A DNA stretch of 64,000 nt, from positions 62,001 through 126,000 of the forward strand of contig JAKLGA010000014.1 of assembly GCA_022710975.1 (NCBI GenBank). The letters run 5' to 3'. This document shows, in pieces, positions 1-64,000 of this stretch (within the stretch, counting starts at the first letter, position 1; every line of letters starts with the position of its first letter). The DNA comes from Myxococcota bacterium. GTDB taxonomy: Bacteria > Myxococcota > B64-G9. The notes beneath the pieces are model-generated. The model was given only the letters and a program-made list of their open reading frames with translations. It did not search any database and was not told the origin of the DNA. Made by a program: the position numbers and the translations under genes.

Positions 1-1
1 C

Positions 2-2527
2 TACCTGGCGGGCGTGAGGCCGGGCCGCGAGCAGGTGCGGCTGGCCTACCGCCCGGCCGGATCCGGGCGGGAGCCGCTCGAGCGCAGCGTGCTGTCCTTC
101 CGGGTCGCGGGGGCCTACCAGGGCAAGTTCACCGTCCCGCCGGAGGAGGACGCGCCCCCCCGCCGGGAGCCGGCCCCCGACAGGAGCCTGGGTCTGCCGG
201 CGAGCTTCAGCTGGTGCGATCAGGGCGCGTGCAGCCCGGTCCGCGATCAGGGCTCGTGCGGCAGCTGCTGGGCCTTCGCCACGGCGGCCCCGATGGAGAG
301 CGCCATCCTCATCCACAACGGGCTGAGCAAGGATCTGGCCGAGCAGTACCTGGTCTCCTGCAACGCCTCGGGCTGGGGCTGCGGCGGCGGCTGGTGGGGC
401 CACGACTACCACACCGACCTCATGGTCTCCGGCGAGGCGGCGGCCGGGGCGGTGCTGGAGGCGGACTTCCCCTACACGGCCACCGACCAGGCCTGCAACC
501 CGCCGCACCCGAAGACCGACAAGCTCCAGTCCTGGAGCTACGTCGGCGACGCCAGCTCCGTGCCCTCCACCGACCAGCTCAAGCAGGCCATCTTCGAGCA
601 CGGGCCGATCTCGGTCGCGGTGTGCGTCAACGGCGAGTTCCAGAGCTACGCGGGCGGCATATTCACCGGCCCGAGCTGCACCGGCGTCAACCACGGGGTG
701 ACCCTGGTCGGCTGGGACGACGCCCAGGGCGCCTGGATCATGAAGAACTCCTGGGGCGCCTCCTGGGGCGAGCAGGGCTACATGCGCATCGGCTACGGCG
801 TGAGCCAGATCGGCTACGCCGCGGCCTACGTGACGCTGGCCGACACCCTGAACCCCGTGGCCGCTTTCGGCGTCGTCGGCCAGGGCCGCAGCCTGCAGTT
901 CAGCGACGTGAGCCAGCCCTCCTCGGGCCAGGCCCTGGCGGCCTGGGCCTGGGACTTCGGCGACGGCGTGGGCTCCGCGGAGCCGAACCCGGCCCACACC
1001 TACGCGCAGGACGGCAGCTACCTGGTGACCCTGAACGTGACCGACACGGCCGGCAAGACGGCCACGCTCACCCGGGAGGTGGCCGTGCCCTACGTGCCCC
1101 CGTACTGCGCGTCGCGCGGCGGCAACGCGACCGAGGAGTGGGTGAGCCAGGTGGACATCGGCCCCTTCAGCCACGCCTCGGGCGGCCAGGGCTACTCGGA
1201 CTTCACCGCGCTGGTGGCCGAGCTCGCGCCGGGCACCCACCCGGTGATCCTGCAGCCGAGCTTCGTGGGCGGGCCGTGGTCGGAGCACGTCGCCCTGTGG
1301 GTCGATCTCGACCGCGACGGCGACTTCGAGGACAGCGGCGAGCTGCTCCTGTCCATGTCCGGCACGAGCACCATGACCGGCTCGCTCACCCTGCCCGCAG
1401 GCGAGCTGACCACGCGGATGCGCATCTCCATGAAGTTCTCCGCGGCCCCTGGGCCGTGCGAGGTGTTCGCCTACGGCGAGGTCGAGGACTACACCCTGAG
1501 GATCGCGGCGCCGCCCGCGCCCCCAGCGCTGGTGCTGAACGAGCTGCTGGCCGATCCGCCGGCCGGCTTCGACGCGAACCGGGACGGCGTGGCGAACACC
1601 ACCCAGGACGAGTTCATCGAGCTGGTGAACGCGGGCGCGGCGCCGCTGGACCTGTCCGGGGCCAGCCTGTCGGACGCCATCGGCGTGCGCTTCACCTTCC
1701 CCGAGGGCGCGGTGCTCGAGCCGGGCGGGGTGCTGGTCGTCTTCGGCGGCGGCGCCCCCGATCTCCCGGGCGTCGCCACCCTGGCCGCCTCGGGCGCGGG
1801 CCTGGCGCTCAACAACGGCGGGGACACCCTCACCCTCGCGACCGCGGACGGCAGCGTGCTCGCGGCGCTGACCTACGGCACCGAGGGCGGCCGCGACCAG
1901 TCCCTGGTGCGCGCCGTGGACGGGGACGACGACGCCGCGTTCGTGCTGCATGGGAGCCTGTCCGCGCTGCCCGCCTCCCCGGGCGTCCGCAGCGACGGCA
2001 CGCCCTTCGGGCCCGAGCCCGAGCCAGAGCCCGAGGTCGCGGTGCTCGTGCTGAACGAGCTCCTGGCCGATCCGCCGGCCGGCTTCGACGCGAACCGGGA
2101 CGGCGTGGCGAACACCACCCAGGACGAGTTCATCGAGCTGGTGAACGCGGGCGCGGCGCCGCTGGACCTGTCCGGGGCCAGCCTGTCGGACGCCATCGGC
2201 GTGCGCTTCACCTTCCCCGAGGGCGCGGTGCTCGAGCCGGGCGGGGTGCTGGTCGTCTTCGGCGGCGGCGCCCCCGATCTCCCGGGCGTCGCCACCCTGG
2301 CCGCCTCGGGCGCGGGCCTGGCGCTCAACAACGGCGGGGACACCCTCACCCTCGCGGCCGCGGACGGCAGCGTGCTCGCGGCGCTGACCTACGGCACCGA
2401 GGGCGGCCGCGACCAGTCCCTGGTGCGCGCCGTGGACGGGGACCCGCTGGCCGACTTCGTGCTGCACACCACGCTGGCCGCCGGCCCCGCCTCCCCCGGC
2501 ACCCGCAGCGACGGCTCCGCCTTCTGA
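2..2527 (+). CDS. Secreted papain-family (C1A) cysteine peptidase with PKD, GEVED and two LTD domains; 5' end outside window
   Basis: The frame is open from base 2 to the TGA at 2525-2527, and the first GTG (base 14) is not a convincing start, so the N-terminus probably lies upstream. Counting from that GTG, the papain domain spans about residues 60-280. Its catalytic Cys85 is in GSCGSCWAF, the His is in GVNHGVTLVGW and the Asn is in MKNSWG. It is followed by a PKD domain (WDFGDG), a GEVED domain (WVDLDRDGDFED...GEVEDYTL) and two lamin-tail domains (each starting LVLNELLADPP) joined by an acidic Pro-Glu linker. The LTD copies are almost identical at DNA level. The family cleaves proteins, and the added beta-sandwich domains suggest an extracellular enzyme that binds surfaces or other proteins. 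No sorting tail is visible. A -10-like box of the next gene lies about 50 bases downstream, so it may be transcribed separately from tatD. Confidence 0.85.
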   Translation, partial: YLAGVRPGREQVRLAYRPAGSGREPLERSVLSFRVAGAYQGKFTVPPEEDAPPRREPAPDRSLGLPASFSWCDQGACSPVRDQGSCGSCWAFATAAPMESAILIHNGLSKDLAEQYLVSCNASGWGCGGGWWGHDYHTDLMVSGEAAAGAVLEADFPYTATDQACNPPHPKTDKLQSWSYVGDASSVPSTDQLKQAIFEHGPISVAVCVNGEFQSYAGGIFTGPSCTGVNHGVTLVGWDDAQGAWIMKNSWGASWGEQGYMRIGYGVSQIGYAAAYVTLADTLNPVAAFGVVGQGRSLQFSDVSQPSSGQALAAWAWDFGDGVGSAEPNPAHTYAQDGSYLVTLNVTDTAGKTATLTREVAVPYVPPYCASRGGNATEEWVSQVDIGPFSHASGGQGYSDFTALVAELAPGTHPVILQPSFVGGPWSEHVALWVDLDRDGDFEDSGELLLSMSGTSTMTGSLTLPAGELTTRMRISMKFSAAPGPCEVFAYGEVEDYTLRIAAPPAPPALVLNELLADPPAGFDANRDGVANTTQDEFIELVNAGAAPLDLSGASLSDAIGVRFTFPEGAVLEPGGVLVVFGGGAPDLPGVATLAASGAGLALNNGGDTLTLATADGSVLAALTYGTEGGRDQSLVRAVDGDDDAAFVLHGSLSALPASPGVRSDGTPFGPEPEPEPEVAVLVLNELLADPPAGFDANRDGVANTTQDEFIELVNAGAAPLDLSGASLSDAIGVRFTFPEGAVLEPGGVLVVFGGGAPDLPGVATLAASGAGLALNNGGDTLTLAAADGSVLAALTYGTEGGRDQSLVRAVDGDPLADFVLHTTLAAGPASPGTRSDGSAF
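1529..1926 (+). repeat. LTD-coding direct repeat, copy 1
   Basis: This 398-bp copy is matched by 2045-2442 (offset 516 bp) with only three mismatches seen by eye, two of them silent and one changing Thr to Ala. It encodes one lamin-tail domain of the peptidase. Confidence 0.95.
2045..2442 (+). repeat. LTD-coding direct repeat, copy 2
   Basis: Second copy of the 398-bp unit at 1529-1926. About 118 bp between the copies encode the linker rich in Pro-Glu pairs. The near identity at wobble positions implies recent duplication or gene conversion. Confidence 0.95.
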
Positions 2528-2578
2528 GTGGCCTGCCGGCCGCAGCCCGCGGCCCTCCTGCCAGCCGGCCCCTTGGGG

Positions 2579-2584
2579 TACAAT
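2579..2584 (+). promoter_or_regulatory. Candidate -10 box (TACAAT) just upstream of tatD
   Basis: TACAAT lies 8 bases before the tatD ATG at 2593. Initiation from it would give an mRNA with almost no leader, and no Shine-Dalgarno sequence is visible before that ATG. No convincing -35 is present at the usual distance, so this is tentative. Confidence 0.35.
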
Positions 2585-2592
2585 GCGACCCC

Positions 2593-3375
2593 ATGGAGCT
2601 GGTGGACACCCACTGTCACCTGTTCGATCCGCCCATGAACGCGGACCCGGCCGGGGTGCTCGCCCGGGCGCGCGCGGCCGGGGTGGCCGAGGTGTGGGTC
2701 CCCGGGGTGGACCTCGAGAGCTCCACCCGCGCGCTCGCGCTGGGCGCCGGGCTCCCCGGCGTGCGCGTGGCGGTCGGGCTCCACCCCCAGGCGGTGGGCA
2801 GGGACCGCGGGCGGGTCGAGGCGGAGCTCGCCGGGCTCGAGGCGCTCCTCGGCGCCGGGCGGGCCGTGGCCGTGGGCGAGATCGGCCTGGACGCCGAGGT
2901 CGAGGGCGACCTGGAGCTCCAGGCGCGCGCCCTCGAGGCCCAGCTCGCGCTGGCCGCACGGTACGCGCTGCCCGCCCTGGTCCACTGCCGGGGCGCCTTC
3001 GCCCGGCTCCTGTCCGTCCTCGGGGCGCTGCCGGGCGCGGGCCCGACCGTCCTGCTGCACGCCTGGGCGGGCTCCGCGGAGCTGCTGGCGCAGCTCCCGC
3101 CGGGCAGGTGCTTCTTCGGGGTGGCGGGGGTGGCGACCCGGCCCGAGGCGACCCGGGCCAGGGCGCGGGTCCAGGCGCTCCCGCTCGGCCGCCTGGTGCT
3201 CGAGACGGACGCCCCTTACATCGGCACGCGGCTGCGGCCCAAGGGGGCGGTGGAGCCGGCGGACGTGCGCGAGGTGTGCGCGGAGCTGGCCGCGCTGCGG
3301 GGCCTGTCCCCGGAGGAGGTCGCCCGCCAGACCACGGCGACGGCCCGGGCGATCCTGCCGGGAGGCCCGCCGTGA
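2593..3375 (+). CDS. tatD: TatD family metal-dependent hydrolase (DNase)
   Basis: A 260-residue TIM-barrel amidohydrolase-type nuclease of the TatD family, which cleaves DNA in 3'-5' fashion in repair and turnover and is cytoplasmic. Signature metal ligands are visible: THCHL (His7 and His9), VGEIGLD (Glu), LVHC and LLHAW (His), and LETDAPYIG (Asp) followed by R-x-K near the C-terminus. The length is normal. The ATG at 2593 is chosen because the protein then begins directly with the MELVDTHCH block. The stop overlaps the next start (GTGA at 3372-3375), so it is translationally coupled to tcdA. Substrate specificity within the family is not predictable from sequence. Confidence 0.9.
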   Translation: MELVDTHCHLFDPPMNADPAGVLARARAAGVAEVWVPGVDLESSTRALALGAGLPGVRVAVGLHPQAVGRDRGRVEAELAGLEALLGAGRAVAVGEIGLDAEVEGDLELQARALEAQLALAARYALPALVHCRGAFARLLSVLGALPGAGPTVLLHAWAGSAELLAQLPPGRCFFGVAGVATRPEATRARARVQALPLGRLVLETDAPYIGTRLRPKGAVEPADVREVCAELAALRGLSPEEVARQTTATARAILPGGPP

Positions 3376-4145
3376 GCCCGATCTCCGAGCAGGCCACCGG
3401 CCGCATCCGCCTGTGGGTGGGCGAGGCCGGCCTGGCCCGGCTGCGGGGCGCCCGGGTGCTGATCGTGGGCCTGGGCGCGGTGGGCTCGTTCGCCCTGGAG
3501 GGCCTGGCGCGCAGCGCGGTCGGGCACCTGCGCCTGGTGGACTTCGACGCGCTCAAGCCGAGCAACCTCAACCGCCAGCTCCTGGCCCTGCGCTCCAGCC
3601 TGGGGCGCCCCAAGGTCGAGGTCGCCCGGGAGCGCGCCCTGGCGATCGATCCGCGCCTCGAGGTCGAGGCCATCCCCGCCTTCTTCTCGGCGGAGGAGGC
3701 CGACCGGCTGCTGGCCCCGCCGCTGGACTACTGCGTGGACGCCATCGACAGCCTGGGCCCCAAGGTGGCCCTGCTGCGCGCCTGCGTGGAGCGCGGCCTG
3801 CCCGTGGTGAGCGCCATGGGCGCCGCGGGGCGCGCCGACCCCGGCAGCGTGCGGGTGACGCCCCTGGAGGAGACGCGGGTGTGTCCCCTGGCGCGGGACG
3901 TGCGCAAGCGCCTGGCGCGGCTCGGCATCCACGCGGGCGTGACCGCGGTCTGGTCCTGCGAGGCGCCCGCCGCGGCCACCCGCGCCCCGGCCGCGGGCGG
4001 CGCGCAGGCGGAGGAGGAGAGCCTGCTGCGCGGGCGGCTGCGCCGTCCCCTGCCGAGCATGGTCCACCTCCCGGCCATCTTCGGGCTGTGCGCGGCGAAC
4101 CACGTGGTCTGGAGCATCCTCGGCGGTCCAGGGGGCGGGAAGTGA
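3372..4145 (+). CDS. tcdA: tRNA threonylcarbamoyladenosine dehydratase (TcdA/YgdL-like E1 family)
   Basis: 257 residues. ThiF/HesA/MoeB-fold enzymes adenylate a carboxylate, and the TcdA branch uses ATP to cyclise t6A37 of ANN-decoding tRNAs to ct6A. The ATP loop GLGAVG is at residues 33-38. Other visible family features are the DFD...SNLNRQ motif, the DAIDSLGPK segment and VVSAMGAAGR. The length and overall pattern fit TcdA better than ThiF or MoeB, because the CxxC zinc pairs typical of MoeB are absent. It starts with GTG overlapping the tatD stop and ends by overlapping the kinase GTG (GTGA at 4142-4145), so all three genes are probably cotranscribed. The family call is strong; the exact tRNA role follows from family knowledge. 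Confidence 0.85.
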   Translation: MSPISEQATGRIRLWVGEAGLARLRGARVLIVGLGAVGSFALEGLARSAVGHLRLVDFDALKPSNLNRQLLALRSSLGRPKVEVARERALAIDPRLEVEAIPAFFSAEEADRLLAPPLDYCVDAIDSLGPKVALLRACVERGLPVVSAMGAAGRADPGSVRVTPLEETRVCPLARDVRKRLARLGIHAGVTAVWSCEAPAAATRAPAAGGAQAEEESLLRGRLRRPLPSMVHLPAIFGLCAANHVVWSILGGPGGGK

Positions 4146-7100
4146 GCGAGCCCCCCAGCGCCACCGACAGCCTGCGCTCCATCACCCCGGAGGCCGCGGG
4201 CCGCTACCACCTGCCCGACGGTCGGCCGCTGGCGGCGGCCGGGGCCGAGGATCCCGCCGAGATGGGCCGGGGCGGCATCGGGCGCGTGCTGCTGGCCTTC
4301 GACGAGCACCTCGGCCGCGAGGTGGCGCTCAAGGAGCTCCTGCCCGACGCGGCCGGGAGCGCGGGCGAAGCGCGGGCGCGCTTCCTGCGCGAGGCCCGGG
4401 TCACCGGCCAGCTCGAGCACCCCGGCATCGTGCCGGTCTACGAGCTCGGGCGGCGGCCCGACGGCACGCCCTACTACACCATGCGCGTGGTGCGCGGCCG
4501 CACCCTGGCCGAGGTGCTCGGCGAGGCCCGCGGGCTGCCGGGGCGGCTGGCGCTGCTGACCCACTTCGTGGACCTGTGTGAGGCCATCGCCTACGCCCAC
4601 AGCCGCGGCGTCGTGCACCGGGACATCAAGCCCGCCAACGTGATGCTGGGAGAGTTCGGCGAGACCGTGGTGCTCGACTGGGGGCTGGCCAAGGTCCGCG
4701 GGCGCCGCGATCCGCGCGGCGAGGAGCTCGGCCGTGCGGTCCGCCTGCTGGCCGAGGGCGACGCCGGCACCACCCAGGCCGGCTCGGCCCTCGGCACCCC
4801 GGCCTACATGAGCCCCGAGCAAGCCCTGGGGCAGATCGACGAGATCGACGAGCGCTCGGACGTCTGGAGCCTGGGTGCGGTGCTGTACGAGCTGCTGGCC
4901 GGGCACCCGCCCTTCCCGGGCGCGAACGCCTGGGAGGTGCTCGGCCAGGTCATGCGGAAGCAGGTCCGGCCCGTCCGCGCGGCCTGCCCCGAGGCGCCGG
5001 CCGAGCTGGCGTCGGTGTGCGAGAAGGCGCTGTGCCGCCAGCCCGACGGCCGCTACCCGGGCGCGGCCGAGCTGGCCGCCGAGGTGAAGGCCTTCCTCAC
5101 CGGCGGCCGGGTGCGGGCGTACGACTACCGCGCCTGGGAGATCCTCGCGCGCTGGGCCTCGCGTCACCGCGCGCCGCTCGCCACCGCGCTCCTGGCCCTG
5201 CTGCTGCTGCTCACGCTCGGCGTGGTGTCGTACCTCGAGGTGCGCTCCGGCCTGGATCTCGCCCGCAGCCACCTGGCCGCGGCCCAGCTCGAGGGCGCCC
5301 GGGCCGCCCTGGCGCGCGGCGACCCGCTGGAGGCGCGGGCCAAGCTGCGCAACGCCCTCGAGGCCAGGGACAGCCTGGCGGGGCGCGCCCTGTGGATCCG
5401 CCAGGCCCGCGAGCCGCTGCTGTGGGGTGCGCAGCTCCTGCCCACGGCCGATCAGGCGCTGATCACCCGGGACGGCCGGGAGGTGATCCTCGGGCAGCAG
5501 GACGACGGCTCGGTCTACCGGCTGGAGGTGGCCACGCGCGCGCTCCACGTGGATCGCGGCCGCTTGCCCGGAGGCCACGGTTGGCTGGTGTACGAGCCAG
5601 CGCTCGAGCGTTTCGCCAGCGTGGGGGCGGACGGCAGCCTCCACCTGTGGTCGCGCTCCGCGCCTGCGCCGCGGGCCCTGGAGGGTCCCCCGTCCCGCGC
5701 CGTCGCCGCCGACTTCCTCCCGGGCGCGGGCTGGCTCGCCTCCAGCCACGCGGACGGCCGGGTGTGCCTCTGGGATACCGCCACCGGCCGGCTCGCCCTC
5801 ACGCTCCGCGGCCTGGCGGAGGGCAGGACGTTCTTCGGGGCCAGCGGTGACGGCCGCCGGCTCGCGGGGACGTCGCCCGGGCGCGGGGCGGTGGTCTGGG
5901 AGCTCGGCACGGGCGCCGTGGTCGGGCGCCTGCCCGACGCGGACGGGGTGCTCTCCTGTACCGCGCTCGACCCACGCGGGGAGCGGGCCGCCAGCGGGAC
6001 GAACCGCGGCCGGCTGTGGATCTGGGAGGTGGCGACCGGGCGGATCCTGCTCGACCTCCACGCCCACCCGGACAACATCCGGTCGCTGGCCTTCTCGCCC
6101 GACGGGCGGAGGCTGGCCACCGGCGGCGGCGAGGGGGCGGTGAAGCTCTGGGATGCGCGCAGCGGCGAGAACCTGGCCGTGCTGCGCGGCAACCTGGACG
6201 TGGTCCACTCGGTGAACTGGAGCCCGGACGGCCAGCGGCTGACCTCGGTGGACTGGGCGGGCGGGCTGCGCCTGTGGAACGCGGCTGCCCGCGCCGATCC
6301 GCCGGGCGGCGCCCGCGGGCACCTGGGCCAGGTCAACTCCGTGCGCTTCTCCCCGGACGGCCAGCGCCTGCTCTCCGCGGACTGGAAGGGCTGCCTGCGC
6401 CAGTGGAGCGTCGCCACGGGCGCGCAGGAGGCCGTCGTGCAGGGCTACCAGGGCACCCTGCTGGGGTTCTCGCCCGGCGGCGAGCGCCTGCTGACCGAGG
6501 ACTGGCGCGGGGTCATGCACCTCTGGGACGCGCGGGCCCTCTCCCGGGAGCGGACGCTGGGCGGCCACGAGGAGCAGGTGACCGCGGCGGCCTTCTCCGC
6601 AGACGGCGCGCGCCTGGCCACGGGGGCCAAGGACCGCTCCCTGCGCCTGTGGGACGTGACCTCGAGCGGCGCCCTGGAGGTCTGCCGCGGGCTGCCCGGC
6701 GCCGTGGGCGACGTGTCCTTCGACCCGGGCGGCGCGGCCCTGGGCGCGGCGGCCTCGGGCCGGCAACTCGAGCTGTGGGAGGTGCCGGCCTGCACGCTCC
6801 GCGCGCGCCTGACCGGCCCCGGGGAGGCGCTCGGCGCGATCGCCCTGGGGCCCGGCGGCCTGACGGCCGCGGCAGCCGGCGACGAGATCTGGCTGTGGCG
6901 AGGCACCGCGGGGCGCCGCCTCGCCAGGCTGGCCGCGCCAGCCACGCGCCTGCGCTTCCGGCCGGACGGAGGGCTCCTGGCGGTGGCCTGCCAGGATGGC
7001 TCCGCTCAGCTCCTGCCCCTCGACGGGAGCGCGCCACGGCGGCTCGACGGTCACTCCGGCGCGCTCTGGGACGTGGCCTTCTCGCCCGACGGGGGCCTGC

Positions 7101-8095
7101 TCGCCAGCGCCGGGAGCGACTGGACGGTGCGGCTGTGGCGCAGCGACACGGGCCAGCCAGCCTGGCGCGCGCCAGCCCTGGTGGCCGCGCCGGGCGAGGA
7201 GCCGCGCGTGCTAACCCACGCGGGCTGGCAGGCCCCCGGCGGACCCGGGCTGGCCAGCCCGCCCGGCGGGGACCACCGCCCGGCGCGCTGGCGCGAGGCC
7301 GTGGAGCGAGCCCGGCTCGCGCGCCAGAGTCCGGACGGCGGGCTGTGCCTGGACGACGGGGCCGGCCACCTCCAGCTCTGGGATCGGGTCGCCGACCGGC
7401 AGCTCGCGTCGGCGCCCGCGGAGGGCGCCGACGCCCTGATCGCGCTGCGCGGCCCGGCCTGCGCCTTCCTCACCGGCGGGCGGGTCGGGCTGCTCGCCGC
7501 CGGCGGCGAGGCCGCCGTGCAGCTGGTCGTGGGAGCGGAGGCCCTCGGGAGCGGCGCGGACGGCGCGGAGCTGCTGGTGGCCGCGGGGGAGCGGGTGCAT
7601 GTGTTCGACGCCCTCGGCCACCCGCGGGGCGAGGGGCCAGGGGGGCTGGGCGTCGCGGCGCTGCTCGGGCTGGGCGACCGGCTCGTGCTCGGCTTCCCGG
7701 AAGGCCACCTCGAGGTCCGCCCTCGCCAGGCCACCGGCGCTCCCGGACTCAACCTGGAGGAGGTGCCGGAGCACGCGCCCACCGCGCTGGCCGCCGGCCC
7801 CGCCGGCTCGCTGATCGTGGGCTTCGCGGACGGGCTGGTCGGCCTGTGGGATCTCGACTCCGGGGAGCGCCTGCTGCACGCCAAGCTGCACGGCCCGGTT
7901 CGGCACCTCCTCCTGGATGCGCGCGGACTGAGCGCGGCCAGCGAGCTCGGCGATCACCTGCGGTGGGAGCTGGATGATCTCGCGCGGCCCTACTGCGAGC
8001 TGCTCGAGGCGCTGTGGGCGCAGGTGCCGATCGCCTGGGAGGGCGGTCGGCCAGTGGCCCGGCCGCGGCCCGGCGACCACCCCTGCGCGCGCTAG
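4142..8095 (+). CDS. Membrane-anchored Ser/Thr protein kinase with C-terminal WD40 repeats
   Basis: 1317 residues. The N-terminal kinase domain (about 40-315) has a glycine loop (GRGGIGRV), the ATP lysine in VALKEL (Lys64), the catalytic loop HRDIKPANV (His159-Asp161), DWG in place of DFG (Asp179) and GTPAYMSPEQ in the activation segment. A single hydrophobic segment around 344-367 should place the kinase in the cytoplasm and the rest outside the inner membrane. The remaining ~900 residues contain roughly a dozen WD40-type blades (LWD, SPDG and LRLWD recur), probably forming one or two beta-propellers. It starts at the GTG that overlaps the tcdA stop. The family phosphorylates proteins on Ser/Thr; the propeller may sense or scaffold. 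DWG is common in bacterial kinases of this type, so activity is expected. Confidence 0.9.
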   Translation: MSEPPSATDSLRSITPEAAGRYHLPDGRPLAAAGAEDPAEMGRGGIGRVLLAFDEHLGREVALKELLPDAAGSAGEARARFLREARVTGQLEHPGIVPVYELGRRPDGTPYYTMRVVRGRTLAEVLGEARGLPGRLALLTHFVDLCEAIAYAHSRGVVHRDIKPANVMLGEFGETVVLDWGLAKVRGRRDPRGEELGRAVRLLAEGDAGTTQAGSALGTPAYMSPEQALGQIDEIDERSDVWSLGAVLYELLAGHPPFPGANAWEVLGQVMRKQVRPVRAACPEAPAELASVCEKALCRQPDGRYPGAAELAAEVKAFLTGGRVRAYDYRAWEILARWASRHRAPLATALLALLLLLTLGVVSYLEVRSGLDLARSHLAAAQLEGARAALARGDPLEARAKLRNALEARDSLAGRALWIRQAREPLLWGAQLLPTADQALITRDGREVILGQQDDGSVYRLEVATRALHVDRGRLPGGHGWLVYEPALERFASVGADGSLHLWSRSAPAPRALEGPPSRAVAADFLPGAGWLASSHADGRVCLWDTATGRLALTLRGLAEGRTFFGASGDGRRLAGTSPGRGAVVWELGTGAVVGRLPDADGVLSCTALDPRGERAASGTNRGRLWIWEVATGRILLDLHAHPDNIRSLAFSPDGRRLATGGGEGAVKLWDARSGENLAVLRGNLDVVHSVNWSPDGQRLTSVDWAGGLRLWNAAARADPPGGARGHLGQVNSVRFSPDGQRLLSADWKGCLRQWSVATGAQEAVVQGYQGTLLGFSPGGERLLTEDWRGVMHLWDARALSRERTLGGHEEQVTAAAFSADGARLATGAKDRSLRLWDVTSSGALEVCRGLPGAVGDVSFDPGGAALGAAASGRQLELWEVPACTLRARLTGPGEALGAIALGPGGLTAAAAGDEIWLWRGTAGRRLARLAAPATRLRFRPDGGLLAVACQDGSAQLLPLDGSAPRRLDGHSGALWDVAFSPDGGLLASAGSDWTVRLWRSDTGQPAWRAPALVAAPGEEPRVLTHAGWQAPGGPGLASPPGGDHRPARWREAVERARLARQSPDGGLCLDDGAGHLQLWDRVADRQLASAPAEGADALIALRGPACAFLTGGRVGLLAAGGEAAVQLVVGAEALGSGADGAELLVAAGERVHVFDALGHPRGEGPGGLGVAALLGLGDRLVLGFPEGHLEVRPRQATGAPGLNLEEVPEHAPTALAAGPAGSLIVGFADGLVGLWDLDSGERLLHAKLHGPVRHLLLDARGLSAASELGDHLRWELDDLARPYCELLEALWAQVPIAWEGGRPVARPRPGDHPCAR

Positions 8096-8112
8096 AGCGC
8101 GGACTTTTTTTT
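8088..8112 (+). terminator. Intrinsic terminator containing the kinase stop codon
   Basis: CGCGC (8088-8092) pairs with GCGCG (8097-8101) around a TAGA loop that contains the TAG stop at 8093-8095. Eight T residues follow at 8105-8112. Confidence 0.7.
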
Positions 8113-8132
8113 CGCGCGGCGCGTGTTTTTTC

Positions 8133-8161
8133 TTTCCGCATGGTTTGATCTGCGCTACATT
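8133..8161 (+). promoter_or_regulatory. Possible sigma-70 promoter for the ATP-grasp gene
   Basis: TACATT (8156-8161) matches the -10 consensus at four of six positions. The hexamer 17 bases upstream (TTTCCG) is a poor -35. It lies in the short T-rich gap between the kinase terminator and the next ATG. Confidence 0.3.
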
Positions 8162-8204
8162 TTGGGCAGTGCTCGCAGAGGAGTGAGCTCGAGAAGGGCC
8201 GGAC

Positions 8205-9347
8205 ATGAGCCACAGCCACGATCGTCGAGATCTCCCCGTGCTCCTGCTACACAACGTGGACGCGAGCTGGTCTGCGCCCGAGCAGGAGGAGGCCACCCGC
8301 CTGGCCGGCGCGCTGGCCGCGGCGCTCGGCGCCATCGGCCACCCGGTGACCAACCTCCCGGTGACCCACGCCGATCTCCGCGCCCAGCTCGCGGCCTACG
8401 ATCCGGCCGCCTGGGTGGTGCTCAACTGGTGCGAGGGCCTGCCCGGGGTGCCGCACAGCGAGGCCCAGGTGGTCGAGGCCCTCGAGGAGCTGGGCTTCTG
8501 CTACACCGGCTCGCCCCCCGAGGTGCTGGCGCTGACCTGGTCGAAGCCGCAGGTCAAGGAGCGGCTCGAGGCCCAGGGCGTGCCCACGCCCCCGTGGCGC
8601 GTGCTCACCCCGGAGGTGGCCGCGGACGCCTGGACGGCCTTCCCGGCCATCGTCAAGCCCGCCGCGGAGCACTGCAGCCTGGGGGTCACCCCGGAGGCGG
8701 TGGTGCTCACCGTCGAGGAGCTCCGCCGGCGGGTGGAGCACGTGCACGCCACCTACGGGCAGCCGGCCCTGGTCGAGGAGTTCATCGACGGGCGCGAGTA
8801 CCACGTGACGGTGTGGGGCAACGGCGTGGTCCGCTGCCTGCCGCCGGCGGAGATCGACTTCAGCGAGGCCACGGACATCCACGATCGGCTGTGCACCTTC
8901 GACTCGAAGTTCAACCCGGGCTCGTGGCACTTCGAGCACCTGCACGTGCGCGTGCCTGCGCCGCTCGAGCGCGCGGAGCAGCAGCGGCTCGAGCGCACCG
9001 CCATCCGCGCCTACCGCGCGCTGGGCTGCCGCGACTACGCGCGGCTGGATCTGCGCCTGCGGGACGGCGACTTCCACGTGCTGGACGTCAACCCCAACCC
9101 GGACATCAGCCCGGACACCAGCATGGCGCTCGGCGCCGGGCTGCTCGGGCTGGACTACGGCGCCGCCATCAGCCGCCTGGTGAACCTGGCCGCCGCCCGC
9201 CACCCCGTGCTGGGCCGGTGCACGTCGCGCCTGCTGGCTGCCCCGGCCACGGCCCGCCCCACCCGTGTCGTGCTGGCCGCCACCCGGCGCAAGCCGGCCG
9301 CCCGGACCAGCCGCCCGCGCCTGGCGCGCACGGCCGGGCGGAGCTGA
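8205..9347 (+). CDS. ATP-grasp ligase, D-alanine--D-alanine ligase-like
   Basis: 380 residues. The ATP-grasp core is clear. FPAIVKPAAEHCSLGV resembles the lysine/glycine-rich ATP-binding strand, ALVEEFIDGREYHV is the strand carrying the adenine-contacting Glu, and DYARLDLRLRDG followed by LDVNPNPD provides the Mg2+ ligands, all close to D-Ala-D-Ala ligases. Such enzymes make an acyl-phosphate and ligate an amine. It is longer than Ddl (~310), with an extra basic C-terminal tail of ~50 residues (repeated Ala-Arg-Thr-Lys) that is probably disordered. It sits alone rather than in a mur/fts cluster, so peptidoglycan D-Ala-D-Ala synthesis is not assured, and another amino-acid ligase role is possible. 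A weak purine-rich stretch precedes the ATG. Confidence 0.75.
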   Translation: MSHSHDRRDLPVLLLHNVDASWSAPEQEEATRLAGALAAALGAIGHPVTNLPVTHADLRAQLAAYDPAAWVVLNWCEGLPGVPHSEAQVVEALEELGFCYTGSPPEVLALTWSKPQVKERLEAQGVPTPPWRVLTPEVAADAWTAFPAIVKPAAEHCSLGVTPEAVVLTVEELRRRVEHVHATYGQPALVEEFIDGREYHVTVWGNGVVRCLPPAEIDFSEATDIHDRLCTFDSKFNPGSWHFEHLHVRVPAPLERAEQQRLERTAIRAYRALGCRDYARLDLRLRDGDFHVLDVNPNPDISPDTSMALGAGLLGLDYGAAISRLVNLAAARHPVLGRCTSRLLAAPATARPTRVVLAATRRKPAARTSRPRLARTAGRS

Positions 9348-9382
9348 GAGATAGCTAGAACCTGGAACGGACCTTCTCTGGG

Positions 9383-9398
9383 ATGGCCAGGGGCGGAA
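9383..9398. repeat. 16-bp copy of the tRNA-Phe 3' end
   Basis: The 16 bases at 9383-9398 exactly match 9528-9543, which covers the 3' acceptor end and part of the T arm of tRNA-Phe. No further tRNA sequence accompanies this copy. It could be a leftover of site-specific recombination at the tRNA or a small local duplication. Confidence 0.7.
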
Positions 9399-9399
9399 C

Positions 9400-9425
9400 C
9401 CGGGCCCGCCGGATGGCGGGCCCGG
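9400..9425. other. Perfect 11-bp GC hairpin downstream of the ATP-grasp gene
   Basis: Bases 9400-9410 pair fully with 9415-9425 around a GGAT loop. No U-tract follows on either strand, so it may act as an mRNA 3'-end stabiliser or a weak terminator. Apart from this, the 16-bp repeat and the tRNA terminator, I see nothing in the 9348-9528 gap. Confidence 0.6.
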
Positions 9426-9485
9426 ACTGCTCGCCCTTCGGGCTTCGCTGTTGAACAACCTTGCCCAATGACGTGCCGTGGTCGT

Positions 9486-9528
9486 TAAACCAAGAACCCC
9501 CTACCAGGAGTAGGGGGTTCTTGGTTTA
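9486..9528 (-). terminator. Hairpin terminator of tRNA-Phe
   Basis: An 18-bp perfect stem (9486-9503 with 9511-9528) encloses a 7-base loop. It begins one base beyond the tRNA 3' end. The stem is A/T-flanked at its base, giving a short U run at the end of the minus-strand transcript, and it could also stop plus-strand readthrough. Confidence 0.75.
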
Positions 9529-9601
<73 letters not shown>

Positions 9602-9617
9602 GCAAAGAGCGCCGGCA

Positions 9618-9646
9618 AAGCTAGCCGGAGGCCGCTTGGGTGTCAA
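9618..9646 (-). promoter_or_regulatory. Sigma-70 promoter of tRNA-Phe
   Basis: On the minus strand, TTGACA (9641-9646) is separated by 17 bp from TAGCTT (9618-9623). Initiation would fall about 10 bases upstream of the mature tRNA 5' end at 9601. This is one of the best consensus -35 elements in the window. Confidence 0.75.
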
Positions 9647-9726
9647 GGAGATTTCTGGCGGAGCAGCGCGCTTGCGGGCGGACGCGGCGCCTGGCATGCT
9701 CGGGCCGCGCGGGGACGGGAGGAGCC

Positions 9727-10218
9727 ATGGAAACCATCGTGCCGGCCGGGCCAGCGGACACCGACAGCGTGCGGAAGCTGAGCGAGGCCCTGTTCCAACC
9801 CTACGGCGGGTTTGGCCAGCTGCTGACGCGCTTCTTCTCCACCCAGGGCGTGACCACCTTCCTGGCGCGCGAGGGTGAGCAGGCGGTGGGCTTCGTCATG
9901 TTCGGCTTCCTGCCCTGGAGCCACGACCCGGCCGACGACGTGTGGATCGCGGATCTGCTGGCCCTGGGCGTGCTGCCCGGGCACCAGAGGCGGGGGGTGG
10001 GCCAGCGGCTGCTCGAACGCATGTTGCAGGTGTCCGAGGAGATGGCCGGCTGGCGCGAGCTGCGCGAGATCCAGCTCACCTGCGCGGCGGACAACCACGC
10101 GGCGCTGGCGTTCTTCGGGCGTTTCGGCTTCCAGGTCCGCGATCGATCCCACGGCCGGTTCTCGAGCGGCCAGGAGGCCTGGCGCCTGGCCCGCCCGCTG
10201 ACGGCCGGCCGGGCCTAG
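9727..10218 (+). CDS. GNAT family N-acetyltransferase
   Basis: 163 residues. The acetyl-CoA pyrophosphate loop PGHQRRGVGQRLL (the Q/RxxGxG/A motif) is at about residues 89-101, followed by AADNHAALAFFGRFGF, the classic end of motif B. These enzymes transfer an acetyl group from acetyl-CoA to an amine; the substrate cannot be told. The ATG at 9727 is preferred over upstream in-frame starts because GGGAGGAG sits just before it and homology begins there. It is divergent from tRNA-Phe and convergent with the TPR gene that ends 10 bases past its stop. Confidence 0.85.
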   Translation: METIVPAGPADTDSVRKLSEALFQPYGGFGQLLTRFFSTQGVTTFLAREGEQAVGFVMFGFLPWSHDPADDVWIADLLALGVLPGHQRRGVGQRLLERMLQVSEEMAGWRELREIQLTCAADNHAALAFFGRFGFQVRDRSHGRFSSGQEAWRLARPLTAGRA

Positions 10219-10228
10219 ACCTAGCGCC

Positions 10229-11215
10229 TCAGACCGAGCGCAGGCCGAGCAGGCCGCGCAGCCCGCGCACCGCCAGCCGTCCGAAGTGGGTCTCCACGGT
10301 GGGCTCCGCCGCCCGCCTCAGCCAGCTCTCGGCCGCGGGCCTGTCGCCCTGGGCGACCGCCAGGCGCCCGAGGTGGTAGCAGGCCTCCTGGCGCTCCAGC
10401 GGGTGCGGCACCAGCTCCAGGGACGCGCGCAGGTGCTCCGCGCCCACGGGCGCCTGGCCGAGCGCCAGCTCGAGCGCGCCCGAGAGCGCCAGGCAGTGCC
10501 CCTGGGTGGCCCCGCCCACGGCCTGGCCCAGCGCCTGGCCCTCGGCCATGGCGCGCCGGCCGGCCTCGGCCTGCCCCCCGTGGGCGAGCGCCAACCCCGC
10601 CAGGGCGCGCCCCAGGGCCGCGGGCACCCGGGTGGGCAGCGCGAGGGCGGCGGCGCGCTCGGCCCGGACGACGGCCTCCTCGTCGTGCCCGGCCAGCAGC
10701 GAGGCGCGCGCCTCGGCGAGCAGCGCCTGGGCGCGGTGCAGGTCCAGGGCCGGGTTGGTCCCCTGGGGGCCGAACTCGTCCAGCAGCGCGCGGGCGTGCT
10801 CGAGCTGGGCGACGGCCGCCTCGGCCTCGCCCACCAGCAGCAGCAGCCTCCCCATCGCCAGCAACGGCAGGGGCTGATCGGGAGCCAGCTCGAGCAGATC
10901 GCCAAGCTGGCGGTGCGTGCCGGCCACGTGGCCCTCGTACAGATCGGCCTGCAGCACCACCAGGGTGGCGGCCAGGATCTCGTCCGGGTGGCGGGTGGCG
11001 CGGGCCAGGGCGCCGGCCTCCTGGGCCAGCTCGCGGGCGGCCGTGTACTGACCCTGCGCGTGCAGGAACTCGGCGGTGTGCCGGTAGATGGCCGCGGCGT
11101 GGGGCGTCCCCCGGGCCCGGCCGAGCAGCTTCTCGGCCGCGGCCAGGGCCTGGTCGGGCCGGCCCTGGACGTGCAGCGCCACCGCCTGTTCGATGTCGGC
11201 CAGCAGCTCGGTCAT
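10229..11215 (-). CDS. TPR-like repeat protein at the end of the sigma-factor operon
   Basis: 328 residues of Ala/Leu-rich helical hairpins throughout, with recurring A-x2-L-A-x4-L patterns consistent with tetratricopeptide-type repeats. No signal peptide or membrane segment is seen, so it should be cytoplasmic. It starts 7 bases after the sigma factor stop, and its Shine-Dalgarno (AGGTGA) overlaps that stop codon, so it is almost certainly cotranslated with the sigma gene. TPR proteins scaffold protein-protein contacts, and an association with the neighbouring sigma factor is inference from position only. No enzymatic motif is visible. Confidence 0.7.
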   Translation of the reverse strand: MTELLADIEQAVALHVQGRPDQALAAAEKLLGRARGTPHAAAIYRHTAEFLHAQGQYTAARELAQEAGALARATRHPDEILAATLVVLQADLYEGHVAGTHRQLGDLLELAPDQPLPLLAMGRLLLLVGEAEAAVAQLEHARALLDEFGPQGTNPALDLHRAQALLAEARASLLAGHDEEAVVRAERAAALALPTRVPAALGRALAGLALAHGGQAEAGRRAMAEGQALGQAVGGATQGHCLALSGALELALGQAPVGAEHLRASLELVPHPLERQEACYHLGRLAVAQGDRPAAESWLRRAAEPTVETHFGRLAVRGLRGLLGLRSV

Positions 11216-11222
11216 CGTGGTT

Positions 11223-12998
11223 TCACCTCGTCCGCCGGGTGCGCCGCCTGGGTGCCGGCGGCCGCCCCGCCTCCGCGTCGCGCTGCTCGCATTCGCGCTG
11301 GCTCCGCTCGTCCTTGAGCAGCCGGCGCAGCGTGTCGGCCTTGAGGCGCTTGCGCAGCTTGCGCAGGGCCTGCTCCTGGAGCTGGCGGGTGCGCTCGCGG
11401 GTGATGCCGAAACGCTCGCCGACCTCCTGCAGGGTCAGGCCCTCCTGGAAACGCTGGGCGATGATCTCGCGCTCCCGCGGCGATAGCGCGCCCATCGCGT
11501 CCTGGAGCACCGCCTGCTGCACCCGCAGATCCGCCTCCTCGTCGGGCCAGGCGTGCGGATCGGGCAGGAAGTCGAGCAGGGTGGCGCTGTCGTCCTCGTC
11601 GCCCACGTGGGCGTCGGTCGACACGGGCCTGCGCCCGGCCGCGAGGATCTCCTTGATCCGCTCGGGCGTCTTGTCGAGCTGGGCGGCCAGCTCCTCCAGG
11701 GAGGGCTCGCGGCCGGTCCGCAGGACCAGGCGCCGGGTGATGCGGTTGAGCTTCTGCAGCGACTCCTGGACGTGGGGCGGGATGCGCACGGCGCTGCCCT
11801 GCTCCGCCAGCAGCCGTCCGATGCTCTGCCGCACCCACCAGGCGGCGTAGGTGCCGAAGCGGAACCCCAGGTCGGGGTCGAAGCGATCGGCCGCCCGCAT
11901 CAGGCCCAGGTTGCCCTCCTGCACCAGGTCGACGAAGTCCATGTTGTGGTGCGGGTAGCGGCGCGCGATGCCGATCACCAGGCGCTGGTTGGCCTCGACC
12001 AGGGTCTGGCGGGCGAGATCCGTCTGGCGGCTGGCCTGGCGCAGCTCATCGGCCAGCGCGGCCAGGGCGGGCAGGCCCAGGCCCGCCTTGCGCGGCGCCA
12101 GGGCGAGCGTGCGCAGCTGCGCCTTGACCCGGGCCTTGAGCTCGGCGGTCTGGGCGGCGGGCACCCCCCAGCCGCGCAGCGCGCGCTCCCAGCCGGGGGC
12201 CGGACCGTCCGGCGAGGTCAGGCTGCCGGGCGGCAGGGCGTGCGTGCGCTCCAGGCCGGCGAGCTGCCTGCGGGCCACGTCGACCGCCCCGGACAGGCGC
12301 AGGATCTCCTTGAAGATCGAGTCCAGGTAGCCCTCGCGGTAATCCAGGCGGGCGAGCACCCCGGTGATGAGGTCCTGGGTCGCGGCGACCTCCTGGGCCG
12401 GATCGCCCGGGCCGCCAGCCTGGCGCTCGGTCCGGGCCCGGCCGGACCGGGCCGCGCGCCGCCGGCGGGCCTCGTGGCGATCCAGCCGGGAGCGCTGGAC
12501 CCGCAGCCTCGCCAGCAGCCCGCCCAGCTCCTGGCCCACGGCCTCGAGCTCCCGCTCGGCCTGCTCCTCGTCCTCGTCCGGGTGGGTGCCCTCGAAGTCG
12601 GCCAGCACGTCCCACACCCGGCAGACGCCCGAGCGCACCTGGTCCGCCCGGCGGCGGATGTTGCGGGCGGTCAGTGGCCAGCGCAGGGCCACCGCCAGGC
12701 GGCGCTGCTGTCCGGCGCGGATCTGCCTGGCCAGCGCGACCTCCTCCTCCCGCGCGAGCAGCGGGTGCTCCGTGCGGCCCCGCGCGGGTGGGGTCGCGGG
12801 CGCCGGGGCGGCCCGGTCCGCCACCTTGATGCCGCGCAGCTCGAGGGCCTCGATGAGGGCGGTGGTCTCCTCCACCGTCAGGCCCTCGGGCAGCAGGCAG
12901 GCGAGCTCGGACAGCCGCACGGAGGCGGCCGGGTGCTTGCGGCGTGCGAGCACCGCCAGCACCTCCCCCACGCGCGGGCTCGGCCCCACCGGGTTCAT
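11223..12998 (-). CDS. RpoD-like sigma-70 family RNA polymerase sigma factor
   Basis: 591 residues. Residues ~1-60 resemble a sigma region 1.1/winged-helix segment, and region 1.2 is near TEHPLLAREEEVALARQI. A long charged non-conserved insert (~100-320) follows. Region 2 is NQRLVIGIARRYP...DLVQEGNLGLMRAADRF...TYAAWWVRQSI, covering -10 recognition and core binding. Region 3 follows, and region 4 is LSPREREIIAQRF...ERFGITRERTRQLQEQAL, the -35 helix-turn-helix. The ATG at 12998 overlaps the upstream ThiF-like stop (ATGA). The basic Arg/Pro-rich C-terminal tail is unusual. Region 2 departs from housekeeping RpoD at several positions, so I read it as a secondary group 2/3 sigma, though the primary factor cannot be excluded. 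Confidence 0.88.
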   Translation of the reverse strand: MNPVGPSPRVGEVLAVLARRKHPAASVRLSELACLLPEGLTVEETTALIEALELRGIKVADRAAPAPATPPARGRTEHPLLAREEEVALARQIRAGQQRRLAVALRWPLTARNIRRRADQVRSGVCRVWDVLADFEGTHPDEDEEQAERELEAVGQELGGLLARLRVQRSRLDRHEARRRRAARSGRARTERQAGGPGDPAQEVAATQDLITGVLARLDYREGYLDSIFKEILRLSGAVDVARRQLAGLERTHALPPGSLTSPDGPAPGWERALRGWGVPAAQTAELKARVKAQLRTLALAPRKAGLGLPALAALADELRQASRQTDLARQTLVEANQRLVIGIARRYPHHNMDFVDLVQEGNLGLMRAADRFDPDLGFRFGTYAAWWVRQSIGRLLAEQGSAVRIPPHVQESLQKLNRITRRLVLRTGREPSLEELAAQLDKTPERIKEILAAGRRPVSTDAHVGDEDDSATLLDFLPDPHAWPDEEADLRVQQAVLQDAMGALSPREREIIAQRFQEGLTLQEVGERFGITRERTRQLQEQALRKLRKRLKADTLRRLLKDERSQRECEQRDAEAGRPPAPRRRTRRTR

Positions 12999-13768
12999 CG
13001 GCGTCCCTCCAGGAAGTCGTACCGGCCGGCGCCGCAGCACGGGCAGTCCGGCTCCGGGCCCGCCAGCCGCACCGTGCCCAGGTTGCTGTCCCACAGATCG
13101 AGCGTGTACAGCACCGGCCGCACCGCGCGCCGGTTGCCAGACAGGAGCTTCAGCGCCTCGGCCGCCTGCAGCGAGGCCACCGCGTGCGCGATGGGGGCCA
13201 GGATGCCCACGGTGTTGGCCGTGGGCGCGTGCTCGGGCGGGGGCGGCTCGGGGAACAGGCAGCGCAGGCAGGGCGTCTCGTGCGGCAGCACGGGCATGCA
13301 CACCCCGTAGGCCGCGGCGCAGCCGCCGTAGATCCAGGCCAGCCCGTCCCGCACGCACAGGTCGTTGAGCAGGTAGCGGGTGGCGAAGTTGTCGGTCGCG
13401 TCCAGGACGAGATCCGGGCGCCCCACCAGCCGGGCCAGGTTGTCCCGCCCGGCCCGCTCGGTCCGCGCCGTCACCTCGACCTCGCGGTTGATCTGGGCCA
13501 GCCGCTCCCGGGCCGCCTCCGCCTTGAAGGCGCCCGCGGCCGCCTGGGCCTCGTCGAACAGCGTCTGGCGCTGCAGGTTGGACAGCTCCAGCCGGTCGGA
13601 GTCGATGATCGTCAGGCGGCCGACGCCGGCCCGTACCAGCGTGTTGGCCAGGGTCGAGCCCAGCGCCCCGCAGCCCAGCAGGGTCACCTGGCTCGCGCGG
13701 ATGCGGCGCTGGCCCTCCGGCCCGACCGGAGCGAACAGGACCTGGCGGCTGTAGCGCTCGTCGATCAT
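12995..13768 (-). CDS. ThiF/MoeB/HesA family adenylyltransferase (E1-like)
   Basis: 257 residues. It opens with ERYSRQVLF, typical of MoeB/ThiF. The ATP loop GCGALG is at 32-37, DSDRLELSNLQRQTLF is the family Asp/Arg segment, and DATDNFATRYLLND carries the adenylation-site Asp. Paired cysteines PCLRC and CPCC should bind structural zinc, as in MoeB. These enzymes adenylate the C-terminal Gly of a ubiquitin-like sulfur carrier (MoaD, ThiS) for cofactor biosynthesis, but no carrier or other cofactor gene is nearby. It is joined by ATGA overlaps to the TPR gene upstream and the sigma gene downstream, an odd setting that leaves its partner unknown. Confidence 0.85.
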   Translation of the reverse strand: MIDERYSRQVLFAPVGPEGQRRIRASQVTLLGCGALGSTLANTLVRAGVGRLTIIDSDRLELSNLQRQTLFDEAQAAAGAFKAEAARERLAQINREVEVTARTERAGRDNLARLVGRPDLVLDATDNFATRYLLNDLCVRDGLAWIYGGCAAAYGVCMPVLPHETPCLRCLFPEPPPPEHAPTANTVGILAPIAHAVASLQAAEALKLLSGNRRAVRPVLYTLDLWDSNLGTVRLAGPEPDCPCCGAGRYDFLEGRR

Positions 13769-14568
13769 GGGCCCTCCCCTCCCTCGGCGCGCCGCAGCAG
13801 CTCCTCGGCCCGGCGCCGGACCGGCTCGGCCAGGGTCTGGCGCAGGAGCCCCTGGAGGCGCTCGCGGGCAGCGGCGGCGTCGCCGCTGGCCAGGTGCTGC
13901 TCCCCCTCGAACAGCAGCAGGTGCGGGTTGCGCTCCTGGCCCGGGTTCTCCCGCAGGCGCTGGCTGGCGAGGCACGCGCGGCGCGGGGGCAGGTCGGCCA
14001 GCATGGGCCACAGGAACAGGAAGAAGCCCTGGGCCTCGGCCGGCGCCGCGCGGGCGGCCCGCTCGAAGGCCTGGCGCTCGGCGGCCCCGTCGTTGAGCAG
14101 GCGCGCGGCCTCGGCGCGCAGCCGCAGCCCGGCCGGACGGTCCGGGGCCAGGCGCTCGGCCTCGTCCAGCGCCTGCAGCGCCGCCTGGGGCTCGCGCACC
14201 CGCAGGTGACAGCGGGCCAGCCGGATCCACAGGTAGTCGGTCGGGGCGATCTCCAGCGCCAGGCGGAAGTACTCCAGGGCCTCGCGCGGCTTCTTGCGCT
14301 CGAGCAGCGCGTTGCCCATGACCACCAGGGCGCGCGGGTCGTCGGGGTCCTCGCGCAGGATGGAGCCGGCCAGCTGCAGGGCCTCCCGCGGCCGATCCAT
14401 GCGGTAGTACAGGTCGGCCAGCGAGGCCTTGAGCGGCCGATCGCCGGGGCTGGCCTCCAGCGCCCGGGAGAGCACCTGCAGGGCCTCCTCGAACCGCCGG
14501 CGCTCCTTGAGCTCGCGGGCGATCTCCAGGGGGCCCGAGAACATATCGCGCTGGGGGGCGTCGCTCAC
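13765..14568 (-). CDS. Tetratricopeptide repeat protein in the sigma-factor operon
   Basis: 267 residues, soluble. At least four clear TPR units are visible from residue ~15 (for example FEEALQVLSRALEASPGDRPLKA and REALEYFRLALEIAPTDYLW) with the canonical A-x3-Y/F-x3-L and P spacing, then a less regular C-terminal helical half. It starts at GTG 14568, which overlaps the stop of the membrane protein gene (GTGA), and its own stop overlaps the ATG of the ThiF-like gene. It is probably an adaptor within this operon; no partner is identified. Confidence 0.8.
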   Translation of the reverse strand: MSDAPQRDMFSGPLEIARELKERRRFEEALQVLSRALEASPGDRPLKASLADLYYRMDRPREALQLAGSILREDPDDPRALVVMGNALLERKKPREALEYFRLALEIAPTDYLWIRLARCHLRVREPQAALQALDEAERLAPDRPAGLRLRAEAARLLNDGAAERQAFERAARAAPAEAQGFFLFLWPMLADLPPRRACLASQRLRENPGQERNPHLLLFEGEQHLASGDAAAARERLQGLLRQTLAEPVRRRAEELLRRAEGGEGP

Positions 14569-15584
14569 GGCCGGCGCTCCTCGCTCGCCGTGACCCACGC
14601 TACCACCTGGCCCTCCCGGCAGGCAACCATCCACCGCCCGGGAGCGAGGCAGGCCGCCTCCCGCGACAGCGGCTCGCCCGTGGCGCGCTCGAGCAGCCAC
14701 AGCTCGCCGCCCACCGCCACCTGGATGCCCGCGGCGATCGGCCGCGGGGCCGGCGGCGCGCACGGTCCCGCCAGGCGCCGGGCCCAGCGGCGCGCGGGCG
14801 CGCGCGGCTCCACCCGGTGGATCTCGCAGGTGGCGGGCCGGGCGGCGGAGAAGACCCAGGCCTCGCCGTCCGGCACGGCCGGGCTCGCGCGCGTGCCCAG
14901 GACGTGCAGGCGGAGCCACAGCCTGCCGGAGTCCAGGCTGCACACCTCCAGCAGCGCGTCGTCGGGGAAGTCGGGCCCGGGTCCGGTGTAGGCCAGCAGG
15001 CCGCCCGCCAGGACCAGGCTGGCGGGCGGCGGGCCGGGCCGGGCGCGGCTCCAGGTGAAGGCCCCCCCGGGCTGCTTGCGCGCCAGGCTGCGCCGCTCCA
15101 GGGTGAGGAAGCTCCCGTCGTCGAGCGGCGCGCTGGCCAGGCCCGGGCTGGCGGGGTCCTCCTGGTAGGGGCCGAGCTCCACGCCGGCCCCGGCCGGAGC
15201 GGGCGGCGGCGCGGGGGGCAGGATCAGCTCGCCCTCCAGGCCGCGCGCCTCGAGCCCGCGGTCGTACACCAGGACGCAGGCGGGCAGGCCCAGCGACGCG
15301 GCCAGGCACAGCGCGGCCAGCCCGCGGCCGATCCGGCGCGGCCAGGCCAGGTAGCGCCCCAGCTCCGCCAGGGTCCAGGTCAGCGCCAGGATCACCACGG
15401 CCGCGGGCACGCCCAGCACCACGGCCCGGTGGAGGGCGTCGGAGGAGGCCTGCAGCGCCAGGTAGGTGCTGGAGGCCGAGGCCAGCCAGGCGGCCGCGCC
15501 GGCCGCGCCGAGCCCCGCGCCGGCGAGGGCCGCGCCGAGCAGCCAGGGCCAGAGCCGGCGGCGAGGGGTGGCGGTGGGGTGCAT
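14565..15584 (-). CDS. Membrane protein of unknown function with C-terminal beta-rich domain
   Basis: 339 residues, family not recognised. After a short basic N-terminus there are three hydrophobic helices: about 11-35 (WLLGAALAGAGLGAAGAAAWL), 54-75 (VVLGVPAAVVILALTWTLAEL) and 87-107 (LAALCLAASLGLPACVLVY). The rest (~120-339) is soluble and strand-rich, with phrases such as DGSFLTLERR, GGLLAYTGPG and LWLLERATGE resembling quinoprotein or beta-propeller blades. It is first in a five-gene minus-strand operon. No Shine-Dalgarno precedes the ATG, and a good -10 lies 9 bases upstream, so a near-leaderless mRNA is possible. It could be a sensor coupled to the operon's sigma factor, but that is inference. 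Confidence 0.7.
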   Translation of the reverse strand: MHPTATPRRRLWPWLLGAALAGAGLGAAGAAAWLASASSTYLALQASSDALHRAVVLGVPAAVVILALTWTLAELGRYLAWPRRIGRGLAALCLAASLGLPACVLVYDRGLEARGLEGELILPPAPPPAPAGAGVELGPYQEDPASPGLASAPLDDGSFLTLERRSLARKQPGGAFTWSRARPGPPPASLVLAGGLLAYTGPGPDFPDDALLEVCSLDSGRLWLRLHVLGTRASPAVPDGEAWVFSAARPATCEIHRVEPRAPARRWARRLAGPCAPPAPRPIAAGIQVAVGGELWLLERATGEPLSREAACLAPGRWMVACREGQVVAWVTASEERRP

Positions 15585-15593
15585 GCCGGCCGG

Positions 15594-15623
15594 ATGATAC
15601 GGCCCTCCCGCCCCCCCGGACAA
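15594..15623 (-). promoter_or_regulatory. Candidate promoter of the sigma-factor operon
   Basis: On the minus strand, TTGTCC (15618-15623) and TATCAT (15594-15599) are 18 bp apart. The -10 ends only 9 bases before the ATG at 15584, so the transcript would have almost no 5' leader. Confidence 0.5.
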
Positions 15624-15680
15624 GCCCGCGGCGTGGTATCCTCGGTCGTCACCGCAGGACGGGCCCAGGAGGTGGAGACC

Positions 15681-16181
15681 ATGGACGCGCTCGAGCTGTT
15701 CGCCCGGCGTTACTCCTGCCGCGCCTTCAAGGCCGATCCGGTGGCCAGCGACTCGCTCATGCGCCTGGTGGACGCGGCCCGGCTGGCCCCCAGCGCGAGG
15801 GCCGAGCAGCCCTGGGAGTTCGTGGTGGTGACCGATCCCCGGCTGATGAAGGAGCTCGGGCGGCTGGTGGACACGGGCCGCTTCCTGTCCCAGGCCGCGG
15901 CCTGCGTGGTGGTGCTGTGCCGGCGCGCGGCGGACTACGCCCTGGAGGACGGCGCGGCGGCCACGGAGAACATCCTGCTGTGCGCGACCGCGCTGGGCCT
16001 GGGCGCCTGCTGGATCGCCGGCGCGCGCAAGGCCTACGCCCCGGCGGTCGAGCGCGCCCTGAAGGCCCCGGCCGCGCTCACGCTGATCAGCCTGGTGGCC
16101 GTGGGCGTGCCCAAGGCGCCCGCCGCGCCCGAGCGGGCCCGGCGCCCGCTCGAGGAGGTCCTCCACTGGCAGGGGTTCTGA
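15681..16181 (+). CDS. Nitroreductase family protein
   Basis: 166 residues, at the short end for the family. It has the N-terminal FMN phosphate-binding motif RRYSCRAF, the DAARLAPSA-x-EQPWEFVVV block, AATENILLCATALGLGACWI (helices at the dimer and flavin site) and a C-terminal VAVGVPK. Family members are FMN-dependent, NAD(P)H-using cytoplasmic oxidoreductases of nitroaromatics, quinones or flavins; the natural substrate is unknown. A strong Shine-Dalgarno AGGAGGTGG precedes the ATG. It is divergent from the sigma-factor operon and convergent with the EF-G gene. Confidence 0.88.
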   Translation: MDALELFARRYSCRAFKADPVASDSLMRLVDAARLAPSARAEQPWEFVVVTDPRLMKELGRLVDTGRFLSQAAACVVVLCRRAADYALEDGAAATENILLCATALGLGACWIAGARKAYAPAVERALKAPAALTLISLVAVGVPKAPAAPERARRPLEEVLHWQGF

Positions 16182-16204
16182 GGCGCGGCGGGGGGGCCGG
16201 GGGC

Positions 16205-18268
16205 TCAGACCGTGTCGAAGCGGTGGAAGCTCATGGTGAAGGTGCCGCGGCCCTCGGTCAGCGAGCGGAGATCGGTGGAGTAGCCGAACATCCTGGAGAT
16301 GGGCACCTTGGCCCGCACGGCCGAGCGGTTGCCGCGCTTCTCCAGCTCGTCGACCTTGCCGCCGCGGGAGTTGAGATCGCCGATGACCGAGCCGGTGAAC
16401 TCCTCGGGCACGACCACCTCCAGGGCCATGATGGGCAGCAGCGGGCTGGTGCCGGCCTCCACGCACAGCTTGCGGAAGGCGGACGCCGTGGCGATGTGCA
16501 TCGCCACGCTGTCGGTCACCCCGTCGCGCCACTCGAGGCCCAGCAACTCCACCTGCAGGTCCACCATCGGGTAGCCGGTGCTCGGGCCGGAGCCCGCGGC
16601 CTCGCGCACGGCCAGCTCGATCTCCTCGATCCAGGCCGCCGGCGGCTGGGACGCGCCCTCGGCCGGGGTGCGCCGATCGACGAAGAGGATGCCCGCGCCG
16701 CGCGCCAGCGGCTCCGCCCGCAGGTGGACGCCGGCGTACATGGTCTTGCCCTGGGCGGCCTCCTCGAAGGAGCGCTCGAACTGCTCGTGCACGCTGGCCG
16801 CCCGGGAGAGCGTCTCGCGGTAGACCACCTGCGGCTTGCCCACGGTCACGGGCAGGTTGAACTCGCGGGCCAGCCGGTCGCAGATGATGTCCAGGTGCAG
16901 CTCGCCCATGCCCGACAGCAGCGTCTGCCCGGTCTCCGGGTCGTTGCGCACCGTGAAGGTGGGATCCTCCTCCACCATCTTGGCCAGCACGCTGGTGAGC
17001 TTGTCCTGATCCCCGCTGCCCTTCGGCTCGACCGCGATGGAGATGACCGGCTGCATGAAGTGCATCTCGCCGAACAGCACCGGGTGGGCGCGGGTGGCCA
17101 GCGTGTCGCCGGTGGTGGCCACCTTCAGGCCCACCACCCCGACGATGTCGCCCGCCACGGCGCGCTGGATGCGCTCCTTCTTGTCGGCGTGCAGCTTCAG
17201 CAGGCGGGCGATCTTCTCGTCCTCCTTCTTGCTGACGTTGTAGAGCGTGTCGTTGGCGCCCAGGCTGCCCGAGTAGACGCGCAGGTAGACGTGCTTGCGC
17301 CCCTCCCACAGCTGCACCTTGAAGGCCACCCCGCTGAAGGGCTGGTCGGTGCGGCGCTCCAGGGTGACCGACTCGCCGGTGCGCGGATCGACGCCCTGCA
17401 CCGGGGGCAGATCGAGCGGGGACGGCAGCAGATCGACCACCGCGTCCAGCAGCGGCTGGACGCCCTTGTTGCGCAGGGCCGAGCCGCACAGCACCGGCAC
17501 CACCTTGTTGGCGATGCACAGGCGGCGGATGGCCTCCCGCAGCGGCTCCTCCTCGACCGGCTTGCCCTCCAGGAAGAGCTCGGCCACGGCGTCGTCCTCG
17601 TCGGCCACCATCTCCACCAGGGCCTCCCGGGCCAGGGCGGCCTCCTCGGCCCACGCGGCCGGGACGGGGTTCGCCTCGAAGGTGGCGCCCAGGTCGTCGC
17701 CGTGCCAGGTCAGCGCCTGCATGCGCAGCAGGTCCACCAGGCCGGCGAAGTTCTCCCCCTCGCCCATCGGCAGCTGGATGGGCAGCGGCCGGGCCCCCAG
17801 GCGTTTCCTGATCTGCTCGATGCAGCCCTCGAAGTCGGCGCCCAGCCGGTCCATCTTGTTGACGAAGGCCAGGCGCGGCACGCCGTACTTGTCCGCCTGG
17901 TGCCAGACCGTCTCGGACTGGGGCTCGACGCCGCCCACGGCGCAGAAGACCACCACCGCGCCGTCCAGCACCCGCAGGCTGCGCTCCACCTCGGCGGTGA
18001 AGTCCACGTGCCCCGGGGTGTCGATCAGGTGGAGCTCGTGCTTGCGCCAGGGCAGGACGGTGACCGCGGCGGTGATGGTGATGCCGCGCTCCTGCTCCTG
18101 GGGCATCCAGTCCATGACCGCCTGGCCGTCGTGCACCTCGCCCATGCGGTGGATGACCCCGGTGTAGAACAGGAAACGCTCGCTGACCGTGGTCTTGCCC
18201 GCGTCGATGTGGGCGATGACGCCGATGTTGCGGATGCGCTGCTGCGCGCTGGATGGTTTGCCTGCCAC
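16205..18268 (-). CDS. fusA: Translation elongation factor G
   Basis: 687 residues, normal length. The GTPase motifs are visible: G1 [10 protein letters not shown]2 RGITITAA, G3 DTPGHVDF, G4 NKMDR and a G5-like GSAL. Domains II-V follow (for example [10 protein letters not shown] and the domain IV region with [11 protein letters not shown]). EF-G drives tRNA-mRNA translocation with GTP and also ribosome recycling with RRF. The GTG start is supported by GAGGAG eight bases upstream and by homology beginning right after it. It stands alone rather than in the rpsL-rpsG-tufA operon, which suggests a second EF-G paralogue; only the genome would settle this. It has its own sigma-70-like promoter. 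Confidence 0.93.
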
Positions 18269-18305
18269 GGCCGATTCTCCTCGTACCCGCCCCGGGCCGG
18301 GCGGT

Positions 18306-18334
18306 AGGATGCCCGCTTTCGCGAGCCCAGTCAA
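18306..18334 (-). promoter_or_regulatory. Candidate sigma-70 promoter of the EF-G gene
   Basis: On the minus strand, TTGACT (18329-18334) lies 17 bp from CATCCT (18306-18311), about 38 bases before the GTG start. Confidence 0.5.
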
Positions 18335-18356
18335 TGCCGCCGCCGGAGCCGCGGAG

Positions 18357-18387
18357 TTGCGCCGGACGCGCCCTGGCGTAGTAGAAT
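18357..18387 (+). promoter_or_regulatory. Possible promoter of the UPF0158-isochorismatase gene
   Basis: TTGCGC (18357-18362) and TAGAAT (18382-18387) are 19 bp apart, a little long, upstream of the GTG at 18411. The -10 is good and the -35 moderate. Confidence 0.35.
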
Positions 18388-18410
18388 CGGCGCGACACCT
18401 GGAGGGAGCC

Positions 18411-19610
18411 GTGAGCGACGAGCAGGATGATCCCGCCCCGCCCGCGGGCGGTCCGGACGAGATCCAGAGCGCAACCCCGGCGCCGACGCGCGCGCGGGTG
18501 GCCGTGGACTGGGAAGGCCTGGCCGTCGCGGCCGAGAACCAGCGCACCGATCTGCGCCACGTGCTCGAGCTGGCCAGCGGCCAGGTGCGCCCGCTAGAGG
18601 CCGGGGAGGAGTGCTCCGAGGCGGCCGTGCTGGTGCCCCCGCGCCCGCCGCGCGAGGGCTGGCGCACCATGCACCTGTTTCTCGACCAGATCGAGGACCC
18701 GGCCGTGCGCGAGAAGCTGGGCGCGGCCCTGGTCGGGCGCGGCGCCTTCCGGCGCTTCAAGGACCTGCTGCTGGCCTACCCCGAGCTCAGGCAGCAGTGG
18801 TTCGCGTTCAAGGACGCCGAGGTGCTGGCCTACCTGGCGCGCTGGCTGGCCCGGGAGGGCGTCGCCCCCTCCAACGAGCCGCCGGCGCGGCCCGATCGCT
18901 CGCGCCTGTCGGCCGCGGTGCGCCGCTCGGCCCCGGCCCCGGCTCCGGCCCCGCTGCCCGGCGAGGCCCTGGACTGGCGCGCGGCCGTCGCCCCCTGGGA
19001 CAGGCCGGGCACCGTCTTCCGCCCGCGGCGCGCCGCGCTCCTGGTGGTGGACATGCAGCGCGCCTTCGTGGACCCGGCCGGCAGCGCCTTCCTGCCCGCG
19101 GCGCCCGCGGCCTGCGAGCGGCTGGTCGCCCTGGTGGCGGCCTGGCGCGCGGCCCACCTGCCGCTGTTCTTCACCCGGCACGCCCACCTCGAGCCCCGCC
19201 AGGACGGCGGCGCGCTGTCCCGCTTCTGGCGCACGCTCATCCTGGAGGGCACGCGGGACGCCGAGCTGGTGGACGCGTTCCGGCCGCAGACCGGCGAGCG
19301 CGTGGTGCTGAAGCACACCTACAGCGCCTTCGCCGGCACCCCGCTCGAGCAGGCCCTGCGGGGGCTGGGGGTGGAGGACGTGGTGGTGGGCGGGGTGATG
19401 ACCGATCTGTGCTGCGAGACCACGGCCCGCGAGGCCTTCGTGCGGGACTTCAACGTGTTCTTCCTGGCCGACGGCACGGCCACGGCCACGCCCGAGCTGC
19501 AGCTCGGCAGCCTGCGCAGCGTGGCCCACGGCTTCGGACGCGTGCTGGGGGTGGACGAGGCGCTGGGCGTGCTGGCCGCGGCCTGGGCCCAGGGGAGCGG
19601 AGGCGGCTGA
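18411..19610 (+). CDS. UPF0158 domain fused to an isochorismatase-family hydrolase
   Basis: 399 residues. The N-terminal ~150 residues match the UPF0158 pattern ([37 protein letters not shown]). A Pro/Ala linker follows, then a cysteine hydrolase domain (~200-395) with [12 protein letters not shown] (catalytic Asp), VLKHTYSAF (Lys) and [17 protein letters not shown] (nucleophile Cys and partner). Isochorismatase relatives include nicotinamidases, biuret hydrolases and vinyl-ether hydrolases; the substrate here is unknown. The GTG start has GGAGGG 6 bases upstream. The stop is one base before the PilZ gene, so the three genes to 21265 form an operon. The two-domain fusion is not one I know. 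Confidence 0.8.
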
Positions 19611-19611
19611 G

Positions 19612-20850
19612 ATGGACGAGAGCTACGCCAGCCTGCTGGAGGCCTTCGACGCGCTCAACCGCCGGAAGCGCGAGGACGCCGACAGCCTCAGCGGCGAGGA
19701 GCGCGAGCGCTGGAAGCGCCTGCGGCGCGAGATCGAGCAGGCGCTGTTCGACCACAGCGTCGATCCGGCCCACGACACCCGCGAGCACCTGCGCGTGCCC
19801 GTGGCGATGTCGGTCCGCTTCCGCACCCAGAACGAGCTGAAGGACCGCTACATCCCGGTGCTGGGCGACGGCGGCCTGTTCATCTCCAGCGTGGACCCGC
19901 TGCCGGTCGGCAGCCCGCTGGAGCTCGAGATCCTGCTGGCGCACCGCGGGCTCAGCTTCCAGGTCACCGGCCGGGTGGTGTACGCGAGCGACTCCGCGGA
20001 TCCGGCCTGCCGCGGCATGGGGGTGCGCTTCGAGGGGCTGTCCTACGAGCAGAAGCGCATGGTCTACGGCCTGGTGGACGACTGCCTGCGCGAGCGGCTG
20101 CTGGAGCGGCGGCGGCACGCCCGAGTGGACGCCCAGCTCGAGGTGCAGTTCCTGTTCGCCGACGGTTTCTTCGAGGAGACCACGGACGACCTCAGCATGG
20201 GCGGCCTGTTCATCGCCAGCGAGCGCGTCCTGCCGGTGGGCGAGCGCCTGCGGCTGGTGCTGCACGTGCCGGGCGAGCGGCCGGCGGTCAAGGCGCTGGC
20301 CGAGGTGATGCGGGTGCGCGCCGAGGCCGCCCCGGGCAAGCCGCGCGGCATGGGGGTGCGCTTCGTCGAGCTCACCCCCGAGGACCAGGAGACGCTGCGG
20401 GCCTTCCTGACGAGGGCGCTGGCGCTCGAGGTGCCGCTCGCGGAGGGCGAGCCCGGCGGCCCGCTGGAGGGCAGCGGGGCCAACCGGCGCCTGCACCCGC
20501 GCATGGAGCACCGCATCCCGCTGCGCTTCCACTGGCTGCACTCCTTCGGCGTGTGCTGCGCCCAGGACATCTCCACCGGCGGGGTGCTGCTCCAGTCGCG
20601 CGAGGCGCCGCCGCCCGCGGGCAGCCCGGTGGAGGTCACCCTCACCCACCCGGTCACCCTGCAGACCCTGGTGGTGGGCGGCACGGTGGTGCGGGTGGTG
20701 CCGCCCGATCCGTCCCGGCCCGAGGGCCTGCCGGCCGCGGCGGTGGAGTTCGAGCCGCTCGGGCCGGCCCGCGAGGCGCTGCTGCGCTCCATCCTCGAGT
20801 ACTACGTCCAGGTCGACTTCCGCGCCGGGGACCCGACCCGTGGGGATTGA
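19612..20850 (+). CDS. Triple PilZ-domain protein
   Basis: 412 residues. A helical charged N-terminus (1-50) is followed by three PilZ beta-barrels at about 55-150, 165-265 and 285-395. Each has the RxxxR element (REHLR, RRHAR, RLHPR). The second and third keep the c-di-GMP D/NxSxxG motif (DLSMGG, DISTGG). In the first the Asp is lost (VLGDGG), so it may not bind nucleotide. PilZ proteins transmit c-di-GMP signals to motility, exopolysaccharide or transcription machinery. There is no membrane segment. It lies directly after the isochorismatase fusion and overlaps the SCP2 gene by 11 bases. Confidence 0.88.
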   Translation: MDESYASLLEAFDALNRRKREDADSLSGEERERWKRLRREIEQALFDHSVDPAHDTREHLRVPVAMSVRFRTQNELKDRYIPVLGDGGLFISSVDPLPVGSPLELEILLAHRGLSFQVTGRVVYASDSADPACRGMGVRFEGLSYEQKRMVYGLVDDCLRERLLERRRHARVDAQLEVQFLFADGFFEETTDDLSMGGLFIASERVLPVGERLRLVLHVPGERPAVKALAEVMRVRAEAAPGKPRGMGVRFVELTPEDQETLRAFLTRALALEVPLAEGEPGGPLEGSGANRRLHPRMEHRIPLRFHWLHSFGVCCAQDISTGGVLLQSREAPPPAGSPVEVTLTHPVTLQTLVVGGTVVRVVPPDPSRPEGLPAAAVEFEPLGPAREALLRSILEYYVQVDFRAGDPTRGD

Positions 20851-21265
20851 GCCCGCGCCGGTCCCCTTCGCCAGCCAGGCCTGGGTCGACGCCCTCCAGG
20901 CCCGGGCCGAGGCGGACGGGGAGCTGCTCGAGAGCCTGGCCCGCTTCGAGGGGCCGCTGACCGTGGAGGTGCGGCCCGAGCCCGGCCGCCTGCCGGGGGG
21001 CCTCAGCCTGTGGGTGGACGCCGGCGCGGGCCGCGTCCGCGCCATGCGCATCCTGGCCCGGCCCGACGAGCGGCCGGCGCGCTTCGTGGTGAGCGCGGCC
21101 TACGGGGTGTGGGAGGACATCGTCCGCCGGCGGAAGGGCCTCTTCAAGGCGCTGCTGCTCGGGCGGCTCACGGTGCGGGGCGACAAGGCGGTGCTCTTGC
21201 GCCACGCCCGCACGGCGGCCTGCCTGGCCCGCATCCTGGCCGACATCCCCACCCGCTTCGACTGA
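20840..21265 (+). CDS. Small SCP2-like (sterol carrier protein 2) domain protein
   Basis: 141 residues, a single domain. The segment FVVSAAYGVWEDIV...FKALLLGRLTVRGDKAVLLRH follows the SCP2 pattern, where a W-x2-L/I helix precedes a G-x-L-x-V-x-G-D turn and a hydrophobic helix. SCP2 domains bind lipids or other hydrophobic molecules in the cytoplasm. GTG at 20840 is chosen because it overlaps the PilZ stop by 11 bases and lets the domain begin normally. An SCP2-like domain also occurs at the N-terminus of the glycyl radical enzyme elsewhere in this window. Confidence 0.75.
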   Translation: MGIEPAPVPFASQAWVDALQARAEADGELLESLARFEGPLTVEVRPEPGRLPGGLSLWVDAGAGRVRAMRILARPDERPARFVVSAAYGVWEDIVRRRKGLFKALLLGRLTVRGDKAVLLRHARTAACLARILADIPTRFD

Positions 21266-21329
21266 TCCCCCTGTCCCACGACTGGATCCTGCCCGAGATG
21301 GCCCTGGCCGCGCCCCTGGCTCGAACCCG

Positions 21330-22220
21330 ACAAGTTAACTACTTAGCAACGTCCCCCAATGACCGATGCTTGGTCACCCATGTGTCCGGTTCAGACCCAC
21401 CATGCGCACAACCCACCTTCCCCAAAGCGACTGGTCACCTTCCAGTCAGTGCCTTCACGAAGATTGTTGCATCTTCATCTGCGCGCTTTCCATCCCGTTC
21501 TACAACCACTTTGATCTGCAGTTCCTCTATCTCCTTCAGAACCGGTATCGCATCAGCCTGCCTCAGTCGATATAGTTTCTCCAGCCACCTGCCCTCGATC
21601 TTCCCTCCGACCTTTCGAATGCTCTCGACCTTACTGCCAATACACCCAACCGGGTCATCGGAATACTCAAGCAATTCTAGACATAGATACTTTCCATGAG
21701 CATACTTTCTCAGCAACTGCAGTATCTTCTCGTTTTCTGTGTAACTCCGCATGACGTCCCAGAACGGCTCGTATCTCCCGATGGTTTTCGGCGCCACATC
21801 AATCATTCTCTCAAGTGTTTCGTACTTGCCTTTTTCTACTACAATCTTCACGTACCGCTCAAAGCAGTCTTCAATGCCAACCACCTTGCCTCTCGCACAA
21901 GCGCCGATTATCTCTGTATTCACACTCATTCTTCCATCTTCTGTATCCCACGATTCTGAATTTACAATGCCATTCAGTACTCCATCAATTTCTTCAATGT
22001 CCTTTGCGTGTCTCAGGTTTCCCGTGTCCGCGATAGGCAATCCTCCGGATGCAGCGACTTCAGGCGATATCCCCACTCGTTCGGTAGGATCTTTCGCTCT
22101 GTCGTCAGTGTCTCTGTCACATCCAAGTCCAAAAGCGACAGCTAGAAAACCGCCAATCAATAGATTCCTCAGAGTTGTAGCCCTCACCAAATTCGTACAA
22201 GTTCTTTGTAGCAAATGGGT
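21330..22220. other. AT-rich island inside GC-rich DNA
   Basis: By eye the G+C here falls to near 45-50% against 70% or more on both sides, and the codon choice of the lipoprotein gene inside differs from its neighbours. Its right side abuts a transposase-like fragment. This pattern suggests horizontal acquisition. The 169-base stretch 21266-21434 between the SCP2 stop and the lipoprotein stop holds no gene I can support. Confidence 0.8.
21435..22187 (-). CDS. AT-rich orphan lipoprotein of unknown function
   Basis: 250 residues from the GTG at 22187. The N-terminus is a lipoprotein signal, RATTLRNLLIGGFLAVAFGLGC with lipobox FGLGC, followed by a charged linker (DRDTDDRAKD). The body is mixed alpha/beta and rich in Lys/Glu/Ile, unlike the Ala/Arg/Gly-rich proteins around it. 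Phrases such as CFERYVKIVVEKGKYETLERMIDVAPKTIG do not match a family I know. No Shine-Dalgarno is visible before the GTG, and the frame stays open upstream into a transposase-like fragment, so the true start is uncertain. The low GC content indicates foreign origin. Confidence 0.65.
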   Translation of the reverse strand: MRATTLRNLLIGGFLAVAFGLGCDRDTDDRAKDPTERVGISPEVAASGGLPIADTGNLRHAKDIEEIDGVLNGIVNSESWDTEDGRMSVNTEIIGACARGKVVGIEDCFERYVKIVVEKGKYETLERMIDVAPKTIGRYEPFWDVMRSYTENEKILQLLRKYAHGKYLCLELLEYSDDPVGCIGSKVESIRKVGGKIEGRWLEKLYRLRQADAIPVLKEIEELQIKVVVERDGKRADEDATIFVKALTGR

Positions 22221-22361
22221 GTACAGATTCGCCTCCTCCGCATCTCCCGGACAGCCCCGGTCTGCCGACTCGTGGTGCGCATGGGCCCAGAGCGTCCCGT
22301 TCCCGGCCTCGCAGGCGCCATTGTACTTCGGATGGGTGCGCGGCGACAGCAGGGGGCTCAC
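22209..22361 (-). pseudogene. Transposase/integrase (rve, IS481-like) C-terminal fragment
   Basis: The minus-strand translation contains LLSPRTHPKYNGACEAGNGTL followed by HHESADRGCPG. This resembles the segment around the third catalytic acidic residue (the E of CEAGNG) of integrase-core transposases, where Y-N-G-A-C-E-A-G is typical. Nothing of the earlier catalytic core is present upstream, so it is a remnant. It runs in frame into the lipoprotein reading frame at 22187. Confidence 0.45.
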
Positions 22362-22394
22362 GGCTCCCGGAGAGGGAGACTGTCAAGACAGCCG

Positions 22395-22423
22395 TTGCCA
22401 GGGCGCCGCTTTCGCGGTATCTG
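22395..22423 (+). promoter_or_regulatory. Sigma-70-like promoter for the small lipoprotein/transporter pair
   Basis: TTGCCA (22395-22400) and TATCTG (22418-22423) are 17 bp apart, about 27 bases before the ATG at 22450. A small inverted repeat CTGTC-AA-GACAG (22380-22391) lies directly upstream of the -35. Confidence 0.55.
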
Positions 22424-22449
22424 TGCCGGGTCGAGAGGAGGGCGAACGC

Positions 22450-22683
22450 ATGCGACGGAGCCTGGCGTGGGTCCTGATCCTGCTGGCCTGCGGGCTCGCG
22501 GCCCTGGGCTGCAAGACCGTGCCGGTGGCGGACGAGTGCCCGGAGACCGCCAGCCAGCCCTGCCTGTCCGAGCGGCGCTGCGCCTGGGACGAGAAGCGCG
22601 GCTGCCAGAGGTGCGTGTGCGAGGGCGTCTGGGAGTCGGATCCCTACCGCGAGGAGCGCCGGGCGCGCGGCGAAGAGGAGTAG
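22450..22683 (+). CDS. Small cysteine-rich lipoprotein
   Basis: 77 residues. The signal MRRSLAWVLILLACGLAALGC ends in a clean lipobox (LGC). The mature part contains eight further cysteines, seven of them in CPETASQPC...RRC...GCQRCVCEG, which could form disulfides in the periplasm, then a charged tail ending EEE. GAGAGGAGGG precedes the ATG. It ends 6 bases before the POT transporter start, so the two are cotranscribed. I do not recognise a family; similar short CxxC-rich lipoproteins are common in Myxococcota. Confidence 0.75.
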   Translation: MRRSLAWVLILLACGLAALGCKTVPVADECPETASQPCLSERRCAWDEKRGCQRCVCEGVWESDPYREERRARGEEE

Positions 22684-22689
22684 CGGCGA

Positions 22690-24120
22690 GTGGAAACCCC
22701 GGCGAACCCGGCCCCCGAGGCGCATCCGCCCTTCCCCCGCAGCTTCTGGACGGCCAACACGACGGAGCTGTTCGAGCGCGCGGCCTACTACGCCATCGCC
22801 TCCTTCGTGGTGATCTACCTGGGGCGGCTGGGGCTCGGGAGCTACTGGCCCAGCGTGCTGAACGGCAGCGTGCTGTGGTTCCTGGTGTACTTCCTGCCCA
22901 TCCTGTCGGGCACCATCGCCGACCAGGTGGGCTTCCGCCGGGCGCTGCTGGTGGCCTTCGTGCTGCTCTTGCTGGGCTACGCGGCCATGGGCCTGCCGGT
23001 CTGGCTGGGCTGGACGGCGCTCAGCCCCGACATCGGCGAGGACTTCACCGCCCCGGGCATGGTGGTGGCCTCCGTGGTGGTTGGCATCGTGCTGATCGGC
23101 CTGGGCGGCTCGGTCATCAAGCCCTGCATCTCGGGCACGGTGCAGAAGACCGCCGGGCGGCGGGCCACCCTGGCCTTCGCCATCTTCTACATGGTGATCA
23201 ACATCGGCTCGCTGACCGGCCGTTTCATCTCCTACGTCATGCGCACGGAGTTCGACCTCAGCATGATCTTCGCGGTGGGGGCGGGCTTCTCGGTGGTGGC
23301 CTTCTTCGTGGTGCTGCTGGTCTACCGGGATCCGGAGCGCGAGCTCGCCGCGAGCGGGGCCGCGCTGCCGCCGCCGAAGCCGAAGAAGAGCGTGGGGCGC
23401 ATCCTGACCGACATGGTCCTGGTGCTCCGCAACCTGCGCTTCACCCTGTTCCTGCTGGCCTCCACGGGCTTCTTCTTCCTCTACAGCCAGGTGTACAACG
23501 TGCTGCCGCTGTACTGGAAGAAGGTCATGGAGACCGATCCGGCCGTGGACATCTACACCACGGCCAACCCGTTCGTGATCGTGTTCTTCCAGCTCCTCGT
23601 CACCCGGCTGTTCGGGAAGCTGAAGCCCATCCGCTCCATCATCATCGGGATCGTCATCATCGCGGTCGCCTGGCTGATCAACCTGGGTCCCATCTTCCTG
23701 GCCGCCAGCGGCCCCCGGGCTCCACTGGACCTGTGGGGCGCGGTCCTGCCGATCGGCTCGCTGGTGGCCGTCATCACCGTGGGGCTGATCGCCTTCGGCG
23801 AGCTGTTCACCTCGGCCCGCACCTACGAGTACATCGGCGCGCTCGCCCCCAAGGGCCAGGAGGGGCTGTTCCTGGGCTACGCCAACCTGCCCATGGCCTT
23901 CGGCGCGCTCGCGGGCGGCCCCATCGGCGCCTACATCTTCCACGGGGTGATGTGCGAGGGCGCCACCAAGCTGCCCAGCGGTCTGCTCGAGCTGGTGCCG
24001 GCGCAGAACGCGAAGGGCTGGATCATCCTGATGGGGATCGGCGTCTGCTCCGCGCTCGGCATGTGGGCCTACAACTTCTGGCTCAAGCGCCAGATCGCCA
24101 GGGACCAGGCCCAAGTGTAG
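22690..24120 (+). CDS. Proton-dependent oligopeptide transporter (POT/PTR family MFS)
   Basis: 476 residues with about 12 membrane-spanning segments. The POT signature ExxER is present near the N-terminus (ELFER, Glu26-Arg30), followed by AAYY, and a second conserved block GSVIKPCISGTV resembles the PTR2 signature (G-x-G-x-K-P). These inner-membrane symporters import di- and tripeptides with protons. The GTG start lies 6 bases after the small lipoprotein stop. POT members also carry nitrate or other solutes in some lineages, so the substrate is not certain. A hairpin with a GAAA loop begins at the stop codon. Confidence 0.82.
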   Translation: METPANPAPEAHPPFPRSFWTANTTELFERAAYYAIASFVVIYLGRLGLGSYWPSVLNGSVLWFLVYFLPILSGTIADQVGFRRALLVAFVLLLLGYAAMGLPVWLGWTALSPDIGEDFTAPGMVVASVVVGIVLIGLGGSVIKPCISGTVQKTAGRRATLAFAIFYMVINIGSLTGRFISYVMRTEFDLSMIFAVGAGFSVVAFFVVLLVYRDPERELAASGAALPPPKPKKSVGRILTDMVLVLRNLRFTLFLLASTGFFFLYSQVYNVLPLYWKKVMETDPAVDIYTTANPFVIVFFQLLVTRLFGKLKPIRSIIIGIVIIAVAWLINLGPIFLAASGPRAPLDLWGAVLPIGSLVAVITVGLIAFGELFTSARTYEYIGALAPKGQEGLFLGYANLPMAFGALAGGPIGAYIFHGVMCEGATKLPSGLLELVPAQNAKGWIILMGIGVCSALGMWAYNFWLKRQIARDQAQV

Positions 24121-24153
24121 TCCCAGGTATACGAAAGTATACCCCTGGACTAC
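24117..24153 (+). terminator. Imperfect hairpin at the transporter stop codon
   Basis: GTAGTCC-CAGG-TATAC and GTATAC-CCCTGG-ACTAC pair with small bulges around a GAAA tetraloop (24133-24136). There is no U-tract, so it may be a weak terminator or a 3'-end stabiliser. The rest of the gap to 24297 shows nothing definite. Confidence 0.5.
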
Positions 24154-24297
24154 AGTGTCTCCATACCTCGAATCAATGAAATCGGCGGGTTCCAGCGCCC
24201 CGAGCGGCTGGCACGGGCATTGCTGTCGGCGCGCCCGCGCAACTCGAAGGAACCCAAGGCTCGCGGGCGCGGCGAGGAGAGAGGCGGGGCAGCAGAC

Positions 24298-26085
24298 ATG
24301 CAGATCCGGAGCTCGAGCAAGCACCCCTGGCTGGTCGCCCTGGCGGCGGCCGGCTTCCTGGTCCAGGCCTGTGGCGACGGGGGCGAGCCGCAGGACCTGG
24401 GCAAGAGCCAGGACCAGGTCGACACCCTGCTGCAGACCCAGGGCGTGGACCTCCAGACCGCGCACCCCTACGCCCACCGGGCGGAGCAGACCTGGTCCGT
24501 CGAGGTGCCGGCCGAGGCGCTGGCGCTGCGCGTGGTGTTCGACCGCTTCGAGACCGAGTACGGCTACGACTTCGTCGACATCCTCGACGCCCAGGGCGTC
24601 CGCGTGCACCACCTGTCCGGCAACCTGAGCGGCGGGAGCTACGCGGTGGAGGGCCACGCGGCCAGCCTGCGCTTCAGCTCCGACGGCAGCGTGCGCGCCT
24701 GGGGCTTCGCGGTCTCGCAGGTGGAGTACGACCTGCCGCGGCGGCCGGAGGCCAGCGACCACCGGCCGGTGTGCCGGAACATCGGCACCCGTTCCGAGGG
24801 CTGGTACTGGGGCGATGACGGCCAGCTCATCCGCTGGGAGCCGTGCGCGGCCGCGCCCGCGCCCGCGTGCATCGCCATCGGCAGCCGCGGCGAGGGCTGG
24901 GCCGCCGGGGACACCTTCATCACCTGGGACCTCTGCCACCGCACGGTGCGCATCGCCATCGCCGGCGAGCCCTGCGGCCCGAGCATCGGCTTCTCCTGCC
25001 ACGACGGGCTCACCTGCCAGGGGCTGAGCGAGGACGTGCGCGGCGGCACGGGCACCTGCGCCGCCCCGTCCGAGCCGCGCCGCGGCTGGGTCGGCGTGCT
25101 GGTGCAGGGGCTGGAGAGCGAGCACCCCTACGCGGACGGCTCCGAGCTGACCTTCACCAAGACCTGGGAGGCGGCCAGCCGCGTCCAGCTCCACTTCCAG
25201 CAGCTCGACCTCGAGGCCGGCTACGACAGCCTGACGGTGGGTGACGGCACGCCGGCGAGCGAGCAGGCCCTCGACGGGCAGGCCGAGGACGTGTGGAGCC
25301 AGGAGCTCGAGGGCGGCACGGCCGTGCTGCGGCTGCGCTCGGACTACTCGGTGAACGGCTACGGCTTCCGCGTGGACATGGCCCGGCTGTACCTCGAGGT
25401 GCCCGAGGGCGCCTGCAGCGAGGACGCGCACTGCCTGGCGGGCGAGCGCTGCGTGCCCCACTCCTGCTTCAACCCCTACGCGCCCTGCTTCGGCTCCTGC
25501 GTGCTGGGCGGACAGGGCGCCGAGGGCGACCCGTGCGATGCGACCCGCGGCTGCGCCGAGGGGCTGGCCTGCAAGGGCGTCGGGCCGGACGGCGCGGGCA
25601 CCTGCCAGGGCGCGCGGTGGTGCGCCGAGGAGAGCGCCGAGGTCGACTGCCAGGGCGTGGACCACCCGCAGATGGCGGGCTTCTGGCGCTGCGCCGAGAG
25701 CGCCTGCGCCTGGGTGCCCGGCTACCGCGGCGGCGACTTCGAGTCGACCCAGGCCGTGGGCGTCCCGGACAACAGCGCGGCCGGCGTGACGAGCGAGCTC
25801 GTCACCCGCGAGATGACCTCCCAGTGCCTGATGATGCTCGACGTGGACGTGGATCTGCGCCACACCTACGTGGGCGACCTGGTGGTCGGGCTGACGAGCC
25901 CCACCGGCGAGCGCGTGCTGCTGCACAACCGCACCGGCGGCGGGGCCGACGACCTGCACCTCTCCCGCGTGCCGGTGGCCATCAGCGGCGGCCCCAACGG
26001 CACCTGGACGCTGGACGTGAGCGACCGCGCCGCGTACGACGTCGGCACGCTGGACGGCTGGGCGCTGCACTTCACCTGCCGCTGA
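24298..26085 (+). CDS. Lipoprotein with two CUB-like domains and a C-terminal P-domain
   Basis: 595 residues. A signal ending ...FLVQAC is followed by GDGG, so it is probably lipid-anchored. Two CUB-like beta-sandwich segments (about 50-145 and 275-380) share the pattern HPYA...W...FDRFETEYGYDFVDI / HPYADGSELTF...LEAGYDSLTV. Between and after them are Cys-rich segments, including CSEDAHCLAGERC. The last ~120 residues fit a proprotein-convertase P domain (VDLRHTYVGDLVVGLTSPTGERVLL, DVGTLDGWALHF). P and CUB domains usually accompany secreted proteases, but no catalytic domain is present, so this is a binding protein. The start has a GGAGAGAGG sequence upstream. A monocistronic unit is likely. 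Confidence 0.78.
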   Translation: MQIRSSSKHPWLVALAAAGFLVQACGDGGEPQDLGKSQDQVDTLLQTQGVDLQTAHPYAHRAEQTWSVEVPAEALALRVVFDRFETEYGYDFVDILDAQGVRVHHLSGNLSGGSYAVEGHAASLRFSSDGSVRAWGFAVSQVEYDLPRRPEASDHRPVCRNIGTRSEGWYWGDDGQLIRWEPCAAAPAPACIAIGSRGEGWAAGDTFITWDLCHRTVRIAIAGEPCGPSIGFSCHDGLTCQGLSEDVRGGTGTCAAPSEPRRGWVGVLVQGLESEHPYADGSELTFTKTWEAASRVQLHFQQLDLEAGYDSLTVGDGTPASEQALDGQAEDVWSQELEGGTAVLRLRSDYSVNGYGFRVDMARLYLEVPEGACSEDAHCLAGERCVPHSCFNPYAPCFGSCVLGGQGAEGDPCDATRGCAEGLACKGVGPDGAGTCQGARWCAEESAEVDCQGVDHPQMAGFWRCAESACAWVPGYRGGDFESTQAVGVPDNSAAGVTSELVTREMTSQCLMMLDVDVDLRHTYVGDLVVGLTSPTGERVLLHNRTGGGADDLHLSRVPVAISGGPNGTWTLDVSDRAAYDVGTLDGWALHFTCR

Positions 26086-26117
26086 GACCGCCCGCCTGCT
26101 CGCCGCCCATTCGGTCC

Positions 26118-26146
26118 TTGCAGTCCTTCCGCTCCTTGCCTATCTT
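26118..26146 (+). promoter_or_regulatory. Sigma-70-like promoter upstream of the 26176 gene
   Basis: TTGCAG (26118-26123) and TATCTT (26141-26146) are 17 bp apart. The start codon follows 29 bases later with GAGGAGG in between. Confidence 0.6.
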
Positions 26147-26175
26147 GCCTCCCCACGAACCGAGGAGGTGCCCGC

Positions 26176-27288
26176 ATGCTGACCAAGTACGACGAGCTGA
26201 CCTGCCACCAGGCGCCCACCACCTTCGACCACGTGGGCACCAGCGACCGGGCCTGGACCGAGAAGCTGTGGATGAACATCCACGACACCCAGGGGGCGAT
26301 GGTGCTGGCGCTGGGCTTCGGCGTGTACCCCAACCGCAACGTGCAGGACGGCTACGCCTGCCTGAACCTCGGCAACCGGGTGCAGACCAACCTGCGCCTC
26401 TCGCGCGAGCTGCGCCCGCGCCTCGACGAGCTCAGCGTGGGCCCGCTCACCTGGGAGGTGCTCGAGCCCTACCGCCGCATCCGCGCGCGCCTGGCGGAGA
26501 ACCCGATGGGGCTCGCCTTCGAGCTCGAGTTCCTCGGCCGCTTCCAGGCGGGCGAGGAGCAGCCCCACTTCGGCCGCAGCCGCGGGCGGGTGTTCGTGAA
26601 CCACTGCCGCTACGCCCAGCTCGGCCGGGCCCAGGGCTGGGTGCGGCTGGGCGACCAGCGCATCGAGCTCGATCCCTCGCGCCACTACGCCCAGCGCGAC
26701 CACTCCTGGGGCATCCGCATGGGCGTGGGGGCGCCCGAGCAGGGCGTGCAGGCCCAGGACATCGACACCTTCAGCCACATGCTGATCAACTGGGCCACCC
26801 TGCAGTTCGAGGACCGCGCGCTCAACGCCTACCTGATCGAGAAGGCTGACGGCCGCGTCGAGCGCCTGACCGGCAAGCTGTGCTGGCCGCTGGGCGACCC
26901 GCGCCCGCCCGCGGAGCTCACCGCCTTCGAGCACGACTGGGTCTACCACCCGGGCAGCGCGCGCATGCAGGGCGGCCAGGCCCGGCTCGCCTTCGAGGAC
27001 GGCACGCGGCTCGCCATCGACACGCGCGAGCTGACCAGCATGTACCTGCGGGGCGGCGGCTACGTGGGCGTCAAGGGCTTCACCCACGGCTCGTGGCAGG
27101 GCCCGGACTGGTCGGACGGCGAGCGCTGGGAGGTGGGCACGCCCGCGGTGGCCGACGAGGTGCACGGGCTGGACGACACCGTGGTCGAGTGCCACGCGGG
27201 CGGCCAGCTCGGCTACGGCATCGTGGAGAACATGATCCTGGGACCGTTCCCGCGCTACGGCTTCGAGAGCTTCGGCCTCGGCCGCTGA
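26176..27288 (+). CDS. Uncharacterised CrtC/AttH-lipocalin-like protein
   Basis: 370 residues, soluble, no signal. The central RDHSWGIRMG and the two-half beta-rich layout (TSDRAWTEKLWMNIHD..., then ...GVKGFTHGSWQGPDW) are reminiscent of the double-lipocalin fold of carotenoid hydratase/AttH-type families (DUF7064/7065-like). No catalytic assignment can be made from sequence. A clear Shine-Dalgarno (GAGGAGG) and a promoter precede the ATG. It is convergent with an SDR gene 19 bases away, which does not by itself link them. A lipid or terpenoid substrate is guesswork. Confidence 0.6.
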   Translation: MLTKYDELTCHQAPTTFDHVGTSDRAWTEKLWMNIHDTQGAMVLALGFGVYPNRNVQDGYACLNLGNRVQTNLRLSRELRPRLDELSVGPLTWEVLEPYRRIRARLAENPMGLAFELEFLGRFQAGEEQPHFGRSRGRVFVNHCRYAQLGRAQGWVRLGDQRIELDPSRHYAQRDHSWGIRMGVGAPEQGVQAQDIDTFSHMLINWATLQFEDRALNAYLIEKADGRVERLTGKLCWPLGDPRPPAELTAFEHDWVYHPGSARMQGGQARLAFEDGTRLAIDTRELTSMYLRGGGYVGVKGFTHGSWQGPDWSDGERWEVGTPAVADEVHGLDDTVVECHAGGQLGYGIVENMILGPFPRYGFESFGLGR

Positions 27289-27307
27289 GCCGGCCGGTCC
27301 CGGGCGG

Positions 27308-28126
27308 TCACTTCCGCGACAGGTAGTCGATCAGCTTGCACAGCGCGCTGCCGAAGATCGGCGCCCGCACCGCGCCCAGGAAGGCCCGGTTGACGAGCCC
27401 GGTCACCACGATCGGGCCGCGGCCGCGATCCAGGGCGGCCAGGCTCTCGGCGACCACCGCCTCGGCGCTCATCCAGGCCCAGGCCGGCACCTTGTCGTAC
27501 TTGAAGTCCTTGTACTCGTCGGTCTCCAGGAAGCCGGTGCGGGTCAGCCCCGGGCACAGGGCCTGGACGCGCAGGCCCGTGCCCCGCAGCTCGATGGTCA
27601 GCCCCTCGGCCAGCGTGTTGAGGTACGCCTTGGTGGCCGCGTAGGACACGTAGTGCTTGGAGGTCATGAAGGAGGCCAGCGAGGACACCAGCACCAGGCT
27701 GCCCTGCCCCGCCGCCAGCATGCCCGGCACGCTCACCCGGCACAGGCGCTGGGCGGTCTCCACGTGCACCCGGAGCTGGGCGCGGATCTTGGCCGGGTCC
27801 ACCTCGTGGAACGCGCCGCGGGTGGCGAAGCCGGCCGCGTGCACCAGCCAGGCCGGGGCCGGCGAGGCGGCGGCGCGCCGCTCGACCTTCGCCAGGCCTG
27901 CCTCCGTGGCGAGATCCGCCACCAGCGGCTCGGCGACCACCCCGTGGGCCGCGCCGAGCTCCGCGCCGAGCGCCTCCAGGCGCTCCCCGCGCCGGGCCAC
28001 CAGCACCAGATCGCAGCCGCGCGCGGCCAGCGCCCGGGCGTAGGCCGCGCCGATCCCGGAGGAGGCCCCGGTCACCAGGGCCAGCGGCCGGCCCACGCCG
28101 CCCGCCTTGGCTCTCTTGAGCGCCAT
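27308..28126 (-). CDS. Short-chain dehydrogenase/reductase
   Basis: 272 residues. The classical SDR motifs are clear: TGASSGIG (residues 19-26) for NAD(P), HAAGFATRG in the NNAG position, the Ser of VLVSSLAS, YAATK (Tyr/Lys catalytic pair) and CPGLTRTGF. The Arg after ALLVAR suggests NADP(H) preference. The reaction is oxidation of an alcohol or reduction of a ketone; the substrate is unknown. It lies 6 bases after the valS stop on the same strand, so they are probably cotranscribed. The C-terminal extension after the catalytic core (RAFLGAVRAPIFGSAL) is hydrophobic and may touch the membrane. Confidence 0.88.
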   Translation of the reverse strand: MALKRAKAGGVGRPLALVTGASSGIGAAYARALAARGCDLVLVARRGERLEALGAELGAAHGVVAEPLVADLATEAGLAKVERRAAASPAPAWLVHAAGFATRGAFHEVDPAKIRAQLRVHVETAQRLCRVSVPGMLAAGQGSLVLVSSLASFMTSKHYVSYAATKAYLNTLAEGLTIELRGTGLRVQALCPGLTRTGFLETDEYKDFKYDKVPAWAWMSAEAVVAESLAALDRGRGPIVVTGLVNRAFLGAVRAPIFGSALCKLIDYLSRK

Positions 28127-28132
28127 GGTCGC

Positions 28133-31100
28133 TCAGCCCTCCACGTCGGCCAGCGAGCGCAGCAGCGCCTCGCGCTGGCGCTCGTAGCCGGCCTTGCGCT
28201 CGCGCATGTCGGCCACCACCTCGGCCGGCGCGCGGGCGACGAAACCTGCGTTGCCGAGCTTCTTGTCCGCGATGCCGATCTCCCGCTCCACCTTGGCCAG
28301 CTCGCCCTGCAGCCGCTTCCTCTCGGCCGCGTCGTCCACCACGCCGTGCACGAAGATCTGCAGCTCGCCCACCACCAGCGAGGCCGCCCCGGAGGGCCGG
28401 CGCGCCTCGGGGTCGACGTGCAGGCGGGACACGTTGGCCATGCGCTCCACCACGTGCGCCTGGGCGCGGAGGTCGGCCACGCGCTCGGGGCGGGGCCGCA
28501 GCGTCACCTCGAGCGCCTGGGCGGGCGACAGTCCCTGGGCGGAGCGCACGTCGCGCACGCCCGTCGTGGCCGCCTGCAGGTCGGCGAAGGTGGCAAGCAG
28601 CGCCTCGTCGTCCAGCGCGGACACCGGCCGCGGCCAGGGCGAGGTCAGCAGCAGCTCCGCGGGCGCCTCTTCCGGGGTGAGGCCGGGCAGCCCGGTCGCC
28701 GGCACCAGCGCGCGCAGCTCGTGGACCAGGTGCTCGGTCACGAAGGGCACGAAGGGGTGCAGCAGCCGCAGCGTCACGTCCAGGCAGTGGGCCAGCACCT
28801 GACGGGCGGTGTTGCCGCTCGGGTGGGCCGGGTCGTGGAGCCGCGGCTTGATGAGCTCCAGGTACCAGTCGCACAGCTCGTTCCACAGGAAGTCCCGCGC
28901 CGCGCCCAGGGCGAGCGACGGGTTATACTCCTCGAGCCCGCGCCCGACCGCGCGCACGGCCCGGTTCAGCGCGGCCAGGATCCAGCGGTCCTCGAGGGCC
29001 AGCGCCCCGGTGGAGAGCGGCTCGCGCCGGTGGGACTCCAGATTGCCCAGCGCGAAGCGGGCCGAGTTCCACAGCTTGTTGCAGAACTTGCGCCCGTCCA
29101 GGAAACGCTCCGACAGCAGCTTGGCCGCGGGCACGCCGGGCATGGTGCCCAGCACGTCGAACTCGGCCTTGCACTCGGGGCACTTGTAGGTGAACACGCT
29201 GCGGCCGTGCTTGGCCTTGGCGAGATCCACCGAGCCCTTGCAGCCCGGGCAGACCGCGGTGACCGGCAGGCGGATGTCCTGGTTGCCGGTCTGCATGTCG
29301 CACAGCACGTAGCGCATGCTGTCCGTGCCGTACTCCTCGATGATGTCCACCGGGTCGATGCCGTTGCCCTTGGACTTGCTCATCCGCTCGCCCTTGCCGT
29401 CCAGGATGTTGGCGTGGAGGAACACGTCGCGGAAGGGCACGTCGCCCATGTTGTACAGCCCGGTGATCACCATGCGCGCCACCCACAGGGTGATGATGTC
29501 TCGCGCGGTCACCAGGCAGGAGCCCGGGTAGTAGTAGTCCAGGCAGCTGGGGAAGCCGCCCTGGCCGCCGAGCCCCGCCTTGCCCTCGGTGTCGGCCGTG
29601 GCGGGGTCGGGGAAGCCCAAGGTCGAGTGCGGCCAGATGGCGGAGGAGAACCAGGTGTCCAGCACGTCCGGGTCCTGCTCGAAGCCGAGCTCGTGGAGCG
29701 CCTGGGGCAGGCCGGCCTCGTCGTCCTTCAGGCACACGTCCACCCGCACCGCGGCGCCCTGCCAGCCGGCCGGCGGCCGGCTGTCCGCGTCGCGCGCGAG
29801 CAGGCTGTCGCCCTCGGCCTCGCCTGGCTGCACCAGCCGCACCCGCGCCCGGCCCTCGTGGCTGCCGAGCGCGGCGAACAGGCGAGCCAGCGTCTGCGGC
29901 AGCTCGCCCGCGGCCACCTCGCGGGTCCAGACCGGGATACGGTGGCCCCACCAGAGCTGGCGGCTCACGGGCCAATCGCGTTTCTCGCCCAGCCAGTCCA
30001 GGTAGGTCTTCAGGAAGCGCTCGGGGTGGAAACGCACGCGGCCGGCCCGGGCCGCGTCGAGGGCGCCCTGCACAAGGCCGGGGCTGCGGTGCTCCTTGGG
30101 CGTGCCGCGGCCCATGGCCACGCCGCCCGGCACGTCGGCCATGCGCACGAACCACTGGTCGGACAGGTAGGGCTCGATGGGCGTCTTGGAGCGATCGCTG
30201 TGGCCCACCTCGATCTTGCGATCCTCGACCTCGCCCAGGAGCTCCCGGGCCGCGAGATCGGCCACCACCCTGTCGCGGGCCACGAAGCGGTCGAGGCCCT
30301 GGTAGGGCCCGGCGGACTCGTTGAGGGTGCCGTCCGGGTTGAGGATGTTGATGAGCGCGATCTCGCCCCGGTGGCGGCGCCACACCTCGTAGTCGTTCGG
30401 GTCGTGGGCCGGGGTGATCTTGACGCAGCCGGTGCCGAGCGACGGCTTGGCCCACGCGTCGCAGATGAGCGGCAGGGGCCGCTCGAGCAGCGGCAGCAGC
30501 ACCTTCCGACCCGCCAGGGCCAGATCCCGGAGCTTCACCAGCGCGGGCAGCGCGTCGCGCTGGCGCGCCTCGAGCGCGGCGATCGAGGCCTCGAGGGCCG
30601 GGCGCTCCTTGGCGGGCGCCCCGGCCAGCGCCAGGCGGAGCTCCGCGAGCTCCGCCTGGAGGGCACCCTCCGGATCCGGGTGCACGGCCACGGCCGTGTC
30701 GCCCAGCATGGTCTCGGGCCGGGTGGTGGCCACCTCGACGAAGGCCGGCTCGCCCGCGGCCGCGCCGATCATCGGGTAGCGCAGGTGCCAGAAGTGGCCC
30801 TGGACCGTCTCGTGGTACACCTCGTCGTCCGAGATGGTGGTGCGCAGGAACGGATCCCAGTTGACCAGGCGCTTGCCGCGCACGATCAGCCCGTCCTCGA
30901 ACATGCGGAAGAAGGTGTGCCGCACGGCCCGGGCGCACACCTTGTCCATGGTGAAGCGCTGCCGCTGCCAGTCGGCGCTGCAGCCCATGCGCTGCTGCTG
31001 CGCGATGATGCGGGCCTGGTACTGGTCCTTCCAGCGCCAGATGCGCTCGACCAGCCCCGCCCGGCCGAGGTCGTGCCGGGTCAGGCCCTCGAGCTCCTTG

Positions 31101-31450
31101 AGCCGCTTCTCGACCACCGCCTGGGTGGCGATGCCGGCGTGGTCCGTGCCGGGCATCCACAGGGTGTTGTCGCCGCGCATGCGGTGCCAGCGGACCAGCA
31201 TGTCCTGCATCACGTTGTCCATGGCGTGGCCCATGTGCAGCGCGCCGGTCACGTTCGGCAGCGGCATCATGACCACGAAGCGGCGCTCGGGCGGGCGGGC
31301 GTCGGGCACGGCGTGGAAGGCGCCCGAGCTGAGCCAGCGCGCGGTCACCGCGGCCTCGAACTCGGAGGGTGAGTAGGTCTTCTGCAGCTTGAACTTCCCC
31401 TCGCCCTGCGCGGGCGCCACATCCTGGCTCTCGGGCACCTTCTCGCTCAC
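28133..31450 (-). CDS. valS: Valyl-tRNA synthetase with an inserted zinc ribbon
   Basis: 1105 residues, longer than the usual 880-950. It attaches Val to tRNA-Val with editing of Thr. The class I motifs are PNVTGALHMGH (HIGH) and GERMSKSKGN (KMSKS). The editing domain, anticodon-binding domain and C-terminal coiled coil (LQGELAKVEREIGI) are visible. Between the catalytic core and anticodon domain there is an added segment with two CxxC pairs (VCPGC and KCPEC), a probable zinc ribbon absent from E. coli ValRS. The GTG start at 31450 is supported by GAGGAGG 7 bases upstream and by homology. Upstream in-frame extension is GC-rich noise. Confidence 0.93.
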   Translation of the reverse strand: MSEKVPESQDVAPAQGEGKFKLQKTYSPSEFEAAVTARWLSSGAFHAVPDARPPERRFVVMMPLPNVTGALHMGHAMDNVMQDMLVRWHRMRGDNTLWMPGTDHAGIATQAVVEKRLKELEGLTRHDLGRAGLVERIWRWKDQYQARIIAQQQRMGCSADWQRQRFTMDKVCARAVRHTFFRMFEDGLIVRGKRLVNWDPFLRTTISDDEVYHETVQGHFWHLRYPMIGAAAGEPAFVEVATTRPETMLGDTAVAVHPDPEGALQAELAELRLALAGAPAKERPALEASIAALEARQRDALPALVKLRDLALAGRKVLLPLLERPLPLICDAWAKPSLGTGCVKITPAHDPNDYEVWRRHRGEIALINILNPDGTLNESAGPYQGLDRFVARDRVVADLAARELLGEVEDRKIEVGHSDRSKTPIEPYLSDQWFVRMADVPGGVAMGRGTPKEHRSPGLVQGALDAARAGRVRFHPERFLKTYLDWLGEKRDWPVSRQLWWGHRIPVWTREVAAGELPQTLARLFAALGSHEGRARVRLVQPGEAEGDSLLARDADSRPPAGWQGAAVRVDVCLKDDEAGLPQALHELGFEQDPDVLDTWFSSAIWPHSTLGFPDPATADTEGKAGLGGQGGFPSCLDYYYPGSCLVTARDIITLWVARMVITGLYNMGDVPFRDVFLHANILDGKGERMSKSKGNGIDPVDIIEEYGTDSMRYVLCDMQTGNQDIRLPVTAVCPGCKGSVDLAKAKHGRSVFTYKCPECKAEFDVLGTMPGVPAAKLLSERFLDGRKFCNKLWNSARFALGNLESHRREPLSTGALALEDRWILAALNRAVRAVGRGLEEYNPSLALGAARDFLWNELCDWYLELIKPRLHDPAHPSGNTARQVLAHCLDVTLRLLHPFVPFVTEHLVHELRALVPATGLPGLTPEEAPAELLLTSPWPRPVSALDDEALLATFADLQAATTGVRDVRSAQGLSPAQALEVTLRPRPERVADLRAQAHVVERMANVSRLHVDPEARRPSGAASLVVGELQIFVHGVVDDAAERKRLQGELAKVEREIGIADKKLGNAGFVARAPAEVVADMRERKAGYERQREALLRSLADVEG

Positions 31451-31506
31451 GGCAGACCTCCTCGGCCCGGCCCTCCCCGGGAGGCCGGGGACGACGGGGC
31501 GGGCGC

Positions 31507-31536
31507 AGCCTACCGCACCTCGCCGGCCGCCTTCAA
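31507..31536 (-). promoter_or_regulatory. Possible promoter of valS
   Basis: On the minus strand, TTGAAG (31531-31536) and TAGGCT (31507-31512) are 18 bp apart, about 57 bases before the start. Confidence 0.35.
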
Positions 31537-31557
31537 GGCCGAGGACGAGGGTTGGCG

Positions 31558-31587
31558 TTGACACCCTTCCGGGCGCTCTGTTACCGT
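31558..31587 (+). promoter_or_regulatory. Promoter of the CoA-transferase genes
   Basis: A perfect TTGACA (31558-31563) is followed after 18 bp by TACCGT (31582-31587). The ATG at 31669 follows an ~80-base leader with a GAGGAGGAG Shine-Dalgarno. Confidence 0.5.
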
Positions 31588-31668
31588 GCAAACCGAACTG
31601 GAACCGGCGGCGGCGGCGGGGTTTTATCCTCTCGCCCGGCGCGCCGGCGACACCCCGAGGAGGAGCGC

Positions 31669-32643
31669 ATGGCCGAGCTCAAGTCCGGGCGCGGGCCCCT
31701 CATCCGCATGTTGCCCCCGGACGAGGTGCGGGCGTGGATGCGGGCGAACAAGCCCAAGGGCCAGGTCTCCAAGCTGATGACGGAGCGGGAGGCCATCGCC
31801 AAGTTCGTGCGCCCGGAGCAGTACGTCGGGGTGGAGCTGTACGGCGGGGTGCGCTGCCCCATGTCGCTGGTGCGGGAGCTGGTCCGGCAGCGGATCGGGC
31901 CGCTCGATCTGGCCGGCCAGGGCGTGCTGGAGAACGACATGCTCATCGCCGCCGGGCTGGTGCGGCGGCTGGACATCACCTACCACGGCTACGAGGTCTA
32001 CGGCACCTCCCCCATCCTCCGGCGGGCCTGCGAGTCAGGTAAGGTGCAGACGGTCGAGTGGTCGAACGCGGCGCTGGCCTGGCGCTTCAAGGCGGCCGCC
32101 ATGGGCCTGCCCTTCCTGCCGGTGCGCTCCATGCTGGGCACCGGGACCTTCGACTACTCCGGCGCCAAGGAGATCCTCTGCCCCTTCACCGGGGTGAAGC
32201 TGTGCGCCATCCCCGCGCTGCACCTGGACGTGGGGCTCATCCACGTGCACCGCGCGGACGAGTTCGGCAACTGCCAGATCGATGGAATCACCGGCTTCGC
32301 GGCCGAGATGGCCCGGGCCTCCAAGCGGCTGATCGTGTCGGCCGAGGAGATCGTGCCCCACCTCGAGATCCAGAAGGCCCCGGATCGCACCCTCATCCCC
32401 TACTTCATCGTGGACGCGGTGGTGCACGCCCCGGGCGGCTCGCTGCCCGGCGAGATGCCCTACCTGTACTGGCGCGACGACGCGCACATCAAGGCCTACA
32501 TGGAGGCCGTGCAGACCGAGGAGGGCGCCCAGCGCTACCTCCAGGAGTGGGTGCACGGCACCCGGGACCACACCGACTTCGTGAAGAAGCTGGGCGGCGA
32601 GAAGCGCCTGGCCGAGCTGCGCGCAGAAGCCACCACGAGGTGA
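31669..32643 (+). CDS. CoA-transferase subunit A (glutaconate CoA-transferase/IpdA-like)
   Basis: 324 residues of the class I CoA-transferase alpha type (GctA/IpdA superfamily), cytoplasmic. Recognisable segments are VGVELYGGVRCPMSLVRELVRQ, MLIAAGLVRRLDITY, the substrate-side FLPVRSMLGTGTF and the VHVHRADEFGNCQIDG-type strand. In heterotetrameric enzymes of this family the A and B chains move CoA between carboxylates. The next gene encodes subunit B 4 bases on. Glutaconate, a 3-oxoacid or a ring-cleavage product are all possible, and IpdAB-type members are actually hydrolases, so no substrate is claimed. It has its own sigma-70 promoter divergent from valS. Confidence 0.8.
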   Translation: MAELKSGRGPLIRMLPPDEVRAWMRANKPKGQVSKLMTEREAIAKFVRPEQYVGVELYGGVRCPMSLVRELVRQRIGPLDLAGQGVLENDMLIAAGLVRRLDITYHGYEVYGTSPILRRACESGKVQTVEWSNAALAWRFKAAAMGLPFLPVRSMLGTGTFDYSGAKEILCPFTGVKLCAIPALHLDVGLIHVHRADEFGNCQIDGITGFAAEMARASKRLIVSAEEIVPHLEIQKAPDRTLIPYFIVDAVVHAPGGSLPGEMPYLYWRDDAHIKAYMEAVQTEEGAQRYLQEWVHGTRDHTDFVKKLGGEKRLAELRAEATTR

Positions 32644-32647
32644 GGCC

Positions 32648-33418
32648 ATGGCAGCCAAGGAAGCCTACAACAAGTCCGAGATGCTGATCTGCTCCGCCGC
32701 GCGCCAGATGGAGGACGGGGCCATCTGCTTCATCGGCACCGGCATCCCCATGCTGGCCGCGGCCTTGGCCAAGCGCACACACGCCCCGCGCCTGGTGGCG
32801 GCCTTCGAGTTCGGCGGGATGGGCCCGGATCTCGAGCGGCTGCCGGTGGCGGTGGGCGACTCGCGCACCTTCCACCGCGCCCCGGTGGCCGGCTCGATCT
32901 GCGATCTGATGGAGGCGGCCGCGCGCGGCATGGTCGAGTACGGCTTCCTGGGCGGGGCGCAGATCGACATGTTCGGCAACCTGAACGCGACCGTCATCGG
33001 CGACCACGACAAGCCCAAGGTGCGGTTCCCGGGAAGCGGTGGGGCCAACGACATCGGCTCGCTGTGCTGGCGCACCATCGCGGTCATGCGGCACGGCAAG
33101 CAGCGCTTCGTGCCCAGGCTCGACTTCCTGACGACCGCCGGCTACCTGACCGGGCCCGGGGCGCGCGAGCGGGCCGGGCTGGCCCCCGGCGCCGGCCCCT
33201 TCCGCGTGGTGACCGATCTCGCCATCCTGGGCTACGAGCCGGCGAGCTGCCGCATGCAGGTGCTGAAGCTGCAGCCCGGGGCGACCCTCGAGGCGGTGCG
33301 GGCCGAGACCGGCTTCGAGCTCCTGGTGGCCGCGGACCTGGCGGACAACCCGCCGCCCACGGCCGAGGAGCTGCGCCTGCTGCGCGAAGAGATCGACCCG
33401 GAGCACCTGTACACCTGA
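32648..33418 (+). CDS. CoA-transferase subunit B (glutaconate CoA-transferase beta-like)
   Basis: 256 residues, the partner of the preceding subunit A. The CoA-transferase beta fold is recognisable from CFIGTGIPMLAAALAK at the N-terminus, a Glu at residue 54 in AAFEFGG (the position of the nucleophile in glutaconate CoA-transferase), and GFLGGAQIDMFGNLNATVIG, a typical strand-turn. The C-terminal part (RVVTDLAILGYEP) completes the domain. Presence of Glu54 favours real CoA transfer over the hydrolase activity described for IpdAB. ATG starts 4 bases after the A stop and has AGGTGAGG upstream. The downstream CNB-TPR gene begins 17 bases later and may be cotranscribed. Confidence 0.8.
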   Translation: MAAKEAYNKSEMLICSAARQMEDGAICFIGTGIPMLAAALAKRTHAPRLVAAFEFGGMGPDLERLPVAVGDSRTFHRAPVAGSICDLMEAAARGMVEYGFLGGAQIDMFGNLNATVIGDHDKPKVRFPGSGGANDIGSLCWRTIAVMRHGKQRFVPRLDFLTTAGYLTGPGARERAGLAPGAGPFRVVTDLAILGYEPASCRMQVLKLQPGATLEAVRAETGFELLVAADLADNPPPTAEELRLLREEIDPEHLYT

Positions 33419-33434
33419 CAAGCGAGGTTGAGCC

Positions 33435-34799
33435 ATGGGCGACAACGTCACCATCCGCGGCCGGGCCGGCGAGGGCAACACCTTCCTCACCACCGCCCAG
33501 GTGCTCCAGGGGCTGATCAAGCTGCTCGGCGCCGGCAAGGCGGTCGAGGCGGCCGACATCTACTCGCGCTGCCAGGAGGACCTCGGCTACCTGCTGGTCA
33601 ACAAGGTCGGCAAGGATCCGGCCCTGCTGCGCGGGCTGGCGAACATGTTCTTCCGCGCGCGGGCCTACGACAAGGCCGCCCTGTGCTGCGAGAACCTGGG
33701 CGAGTTCGCCAAGGCCGCCAGCCTGTACGAGCAGGACGACGACTACCAGAGCGCGGCCGAGATGTACGCCAAGGTGGAGAACTTCGAGAAGGCCGCCGAG
33801 ATGTTCGAGCGCAACCAGAACTTCAGCCAGGCGGCCGAGCTGTACCTCAAGGTGAAGAACTACGCCCGCGCGGCCGTGTGCTTCGAGCAGGCGGTGGATT
33901 ACTTCGTGGCCGGCAAGCTGTACCACGAGCTGGGTAAGTACCGGAAGTCGATGGAGCTGCTGCAGAAGGTGCAGGCCGGCCAGGAGAACTTCCAGACCGC
34001 CACCATCCTGGTCAGCGACATCCTGGCCCGCAACGGCTACGTGGATCTCGCCATCAAGAAGATCCTGAGCGTGATCAAGAGCCGCCCGGTCGACGCCGAG
34101 ACGGTCGAGCTCTACTACCACCTGGCCGGGATGCACGCCATGAAGGGCAACCTGGAGGTGGCGCGCAACGTCTACCAGCAGATCACCGTGTTCGACATCG
34201 CCTACAAGGACGTGGAGGACAAGATCAAGGAGATCGCCGAGGGCCGCGCGCCCGCGCCCATCGCCGGGCCCGCGCCGGCGGCGGTGGCCGACGAAGATCT
34301 GAGCGTGGACGTCGAGGTGGAGCCGATGCCCGGCGGGGGCGAGGCGCCCATCGTCAGCGTGATGGAGGGCTTCGACTTCCTGCAGAAGATCCCGCTGTTC
34401 GCCGACATGCCGCTCAACGAGATGAAGGCCTTCTACAACATCTGCGAGGAGCGCACCTTCCAGGCCGGCGAGCGCATCATCGAGCAGGGCCAGACCGGCA
34501 TGGCGCTGTACGTGCTGCGCGAGGGCAAGGTCGGGGTGGTGCGGGTGGAGGGCGCCCAGGCGGTCGAGGTGGCGGTGCTCAAGGCCGGCGACCACGTGGG
34601 CGAGATGTCGCTGGTCGACGAGGTGCCCACCTCGGCCCGGGTGGTGGCCAAGGAGAAGGTGGTCACCTTCGAGATCTCCCGCGACCGCTTCCTGCGCTTC
34701 CTGCAGGCCAACGACAAGTTCGCCGTGCGCGTCTACCGCGTGTTCGTGCGCACCCTCGCCCAGCGCCTGCGCGAGACCACGGCCAAGCTGGCCAAGTGA
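33435..34799 (+). CDS. TPR-like repeat protein with C-terminal cyclic-nucleotide-binding-type domain
   Basis: 454 residues, soluble. Residues ~20-270 are TPR-like helical pairs (repeated A-x2-Y/C-F/Y-E-x2, for example FEKAAEMFERN and ARAAVCFEQA). A Pro/Ala linker follows and then a CNB beta-barrel at about 310-430 (FADMPLNEMKAF, AGERIIEQGQTG, VLKAGDHVGEMSLVDEVPTSARVV). In canonical cAMP/cGMP sites the phosphate-binding cassette has GE-x-A/S-L followed by P-R; here Glu is kept but Arg is replaced by Thr (PTS), so nucleotide binding is doubtful. No kinase or DNA-binding domain is attached. The helical array probably scaffolds. It sits between the CoA-transferase genes and a WD40 lipoprotein. 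Confidence 0.8.
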   Translation: MGDNVTIRGRAGEGNTFLTTAQVLQGLIKLLGAGKAVEAADIYSRCQEDLGYLLVNKVGKDPALLRGLANMFFRARAYDKAALCCENLGEFAKAASLYEQDDDYQSAAEMYAKVENFEKAAEMFERNQNFSQAAELYLKVKNYARAAVCFEQAVDYFVAGKLYHELGKYRKSMELLQKVQAGQENFQTATILVSDILARNGYVDLAIKKILSVIKSRPVDAETVELYYHLAGMHAMKGNLEVARNVYQQITVFDIAYKDVEDKIKEIAEGRAPAPIAGPAPAAVADEDLSVDVEVEPMPGGGEAPIVSVMEGFDFLQKIPLFADMPLNEMKAFYNICEERTFQAGERIIEQGQTGMALYVLREGKVGVVRVEGAQAVEVAVLKAGDHVGEMSLVDEVPTSARVVAKEKVVTFEISRDRFLRFLQANDKFAVRVYRVFVRTLAQRLRETTAKLAK

Positions 34800-34819
34800 T
34801 CACCCCGAGGGGAGGAAGC

Positions 34820-35947
34820 ATGCTGTCGATTCGCACCGCCGGTCTGAGCCTGGCCCTGGCGGCCTGCGCGGTCCTGGTGTTCGGGGCCTGCAGCCCCAAG
34901 CTGCCCGAGGAGCCGGCCAAGCCCGACGCCGGGGCCAAGGCGGCCGACAAGCCCGCCCCGGCCAAGAACCCCTGGGAGGGCTGGAGCTTCGACGAGCTCG
35001 GCAAGCACGCCGGCGGGGCGCTGCACGTGGAGTTCTCCGCCGACGGCAAGCGGCTCGTGTCCACCGGCAAGGACAACCTGGTCAAGCTCTGGAGCATGCC
35101 CGACGGCAAGCTGGAGCGCGAGCTCAAGGGCCACGCCAAGCAGCCCGGCATGGCCACCTTCTCCCCCGACGGGGCGCTGGTCCTGTCCGTGTCCGCGGAC
35201 GAGACCGCGCGCGTGTGGGACGTGGCCACGGGCAAGGAGAAGGCGCTGCTCAAGGAGAAGCCGCCCAAGAAGAAGCTGACCCCCGAGGAGGAGGAGGCGC
35301 TGGCCAGCATCCCGCTCCCGGAGATGAACTGGGGCGCGTTCTCCCCCGACGGCCTCAGGGTGATCACCGCCGGCGACGACTTCGCGCTGAAGCTCTGGGA
35401 CTGGAAGAAGGGCGAGAAGCTGGCCGCCTACCAGGACGACGGCTGCCGCCAGCGCAAGGTGCTCAGGCGCCGGGACGGGCCGGGCTGGCTCAGCGCGGCC
35501 GGCTGCCTGGAGGACGGGGTCACCTACCTGCGCTTCTGGACCGAGGAGGGGCAGCTCCAGCAGAGCCGCGGCGATCAGGATCACGACGCGCACTACTTCG
35601 TCTACGACCGCCGGGGCAGCTTCCTGCTGGCCGCCGACGGCAGCCTGGCCATGTCGATCTACAGCGCCCAGGGCTCGTTCCTGAAGCGCGCCCTGGTGGG
35701 CACCTACCACTTCGGGCTGACCTTCGGGCCGGGCGACGACACGCTGCTCATCGGCACGGACCGGGGTGCGATCTACGTCTACCGCACCGACACCTGGACC
35801 CGGGTGGGCAAGCTCGATCTCGGCGCCAAGGTGGCGGTGGACGCGCTGGCGCTCTCCCCGGCCGACGACAGCCTGGTGGCGGCGCTGCGCGACGGCCGGG
35901 TGATCCGCTTCAAGGAGCCCGTGCGCCTGCCCGCGGACGGCAAGTAG
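34820..35947 (+). CDS. WD40-repeat lipoprotein
   Basis: 375 residues. A lipoprotein signal, MLSIRTAGLSLALAACAVLVFGAC, ends at the lipobox FGAC. A Lys/Pro/Ala linker follows (to ~50), then about six to seven WD40-like blades (for example VEFSADGKRLVSTGKDNLVKLW, ATFSPDGALVLS and ARVWD). The repeats should form one propeller displayed at the inner or outer membrane. GGGGAGG precedes the ATG at 34820, 20 bases after the CNB-TPR stop. It converges with the RCC1 gene (24 bases). Members of this architecture bind proteins; no activity is assigned. Confidence 0.83.
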   Translation: MLSIRTAGLSLALAACAVLVFGACSPKLPEEPAKPDAGAKAADKPAPAKNPWEGWSFDELGKHAGGALHVEFSADGKRLVSTGKDNLVKLWSMPDGKLERELKGHAKQPGMATFSPDGALVLSVSADETARVWDVATGKEKALLKEKPPKKKLTPEEEEALASIPLPEMNWGAFSPDGLRVITAGDDFALKLWDWKKGEKLAAYQDDGCRQRKVLRRRDGPGWLSAAGCLEDGVTYLRFWTEEGQLQQSRGDQDHDAHYFVYDRRGSFLLAADGSLAMSIYSAQGSFLKRALVGTYHFGLTFGPGDDTLLIGTDRGAIYVYRTDTWTRVGKLDLGAKVAVDALALSPADDSLVAALRDGRVIRFKEPVRLPADGK

Positions 35948-35971
35948 GTCCGCGCCCACCGCCGGCCGGCC

Positions 35972-38900
35972 TCACAGCGAGTCGAGGGAGACGGGGAACG
36001 GGGTGTCGTGGTTCTCCATGTCTCCGGTGCCGCCCTGGCCGCGATCGTTCGAGCCCCAGCAGTAGGCCTGCCCGCCGGCCGTCAGGCCGCACACGTGCCG
36101 GGTGCCCGCGAGCACCAGGGTGAAGGCCTCGTCCCCGTCGCCCAGAGGGGCCGGGTCGACCAGGACCGGCTGCGCCGCGCTGGTCTCCTGGTTGATCTGG
36201 CCCCAGCAGTACACCTGGCCCTGGGCGTTCAGGCTGCAGCTCGACCTGCCGCCCGCGGCGATCTGGACCATGGCCCGCGCCTCGGGCGGATCCACCCCGG
36301 AGAAGTCCACCCGCACCGGGCTGGGCTGGTCGTGGATGAGGGCATCGTCCCCGAGCTGGCCGTGCAGGTCGTAACCCCAGCACCACACCTCGCCCGCGGC
36401 GGTCAGCCCGCAGGTGTGCTCCCCGCCTGCGGCCACCTGGAGCCACGCCCCGGCCGGGGTCTGCGCGCCGAGCACGAGCGCGCCGGGCAGGGCGGTCCCC
36501 ATGGCGCTCACGCCGTTCCCCAGCCGGCCGAACTCCTGGTTGCCCCAGCACAGGACCTGGCCCCCCACGGCCAGGCCGCAGGTGTGGGTCAGGCCGGCGC
36601 TCAGGCCCCGCCAGCGGATCCCGGCGGCGGGCACCTCCACCGGCGCGGCCAGGGACGGAGCCGGCAGCTGGCCGGCCTGACCCCTGTCGTTCGACCCCCA
36701 GCAGAAGGCCAGGCCCGACTGCTTGGAGCCGCAGGCGTGATCGAAGCCCGCGGCCAGGCCCAGCCAGCCGTCGCCCTGCAGCGGTGCGCCGGCCTGATCC
36801 TGGTTCCCGCCGGCGCTGCCGGTCCCCAGCTGGCCCTTGTCGTTCGCGCCGAAGCACGTGGCCCGGCCGCTCCCGGAGAGCGCGCAGGTGAAGAGCCCGC
36901 CCGCGACCAGCGCGACCAGGGCGCGATCGGCCTCCTGGGCGATGTCCGCGACGACGATGGCTTGCGGGCTGAGCTTGTCGTCCCGCTCGGCGCCCAGCCC
37001 GAGCTGGCCGGCGCTGCCCACCCCCCAGCACAGGGCGCGCCCCGCGGCCGTGAGCCCGCAGGTGTGATCGCCGCCGGGCGCGAGCGCGATCAGCGCCCGG
37101 ACAGGCTCCGCCTCGGGGGACAGGCTCACGGCCACCGGGGACTGGGCGTCCGCGCTGGTCGCGTCGCCGTCCCCGAGCTGGCCGTGCCGGTCGCTCCCCC
37201 AGCAGAACACCCGGCCGCGCGCGTCCAGGGCGCAGGTGTGGGCGATCCCCGCGGCGAGCGCCTTCAGGGGCCAGCGCTGGCTGTCGCTGGTGAGCAGGAT
37301 CCCCGCGGGCACGTGGCCGCCGCCCGCAGGCCCGTTGCCCAGCAGGCCCGCGTGCACACCCTCGAGCAGGCCACCGGTCCCGAAGTCGAGCTCGTCCGCC
37401 CCCCAGCACACGACCAGGCCGTTGGCCCCGAGCAGGCAAGTGTGGACGAGGCCCGCGGCCAGGCGCGCGGGCGCGGGCACGCCACCGAGGGCCAGGGCCT
37501 GCGGCGGAGCCACGGGATCGGTGTCGCTGGCGAGCCCGCACTGGCCCGCGCCGTTCCCGCCCCAGCAATGCACCCGCCCCTGGTCGTCCAGGGCGCAGGT
37601 GTGATCCTCGCCCGCGGCCAGGTCCACGACCGCGACCCCAGTCAGGCTCCCCAGGAGCTCCACGGGTGCGGGCGAGCCGTTGGCCGCGCCCGTGCCGCAG
37701 GAGAAGCCCTCCGTGCTCCCGAGCTGCCCGAACTCGTGGCTGCCCCAGCAGGCCACCCGGCCCGAGGCGGTGAGGGCGCAGGCGTGCCTGGTGCCGACCT
37801 CGACCCGGACCAGCGTGGCGTCGGCCCAACCCAGGCTCGCCATGTCCACCCGCTCCGCCCCGCTCCTGGCCGTGCAGTCGCTCTGGCCGAGCTCGCCCGC
37901 GCCGAGCTGACCCTCGCCGTTCCGCCCCCAGCACCACGCCTCGCCAGCCGCGGACAGCCCGCAGGTGGTGTCCCCGCCCGCGGCGAGCTGCTTGATCGGG
38001 GGCAAGGGGGTGTCGGCCGCGGTGCGCACCAGGAGCGTCGGGCGGGTCCGCCGCGCGTCCGCCGAGCGATCCCCGAGCTGGTTGGAGTCGTTGTCGCCCC
38101 AGCACACGACCTGGCCGCCGGCCAGCAGGCCGCAGGTGTGCCGCCAGCCGGCCGCGAGCTGCCGGAACCCCTTGTCGGGCAGGGAGAGCTGGCTCGTGTC
38201 GACCCGCACCGGCACGGGGCTGAGCGCCTCCGGGTCGACGCCTAGCTGGCCCTCCTGGCCCCGGCCCCAGCACCAGGCCCGACCCCGGGCGTCGAGGCCG
38301 CAGGTGTGGGCCGCGCCCGCGACGAGCCCGACGAGCACGGGCCCCTCGCCGCACCTGGCGCCGCCCGCCGACTCGAAGCACGTCCGGCCGTCGGCCGGGC
38401 AGTTGAGCGTGATGTCCCAGCGGGTGCAGCTCCCGCCCACCGCCAGGCAGGTCTCGACGTCCGCACCCTGGCAGCGGGTGAAGCCTGCCTCGCATTCGTG
38501 GGTGCAAGCCTCGCACTGGCCCGAGGCCTCGTTGCAGGCCGTGTCGACCACCTGGCACGTCCCGCACGAGCCGCCGCAGCCGTCGGGCCCGCACTCCTTG
38601 GCGCCGCAGTCCGGGGCACACGGCTCGCACTGGTCGCTGGCGCCACAGATCTCGGGCGCGGTGCACGTCCCGCACGAGCCGCCACAGCCATCGTCCCCGC
38701 ACTCCTTGCCGCTGCAGTCCGGGGCGCAGGCGCACTGACCGCCCGCGTCGCAGGTCTCGGGCGCGGTGCACGTCCCGCACGAACCCCCGCAGCCGTCGGC
38801 CCCGCACGCCCGGCCCGCGCAGGAGGCCACGCACTGGGCGGAGCAGCGCCGGGTCTGCGTGTTGCAGGTGAGCCCGTCCTGGCAGCTGCCGTTCCCGAAG

Positions 38901-38998
38901 CACGGTTCCCCTTCGCCACCCAGGGCGGGCAGGCGGTCGCAGCCCGCGGCCAGGAGCGCGGCCAGCGCGATCGAACCCGCGAGGAGATCGCAGCGCAT
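35972..38998 (-). CDS. RCC1-repeat (beta-propeller) lipoprotein with Cys-rich N-terminus
   Basis: 1008 residues. The signal MRCDLLAGSIALAALLAAGC has lipobox AAGC. The next ~200 residues have three near-identical Cys-rich modules (C-x-P-D/E...CG-DGCGGSCGTC). Then 14 RCC1-type repeats follow, each with the CxLxxxGxxxCWG signature (for example HTCGLDARGRAWCWG and HTCGLLAGGQVVCWG). In one repeat CWG reads CFG. Fourteen blades suffice for two seven-bladed propellers. RCC1 propellers bind nucleosomes or proteins in eukaryotes; secreted bacterial versions are of unknown role. The gene starts one base after the stop of the upstream CsgG-like gene, so they are translationally coupled. Confidence 0.9.
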   Translation of the reverse strand: MRCDLLAGSIALAALLAAGCDRLPALGGEGEPCFGNGSCQDGLTCNTQTRRCSAQCVASCAGRACGADGCGGSCGTCTAPETCDAGGQCACAPDCSGKECGDDGCGGSCGTCTAPEICGASDQCEPCAPDCGAKECGPDGCGGSCGTCQVVDTACNEASGQCEACTHECEAGFTRCQGADVETCLAVGGSCTRWDITLNCPADGRTCFESAGGARCGEGPVLVGLVAGAAHTCGLDARGRAWCWGRGQEGQLGVDPEALSPVPVRVDTSQLSLPDKGFRQLAAGWRHTCGLLAGGQVVCWGDNDSNQLGDRSADARRTRPTLLVRTAADTPLPPIKQLAAGGDTTCGLSAAGEAWCWGRNGEGQLGAGELGQSDCTARSGAERVDMASLGWADATLVRVEVGTRHACALTASGRVACWGSHEFGQLGSTEGFSCGTGAANGSPAPVELLGSLTGVAVVDLAAGEDHTCALDDQGRVHCWGGNGAGQCGLASDTDPVAPPQALALGGVPAPARLAAGLVHTCLLGANGLVVCWGADELDFGTGGLLEGVHAGLLGNGPAGGGHVPAGILLTSDSQRWPLKALAAGIAHTCALDARGRVFCWGSDRHGQLGDGDATSADAQSPVAVSLSPEAEPVRALIALAPGGDHTCGLTAAGRALCWGVGSAGQLGLGAERDDKLSPQAIVVADIAQEADRALVALVAGGLFTCALSGSGRATCFGANDKGQLGTGSAGGNQDQAGAPLQGDGWLGLAAGFDHACGSKQSGLAFCWGSNDRGQAGQLPAPSLAAPVEVPAAGIRWRGLSAGLTHTCGLAVGGQVLCWGNQEFGRLGNGVSAMGTALPGALVLGAQTPAGAWLQVAAGGEHTCGLTAAGEVWCWGYDLHGQLGDDALIHDQPSPVRVDFSGVDPPEARAMVQIAAGGRSSCSLNAQGQVYCWGQINQETSAAQPVLVDPAPLGDGDEAFTLVLAGTRHVCGLTAGGQAYCWGSNDRGQGGTGDMENHDTPFPVSLDSL

Positions 38999-38999
38999 G

Positions 39000-39878
39000 T
39001 CAGAACCTCCCGCCCAGGCCCAGGCTGAACCCCTGCCCGTCGGGGGTGGGCCCGCCGAGCGCGCTCACCGCGGGCGGCGCGTCGTCCGCGGCGGCCAGGA
39101 TCCACAGCACCGCGCCGGTGATCATCAGGGCCCCACCCACCCCGAAGCCCGCGTAGGCCACCCCGTTCCAGGTGCGGTGGCGGGACGCGTCGCTGTCGCT
39201 GCCCGAGTACTCCCAGTCGTCCGCGGCAACCTCGGCCTGCCAGAAGCCCACTCCGCCCAGGGCCACCAGCCCCAGGCCGGTCCAGAACGTCACGTGCCCC
39301 CAGGTCAGGCGCCAGTCGGCCGGGGCGGGGGGCGCGGCGCCCTCCACCTGGGCGCCCGCGGGCGCGGCCGCGCCGCCGCCCATCTCGGCCCGGGCCCTGG
39401 AGAGCATGGCCCGGGCGTGCTCCTTGAGCGCGTCGATGAGCGCGGCCTCGCCGCCCTCCACCTTGGGCGACACGCTGGAGGCCACCCGCACGGCCGGGGC
39501 GTCGATGAGCTTCAGGTTCAGCAGGTACACCTCGCCGAACTTGGACACGTTCCCCGCCAGCACCCAGCGCACCCCGAGCGCGCCGCCGATCTCGGCCATG
39601 CAGGAGGTCTCGGTGCAGCCGCCGGCCTGCAGGCGTTTCTCCTCCACGCCGAGGACGGTGCGGATGTCGGCCTGGCCGATGACCCGGAAGCCGCCCAGGT
39701 CGCGCACCTCGCTGGCGAGGAGATCCGCCAGCGCCTCCACCTGCTCCGGGGTCACCCCACCCTTGGAGCTGAACTCCATGATGGCGACCGCGATCTCCTC
39801 GGCCCCGCGGCCTGGCCGCGGGGCGGCGGTCGCGAGCAGGGCGAGCGCCAGCAGGCAGCGGAACGTGTGAGCACGCAT
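39000..39878 (-). CDS. CsgG/curli-transport-like envelope protein with C-terminal membrane segments
   Basis: 292 residues. A cleavable signal peptide (MRAHTFRCLLALALLATAA) precedes an alpha/beta domain (~28-165) that begins EIAVAIMEFSSKG and includes CTETSCMAEIGGALGVRWVLAGNV, reminiscent of CsgG/FlgO-like envelope proteins. The C-terminal half has two hydrophobic segments (FWTGLGLVALGGVGFW at ~200 and GVAYAGFGVGGALMITGAVLWILAAA near 245). The conserved Cys pair before E-I/L-G is shared with the gene at 58340-59317. It is coupled to the RCC1 lipoprotein and follows the zinc-ribbon gene by 22 bases, within the long minus-strand run that includes the glycyl radical enzyme. The exact function is unknown. 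Confidence 0.7.
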   Translation of the reverse strand: MRAHTFRCLLALALLATAAPRPGRGAEEIAVAIMEFSSKGGVTPEQVEALADLLASEVRDLGGFRVIGQADIRTVLGVEEKRLQAGGCTETSCMAEIGGALGVRWVLAGNVSKFGEVYLLNLKLIDAPAVRVASSVSPKVEGGEAALIDALKEHARAMLSRARAEMGGGAAAPAGAQVEGAAPPAPADWRLTWGHVTFWTGLGLVALGGVGFWQAEVAADDWEYSGSDSDASRHRTWNGVAYAGFGVGGALMITGAVLWILAAADDAPPAVSALGGPTPDGQGFSLGLGGRF

Positions 39879-39900
39879 GAGGCCCCCTTTTCGGGCCGGC

Positions 39901-40557
39901 TCAGCCGGCCTTGGCGCCGCACTCGCCGCAGAACTTCTTGCCCGGCTCGAGCCTGGCGCCGCACTCGCCGCAGTGCTTGGCCTCCGCGATCTTGGCCCCG
40001 CACTCCAGGCAGAACTTGGTCTTCTTGGCCAGCGCCGCGCCGCAGGAGGGGCAGGAGGCGGTCACGCCCTCCCGCCAGGACTCCTCCTTGAGCATCTCGC
40101 GGTCCTCCTCGGCCACCTTGGAGTGGGCCCAGATCTCCTCCTGGGTGCGGGCGGACTGGGCCGCGGCCATCTCCACCGCGAGGTCGGGCGCGCACTGCTT
40201 GCACAGGCCCTTCTTGGTGTTCCAGCACTTCTGCTTGCACACCCAGCCCGAGCAGCGCGGGCACTGGACGAACTCGGGCCGCAGCTTCTCCACCGCGCGC
40301 TTGAAGGCGGCGTCGCGGGCCTGCTGCCACTTGGCCGAGCGCACCCGCTCACCCACGTCGGCCGCCTGGCCGAACAGGCCGCCGAAGAGCGAAGAGGCGG
40401 CCTCCAGCACGCCCGCCACCTGGGCCGCGCCGAAGGCCTCGAAGGCCGTGCGGTGACCCGTGCCGCAGCGATCGCAGCAGAACTCGAACTGGAAGCCCTT
40501 GTCGGTGCACTGATCGTGGTAGTTGCGGGTGAACTGGATGGTGTCGTCTTCCGCCAT
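39901..40557 (-). CDS. Zinc-ribbon protein downstream of the glycyl-radical activase
   Basis: 218 residues, soluble, family not recognised. It has an N-terminal Cys knuckle (CCDRCGTGH), a helical middle, a central cluster (CPRCSGWVCKQKCW...CKQC) and three C-terminal CxxC ribbons (CPSCG, CLECG, CGECGARLEPGKKFCGECG), so four to five zinc or iron sites are likely. It begins 13 bases after the activase stop and ends 22 bases before the CsgG-like gene. Tandem zinc-ribbon proteins of this kind often act as adaptors to membranes or proteases. Whether it serves the neighbouring radical enzyme is unknown. Confidence 0.7.
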   Translation of the reverse strand: MAEDDTIQFTRNYHDQCTDKGFQFEFCCDRCGTGHRTAFEAFGAAQVAGVLEAASSLFGGLFGQAADVGERVRSAKWQQARDAAFKRAVEKLRPEFVQCPRCSGWVCKQKCWNTKKGLCKQCAPDLAVEMAAAQSARTQEEIWAHSKVAEEDREMLKEESWREGVTASCPSCGAALAKKTKFCLECGAKIAEAKHCGECGARLEPGKKFCGECGAKAG

Positions 40558-40570
40558 GGCGGGACCTCCT

Positions 40571-41491
40571 CTAGGGCAGGCATTCTAGCTCGCGTTCATC
40601 CTCCAGCGCGAGCCCCTCCGCGCGGACGATCGCCCGGCAGCGGTCCAGCTCGGCCGGGGCCTGGAAGCCGGCGGGCAGCTCATCGCCCGCGAGCCCCAGG
40701 GCCCGCCGCTTCTCCCGGACGAGTGGGTTGTAGGGCACGAGCCGCAGGCGCGTGAGCCCGCGGGCGCGCAGCAGGCCGGCCAGGCCGCGCAGGTTGGCTT
40801 CTCCATCCGTGAGCCCGGGCACCAGCGGGGTGCGCACCGCGAGCGCCGGGGCCCCGGCGGCCAGCAGGCGATCCAGGTTCGCCAGGATGAGCTCCGGCCC
40901 CACCCCGATCAGGCGCAGGTGCTCGCGCGGGTCGGCCAGCTTGAGATCGAAGAAGATCGCGTCCAGGTGGGGCAGCAGGTGCTCGGCGAAGGGCGCCCAG
41001 GGGAAGTGGCCGGCCGTCTCCAGCAGCACGTGCACGCCCTGCGCTCGCAGCCGCGCGGCCAGGCGGCCGAGCGGCCGGGGGACGAGCCCGGGCTCCCCTC
41101 CCGACAGGGTCACCCCGCCGCCCGAGCGGCGGAAGAAGGGCGCGTCCAGGAGCAGGCGCTCGGCCAGCGCCTCGACCTCGAGCGGCGCGCCCACCACCCG
41201 CCGGGCCGCGGCCGGGCAGGCCAGCGCGCACGCGCCGCAGGCCCGGCAGCCCGGGCCGGGCTCGGCCCGCCGCTCGCCGCGGGGGCAGGCGCGCCGGCAG
41301 GCCCCGCAGCCCAGGCACCGCTCGGGCCGCAGCTGCAGCTCGGGCCGGGCCTCTCGCGCCTCGGGGTTGTGGCACCAGGCGCAGCGCAGGCCGCAGCCCT
41401 TGACGAACACGGTGGTGCGGATGCCCGGGCCGTCGTCCAGGCTGTTCTCCCGCACGTCGGCCAGCAGGGCCTGGCGCTCCGCGGCGCGCAT
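40571..41491 (-). CDS. Glycyl-radical enzyme activating protein (radical SAM, PflA-like)
   Basis: About 306 residues. The radical-SAM cluster motif CxxxCxxC is in GCGLRCAWCHNPE (residues ~34-41). Two ferredoxin-type [4Fe-4S] sets follow (CLGCGACRRACP and CRACGACALACP), as in activases of glycerol dehydratase or benzylsuccinate synthase type rather than E. coli PflA. TLSGGEPG and VPYNPL are conserved SAM-domain elements. The enzyme cleaves AdoMet and abstracts the Gly H of its partner. Start is ATG 41491; a GTG one codon upstream is equally possible. The partner glycyl radical enzyme ends 16 bases upstream. Confidence 0.9.
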   Translation of the reverse strand: MRAAERQALLADVRENSLDDGPGIRTTVFVKGCGLRCAWCHNPEAREARPELQLRPERCLGCGACRRACPRGERRAEPGPGCRACGACALACPAAARRVVGAPLEVEALAERLLLDAPFFRRSGGGVTLSGGEPGLVPRPLGRLAARLRAQGVHVLLETAGHFPWAPFAEHLLPHLDAIFFDLKLADPREHLRLIGVGPELILANLDRLLAAGAPALAVRTPLVPGLTDGEANLRGLAGLLRARGLTRLRLVPYNPLVREKRRALGLAGDELPAGFQAPAELDRCRAIVRAEGLALEDERELECLP

Positions 41492-41507
41492 CACCCGCCA
41501 CCCCCGC

Positions 41508-44450
41508 TCAGCGCCCGCCGAGGGCGTGCTCGGCGCGCTCGATCAGCTCGAGCTGGCAGTCCCGGTTGAGATCGACGAAGTAGGCGTTGTAGCCCGAGAT
41601 GCGCACGATGAGATCGCGGTGGGAGTCGGGGTCCAGCAGGGCCTCGCGCAGCGCCGCCGAGCTCATGACGTTGAGCTGCATCTGCATCCCGCCCAGCTCG
41701 AAGTAGGCCCCGGTGTAGGCCGCCAGGCGCTCGACCACCCGCGCGTGCGGGTCCTGGGCCCCGGGCGCGACCTTCACGTTGAAGGCCAGGTTGTTCGGCA
41801 TGCACCCGCTCGGCAGGCCGGCCACGGCGCGGATCTGCTCGGTCAGCCCGGCCCCGGCGAGCTGCGAGGGGGTCAGCCCCGGGGTGAAGGGCTTGCCCCG
41901 CCGCCGGCCGCTGGGCAGGGCCCCGGACAGGAGCCCGAAGGCCACGTGGTTGGACATGCTCCAGTAGCCCGGCAGGTAGCGCCCGCCGCGGTAGTGCGGC
42001 TGCGCCCGGAACCGCTCCTGCACGAAGGCCATCAGCGCCGCCGCCAGCTCGCCGGGCAGCGGCTGGGTCTGGCCGAACTTGGGCGCGCCGGTGAGCAGGC
42101 GCGCGAGCACGCGCTCGTGCCCGACGAAGTCCGCCGCCAGCGCGGCCAGCAGCTCGGGGAAACCGAGCTCGCGGCGCTCGTAGACCAGGACGCGGATGGC
42201 GCACAGGCTGTCGACCACGTCGGTCAGGCCGATCATGGCCGTGCCGCTCGAGTTGTACTCGGCCCCGCCGTCGATGACGTCGCGGCCCGACTCGCGCGGC
42301 CCCAGGAACAGCGCGGACAGCAGCGGGCTCGGCTTGCAGGCCTGGTGGGCGCGGCCCAGCAGGTTGTTGGCCTCCACCGCGCGATCGATCAGCCAGCCGA
42401 GCTGGGTCCGGTAGGCCTCCAGGAAGGCCGCGAAGTCGGGCAGCGCCTGGGGCGCCGGCGTGCGCGGGCCCACCTGCTCCGCGAGCAGCGGGTGGCGGCC
42501 CTGGTGGAGCGCCATCTCCAGGGGCGCCACCAGGTTGAACATCATGCAGTTGGTGTGGCCGAAGTGGCGTCCGCAGCAGGTGGGCTCGACGCAGCCGGTG
42601 GCCGACCAGTCGCGGGCGTGCTCCAGGCGGAAGCCCTGGCCCACCAGGGCCGGCACGACCGCCGCGTCGTTGTGCATCGAGGGGGTGGCCCCGGTGATCA
42701 GGTTGACCTCGCACAGGCGCTGGAGGTAGGCCTCCGAGTTCACCCCCGGGGCGTAGCGCGCGTTGATGTTCGGATCGCGCAGCCCGAGCAGCTCGGTGGC
42801 CTTGAGGAACAGCCAGGTCGCGTCGCACACCGCGTCCCCGCCGTCGGGCAGCAGCCCGCCCAGCGTGATGACCTGATCGGAGGACGAGCCGCCGAACAGG
42901 CGGTTGCCCGCCTCGGGCACCAGCGGCAGGTGATCGGTGCACTTCAGCAGGAAGGCGCACACCAGCTCCAGCGCGGCGCGCACCCGCCGCTGGCGCTCGG
43001 CAGGATCGCTCGCGCCCTCGAGGTCGCGCCTGAGGTAGGGCTCCAGCCACACGTCCAGCCGGCCGATGCTCAGGCCGGCGTTCATGTTCTCCTGGTGCTG
43101 GCAGACCAGCAGGATCCAGGCCGCCTGCAGGGCCTCGCGCAGGGTGCGGGCCGGCCGGGCGGGTACGCGGGCGCAGGCCTCGGCCATGGCCTGGCAGCGC
43201 GCCCGCTCGTCGGGGTCCGCGCTCGTGGCCGCCCGCGCGGCCGCCTCCGCCGACAGGCGTCGGGCGTAGTCGAGCACGCCGTCGAGGGCCAGCGAGAGCC
43301 CGCGGTGGAAGTCGCGCCTGCCCGGATCCGCCTCGGCGCGCGCGGCGAGCTCGGCCTGGAGGTCGACGAGGCCTCGAGACAGCGCAGCGGGCAGGTCGAT
43401 GATGGTGTGCGAGACGGCCTGGGTCTTCCACAGGAAGTACAGCACGAAGCGCTCGTCCAGCCGGAGCGCCAGCGGATCGCCGTTCTGCCGCCGGGCCCAC
43501 TCGCGGATGTTGTCGTCCATCCAGAAGGGGAACACCTGGCGCGAGAGCACGGCCGCGTCCTCGGCCGACAGCCGGTAGGGGTTGAGCGCCCGCGCCTGCA
43601 CGCCCAGCAGCTCGGGCCAGATCCCCAGCCCGCCCGTCTCGGGGAAGATCTGCACGCCCAGGCGCTGCGCGGTGGTGGTGCCCGCCAGCAGGTCGTCCGC
43701 GTGGACGATGGCGCGCTTGTGGGTGAGCACGTGCGCGAGCACGCGGGCCTGGCGCAGCCCGGCGGGCTCGCCTGGCCGCTCCGCCCGCTCGCGCGCGCTG
43801 GCCTCGGTCCACAGCCGGGCGCGCTCCACGCACACGGCCGGTGGAGTGGTCCGGGCGGCCCACAGCAGGCGGTGCACCCGCGGCAGCTCGGCCAGGCTGA
43901 GGTCTGCCAGGTAGGGGTCTTCGAGCGCGCGCACCTCGGCGGCCGGGCGGGCGCGGCAGGGCTCCCCGACCCGCCGCACCGGGAACTCCTGCCAGGGACG
44001 GCGCGCGCGCGGATCACCGGCGTCCGGCGCGGGCGGCAGCACGCGCCCGCCCTGGCGGGCCGCGGCGGCCAGGTGGCCGAAGCGCAGCAGGTGGCTCAGG
44101 TTGCCCTCCACCGCCAGGCGGTTCTCCAGCATGAGCGACAGGGCGTCCCCGCGCGGGCCGAAGAAGGCGCGCAGATCGACGGGGGCGCGGAAGCGCAGCG
44201 TGGTGTCGGCCCCTGCCAGCGGGCCGAGGCCGACCCGCATGCGGCCGCCCGAGAAGATCGCGTGCACGCCGCGCCGGCCGTCCCCCAGGACGAGCTGCAG
44301 GCGGGCGCGGTAGCCGGGCGCGGGCGCCGCCAGCTCGCCGCGCAGCCGGGGGTGCAGCCGCAGGGTCGCGGCCATCAGGCCGAGCTTCAGCCAGGCCTCG
44401 GCCAGGGCCAGGCCGGCTTCCCAGGCGCGCGCGCGGGGGGAGGCGCTCAC
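41508..44450 (-). CDS. Glycyl radical enzyme with N-terminal SCP2-like domain
   Basis: 980 residues. The C-terminal ~850 residues are a pyruvate-formate-lyase-type barrel. The thiyl Cys620 lies in SATGCVEPTCCG, with Glu622 in the C-V-E arrangement of dehydratases and lyases, and the radical Gly953 lies in VRISGYNAYF. PFL itself has C-C at the active site, so this is not formate-lyase. In front, residues ~30-130 resemble SCP2 (LQLVLGDGRRGVHAIF, TTLRFRAPVDLRAFF, LAVEGNLSHLLRF), a lipid-binding fold, joined by a short Pro/Asp/Arg linker. The GTG start overlaps the gluzincin gene (GTGA). The activase follows. The substrate is unknown; the SCP2 domain suggests something hydrophobic, but that is inference. 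The enzyme works only without oxygen. Confidence 0.9.
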   Translation of the reverse strand: MSASPRARAWEAGLALAEAWLKLGLMAATLRLHPRLRGELAAPAPGYRARLQLVLGDGRRGVHAIFSGGRMRVGLGPLAGADTTLRFRAPVDLRAFFGPRGDALSLMLENRLAVEGNLSHLLRFGHLAAAARQGGRVLPPAPDAGDPRARRPWQEFPVRRVGEPCRARPAAEVRALEDPYLADLSLAELPRVHRLLWAARTTPPAVCVERARLWTEASARERAERPGEPAGLRQARVLAHVLTHKRAIVHADDLLAGTTTAQRLGVQIFPETGGLGIWPELLGVQARALNPYRLSAEDAAVLSRQVFPFWMDDNIREWARRQNGDPLALRLDERFVLYFLWKTQAVSHTIIDLPAALSRGLVDLQAELAARAEADPGRRDFHRGLSLALDGVLDYARRLSAEAAARAATSADPDERARCQAMAEACARVPARPARTLREALQAAWILLVCQHQENMNAGLSIGRLDVWLEPYLRRDLEGASDPAERQRRVRAALELVCAFLLKCTDHLPLVPEAGNRLFGGSSSDQVITLGGLLPDGGDAVCDATWLFLKATELLGLRDPNINARYAPGVNSEAYLQRLCEVNLITGATPSMHNDAAVVPALVGQGFRLEHARDWSATGCVEPTCCGRHFGHTNCMMFNLVAPLEMALHQGRHPLLAEQVGPRTPAPQALPDFAAFLEAYRTQLGWLIDRAVEANNLLGRAHQACKPSPLLSALFLGPRESGRDVIDGGAEYNSSGTAMIGLTDVVDSLCAIRVLVYERRELGFPELLAALAADFVGHERVLARLLTGAPKFGQTQPLPGELAAALMAFVQERFRAQPHYRGGRYLPGYWSMSNHVAFGLLSGALPSGRRRGKPFTPGLTPSQLAGAGLTEQIRAVAGLPSGCMPNNLAFNVKVAPGAQDPHARVVERLAAYTGAYFELGGMQMQLNVMSSAALREALLDPDSHRDLIVRISGYNAYFVDLNRDCQLELIERAEHALGGR

Positions 44451-46513
44451 GGCTCCGCCCCCCAGGGCTCGCGCCAGAAGTCGTCCTCGAGCTCCCCGGC
44501 GGAGCGGCCGAAGGCGAGCGCCAGGGCCTCGGCCGGCTCCCGGCCCGCGCGCAGCACGGCCAGGAGCACCATGACGCGATCCAGCCCGTGCCGGGCGATG
44601 AGCCAGTGCGCCATGCCGTGCGCCTGCAGGTACACGTCTCCGAGCGCCTCCGGATCGCCGGCCCGGGCGCCGAAGGCCTCGTCGAGCGCGTCCCAGGCCA
44701 CCCCGCCCGCGCGCCCCAGGGCGGCCAGCCCGCGGGCCTGCGCGGCGGAGAAGGGCCCGGTGGCCCACTGGGCCAGCCCCTCGGACAGCCAGCGCGGCGC
44801 GCGGGTGTAGGAGAGCTCGTCCACGTAGCGGTGGGCCAGCTCGTGCACCAGGATGTCCAGCCAGACCGCGCGGCTCCGGGCCGGGGCGTGGAAGGTGATC
44901 ACCCGGCCGAGGGCGTAGGCCCCGGTCTGGTGCGGCCCCACCCCCACCCCGGCCCGCTCCTGGAAGGCCCGCCGGTTGGCGAACACCAGCAGCTCCAGCG
45001 GGCCGCGCAGGCGATGCTCGAACACGCCCGAGGTCAGCGCGTGGGCCCGCTCCAGCGTGTCGCGCAGCCGGCCGGCGTCCAGGCCCTCGGGCAGCGTCGC
45101 GCGCACCTCGAGCTCGCCCACCCGGAAGCGTTCGTCGCGCGCCCGCTCCGGCAGTGCGCGCACGCCGTACAGCCGGTCCTCGAGCTCCGCGCGGCCGAGC
45201 GCGCCGGGCGGCAGGGCCAGGGCGGCGCGGAAGGCCGCCTCGGCCCGCTCCCAGGCGCCCCGGCGCAGCCACACCTCGCCGAGCTCGGCCTGGGCGTCGG
45301 CCGAGCCCGGGTCGGCCTCGAGCGCGGCCCGGCGGCGCTCGAAGCGCCGCGCCTGGGCCTCGATCAGCGCGCGCAGCCCGTCGGCCGCGAAGCCGCTCCC
45401 GCGGGCCTCCAGCGCGGTGCGTTCGAGGAGCGCGCGGGCATCCTCCCAGCGGGCCGCGGCGGTCAGGCCGAACACCCTGCGCGTGCGGCAGCGGAGCCAC
45501 TGCGCCCGGCAGCGCCGGGCCTGGTCCGCGCTGGCCTCGCGCAGCGCGGGTGGCACGTCGGTCCGCCCGGCCAGCGCCAGGTAGCGCCGGCGCGCCTCGG
45601 CGAAGGTCACCTCGGCCCAGGCGTGGTCGCGGGCGGCGAGCAGCAGCTCGGCCAGCTCCACGAGCGGTTCGGGGTTGTCGGGGTCCAGGCGGCCGGCCTC
45701 GTCGAAGGCCTCCTCCGCCGAGCGCAGCAGGCCCAGCGCCCGGACGTGCTGCCCGGTGGCCTGGGCGTACACCCACAGGCCCCCGCGCAGCTTGCCCAGC
45801 GCCCGCTGCAGCCCGGCCGCGAGCGGCTCGCGGATCGCGGCGGCCTCCAGATCCCGGACGGCCGTCTGCAGCATGGACTCGGCCGAGGCGTAGTTGGCCC
45901 GGGCCACCGCCATCTCGGCCAGGGTGCCGGTCAGCGCCGCGCGCACGAACAGGAGCTCCGGCGCGTCCGGGTGCTGGCGCAGGCCGCGCTCCAGGGTCTC
46001 GGCGGCCCGATCCAGCTCCCCGGCCTCCACGTGCGCCCGGGCCAGCAGCGCCCAGCGCATGGCCGACGCGGGCCCGTCGGCCAGCAGGGCCTGGAGCGCC
46101 TCCACGGCCGGCGCCGGCTGGCCGGTCATGACCAGATCGAAGGCCACCCGCTCCAGCGCCTGGCGCACCTGGCGCGAGAAGTCCGGGCCGAGCGGGTCGC
46201 CGCGCGTGGCCAGCATGAGCGCCAGCAGCCCTTGCCGCGCGGGCGCGAGCCGGCGCGCGCTGGCCAGCGCGTGGCAGGCCGACAGGGCGCCCTCGAGCGT
46301 GGCGCGCCGCGCGGGCCCGGGGGCCTCGGCCAGGCCGGGCAGGAGCGCCAGGTACAGCTCGAGCGCCTGGCCGGAGTCCCCGGCCTCGAGCGCCCGGGCC
46401 GCCGCCTGGAGCAGGGGTCCGGCCCGCGCCTCGTCCGCCCGGGCAGGGGCCGGGGCGCCCGCGAGCGCGGCGGGCACCCCCAGGAAGACGAGCAGCCAGG
46501 TCAGGCGGCGCAC
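44447..46513 (-). CDS. Exported TPR protein with C-terminal gluzincin peptidase (MA-like) domain
   Basis: 688 residues. A signal peptide MRRLTWLLVFLGVPAALAGAPAPARA is followed by a long array of TPR-like helical repeats (~30-460), then a zinc peptidase domain. The HExxH motif is HELAH (His557, Glu558, His561), with WLSEGLAQW supplying the third ligand Glu in the gluzincin manner, and a YLQAHGMAHWLI helix follows. Proteins of this layout (Peptidase_MA_2-like) are periplasmic or extracellular and largely uncharacterised. The ATG is clear and lies 13 bases after the PPC-lipoprotein stop. Its stop overlaps the GRE start by four bases, an unusual pairing of an exported protein with an anaerobic cytoplasmic enzyme. 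Confidence 0.83.
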   Translation of the reverse strand: MRRLTWLLVFLGVPAALAGAPAPARADEARAGPLLQAAARALEAGDSGQALELYLALLPGLAEAPGPARRATLEGALSACHALASARRLAPARQGLLALMLATRGDPLGPDFSRQVRQALERVAFDLVMTGQPAPAVEALQALLADGPASAMRWALLARAHVEAGELDRAAETLERGLRQHPDAPELLFVRAALTGTLAEMAVARANYASAESMLQTAVRDLEAAAIREPLAAGLQRALGKLRGGLWVYAQATGQHVRALGLLRSAEEAFDEAGRLDPDNPEPLVELAELLLAARDHAWAEVTFAEARRRYLALAGRTDVPPALREASADQARRCRAQWLRCRTRRVFGLTAAARWEDARALLERTALEARGSGFAADGLRALIEAQARRFERRRAALEADPGSADAQAELGEVWLRRGAWERAEAAFRAALALPPGALGRAELEDRLYGVRALPERARDERFRVGELEVRATLPEGLDAGRLRDTLERAHALTSGVFEHRLRGPLELLVFANRRAFQERAGVGVGPHQTGAYALGRVITFHAPARSRAVWLDILVHELAHRYVDELSYTRAPRWLSEGLAQWATGPFSAAQARGLAALGRAGGVAWDALDEAFGARAGDPEALGDVYLQAHGMAHWLIARHGLDRVMVLLAVLRAGREPAEALALAFGRSAGELEDDFWREPWGAEP

Positions 46514-46526
46514 GCGGGCCTCGGGC

Positions 46527-49500
46527 TCAGATCGGCAGCTTCAGCAGCACGCCGCAGTCGGTGTTGTCCGCGCCCGGCGTGCCGCGGTCCCCGTCCCCGT
46601 AGGTGGTCCCGGCCGGGGTGCGGCACCAGAAGGCGGGATCGTCGTTGGAGGCCGGATCGGCGTGGTCGAGGTCGAGCTGCAGGCTGGCGCCCGGCGAGGA
46701 GGGGAAGCAGCCGGCGCCGACGTCGCAGTAGCTGGCCTGGTCCACCACGGTCGCGCCGCGCCGCAGGAAGACGGTCTCGCCGGCGGTGTCGTTGTTGAGG
46801 ATGCCCTGGTTGCCACCCCAGGCCCAGTCCACCGGCGCGCCGCCGTTCTGGTTCAAGTTGGCGCTCACCCCCAGGACCGCGTAGGCGCCGGGAGCGACGA
46901 ACACATCCACCCCGATCGAGAAGTTGTTGGCGGCCAGATCGGAGAAGGTCAGCCCGCGCAGGTTGACCGTGTCCGCGGCGATGCTCATCACCTCGACGTA
47001 CTCACCGTACCGGTCGAGCACGAGGTTCGGGTCGTACATGATCTCGGTGATGACCAGATCGCCGGCGTTGGCGAAGCGGCCCACGCAGGTGCTGGCCTGG
47101 CACAGACCGCCCGAGGTGGTGCAGTCCTGCTGGGTGGCCGGTGGGTAGCTGCAGCTCGCCGCGCCCAGGTCGTTGGCGCACACCCCCTGGTAGGTGGTCA
47201 GGATGTTGCCCACGCAGGCAGGCGGCGGGACGGCGGTGCAGGGGCTCGGGTCGCACGGGTCCGGCAGCACCGTGGCGCCGAGCTGGTAGACGTTGTGCGC
47301 TCCGGCCACGCCGTAGACGCGCACGTAGTGGGTGGCGGCGCCGGCCGTGGTGTTGGTGGCGGCGGCCTGCTCGAAGTCGCTGGCCGTGGCGCTGGTGGCC
47401 AGCACGGTGCTGCCGTCGGGGCCGACGACCTGCAGGCTGAGATCGCCCGCAGCGTGGGTGAAGTCGATCCGGCCGCGCAGCGTCTGCTGCGGGGCCAGGC
47501 TGACCGAGAACCAGTCGTCGTCGTTGCCGCAGGCCACCAGGTCCGGGTAGAGCTGGCCCGGGGTGACCGCGGAGGCCGTGGCGGCCGCGTCGTTCTCCTC
47601 CCGGGCGTCGTCCTGGCAGCCCGAGACGCAGGCCGTCCCCTGGCACACCTCGAAGGGCCAGGCGCAGTCGGCCGTGCCCAGGCAGTCCACGCAGGCCGGG
47701 GCCGCCGGGTTGCAGCGCAGGCCCTGGAGCAGGCAGTCGGTCTGGCTGGCCGGGTAGCTGCAACTCGCCCCGCCCAGGCCGTCGGGCAGGCACTGGGGCA
47801 GGTAGGTCACCAGGGTCTCGCCCTGGCACACGGGCGGCGGGATCGCGTCGCACGGGCTCGGCAGGCAGGGATCGTCGGTGCGCGCGGTCAGCAGCGAGTA
47901 CAGGTTGTGCGCCCCGGCCACGCCGAACACCCGCAGGAAGTAGGTGCCGCTCCCCCCGGCCGGCAGGGTGTAGTCGACCAGCTCGTCGTCCAGGCCGCCG
48001 TGGGAGCTCGCCACCAGGCTCACGCCGTCCGGGCCGAGCAGATCGAGGTCGAGGTTGCCGTCGGCGTGGGTGAAGCCGAGCAGGACCTCGAAGCGGTCGC
48101 CCTGCTCGAGCGCCACCTGGTACCAGTCCTCGTCGCCCGAGCACAGCACGCGGTCGGACAGCAGGTCGTCCGGCTGGATGGCGCCGGCCTCGGCCGCGGC
48201 GTCGTCGGGCTCGCCGACGTCGTCCTGGCAGCCGGCCGCGCACAGGCCCGCCAGGCACACCTCGAAGGGCCAGACGCAGTGCGCGTCCGAGAGGCACTCC
48301 ACGCAGGCCGCCGAGGCAGCGTCGCAGAGCCGGCCCTGGGCCGCGCAGTCCACCACCTGATCGACGGGGTAGTCGCAGGTGGGCAGGTCGTTCACCAGGC
48401 TGCACTCCCCGCGGTAGGTGGTCAGGCTCTGCCCGGCGCACTCCGCGGCCGGGATCAGGGTGCACGGGCTGGGGATGCACGCATCGAGGCTGGAGGTGGT
48501 CAGCAGGGAGTAGACCGCCTGGGAGCTCCCGGCGCCCACCACCCGCAGGAAGTGGCGGCCGCCCTGGCCCGCCTGGACGGTGTGGTGCACCCCGGCCGGC
48601 ACGTCGGGGCCGGTCGAGATCTCCAGCACGGTGACGCCGTCCGGGGCCAGCAGGGCCAGGTCCAGATCGCCCTGGAGCGCGTCGTGGCTCACCGTGGCGG
48701 TGAGCACCGTGCCCTCCTGCATGTCCAGCCCGAACCAGTCCTGATCCCCGCCGCACAGCACCAGGCTGGCCAGGCTGGTGTCGGTGGTGATGACCGAGGC
48801 CGAGGCGCTGGTGTCGTCGGGCTCGCGCAGATCGTCCTGGCAGCCGGCCGCGCACAGGCCCGCCTGGCACACCTCGAAGGGCCACTCGCACTCGGCGTCC
48901 GTGAGGCAGTCCACGCAGGCCGGCGCGAGGGGATCGCAGCGCTGGCCCTGGGTCGCGCAGTCGGTGGTCTGGTCCGCAGGGTAGCTGCAGCTCGGGGCCT
49001 GGTCGACCACCTCGCACTCTGCCCGGTAGCTGGTCAACACCTCGCCCACGCAGGCCAGCGCGGGGATCTGGGTGCACGGGTCGGGCAGGCAGGGATCGTC
49101 CAGGCAGGCCCCCGCGATGCAGCGCTCCCCCGCGGCGCACTGGCCGTCGGTCAGGCAGGCCACGCAGGCCAGCCCGACAGGATCGCAGTGCAGGCCCTGG
49201 GCCGCGCAGTCGATGGTCTGGTCCACGGAGTAGGCGCACACGGGCGCGCCGCCCGAGGCGGTGCAATCCCCCCGGTAGCTGACGAGCTGCTCGACCAGGC
49301 ACTCGGTGGGGGGGACCTGGCTGCAGGGATCGGGCATGCACGGATCGCTGCCGCCGGTTACCGTGATGACCAGCCGGTAGGAGCTCCACACGCCCGGGGC
49401 GGGGCTCACCCTCACGAAGTACTCGCCCTCGGCGCCGATGGTCTGCACCAGCTCGAGGCCGTCGGCCACGCGGGTGCCGCTGCCCACCTCGCTCGTGCCG

Positions 49501-50054
49501 TCCGGGGCGATCAGCACCAGCAGCAGCTCGCCGGCGCTCGGCTCGTAGGCCACGCGGGCGGTCAGCTCGGCCGTGGCGGTGAGCCGGATGCGGAACCAGT
49601 CCTGGTCTCCCTCGCACGCGCTCAGGCCGGGCCAGTCCTCGTTGCCCCGCAGGGCCGTGGCCTGGGCCGCCGTGTCGTTCTCCTCGCGCGCGTCGGGCGC
49701 GCAGGGCTGGACGCAGGTGTGCTCGCGGCACAGCAGGCCCTGCACCGGGCAGTCGGCGTCCACCAGGCAGGCCACGCAGGTCACCGAGTCGGGATCGCAC
49801 CGCTGCACGCCGCAGTCACGGCTGTCGGCCACCTCGTAGGTGCAGTCGGGCTCGCCGGCGTTGTCGAGGCAGGCCGGGCGGTAGGTGGTCACGGAGTTGC
49901 CGGCGCAGGCGTCCGGCGGCACCTGGGTGCACGGGTTCGGCGTGCACGGGTCCACGGGGTCGCCGCCGCCGCCGCCGCAGGCGGCCAGCCAGAGCCCGAG
50001 GACGCTGCAGCCCAGGAACCGGACATGCCTCGACGCGAATCCATCCGTGCACAT
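46527..50054 (-). CDS. Large lipoprotein with six Cys-rich modules, four PPC domains and a lamin-tail domain
   Basis: 1175 residues. The signal ends LWLAAC, followed by GGGGG. Six homologous Cys-rich modules each start DPCxPxPCTxxP and end near C-x-D/E-x2-C. Four modules are followed by a pre-peptidase C-terminal (PPC) beta-sandwich with the motif E-x-DD/ND...DQDWF (EENDTAAQA, REPDDTSAS, GEPDDAAAE, REENDAAAT). The C-terminus is an LTD (NAGDLVITEIMYDP..., DTAGETVFLRRG). PPC domains usually accompany secreted peptidases, but no catalytic site is visible, so a surface-binding role is likely. ATG at 50054 has GGAGG upstream and a -10/-35 pair at 50093-50121. It heads a minus-strand run continuing into the gluzincin gene. 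Confidence 0.85.
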   Translation of the reverse strand: MCTDGFASRHVRFLGCSVLGLWLAACGGGGGDPVDPCTPNPCTQVPPDACAGNSVTTYRPACLDNAGEPDCTYEVADSRDCGVQRCDPDSVTCVACLVDADCPVQGLLCREHTCVQPCAPDAREENDTAAQATALRGNEDWPGLSACEGDQDWFRIRLTATAELTARVAYEPSAGELLLVLIAPDGTSEVGSGTRVADGLELVQTIGAEGEYFVRVSPAPGVWSSYRLVITVTGGSDPCMPDPCSQVPPTECLVEQLVSYRGDCTASGGAPVCAYSVDQTIDCAAQGLHCDPVGLACVACLTDGQCAAGERCIAGACLDDPCLPDPCTQIPALACVGEVLTSYRAECEVVDQAPSCSYPADQTTDCATQGQRCDPLAPACVDCLTDAECEWPFEVCQAGLCAAGCQDDLREPDDTSASASVITTDTSLASLVLCGGDQDWFGLDMQEGTVLTATVSHDALQGDLDLALLAPDGVTVLEISTGPDVPAGVHHTVQAGQGGRHFLRVVGAGSSQAVYSLLTTSSLDACIPSPCTLIPAAECAGQSLTTYRGECSLVNDLPTCDYPVDQVVDCAAQGRLCDAASAACVECLSDAHCVWPFEVCLAGLCAAGCQDDVGEPDDAAAEAGAIQPDDLLSDRVLCSGDEDWYQVALEQGDRFEVLLGFTHADGNLDLDLLGPDGVSLVASSHGGLDDELVDYTLPAGGSGTYFLRVFGVAGAHNLYSLLTARTDDPCLPSPCDAIPPPVCQGETLVTYLPQCLPDGLGGASCSYPASQTDCLLQGLRCNPAAPACVDCLGTADCAWPFEVCQGTACVSGCQDDAREENDAAATASAVTPGQLYPDLVACGNDDDWFSVSLAPQQTLRGRIDFTHAAGDLSLQVVGPDGSTVLATSATASDFEQAAATNTTAGAATHYVRVYGVAGAHNVYQLGATVLPDPCDPSPCTAVPPPACVGNILTTYQGVCANDLGAASCSYPPATQQDCTTSGGLCQASTCVGRFANAGDLVITEIMYDPNLVLDRYGEYVEVMSIAADTVNLRGLTFSDLAANNFSIGVDVFVAPGAYAVLGVSANLNQNGGAPVDWAWGGNQGILNNDTAGETVFLRRGATVVDQASYCDVGAGCFPSSPGASLQLDLDHADPASNDDPAFWCRTPAGTTYGDGDRGTPGADNTDCGVLLKLPI

Positions 50055-50092
50055 CCGCTCGCCTCCTTGAAAACCGCTGCCGGCCTCGGTCT

Positions 50093-50121
50093 TTTTTATC
50101 TCATCTGGCTGGAAAACGAAA
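50093..50121 (-). promoter_or_regulatory. Promoter of the PPC lipoprotein gene
   Basis: On the minus strand, TTTCGT (50116-50121) and TAAAAA (50093-50098) are 17 bp apart in the AT-rich part of a 154-bp divergent gap. Confidence 0.45.
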
Positions 50122-50145
50122 CCCGGTCTCCGGCCGCGCCGCGAG

Positions 50146-50175
50146 TTCGCGTGGACCGGGCTTCCATTGTAGAAT
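50146..50175 (+). promoter_or_regulatory. Promoter of the Ig-like-repeat gene
   Basis: TTCGCG (50146-50151) and TAGAAT (50170-50175) are 18 bp apart. The ATG at 50209 has AGGAGGTGG just upstream. Confidence 0.45.
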
Positions 50176-50208
50176 GGGCCGCCCCGTAGATCCGCCAGGA
50201 GGTGGAGC

Positions 50209-53200
50209 ATGTCCCGTCGATTCCTGCCGGCCGTCGCCTGCCTGGCCTGGGTCTCGCTCGCCGTCCTGGGCGGCCTGGGCGCCGCCTGCGGCCGGACCGC
50301 GCCGCTCGGCGAGGACGAGGTGGTCAACCTGGTCCTCAGCCCGGCCTCCGCCAGCCTCTACCTGGACCAGGAGCTCGCGCTGGTGGCCGAGGCCCGGCTG
50401 GCCAGCGGGCGGGTCGAGGACGTCAGCGCCAGCCCGGAGCTCCGGCTCCGGCTGACGGTCGGCGCCGGGCTGGAGCTCGGCGAGGGGCTGCGGCTGCGGG
50501 CCACCTCCCCCGGCAGCGCCAGGGTGGTGGCCTGGTACCGCGGGCGGGAGGCCCGCTGTGCGCTCGAGGTGCTCGACGCCCGCCTGGTGGCGCTGGAGGT
50601 CGAGCCGCCCGAGGCCGAGCTCGCGCGCGGGGCCTCGCTGCAGCTCGAGGTCACGGGAGAGCTGGACGACGGCGCGCGGGTGGATCTGACCACCCGGGCC
50701 GCGGGCACGAGCTACCGGGTGGACCGGCCGTGGGTGGCCATGCTGACCCCGGACGGGCTGGCCTTCGCCCTGGAGCGCGGGGTGGCCGAGGTGGAGGTGC
50801 GCCACGGCGCGTTCTCCGCCCTGGCGACGCTCACCGTGGACGGCGGGCAGGTGGAGGTGGAGCGCATCGAGCTGCGGCCCGAGGCGGTCGAGCTCGCGCA
50901 GGGCGAGGGCCAGGACATGCTGGTCATCGGCCACCTCTCCGACGGCGGCCAGACCGAGCTGACCGACGATCCGGAGGTGTTCTACACCACCGAGGACGAG
51001 GGCGTGGCGGTCTTCAGCGCGCCCGGGCGCCTCGAGGCCACCGGCCCGGGTGAGACGCAGGCCTCGGCCATCTACCGCGCGCTGGTGGCCAGCGTGCCGG
51101 TGAGCGTCTCGCCCTCCGCGGAGCTCCTGGCGGTGGAGATCGAGCCGGCCACGGCCCGCCTGCGCCCCGGCGACAGCCTGCAGCTCGCCGCCTGGGCGGT
51201 CTACGCCGACGGCAGCCGGGTGGAGGTGAGCGGCCAGGCCGTGTGGGTGTCCTCGGCCCCGGAGGTGGCGCAGCTCGGCTCCGGCGGGCTGGTCACGGCG
51301 CTCGAGGAGGGCGAGGCCAGGCTGAGCGCGCTGTTCGGCGGGCTGACCGGCCAGGCCAGCGTGCAGGTCGACCGGCGCACGCTGGTCGCGCTCACCATCC
51401 TCACCGCGGAGCCCCTGCTGCTCGAGCCGGGCCAGGCCGTGGCGCTGGAGGTGGATGGCCTGTTCGACGACGGGACCCACGCGGACCTCGGCCCGGCCGC
51501 CAGCGGCACCCGCTACCGCTCCGAGGACGGGGCGGTGGCGGTCCTGTCCGCCGACGGGCTGGCGACCGGCGTCGGCCCAGGCGCCACCACCCTGCACGCC
51601 GAGAACAGCGGCCTCGCGGACTCGCTGCAGGTCGAGGTGGGTGGCCCGCGCATCGTGTCGCTGCGCCTCGAGCCCCCCATGCTGAGCGTGGCCGAGGGCG
51701 ACACGGCCCACGTGGCGGCCATCGCCCGCATGTCCGACGACAGCGAGCGGGACGTGACCCTGGCGGCCACCTTCGTGAGCTACGCCCCCGACGTGGTGGG
51801 CGTGCTGTCGCCGGGCGAGCTGCTGGCCTACAGGCTGGGCCAGGCGCGCGTCTCGGCGGCCCTGGCCGGGCACAGCGCGGACTGCCGGGTGACGGTGGTC
51901 GAGGGCCAGGTGGTGGCCCTGCGGGTGGAGCCCAACCAGGCCACGCTGCAGCTCGGCGAGCAGCTCCAGCTCCGGGCCGTGGCCACCTACTCCGGCGGGG
52001 CCGAGCGCGAGGTCCAGGCTCGCGCCAGCTTCCAGTCCACCGAGCTCGACGTGGCGGTGGTGCTGCCCGGGGGGCTGGTGGTGGCCCAGGGCGCGGGCCA
52101 CGCCGACGTGTTCGTCACCTTCGCCGGGTTGGTGGTGGTGGCCTACATCGACGTGCGCGAGTGGACGCTGGTGGACTTCTGGCTGGTGCCGGACGGGGTG
52201 CGGCTGGCGGTCGGGGAGCAGGCGCCGCTGCGGGCCTGGGGGCTGACCGACACCGGGCTGCAGCTCGATCTCACCGGGGAGTCGACCTTCGCCAGCGACG
52301 GGCCCGCGATCGCCAGCGTCAGCGCGCTGGGGGTGGTGCTCGGGGTGTCCCCGGGCCTGACCCAGGTGCGCGCCGACTACGCCGGGCTGGCGCAGGCCAC
52401 GGCCGCCGTGGAGATCTACGACACGCTGCACCTCACGCGCCTGGACCTGCTGCCGGAGAGCGCGGAGCTCGACCCGGGCCAGACCCTGCAGCTCCGGCTG
52501 CAGGGCACCTACTCCGACGGCTCGCAGCGCGACCTCACCGCGGCGGCCGAGGGCACCAGCTACCAGACGAGCGCCCCCGGCGTGGCCACGGTCGGCCCGG
52601 ACGGCCTGGTCACCGCCCAGGCGAGCGGCGGGAGCGCCATCCTCACCGCACGAAACAGCGGCCTGAGCGACACGGCGGTCATCCGCGTGGTGGTCGAGCC
52701 GCCCCGGGTGACCAGCCTGTCCCCCGACAGCGGCCTGCAGGGCACGGCGGTGCGCGTGGTGGCCCGCGGCAGCGGGCTCACCGGCTGCAGCGTGAGCGCG
52801 GACAACCCGGGCATCGCCCCGTCGGCGGTCAGCGTCACGCCCGACGGCGCGCAGCTCGCGGTCACCCTGACCCTCGACGCCGGCGCGGACCCGGGCCCGA
52901 GCCTGCTGCGCTTCCAGAACGGGGGCGGCAGCGCCAGCGCGCAGTTCACCGTGATCGAGGACCAACCGCTGCCGGATCTCACCATCGAGCCCGGGGCGAT
53001 CGTGTTCCTGAGCGGCGTGCAGTCCTACCGCCACATCACCATCGGCACCGGTGCCCGGGTGTACGGCACCGGCACCCGGCCGCTGCAGCTCCTGGCCACC
53101 GGCGACGTGGTGGTGCGGGGCGAGATGGATGTGTCCGGCCTGGCCGGCGAGGACGGCTTCTACAACCCCGCCGACGGGGGCGAGTCCGGGCCGGGCGGGG

Positions 53201-53928
53201 GCGGGGGCGGCGGCGGCGGGGACGGCAACGCCGCGGCCCCGGCGGTGGGCGGCGCGGGCTCGCCCGACGGCGAGCCCGGGGGCGCCGCGGCCGGCTCCGG
53301 GACCCCGGGCGGCGACGGCGGCGGGCAGGGCGCGGGCCAGGCCGGCGCGGGCGGCTGCGGCCAGGCCGGCGGCGGCGGCGGCTACGGCGGGGCGGGCGGC
53401 GGCGGCGGCGGGGACGCCGGCGTGGGCACGGGCGGGGCCGGCGGGCCGGCCAACCCGGACGGCTCGGACCACAACGGCGGCCCGGGCGGCGGCGGCGGCT
53501 CCACCTGCGGCCAGAGCTCGGGCGGGGGCGGGGGCGGCGGCGGCGGGGTGCTGGTCATCGCCACCTCGGGCGGCAGCATCCTGATCGACGGCACGCTGCG
53601 GGCCGACGGCGGCCCAGGCGGGGACGGCTTCACCGGCACCGGCGGCGGCGGCGGCGGGGCCGGGGGGCTGATCACCCTGACCAGCGCGGGCGGAGCCATC
53701 ACACTGCGCGACACGCTCTCGGCGCGCGGAGGGGACGGCGGCCGCGCCGACGCGGGCGACGCGGGCGGCGGCGGCGGCGGCGGGCGGGTGGTGCTGGACA
53801 CGGGCGGCGGGGCGCTGGACGACACCCTCGGCTTCTACGACCTGGCCGGCGGCGCGGGCGGCGAGTCTCGCGACCAGGGCTTCGACGGCCTGCCCGGCGA
53901 GCCCGGCCTGACCGAGCTGCTTCAATAG
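50209..53928 (+). CDS. Exported Ig-like (BIG2) repeat protein with IPT-like domain and glycine-rich C-terminal tract
   Basis: 1239 residues. A signal peptide ending LGAAC suggests a lipoprotein, though the -3 residue is unusual. Eight to nine BIG2-type repeats follow to about residue 830, each with L-x-L-x-P-x2-A-x-L-x2-G-x2-LQL near the start. Around 835-915 an IPT/TIG-like domain is seen (SLSPDSGLQGTAVRVVARGSG). The C-terminus (~960-1230) is dominated by Gly/Asp/Ala runs with interspersed beta-strand phrases such as GVLVIATSGGSILIDGTLRADGG and GLITLTSAGGAITLRDTLSARG, so the runs may be loops of a right-handed beta-helix rather than disordered. Surface display or adhesion is likely; no catalysis is evident. 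It is monocistronic with its own promoter. Confidence 0.85.
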   Translation: MSRRFLPAVACLAWVSLAVLGGLGAACGRTAPLGEDEVVNLVLSPASASLYLDQELALVAEARLASGRVEDVSASPELRLRLTVGAGLELGEGLRLRATSPGSARVVAWYRGREARCALEVLDARLVALEVEPPEAELARGASLQLEVTGELDDGARVDLTTRAAGTSYRVDRPWVAMLTPDGLAFALERGVAEVEVRHGAFSALATLTVDGGQVEVERIELRPEAVELAQGEGQDMLVIGHLSDGGQTELTDDPEVFYTTEDEGVAVFSAPGRLEATGPGETQASAIYRALVASVPVSVSPSAELLAVEIEPATARLRPGDSLQLAAWAVYADGSRVEVSGQAVWVSSAPEVAQLGSGGLVTALEEGEARLSALFGGLTGQASVQVDRRTLVALTILTAEPLLLEPGQAVALEVDGLFDDGTHADLGPAASGTRYRSEDGAVAVLSADGLATGVGPGATTLHAENSGLADSLQVEVGGPRIVSLRLEPPMLSVAEGDTAHVAAIARMSDDSERDVTLAATFVSYAPDVVGVLSPGELLAYRLGQARVSAALAGHSADCRVTVVEGQVVALRVEPNQATLQLGEQLQLRAVATYSGGAEREVQARASFQSTELDVAVVLPGGLVVAQGAGHADVFVTFAGLVVVAYIDVREWTLVDFWLVPDGVRLAVGEQAPLRAWGLTDTGLQLDLTGESTFASDGPAIASVSALGVVLGVSPGLTQVRADYAGLAQATAAVEIYDTLHLTRLDLLPESAELDPGQTLQLRLQGTYSDGSQRDLTAAAEGTSYQTSAPGVATVGPDGLVTAQASGGSAILTARNSGLSDTAVIRVVVEPPRVTSLSPDSGLQGTAVRVVARGSGLTGCSVSADNPGIAPSAVSVTPDGAQLAVTLTLDAGADPGPSLLRFQNGGGSASAQFTVIEDQPLPDLTIEPGAIVFLSGVQSYRHITIGTGARVYGTGTRPLQLLATGDVVVRGEMDVSGLAGEDGFYNPADGGESGPGGGGGGGGGDGNAAAPAVGGAGSPDGEPGGAAAGSGTPGGDGGGQGAGQAGAGGCGQAGGGGGYGGAGGGGGGDAGVGTGGAGGPANPDGSDHNGGPGGGGGSTCGQSSGGGGGGGGGVLVIATSGGSILIDGTLRADGGPGGDGFTGTGGGGGGAGGLITLTSAGGAITLRDTLSARGGDGGRADAGDAGGGGGGGRVVLDTGGGALDDTLGFYDLAGGAGGESRDQGFDGLPGEPGLTELLQ
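53185..53810 (+). repeat. Glycine-codon low-complexity tract
   Basis: Most codons here are GGC/GGG with blocks of poly-Gly of up to nine residues (GGGGGGGGG). It encodes most of the glycine-rich C-terminal part. G+C approaches 85-90% by eye, making it prone to slippage in sequencing and replication. Confidence 0.85.
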
Positions 53929-54078
53929 CCCACGCGCCTTCTCGATGCGCCGGCCCGACGGGGTGTCCCCTGAAGGGCCGGAAACCTTCATCTAGGGTGA
54001 GGGCCAGGAAGGAGCCGGTTCTCCACTGGCCTCGCAAGCGTTCACCTCGCCAATCAGAGAGGGGTGGCGGCGAGGGGG

Positions 54079-54118
54079 CCCCCATCCACGCGGAGCGCCG
54101 AGTGAGCATGGATGGGGG
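54079..54118. other. Hairpin in the convergent 53929-54172 gap
   Basis: CCCCCATCCA (54079-54088) pairs with TGGATGGGGG (54109-54118) around a 20-base loop. No U-tract follows, so it is a weak terminator candidate for either converging gene. I see no other feature in the 244-base gap. Confidence 0.45.
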
Positions 54119-54172
54119 GCGAGCCGACAGGACCCCGATGCTCGTCGACTTCAGTGAATGCTCTCGATATTG

Positions 54173-56671
54173 TCAACGACGGGCGAGGCGCAGGCAGAGC
54201 AGGCCGGCCAGCAGCGCGAGCAGGGCCAGGGGGTTCGCGGGCGGCCGCGGGCCGGGGGGCGCACCGCTCGCGCAGCCCCCTCCCCCGCCCTCGCAGTCCT
54301 CGTCGATCGCTCCGTCGCAGTTGTCGTCCAGCCCGTTGTCGCACTGCTCGTCGCCGCTGGGCGCGCAGGCGTACTCGCAGCCGTTCAGCTCGTCCAGATC
54401 CGCGTTCACGTACCCGGCCTCGCAGGCGGTCAGCAGGCACTGGCCGGCCGAGCAGCGCTCGCCGGCGTGCTCGCGCGCGCACACCTGCCCGCACCCACCG
54501 CAGTTGGCCAGGTCCTCGCTGGTGTCCAGGCAGGACCCCGAGCAGTCCGTGCGCCCGCCGCCGCAGCTCGCGGCGCACTGGCCCAGGTCGCAGACCTGGG
54601 TCGCCGCGCACTCCCAGAAGCACTCGCCGCAGTTGGCGGGGTCGTCCTGCAGGTCGAAGCCCTCGTCGGTCTGGGCGTCGCAGTCGTCGTCGACGTAGTT
54701 GCACTCCTCGGCCGCGCCCGGGTGGACCGAGGCGATGCCGTCGTCGCAGTCGGCGCCCGCCTCGCAGTGCAGCCCGTAGCCGTCCAGGTCGTGGTCCACG
54801 CAGCCGCACACCGGATCGTCGAGGTCGGTGAGCTGGTTGCAGTCGTCGTCCAGGCCGTTCTCGCACACCTCGGTCGCCCCGGGGTGCACCGCCTGGTCCG
54901 CGTCGTCGCAGTCCGGACCGGCGCAGGCCGCCGAGGCGTAGCCGTCCCCGTCCGCGTCCGGGCAGGCCTGGCAGGTGCCGACGCAGCAGCGCGGGTCGTC
55001 CGCGGCCTCGCGCCAGTCGCCCTGGCACGAGTCGAGCGCCTGGCAGCCCTGGCCGCCCTGGCCGGCGCAGCTCGGGGCCGCGCTCACCTCGAAGGCCAGG
55101 TGCGGATCCCCGGCCGGGCCGGTGGCGCCGGCGTCGTCCCGGGTCTGCACCCGCACGTACCAGCGCCCCGGCGCGAGGGCGAAGGCCCGCGGCACGATCC
55201 AGCGCGGCTCGGCCGAGGCCACCCAGTTCGAGTCCAGGAGCGCCGGCGTGTCGAAGGTGGGCGCCTGGTCGAGCTGCACCCGGTAGCCGAGCTGGGTGGC
55301 CGCGGGGGTGCCGTGCACGAAGGTCCACTCGAAGGCCGGGGAGGGATCGGCCACCGCGCCGCGCGCCTGGTGTTCCCAGGGCGGGGCGCCTGCGCCCTGC
55401 TCGAAGGCGCCGATGTCCACGCGCGCGCCGCCGCCGTCGGGCACGGGCAGATCCTCCGGGCCGGCCTCCACGGCCGGGCTGCCGGGCGCGAGCTCGTAGA
55501 GGTCCTGGGCCGGGTCGGTGAAGTGCGGATCGGCCAGCACGTCGTGCGGCCCCGCCTGCCCGCCCTCCACGTCCGCGGTGTTGCCCGAGAGGAGGTTCCA
55601 GTCCACCGAGCAGCCGCTCAGCGCCGACAGGTACTCGAGCCCCAGGGTGTGGCCGACCAGGATGTTGCCCTCGAGCCGGCAGCGCGAGAGGAAGCTCACC
55701 TCGAGCCCGGTGAAGAAGCCGACCACGGTGTTCCCCAGCACCCGGCAGTCCTCGGCGCTGTCCAGGCGCAGCCCCTGCAGGGAGCCGCGCACCACCAGGT
55801 TGCGCTCCACGCTGACGCCCTGCGCGCCGTCCACCCAGATGGCGCCCATGGTGGCGGGGTTGTCGAGGAGCTGGTTGTGCTCCACCCGGCTGCCCTGGCC
55901 GGCGGGCGCGGGCCCCACCTTGATGCCGGCCGCCTGCATGCCGGTCAGGTGGTTCGAGGCGATCCACGAGCCCGTGCCGCGGTCGTCGATGCCGCGCTCC
56001 GCGCCGCCCTCGAAGCGGTTGCCCCACACGCGCGCCTCGCGGCTGGAGAGCAGCACCAGGTGCACGGCGTCCGCCGCGGCCAGGCCGTTGTCCGCGAAGG
56101 TGCAGCCCCGCACCAGCACGTCGGAGGACTGCACCACCGCCAGCCCGTAGCCGTCCCAGTTCTGGATGCGGAAGCCCTCCACGATCAGGCCCGAGTCGCG
56201 GTTCAGGCTGACGCCCGCGGGCACGTCGAGGTTCCCCTCGAGCGCGGGCTGGACGCCCGTCCCGTCCAGCACCACCGAGGCGCCGTCGGCCGGCTCGGCC
56301 AGGAGCCGCAGCGGCCGGGCGCGGCTGGCGGGCGTGCCCAGCTCCGGCGGCATGACCTGCTCGTGGTAGGTGCCCGCATGGACCAGCACGGTGTCGCCGG
56401 GCCCGGCCAGCTCCAGGCCGCGGGCGATGGTGCGCACCGGGTTGCCCTCGCTGCCGTCGTCGAGATCGTCGCCGAGCGCCCCGTCCACGTGGAAGGTGGT
56501 CCCGGCCACGCCGCCGTCGAGGGGCCGGAAGGCCCCGGACGGGCCGTCGTACCAGTCGGCCTCGGCCCCGGTCACCTCGGGGAACCCGGGCTGGGCCCGG
56601 GCGGCCCCGGCCTCCAGCCAGCCAACGCACAGGCACGCGCCCACGAGGAGCCGGGAAATCCGCCAGGTCAT
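54173..56671 (-). CDS. Beta-helix protein with MopE-type metal-binding repeats and a MYXO-CTERM-like tail
   Basis: 832 residues. A signal peptide (MTWRISRLLVGACLCVGWLEAGAARA) precedes a right-handed beta-helix domain to ~380 (pectate-lyase/NosD-like, with repeated N/DNxx and VxGNxV strands). A beta-sandwich segment (~400-520) and then MopE-type calcium/copper-binding repeats follow (DADGDGYASAACAGPDCDD, ENGLDDDCN, CDDADQAVHPGATEVC). The extreme C-terminus is Gly-Cys-x2-G followed by Pro-rich spacer, a Leu/Ala transmembrane helix and a basic RLARR end, a layout like MYXO-CTERM. ATG at 56671 is at the head of the signal. No catalytic residues for a pectate lyase were identified. It follows the VWA gene at a short distance on the same strand. 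Confidence 0.85.
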   Translation of the reverse strand: MTWRISRLLVGACLCVGWLEAGAARAQPGFPEVTGAEADWYDGPSGAFRPLDGGVAGTTFHVDGALGDDLDDGSEGNPVRTIARGLELAGPGDTVLVHAGTYHEQVMPPELGTPASRARPLRLLAEPADGASVVLDGTGVQPALEGNLDVPAGVSLNRDSGLIVEGFRIQNWDGYGLAVVQSSDVLVRGCTFADNGLAAADAVHLVLLSSREARVWGNRFEGGAERGIDDRGTGSWIASNHLTGMQAAGIKVGPAPAGQGSRVEHNQLLDNPATMGAIWVDGAQGVSVERNLVVRGSLQGLRLDSAEDCRVLGNTVVGFFTGLEVSFLSRCRLEGNILVGHTLGLEYLSALSGCSVDWNLLSGNTADVEGGQAGPHDVLADPHFTDPAQDLYELAPGSPAVEAGPEDLPVPDGGGARVDIGAFEQGAGAPPWEHQARGAVADPSPAFEWTFVHGTPAATQLGYRVQLDQAPTFDTPALLDSNWVASAEPRWIVPRAFALAPGRWYVRVQTRDDAGATGPAGDPHLAFEVSAAPSCAGQGGQGCQALDSCQGDWREAADDPRCCVGTCQACPDADGDGYASAACAGPDCDDADQAVHPGATEVCENGLDDDCNQLTDLDDPVCGCVDHDLDGYGLHCEAGADCDDGIASVHPGAAEECNYVDDDCDAQTDEGFDLQDDPANCGECFWECAATQVCDLGQCAASCGGGRTDCSGSCLDTSEDLANCGGCGQVCAREHAGERCSAGQCLLTACEAGYVNADLDELNGCEYACAPSGDEQCDNGLDDNCDGAIDEDCEGGGGGCASGAPPGPRPPANPLALLALLAGLLCLRLARR

Positions 56672-56755
56672 GGAGCCCTCCTAGGGAGATGGACTGCAGA
56701 TAGGTTCCCGGAAGAAGGGAGAACCTTCAAGCCCCGCGAGCGGAGGCGGAGGGGC

Positions 56756-58228
56756 TCAGGGCGCGGGCTGGAAGACGGAGACCTTGAACGCGCCGGCCGG
56801 GCGGCTGCGGCAGGGGTCGGCGTGGGCGGCGAAGGCGACGTACCCGCCGGGCGCCCAGGCCTCGCCCGTGGGGGCCAGGTACTGCCAGGTCTCGGCGCAG
56901 GCGGCCGCGCCGCAGCTCGTGTCCTCGGGCCCGCTGCAGGCCGTGAGCGCCTCGGCCGCGGCACACGAGTAGCGCGGCAGGGCCCGGCCGTCCACCGCCA
57001 CCACCAGCCCGGCCGGGCTGGCCACCGGGGTGCCCAGCGCGTAGGTGCTCGGGCAGGAGACGCTCTCGCCGATGAGCGCCATGAGCGAGCTGAAGTCGTC
57101 CTGACAGATCGTGCCCACCAGCCCGTCCTCCCCCAGCCCGAACAGCTCCGCCAGCTCGATGTAGCGGGTGCCGGGGAAGGCCTGGCAGGAGGGCCCGGTG
57201 CAGCCCGGCGTGATGCAGGCCGGCAGGACGTCCGCGTTGGGCGCGGTGAAGGTGTACTCGATCTCGGTCGCGCTCGGGTCGTCCGGATCCGTCACCCCGA
57301 CCACGGCCACGAACTTCACCATGCCCTGGCGGTTGCCCTTCAGGCCCATCAGGAAGTCGTGGTACTCCTGGACCGGGGTGAGCGCGTAGGGCCGGTGCGC
57401 CTGCGGATCCTCGGTCGAGCCGTCCGGGCCCTCTCCCCTGGCCGCGTAGTAGCACACCCGGCCGCCGATCCCGGAGACGCCCTCGGTCACGTCCCCCACC
57501 GCGCCGCAGTCGTCCTCGTCGCTGACCACCACCACGGCCAGGGTGGCGTCCTCCCGCAGGAAGCCCTCGTTCACCGTGTTCGCCAGGTCGGACAGGGCCA
57601 CGCGGATCGGCTCCAGCCCCTTCTCGTACCCGCAGCCGTTCGTGCCCACGAAGGCCGTGCCGCTGCCGTACAGGCCCCCGCCGGCCGGGTCGTAGAAGCA
57701 GGTCTGGTCGCCGGAGTCCACGACGCGGCAGGACGGCTCCGGCGGCTCGAACAGGAAGGTCGGGGGATCGGTCGTGGAGTCGGAGATGCGCCCCCGCCGG
57801 TCCTGGAGGCGCCCGTTCTCCCCGCTCGGGTTCGTGCAGGACTGGGTGATCATCTGGTCGCAGGGCGGGCAGCCAGGGGACTCCATGCCGGTGGTGATCA
57901 CCCCCACCTGGTACTTGCCCACCCCGAAGCGGTCGTCCAGGATGGCGGTCAGGTTGCCGAAGGACTCGGCGAGCTGGATCTGCTCGCCCACCATGCTGCC
58001 CGAGTTGTCGATCACGAACAGCAGATCGATCTCCTCGGTCTTCAGCACGCTGCGGTCCCCGAGCAGGTCGCCGCGCTGGCAGAGATCGCCCTGGCAGAAG
58101 AGCCCCTGGTCGCAGGGCGAGGAGCCGCCGCGGCAGGCCTCGCCCGCGCCGCCCTCGCTGGCGCAGCCTCCCGGGCCCACCAGGCACAGTCCGAGCAGAG
58201 CCAACCAGCCGCCAGTGCGTGCGCGCAT
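56756..58228 (-). CDS. VWA-domain lipoprotein
   Basis: 490 residues. A signal ending GPGGC (lipobox GGC) gives a lipid-anchored protein. A Cys-rich stretch (CRGGSSPCDQGLFCQGDLC) follows, then a von Willebrand A domain (~67-320) with an intact MIDAS DNSGSM in DLLFVIDNSGSM. VVVVSDEDDCG supplies later MIDAS Asp residues. The rest contains several Cys and Pro-rich loops. VWA domains bind Mg2+ and protein or matrix ligands at the surface. ATG 58228 has GGAGGTGGG before it. It probably belongs to the minus-strand run of five genes, though gaps of 84-111 bases allow separate promoters. Confidence 0.85.
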   Translation of the reverse strand: MRARTGGWLALLGLCLVGPGGCASEGGAGEACRGGSSPCDQGLFCQGDLCQRGDLLGDRSVLKTEEIDLLFVIDNSGSMVGEQIQLAESFGNLTAILDDRFGVGKYQVGVITTGMESPGCPPCDQMITQSCTNPSGENGRLQDRRGRISDSTTDPPTFLFEPPEPSCRVVDSGDQTCFYDPAGGGLYGSGTAFVGTNGCGYEKGLEPIRVALSDLANTVNEGFLREDATLAVVVVSDEDDCGAVGDVTEGVSGIGGRVCYYAARGEGPDGSTEDPQAHRPYALTPVQEYHDFLMGLKGNRQGMVKFVAVVGVTDPDDPSATEIEYTFTAPNADVLPACITPGCTGPSCQAFPGTRYIELAELFGLGEDGLVGTICQDDFSSLMALIGESVSCPSTYALGTPVASPAGLVVAVDGRALPRYSCAAAEALTACSGPEDTSCGAAACAETWQYLAPTGEAWAPGGYVAFAAHADPCRSRPAGAFKVSVFQPAP

Positions 58229-58339
58229 GATCCCACCTCCAGACGAAGTTGAACCGTCCCCGGCCACCAGGGTACCACATCCCCGGTCCCTCGGCAGGTA
58301 GACCCCGGCCAGCGGACTCTCGTTTCAGGAGGGAGCGCT

Positions 58340-59317
58340 CTAGCGCCGGGCGGCCAGCTTGGCGGCCACTTCCTTGGCCCCATCCATCAGCTTGTCGATC
58401 TTGCAGTCCGTCACGTCGACCGTGGTGGCGGCCTCGGTGGTCTCGCTCCTGAGGTCGTACAGGCTGGCGGTGAGGGCGCAGCGCTTGCCCACCTTCAGCA
58501 GCTTGGTGGACAGGCTCTTCTCCGCGGCCATGGCCTTGCCGAGCTCGAGCTGGCAGCTCTGGTCGTAGCACTGCTGGTAGCCGACGGTCTTCTGCTGCTG
58601 GAGCCGGGCGCGGAGCTGGTCGCGGGGCACCACCCGGAACCCGGCCAGCTCGGTGAGCTGGGCGGCCAGGTACTCGGTGAGCTGGTCGCGGTCCTCCGCC
58701 CGGGGCAGCATCCTGGACGCGTCCTGGATGTCGAACACGGCCACCACGGGCGCGGGCCCGCCGGCCACGCGCCGGGGCGGGGGCGCGACCTCCGCCCTGG
58801 GCTCGGGTCCGGGCTCGGGCGGCAGCTCGCCCACCGGGCGCGCCTTGATGGCCCGGATGGAGGTGGGCTGGTTCTTGGAGTCGAGCGCCGGGCCGTCGCC
58901 CAGGCCCGCCAGCAGGTTGGGGTCCATCTGGCCGCCCTGGTTGCCGTCGGGCTGGACCGCGGCCACCTTGCCGCCAGGGGCCACGTCCGGGCAGCCGTCC
59001 AGGTCCTCGAAGTCGTTGCGGGTCTCGGGATCGCCCGGGCACCTGTCCTGGGCGTCCACGATCCCGTCCCGGTCGTTGTCCGGATCCGGGCAGCCGTCCA
59101 GGTCCCGGTGGCCGTCCAGATCCTCGGCCACCTTCGGGCAGGCGTCCTGGGCGTCCGCGATGCCGTCCCGGTCCTGGTCGGCGGGAGGAGCGGGCGCCAC
59201 CGCCACGGGCTCTGCAGCTGTGGCCGTCGGGGCCGGGTCTGGACGGGCCACCTCGACCGTGCCTCCGCAGCCGACGCCGATCACCCCGACCAGGATTGCC
59301 GTCCACAACGCGCGCAT
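58340..59317 (-). CDS. Lipoprotein with thrombospondin type 3 repeats and a CsgG-like domain
   Basis: 325 residues. The lipoprotein signal is MRALWTAILVGVIGVGC. Two TSP3 calcium-binding repeats follow (DQDRDGIADAQDACP, DPDNDRDGIVDAQDRCP), then a Pro-rich linker, then an alpha/beta domain (~185-325) with APVVAVFDIQD, and CYDQSCQLELGKAMAAEKSL. The latter resembles the CTETSCMAEIGGALG motif of the gene at 39000-39878. CsgG-family proteins are outer-membrane secretion or curli-assembly factors, but here no pore assignment is possible. It starts 24 bases after the 59341 gene's stop on the same strand, so the two are coupled. Confidence 0.72.
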   Translation of the reverse strand: MRALWTAILVGVIGVGCGGTVEVARPDPAPTATAAEPVAVAPAPPADQDRDGIADAQDACPKVAEDLDGHRDLDGCPDPDNDRDGIVDAQDRCPGDPETRNDFEDLDGCPDVAPGGKVAAVQPDGNQGGQMDPNLLAGLGDGPALDSKNQPTSIRAIKARPVGELPPEPGPEPRAEVAPPPRRVAGGPAPVVAVFDIQDASRMLPRAEDRDQLTEYLAAQLTELAGFRVVPRDQLRARLQQQKTVGYQQCYDQSCQLELGKAMAAEKSLSTKLLKVGKRCALTASLYDLRSETTEAATTVDVTDCKIDKLMDGAKEVAAKLAARR

Positions 59318-59340
59318 GCTCGACTCCCTGCCCCGATCGC

Positions 59341-62300
59341 TCAGGGCGTGATGGTCAGGGTGCCCAGATCCGCGCTCGAGAACCCGTTCCCGGTGCCCGG
59401 ATCGAAGTCGCAGAACAGGAAGGTGAGGCCGCCGTCGTCGCTGAAGCGGTAGGCGTAGCTCCAGCTCGCGGCCGCGCTCAAGTTGAACTGGCGCATGAAC
59501 TCGTCGTTGTTGCCGCAGCCCACGCAGCTCGGGTTCCAGGCGGCCGACAGCCAGCGCCAGCCCGTGCTCGAGCGCGGGTCGCTCCCCAGCGGCCCGTATC
59601 CGAGCTGGCCGAGGATCCCGGCCGGCGCGCCGACCGGCTCGGTCACCCCGGTCTTGTACACCCGGCCGAACACCAGCTCGGTGTCCTGGCCCACCGGCGC
59701 GCTGGTGGCCCGCGGCCACTGCAGGTCGCACCACACGATGCTGGCGTCGGTCTCCGCGCCCGTGTAGCGGTAGCCCGCGACCAGGGTGCTGCTGTTGGCC
59801 CCCTTGGTCACGCGCACGTCGCAGTCGGCCGGGGCGTGGGCCCGGGTCACGCAGGTGAGGGCGTCGTCGGCCACCACCTGGAAGCTCTGGCAGCCGGTCC
59901 CGCACAGCGTCACCGCGCTCGCCCCGGTGAAGCCCGAGCCGTGCAGGGTGACGGTCTCGCCGCCCTGCTGGATGCCCGAGGGGGGGTCCACGCTGGACAG
60001 CACCAGCGCGCCCGAGCAGGAGGGGTTGACGCGCCCGGGGGTCGCGTAGTCCGAAGACGGGAGCTCGTAGGCGGCCAGCGCGGGCGTGTTGCACCAGTTG
60101 GCGCCGAGGTCGTTGGCCAGTCCGTCGTAGGCGGCGATGTCCAGGCTCATCGAGTGGCCTGCGGTCGTGGGGAAGTCCGCGTCGTCGTAGGCCACCCCGT
60201 CGATCGACAGTCCGTCCAGGCCGAGCAGGACCTCGTCGCTGGCGTTCGCGAGCAGGAACACCTGGCCATACTCGTAGTCGCAGGCCACCCCGCCGTTGAC
60301 CGCGGGATCGGCCTCCCGGCACAGCACCAGGCTCTGGTCGGGCTGGGCCACCAGCCCGGCGGGCTGGTCCACCACGAAGGCGTCCGTGCCGGTGTCCGCC
60401 ACCTCCCACGAGTCCAGGTTGATGGGGAAGGCGGCCACGTTGGTCACCTCGAACCACTCGCCCAGGGTGTCGCTCACCCCGTCCGGATCGCGCATGATCT
60501 CGGTCACCAGCACGCTGCCCTCCGGGATCAGCCCCTCGTCCACCTTCCCGTCGCAGTCGTTGTCCCAGGTGTCCAGGACCTCGCTCGCCCCGGGGTGGAT
60601 GCCCGGGTTGCCGTCGTCGCAGTCGTCCCCGCCCGCGCAGGTGGCGTCCCGGTGGCCGTCCCCGTCGTCGTCGTCGTCGTCCAGCGCGCCGGAGCAGTCC
60701 TCGTCGACCGCGTTGCCGCAGATCTCGGAGCCGTAGCGCTCGTCGTTCGCCAGGTAGTCGGCGGCCTCGCACTCCGTCCAGCCCTGGGCGGTGCACTGGT
60801 TCGGCTGGTGCACCGCGCCCGCGCACACCCCGGCCTGCACCTCGCAGGGCTCGAGCACCAGGGCCGGGTCGGAGCTGTCGGCCGTGCCGTTGCAGTCGTT
60901 GTCCAGCCCGTCGCACACCTCGGCGCCGTAGTCCGGCCCGTACAGCCCGGCCGGGCAGGCCAGCCAGCCGGCCTGGCACTGGGCGGCCGTGTGCCGCACG
61001 CCCGCGCACACCCCGGCCTGCAGCTCGCACAGGGTGAGCACCAGGTCCGGGTCGGCCGCGTCCACGAGCTGGTCGAAGTCGTTGTCCGCGCCGTCGCACA
61101 CCTCGGCCGGGCGGATCGAGGCGCTGCCGCGCGCGCTCACCAGGGCCGGGCCCTGGGGATCGGTCGAGGCGATCTCCAGCGTGTCCTGGTGAGTGCCGGG
61201 GGCCGTGGGCTCGTAGCTCGCGGTGAAGGTCCGCTCGGCGCCCGCGGCCAGGGCCCAGGGCAGGCCCGCGACCGCCACGGAGAACGGGCCGGCCGCGTCC
61301 AGCATGCGCACCGCGCTGACGGTCAGCGGCTGGTTGCCCGCGTTGCGCACGGTCACCGTGAGCTGATCGCTCTCGCCCAGGAACACGTTCTCGAACAGGA
61401 TGGGGTTGGGGGTCACCGCCAGCTGCGACTCCAGGCCCTCGGCCCGCAGCACCAGCACGCGCGGGTGCTCCAGCCCGTCCCCGCCGCCGTCCGTCTCGTC
61501 GTTCACGATGCGGAGCTCCTCCTCCACCGCACCGGCCGCCAGCGGGGTGAAGGTGACGGTCACCGCCAGGGCGTCCAGGGCCTGGCCCGCGCCGTCCACG
61601 CAGGAACAGTCCCCGCCCGCGCACGGGCCGCCGGCGACCGCCACGCAGGCGCCGCCCTGCCCGCAGTCCGCGTCCGCGCTGCACAGGCCGGCGTAGGGCG
61701 ACAGCCAGGCCGGCGGGGCAGGCTCCACGGCCAGCGCGAAGTTGGCGCTCTGGAGAGGCTCGGTGCGCACGTCCTCGATCTCGAGCACCGCGTTGCCGTT
61801 GCCCGAGTTCTTCACGTACACCGTGGCCAGCGCCTGGCCGCCGAGCAGCACCGGGCCCAGGTCGAGCACGTCGAGCTCCAGGTCCACGGCCGGCGAGCTC
61901 ACCACCGCGATCTCGGAGGCCCCCTTGTAGGAGGAGCTCAGCGGCACGCGCACCAGCGCCTGCTGCGGATCGTTCGTGGCGATCAGCAGCCCGCCCTGAT
62001 CGGTGCTGCCGTCCACGGGGGTGTAGCGCACCGACAGCGCGAGCTGCGAGCCGGCCGGCAGCGCCTCGTTCAGCGTGCCCGCAGGGTTCACCACGAACTC
62101 CGGCGAGGTGCCGGCCTCCAGGGTCACCGAGAACACCGTCAGCTCGGCGTCACCCACCGAGCTCACGTGCAGCGCGGCCTCCACGCTCTCGCCGATGCGG
62201 GCGTTGCCGAACTCGACCAGCGCGGGCTCCACCTCCACCTTCGGCCCGACGGCCTGGTCGGCGCCGTCGCCCTCGTCTGCGCCGTCGTCGCCGTCGCCGC

Positions 62301-62577
62301 CGTCGGCGGCCTCCTCGCCGGGCACGCACTGGCCCAGCACGCAGCGCTCGCCGGCGCCGCACTCGAGGTCGGAGGCGCAGCCGCCGTCCGCGGGCTGGGC
62401 GCACAGGCCCGACTGGCAGGTGAGCGGCCGCGGGCAGTCGCGGTCGTCCAGGCAGGTGATGATGCCCGAGTCCTCGCCCGGCCCGGACGAGCCCGAGCAG
62501 CCGGGGCCCAGCGCGAGCAGCAGCAGGCCCGCGATCAGCGACGATATACCGAAGGAACGGCAACTCAGACGCAGCAT
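59341..62577 (-). CDS. Lipoprotein with ASH-like, MopE-type, lamin-tail and TIG domains
   Basis: 1078 residues. The signal ends LALGPGC. A Cys-rich N-terminal segment (CLDDRDCPRPLTCQSGLC, CASDLECGAGERC) and an acidic Asp/Gly linker lead to ASH/HYDIN-like beta-sandwiches (VEPALVEFGNARIGESVEAAL, IVNDE... FENVFLGESDQLTV). MopE-type repeats follow (EVCDGADNDFDQ, EVCDGLDNDCNGT, DDDDDDGDGHRDATC). Then come an LTD (VLVTEIMRDPDGVSDTLGEWFEV) and a TIG domain (SSVDPPSGIQQGGETVTL). The last ~130 residues are aromatic and beta-rich. No enzyme motif is seen. Domain types recur in other genes of the window, as if from a shared module pool. ATG 62577 has GGGAGGTGTG before it. Confidence 0.8.
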   Translation of the reverse strand: MLRLSCRSFGISSLIAGLLLLALGPGCSGSSGPGEDSGIITCLDDRDCPRPLTCQSGLCAQPADGGCASDLECGAGERCVLGQCVPGEEAADGGDGDDGADEGDGADQAVGPKVEVEPALVEFGNARIGESVEAALHVSSVGDAELTVFSVTLEAGTSPEFVVNPAGTLNEALPAGSQLALSVRYTPVDGSTDQGGLLIATNDPQQALVRVPLSSSYKGASEIAVVSSPAVDLELDVLDLGPVLLGGQALATVYVKNSGNGNAVLEIEDVRTEPLQSANFALAVEPAPPAWLSPYAGLCSADADCGQGGACVAVAGGPCAGGDCSCVDGAGQALDALAVTVTFTPLAAGAVEEELRIVNDETDGGGDGLEHPRVLVLRAEGLESQLAVTPNPILFENVFLGESDQLTVTVRNAGNQPLTVSAVRMLDAAGPFSVAVAGLPWALAAGAERTFTASYEPTAPGTHQDTLEIASTDPQGPALVSARGSASIRPAEVCDGADNDFDQLVDAADPDLVLTLCELQAGVCAGVRHTAAQCQAGWLACPAGLYGPDYGAEVCDGLDNDCNGTADSSDPALVLEPCEVQAGVCAGAVHQPNQCTAQGWTECEAADYLANDERYGSEICGNAVDEDCSGALDDDDDDGDGHRDATCAGGDDCDDGNPGIHPGASEVLDTWDNDCDGKVDEGLIPEGSVLVTEIMRDPDGVSDTLGEWFEVTNVAAFPINLDSWEVADTGTDAFVVDQPAGLVAQPDQSLVLCREADPAVNGGVACDYEYGQVFLLANASDEVLLGLDGLSIDGVAYDDADFPTTAGHSMSLDIAAYDGLANDLGANWCNTPALAAYELPSSDYATPGRVNPSCSGALVLSSVDPPSGIQQGGETVTLHGSGFTGASAVTLCGTGCQSFQVVADDALTCVTRAHAPADCDVRVTKGANSSTLVAGYRYTGAETDASIVWCDLQWPRATSAPVGQDTELVFGRVYKTGVTEPVGAPAGILGQLGYGPLGSDPRSSTGWRWLSAAWNPSCVGCGNNDEFMRQFNLSAAASWSYAYRFSDDGGLTFLFCDFDPGTGNGFSSADLGTLTITP

Positions 62578-62654
62578 CGCCACACCTCCCGCGATCCAGC
62601 GCCATTCTTGCAGCAAAGGGGCGGCGGCTTCAACCCGGACGGATCGGGCGGGGC

Positions 62655-64000
62655 TCAGGTCTCGGGCAGGCACACCACGTCGTCGACGCGACCGAGGTTG
62701 TTCTGCTCGCGGCACTCCGAGGTCTGGCCGGAGGGCACGGCCCCGCCGCCCTGATCGTCGACCACGGCGAAGACGGTGAACACCTGCCGCAGCGGCAGCC
62801 CCCAGACCAGGAAGGCCACCACCTCGGCCTGGCCCGGGCCCAGCGCGTGGCGGGTGACCTCGACCCCCAGGAACTGCCCGCCCTGGCGGGGATCGCCCAG
62901 GTAGAAGGCCACCGGCACGCCCGCGGCCACCGCCTGCAGCCCGCGGTTCTGCACCTCCACGTACACCACCACACCGTCGGCCTGGCAGTTGCCCGCGGCG
63001 AAGCCCAGCCCGCGCAGGGTGAGATCCGGGGCGTCGAACAGCCCCGAGGTCTGCACGTTCTGGCGGAAGTTGTTCAGCCCCTCGGTCAGCCAGTTCTTGG
63101 CCGCCACGGCCGGGACGCCGCCGTCCGCCTCCACGTTCGTCACGTGGTAGGCGTGCTGGTTCCAGATCGGTCGCGTGGTCACCCAGTTGTCCTGGGCGTC
63201 GCCGAACACCCGCACCCCCTTGAACTTCTGGGGCGCGTCGGCCATCAGGTCGTTCTGGGCGATGACGATCTCGGCGTTGTGGTCGCCGTCCACGTCGGCG
63301 ATGACCGGGTACTCGCAGGCGGTCAGCGAGGAGTGCGGCTGCTGGTACAGCACCGTCCCGTCCCGCCCGCGCAGCACCCGCAGCGCGATCTCGTCCGCGT
63401 ACACCACCTCCGCCCGCCGGTCGCCCTCGAAGTCGAACACCGCGCTGCCGGTGATGTTCGAGGAGGAGTCGCGCGAGGCGATGTGCCACAGCACGTCCCC
63501 GAAGGTGTCCAGCACCAGGTAGATGCCCGCGCCGGCCACGCCGATCTCCGGCAGGCCGTCGCCGTCGAAGTCGGCCACGGTGGGCGGCCCGAGCAGGCCG
63601 CAGTCCGGCTCGCACTCCGGCAGCTCGGACAGGAAGGCGGCCTCCCTCAGCCAGACGATCTCGCCCGTGGCCGAGCTCTGCACCCGCACCGAGCCGCGCG
63701 CCACCACCACGATCTCGGGCGTGTCGCCGCCGATCAGGTTGGCGACCGCCACGAACCCGTCGCCGTAGTGGGTGTTCCACAGCTCGTTGCCGTCCGCGTC
63801 GTACAGCGTGTCGCCGGTCACGATCTCCAGGCGCGCGTCGCCCACCACGTCCGCGGGCACGGAGAAGGGGGCCGAGGCGAACTGGCGGAAGTTGTCCCCG
63901 CGCGAGCCGGAGCGCTGCCAGCGCACGGCGCCGTCCGCGTCGACCACGGCCGCGCCGATCACCACCTCGGGCACGCCGTCGCCCTCGAGGTCGGCGATGG
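62655..64000 (-). CDS. FG-GAP/VCBS-repeat exported protein, 5' end outside window
   Basis: The frame is open from the right edge (codons at 63996-63998 upward read IADLEGDG) to the stop at 62655. So the N-terminus is outside and ~448 residues are visible. FG-GAP-type repeats are obvious (VADFDGDGLPEIGVAG, VIADVDGDHNAEIVIA, NLIGGDTPEIVVV, plus ADLEGDGVPEVVIG). The final ~150 residues are a beta-rich CARDB-like domain (DLTLRGLGFAAGNCQADGVVVYVEVQNRG). Such repeats form integrin-like propellers that bind metal and proteins at the surface. The 77-base gap to the next gene could carry a weak promoter. Confidence 0.88.
   Translation of the reverse strand, partial: IADLEGDGVPEVVIGAAVVDADGAVRWQRSGSRGDNFRQFASAPFSVPADVVGDARLEIVTGDTLYDADGNELWNTHYGDGFVAVANLIGGDTPEIVVVARGSVRVQSSATGEIVWLREAAFLSELPECEPDCGLLGPPTVADFDGDGLPEIGVAGAGIYLVLDTFGDVLWHIASRDSSSNITGSAVFDFEGDRRAEVVYADEIALRVLRGRDGTVLYQQPHSSLTACEYPVIADVDGDHNAEIVIAQNDLMADAPQKFKGVRVFGDAQDNWVTTRPIWNQHAYHVTNVEADGGVPAVAAKNWLTEGLNNFRQNVQTSGLFDAPDLTLRGLGFAAGNCQADGVVVYVEVQNRGLQAVAAGVPVAFYLGDPRQGGQFLGVEVTRHALGPGQAEVVAFLVWGLPLRQVFTVFAVVDDQGGGAVPSGQTSECREQNNLGRVDDVVCLPET

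Follow-up and report, generated by a model that had tools for sequence, protein, structure and literature searches.

Glycyl radical enzymes with a predicted N-terminal SCP2 domain, candidate eliminases of hydrophobic alcohols

The CXE motif is conserved among eliminases of the glycyl radical enzyme (GRE) superfamily, and in HypD both the Glu of this motif (Glu436) and His160 are essential (PMC7077986). The position of HypD His160 is occupied by Asp216 in CutC and by Gln193 in IslA (PMC8473560). All characterised eliminase GREs compared in this study have small polar molecules as substrates. That an SCP2 domain can be part of an enzyme for fatty-alkyl substrates is known from the SDS-type alkylsulfatases (PisA1, SdsA1).

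Here we describe a GRE gene in a window of 64,000 nucleotides from a Myxococcota bacterium (contig JAKLGA010000014.1, positions 62,001 to 126,000). Its product, termed SCP2-GRE, shares with glycerol dehydratase (GDH; 1r8w), propanediol dehydratase (PD; 5i2a), CutC and HypD the barrel fold, the GCVE and glycyl radical loops and an activase with a ferredoxin insert, and with GDH, PD and HypD the same His on beta-1 (His348); it differs from these eliminases by an extra SCP2 domain and is at most 33% identical to them. In contrast to the SCP2 family and the alkylsulfatases, the SCP2 domain is N-terminal here and attached to an anaerobic, oxygen-sensitive radical enzyme.

Domain architecture and radical machinery

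The translated gene is predicted to encode a complete GRE with intact radical machinery (Table 1). Residues 201-839 matched PFL-like (PF02901; Pfam, 4.5e-140) and residues 855-959 Gly_radical (PF01228; Pfam, 2.5e-16), both well above cut-off, and the features of the GRE superfamily (PFL-like barrel, RVxG(Y/F)-type radical motif, dedicated radical SAM activase) are all present. Translation and Pfam placed Cys620 (C-V-E) and Gly953 (ISGYNAYF) exactly where the initial annotation had located them. A full-length AlphaFold2 model (pLDDT 91.3, pTM 0.93) retrieved CutC, glycerol dehydratase and propanediol dehydratase as best Foldseek matches (TM-score (target) 0.92-0.94); together with HypD these are the nearest folds, all of them eliminases.

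Table 1. Features of the SCP2-GRE locus (positions in the window)
Feature	Position	Strand	Details and evidence
SCP2-fused glycyl radical enzyme (GRE)	41508..44450	(-)	980 aa, GTG start; translation, Pfam, AF2 model, Foldseek
SCP2-like domain, residues ~5-133	44052..44438	(-)	homolog Pfam matches, PDB profile search, AF2 model, Foldseek
Low-confidence linker, residues ~134-185	43896..44051	(-)	block pLDDT 55-68 (isolated-domain model); variable in N-domain alignment
His348, position of GDH/PD His and HypD His160	43407..43409	(-)	His in 63/63; Asp in CutC
Cys loop C620-V621-E622, thiyl radical Cys and CXE Glu	42585..42593	(-)	aligned with GCVE of GDH, PD, HypD, CutC
Gly953, glycyl radical site in RISGYNAYF	41592..41594	(-)	Pfam Gly_radical; invariant 63/63
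GRE-activating radical SAM enzyme, ferredoxin-type insert, 307 aa	40571..41494	(-)	TIGR02494; Radical_SAM and Fer4 (Pfam)
TPR-rich protein, Peptidase_MA_2 domain	44447-46513	(-)	translational overlap with GRE gene
Double zinc ribbon protein, 218 aa	39901-40557	(-)	immediately 3' of activase

The initial annotation had also proposed an SCP2-type segment at about residues 30-130. In the single sequence this signal is weak: a scan of the full protein with Pfam missed the segment, and the first 170 residues gave E=0.037 and 14.8 bits against PF02036, below the gathering score of 21.3, so that single-sequence Pfam would leave the assignment undecided. Homologous N-domains secured it. Three relatives from the same phylum have the domain too, with alignments beginning at residue 7, 25 or 47 of the window protein, and 21 of 43 homologous N-domains matched PF02036 (E<=1; best E 4.5e-5). 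A profile of these 43 N-domains, run against all PDB sequences, ranked SCP2 proteins at positions 1-3 and as five of the first six matches, the best with E 0.07. The isolated N-domain was modelled by AlphaFold2 with a pLDDT of 83.7, and Foldseek placed SCP2 structures first (AF1534, UbiJ, animal SCP-2; best E 2.8e-6, probability 1.00), with additional matches to the SCP2-like domain of alkylsulfatases. Identities to AF1534 (3bn8), UbiJ and animal SCP-2 as well as to the domain of PisA1 and SdsA1 are about 15-26% within the same fold. Predicted elements are helices 5-32 and 34-41, four strands in 49-87, helices 90-97 and 103-108, strand 112-116 and helix 118-134. As homolog matches, PDB profile ranking and the AlphaFold2/Foldseek results all give SCP2, we consider the domain call correct, and the models indicate that residues ~5-133 form an SCP2 fold. 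A profile search that showed no SCP2 similarity had been named beforehand as a refutation of this claim; similarity was found and the claim stands.

The activase gene lies just downstream of the SCP2-GRE gene, with 13 bases between them, and its product scored 237.9 bits against TIGR02494, exceeding the cut-off of 174. An activase homolog is present in 68 family loci at a median distance of 5 bp. The GTG start of the SCP2-GRE gene shares 4 bp with the stop of the upstream gene. The TPR/peptidase gene upstream and the zinc ribbon gene downstream were rejected as partners, neither being kept beside homologous GREs, and in the window's own genome the activase is the sole companion of SCP2-GRE. 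This genome has several aldehyde:ferredoxin oxidoreductase (AOR) genes, none linked to the SCP2-GRE locus. Besides SCP2-GRE, its only Gly_radical match is a second GRE, designated L015 (G000:C2:124387-126276), which measures ~900 aa and has Cys-Leu-Glu in its loop (GCLENTMQG).

Relation to known glycyl radical enzymes and active-site pocket

A maximum-likelihood tree was calculated from 37 SCP2-GREs, six solved GREs and a further five encoded in related genomes. The SCP2-GREs are monophyletic (support 100/100), and their identity to the six solved GREs ranges from 26 to 33%. The nearest reference is Archaeoglobus fulgidus PflD (95/93), a placement that the program flags as long branches meeting, and the sister group is therefore unsure. 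The same protein (2f3o) is the best single PDB match of the window protein (356 bits, ~30% identity); it lacks the SCP2 domain and its function is unproven. The five other GREs (L007, L008, L012, L013, L019) group in a supported clade of their own without named references; L015 is not among the sequences of this tree. The best alignments to solved GREs begin near query residue 185-190 or later, which leaves the N-domain without a counterpart in the characterised GREs tested. Thus both the separate cluster and the absence of this domain from known GREs, as put forward in the initial annotation, were borne out for the GREs tested, and no clustering was found with a characterised GRE that has the same N-terminal domain. 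Its association of the C-V-E arrangement with eliminases agrees with the conservation of CXE among GRE eliminases (PMC7077986). A long CutC (9f3w_A, 1150 aa) has an N-terminal extension whose residues ~125-286 resemble part of the GRE domain, apparently a degenerate GRE repeat.

The family profile scored 488-550 bits against the eliminases GDH, PD, HypD and CutC, compared with 303 for MasD, 274 for BSS, 210 for HPAD and 132 for PFL. None of the NCBIfam equivalog cut-offs was approached by the window protein or by three distant members. Pyruvate formate-lyase, with its Cys-Cys active site, was rejected because SCP2-GRE has a single Cys in GCVE and scores 97 bits for TIGR01255 (cut-off 994). CutC was rejected because His348 and Asp525 replace its Asp216 and Phe395 (TIGR04394, 335.6 bits; cut-off 1050), and HypD because Ala458 stands at the position of its Asp278 (NF043068, 307.5 bits; cut-off 1100). 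Sulfopropanediol dehydratase and arylacetate decarboxylase missed their NCBIfam cut-offs widely. By these sequence comparisons, SCP2-GRE belongs to the known GRE superfamily and matches no named enzyme family tested.

An alignment of 63 family members (MAFFT; GDH residue numbers by manual count on the printed chain) showed that Cys620, Val621, Glu622, His348 and Gly953 are invariant in 63/63, so the CXE eliminase motif is present throughout as C620-V621-E622. The site of His348 is also a His in GDH and PD. Trp341, Lys342, His632, Thr633 and Trp830 are likewise invariant in the family. Other contacts are exchanged: GDH His281-Ser282 corresponds to Ala458-Gly459 and GDH Asp447 to Asn634 in nearly all members, and therefore SCP2-GRE is not a standard small-diol dehydratase of the glycerol or propanediol dehydratase kind. 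A Ser-rich loop with Asp525 replaces the aromatic residues of GDH and CutC; the profile alignment pairs Asp525 with HypD Asp339, whereas MAFFT shifts it by one residue, opposite a HypD Phe. In all, most contact positions of the pocket carry other residues than in any of the small-substrate eliminases compared. Its tight conservation across Bacteria and Archaea suggests that SCP2-GREs share one substrate class, which would be different from the known ones.

Family distribution and gene context

Scanning 84,980 species genomes yielded 80 loci. The same N-domain occurs at 78 of them, in a region of 164-201 aa ahead of the GRE core; of the other two genes, one lies at a contig edge and one has an interrupted reading frame. 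Bacterial hosts comprise Myxococcota, Desulfobacterota (Smithella, Syntrophaceae, Desulfatitalea), Actinomycetota, Chloroflexota, Spirochaetota, SAR324 and Bacillota (rumen Clostridia); archaeal hosts are Lokiarchaeota/Sigynarchaeota (Asgard). The records come from MAGs or other assemblies of uncultured organisms, which makes the individual host assignments uncertain. The distribution is patchy within Myxococcota (5/174 genomes), and no relatives were found among the viral contigs scanned. Judged from these loci, the fusion defines a family and not a single fusion event. The open-access literature searched, which covers few subscription journals and no preprints, gave nothing relevant on a GRE-SCP2 fusion, the two terms co-occurring only in an unrelated fungal genomics study; a description elsewhere is possible.

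For the gene context, same-strand genes within 2.6 kb of SCP2-GRE were counted with the closest relatives excluded, and genes drawn at random from beyond 5.2 kb served as control. TetR regulators were found in 17/123 cases versus 2/121 in the control, classical SDRs in 13/123 and 3beta-HSD/epimerase-type SDRs in 11/123; both SDR types were absent from the listed top of the control, that is, at most 2/121 each, and the TetR/SDR context derives mainly from Desulfobacterota. In Syntrophaceae and Desulfobacterales, TetR comes first, followed by GRE, activase, extended SDR and classical SDR. The best models for the extended SDR are HpnA, OleD and SdmB, with scores far under the cut-off in each case. 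Homologs of AOR occur at 13 loci and a fatty-acid CoA ligase at 10, in both cases partly in very close relatives. Small subunits do not recur among the neighbours. Loosely, this context hints at lipid metabolism.

Two further arrangements were observed. At five desulfobacterotal loci (L062, L066, L074, L078, L082) the extended and classical SDRs are apparently fused into proteins of ~620-670 aa, as judged from a domain check of L078. A divergent class III aminotransferase-like gene lies near the GRE at four loci in Lokiarchaeota and Actinomycetota (L104 8458-9717 (-), L057, L068, L072).

Proposed reaction and alternative explanations

We propose, with about an even chance of being right, that SCP2-GRE is the large subunit of a GRE subfamily that had no name so far, and that this CXE-type eliminase converts a hydrophobic alcohol bound by its SCP2 domain. 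An eliminase is favoured because the nearest folds, the profile ranking and the invariant C-V-E and His348 all point to eliminases. A lipid substrate is favoured by the SCP2 fold, the SDR/TetR/AOR/CoA-ligase context and the alkylsulfatases that share the SCP2 domain, which act on fatty-alkyl esters. Counting against this reading are the exchanged GDH contacts (His281-Ser282 and Asp447), the lone activase beside the gene in the window's own genome and the mainly desulfobacterotal origin of the SDR/TetR neighbours. Most likely, SCP2-GRE would strip a hydrophobic molecule of a polar group; to name a fatty acid, a sterol or a terpenoid as this molecule is conjecture.

In the proposed reaction, the activase would install a radical on Gly953, which would then pass to Cys620. 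Cys620 would take a hydrogen from the hydroxyl-bearing carbon in the head of the hydrophobic substrate, and Glu622, with His348, would deprotonate the hydroxyl. Departure of an adjacent OH, amine or similar group would yield an aldehyde or ketone and return the radical. By holding the greasy tail, the SCP2 domain may allow a water-insoluble lipid diol or amino-alcohol to reach the barrel, and the carbonyl product could then be processed by the neighbouring SDRs, AOR and acyl-CoA ligase. More tentatively, SCP2-GREs may constitute a widespread and so far undescribed group of radical eliminases that work anaerobically and bring their own lipid carrier, cleaving a C-O or C-N bond in the head of membrane-type lipids or others insoluble in water (long-chain diols, alkylglycerols, sphingoid bases, hopanoid or sterol polyols).

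The strongest alternative, which we regard as unlikely though worth serious attention, is that the SCP2 domain is a structural or docking module for membrane/lipid anchoring, oligomerisation or radical protection, and that the barrel uses a small polar substrate. The small substrates of all characterised eliminases among the matches, the flexible linker of the isolated-domain model, the unrelated N-terminal extension of a CutC (9f3w) and the lower conservation of the N-domain (mean column identity 36% vs 58% for the whole protein) are in line with such a role. However, the N-domain is kept in Bacteria and Archaea wherever the gene is complete, the pocket is unlike that of the small-substrate eliminases at most contact positions, and 3beta-HSD/OleD-like SDRs and a fatty-acid CoA ligase are among the neighbours.

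Decarboxylase GREs also carry the Cys-X-Glu motif, and delivery of a fatty or steroidal acid to the barrel would be a conceivable task for a carrier domain. Decarboxylation of hydrophobic carboxylic acids, in the manner of arylacetate decarboxylases, is nevertheless improbable: the scores for the indoleacetate decarboxylase and HPAD models, 177.7 and 127.6 bits, stay far below the curated cut-offs (1100-1150), and HPAD requires a small subunit, of which none recurs near SCP2-GREs.

Slightly less probable still is an alkane-activating enzyme that adds fumarate, of the alkylsuccinate-synthase type, a role proposed for Archaeoglobus PflD and its PflD-like relatives in Asgard archaea. This explanation matters because published annotations describe PflD-like GREs from Asgard archaea and oil reservoirs as Ass-like and alkane-activating (PMC8163825, PMC10134868); in addition, A. 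fulgidus PflD adjoins the family in the tree, with the long branches flagged, and a lipid-binding domain would fit alkanes. Against it, the eliminase CXE Glu is retained in 63/63 members, MasD and BSS score far below the eliminases, the neighbourhood shows no recurring small subunit, and the Ass activity of A. fulgidus PflD is itself a suggestion. That the N-domain is not SCP2 and a weak motif was over-read, as the Pfam score of the window protein below its gathering cut-off could imply, was rejected as very improbable, given that profile, fold and homolog tests all return SCP2.

If the lipid reading of the preferred eliminase is true, the substrate would be new for the GRE superfamily, and if the built-in carrier is real, use of a fused lipid-binding domain would be shown for the first time in GREs. 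That bacteria of several phyla and Asgard archaea retain this domain suggests an anaerobic alteration of lipid head groups that lies outside the named pathways. The database names of SCP2-GRE genes are probably formate C-acetyltransferase or PflD. Metagenomic PflD-like GREs have been interpreted as alkane-activating (PMC8163825, PMC10134868), and a correct assignment of SCP2-GREs would also alter ecological inferences.
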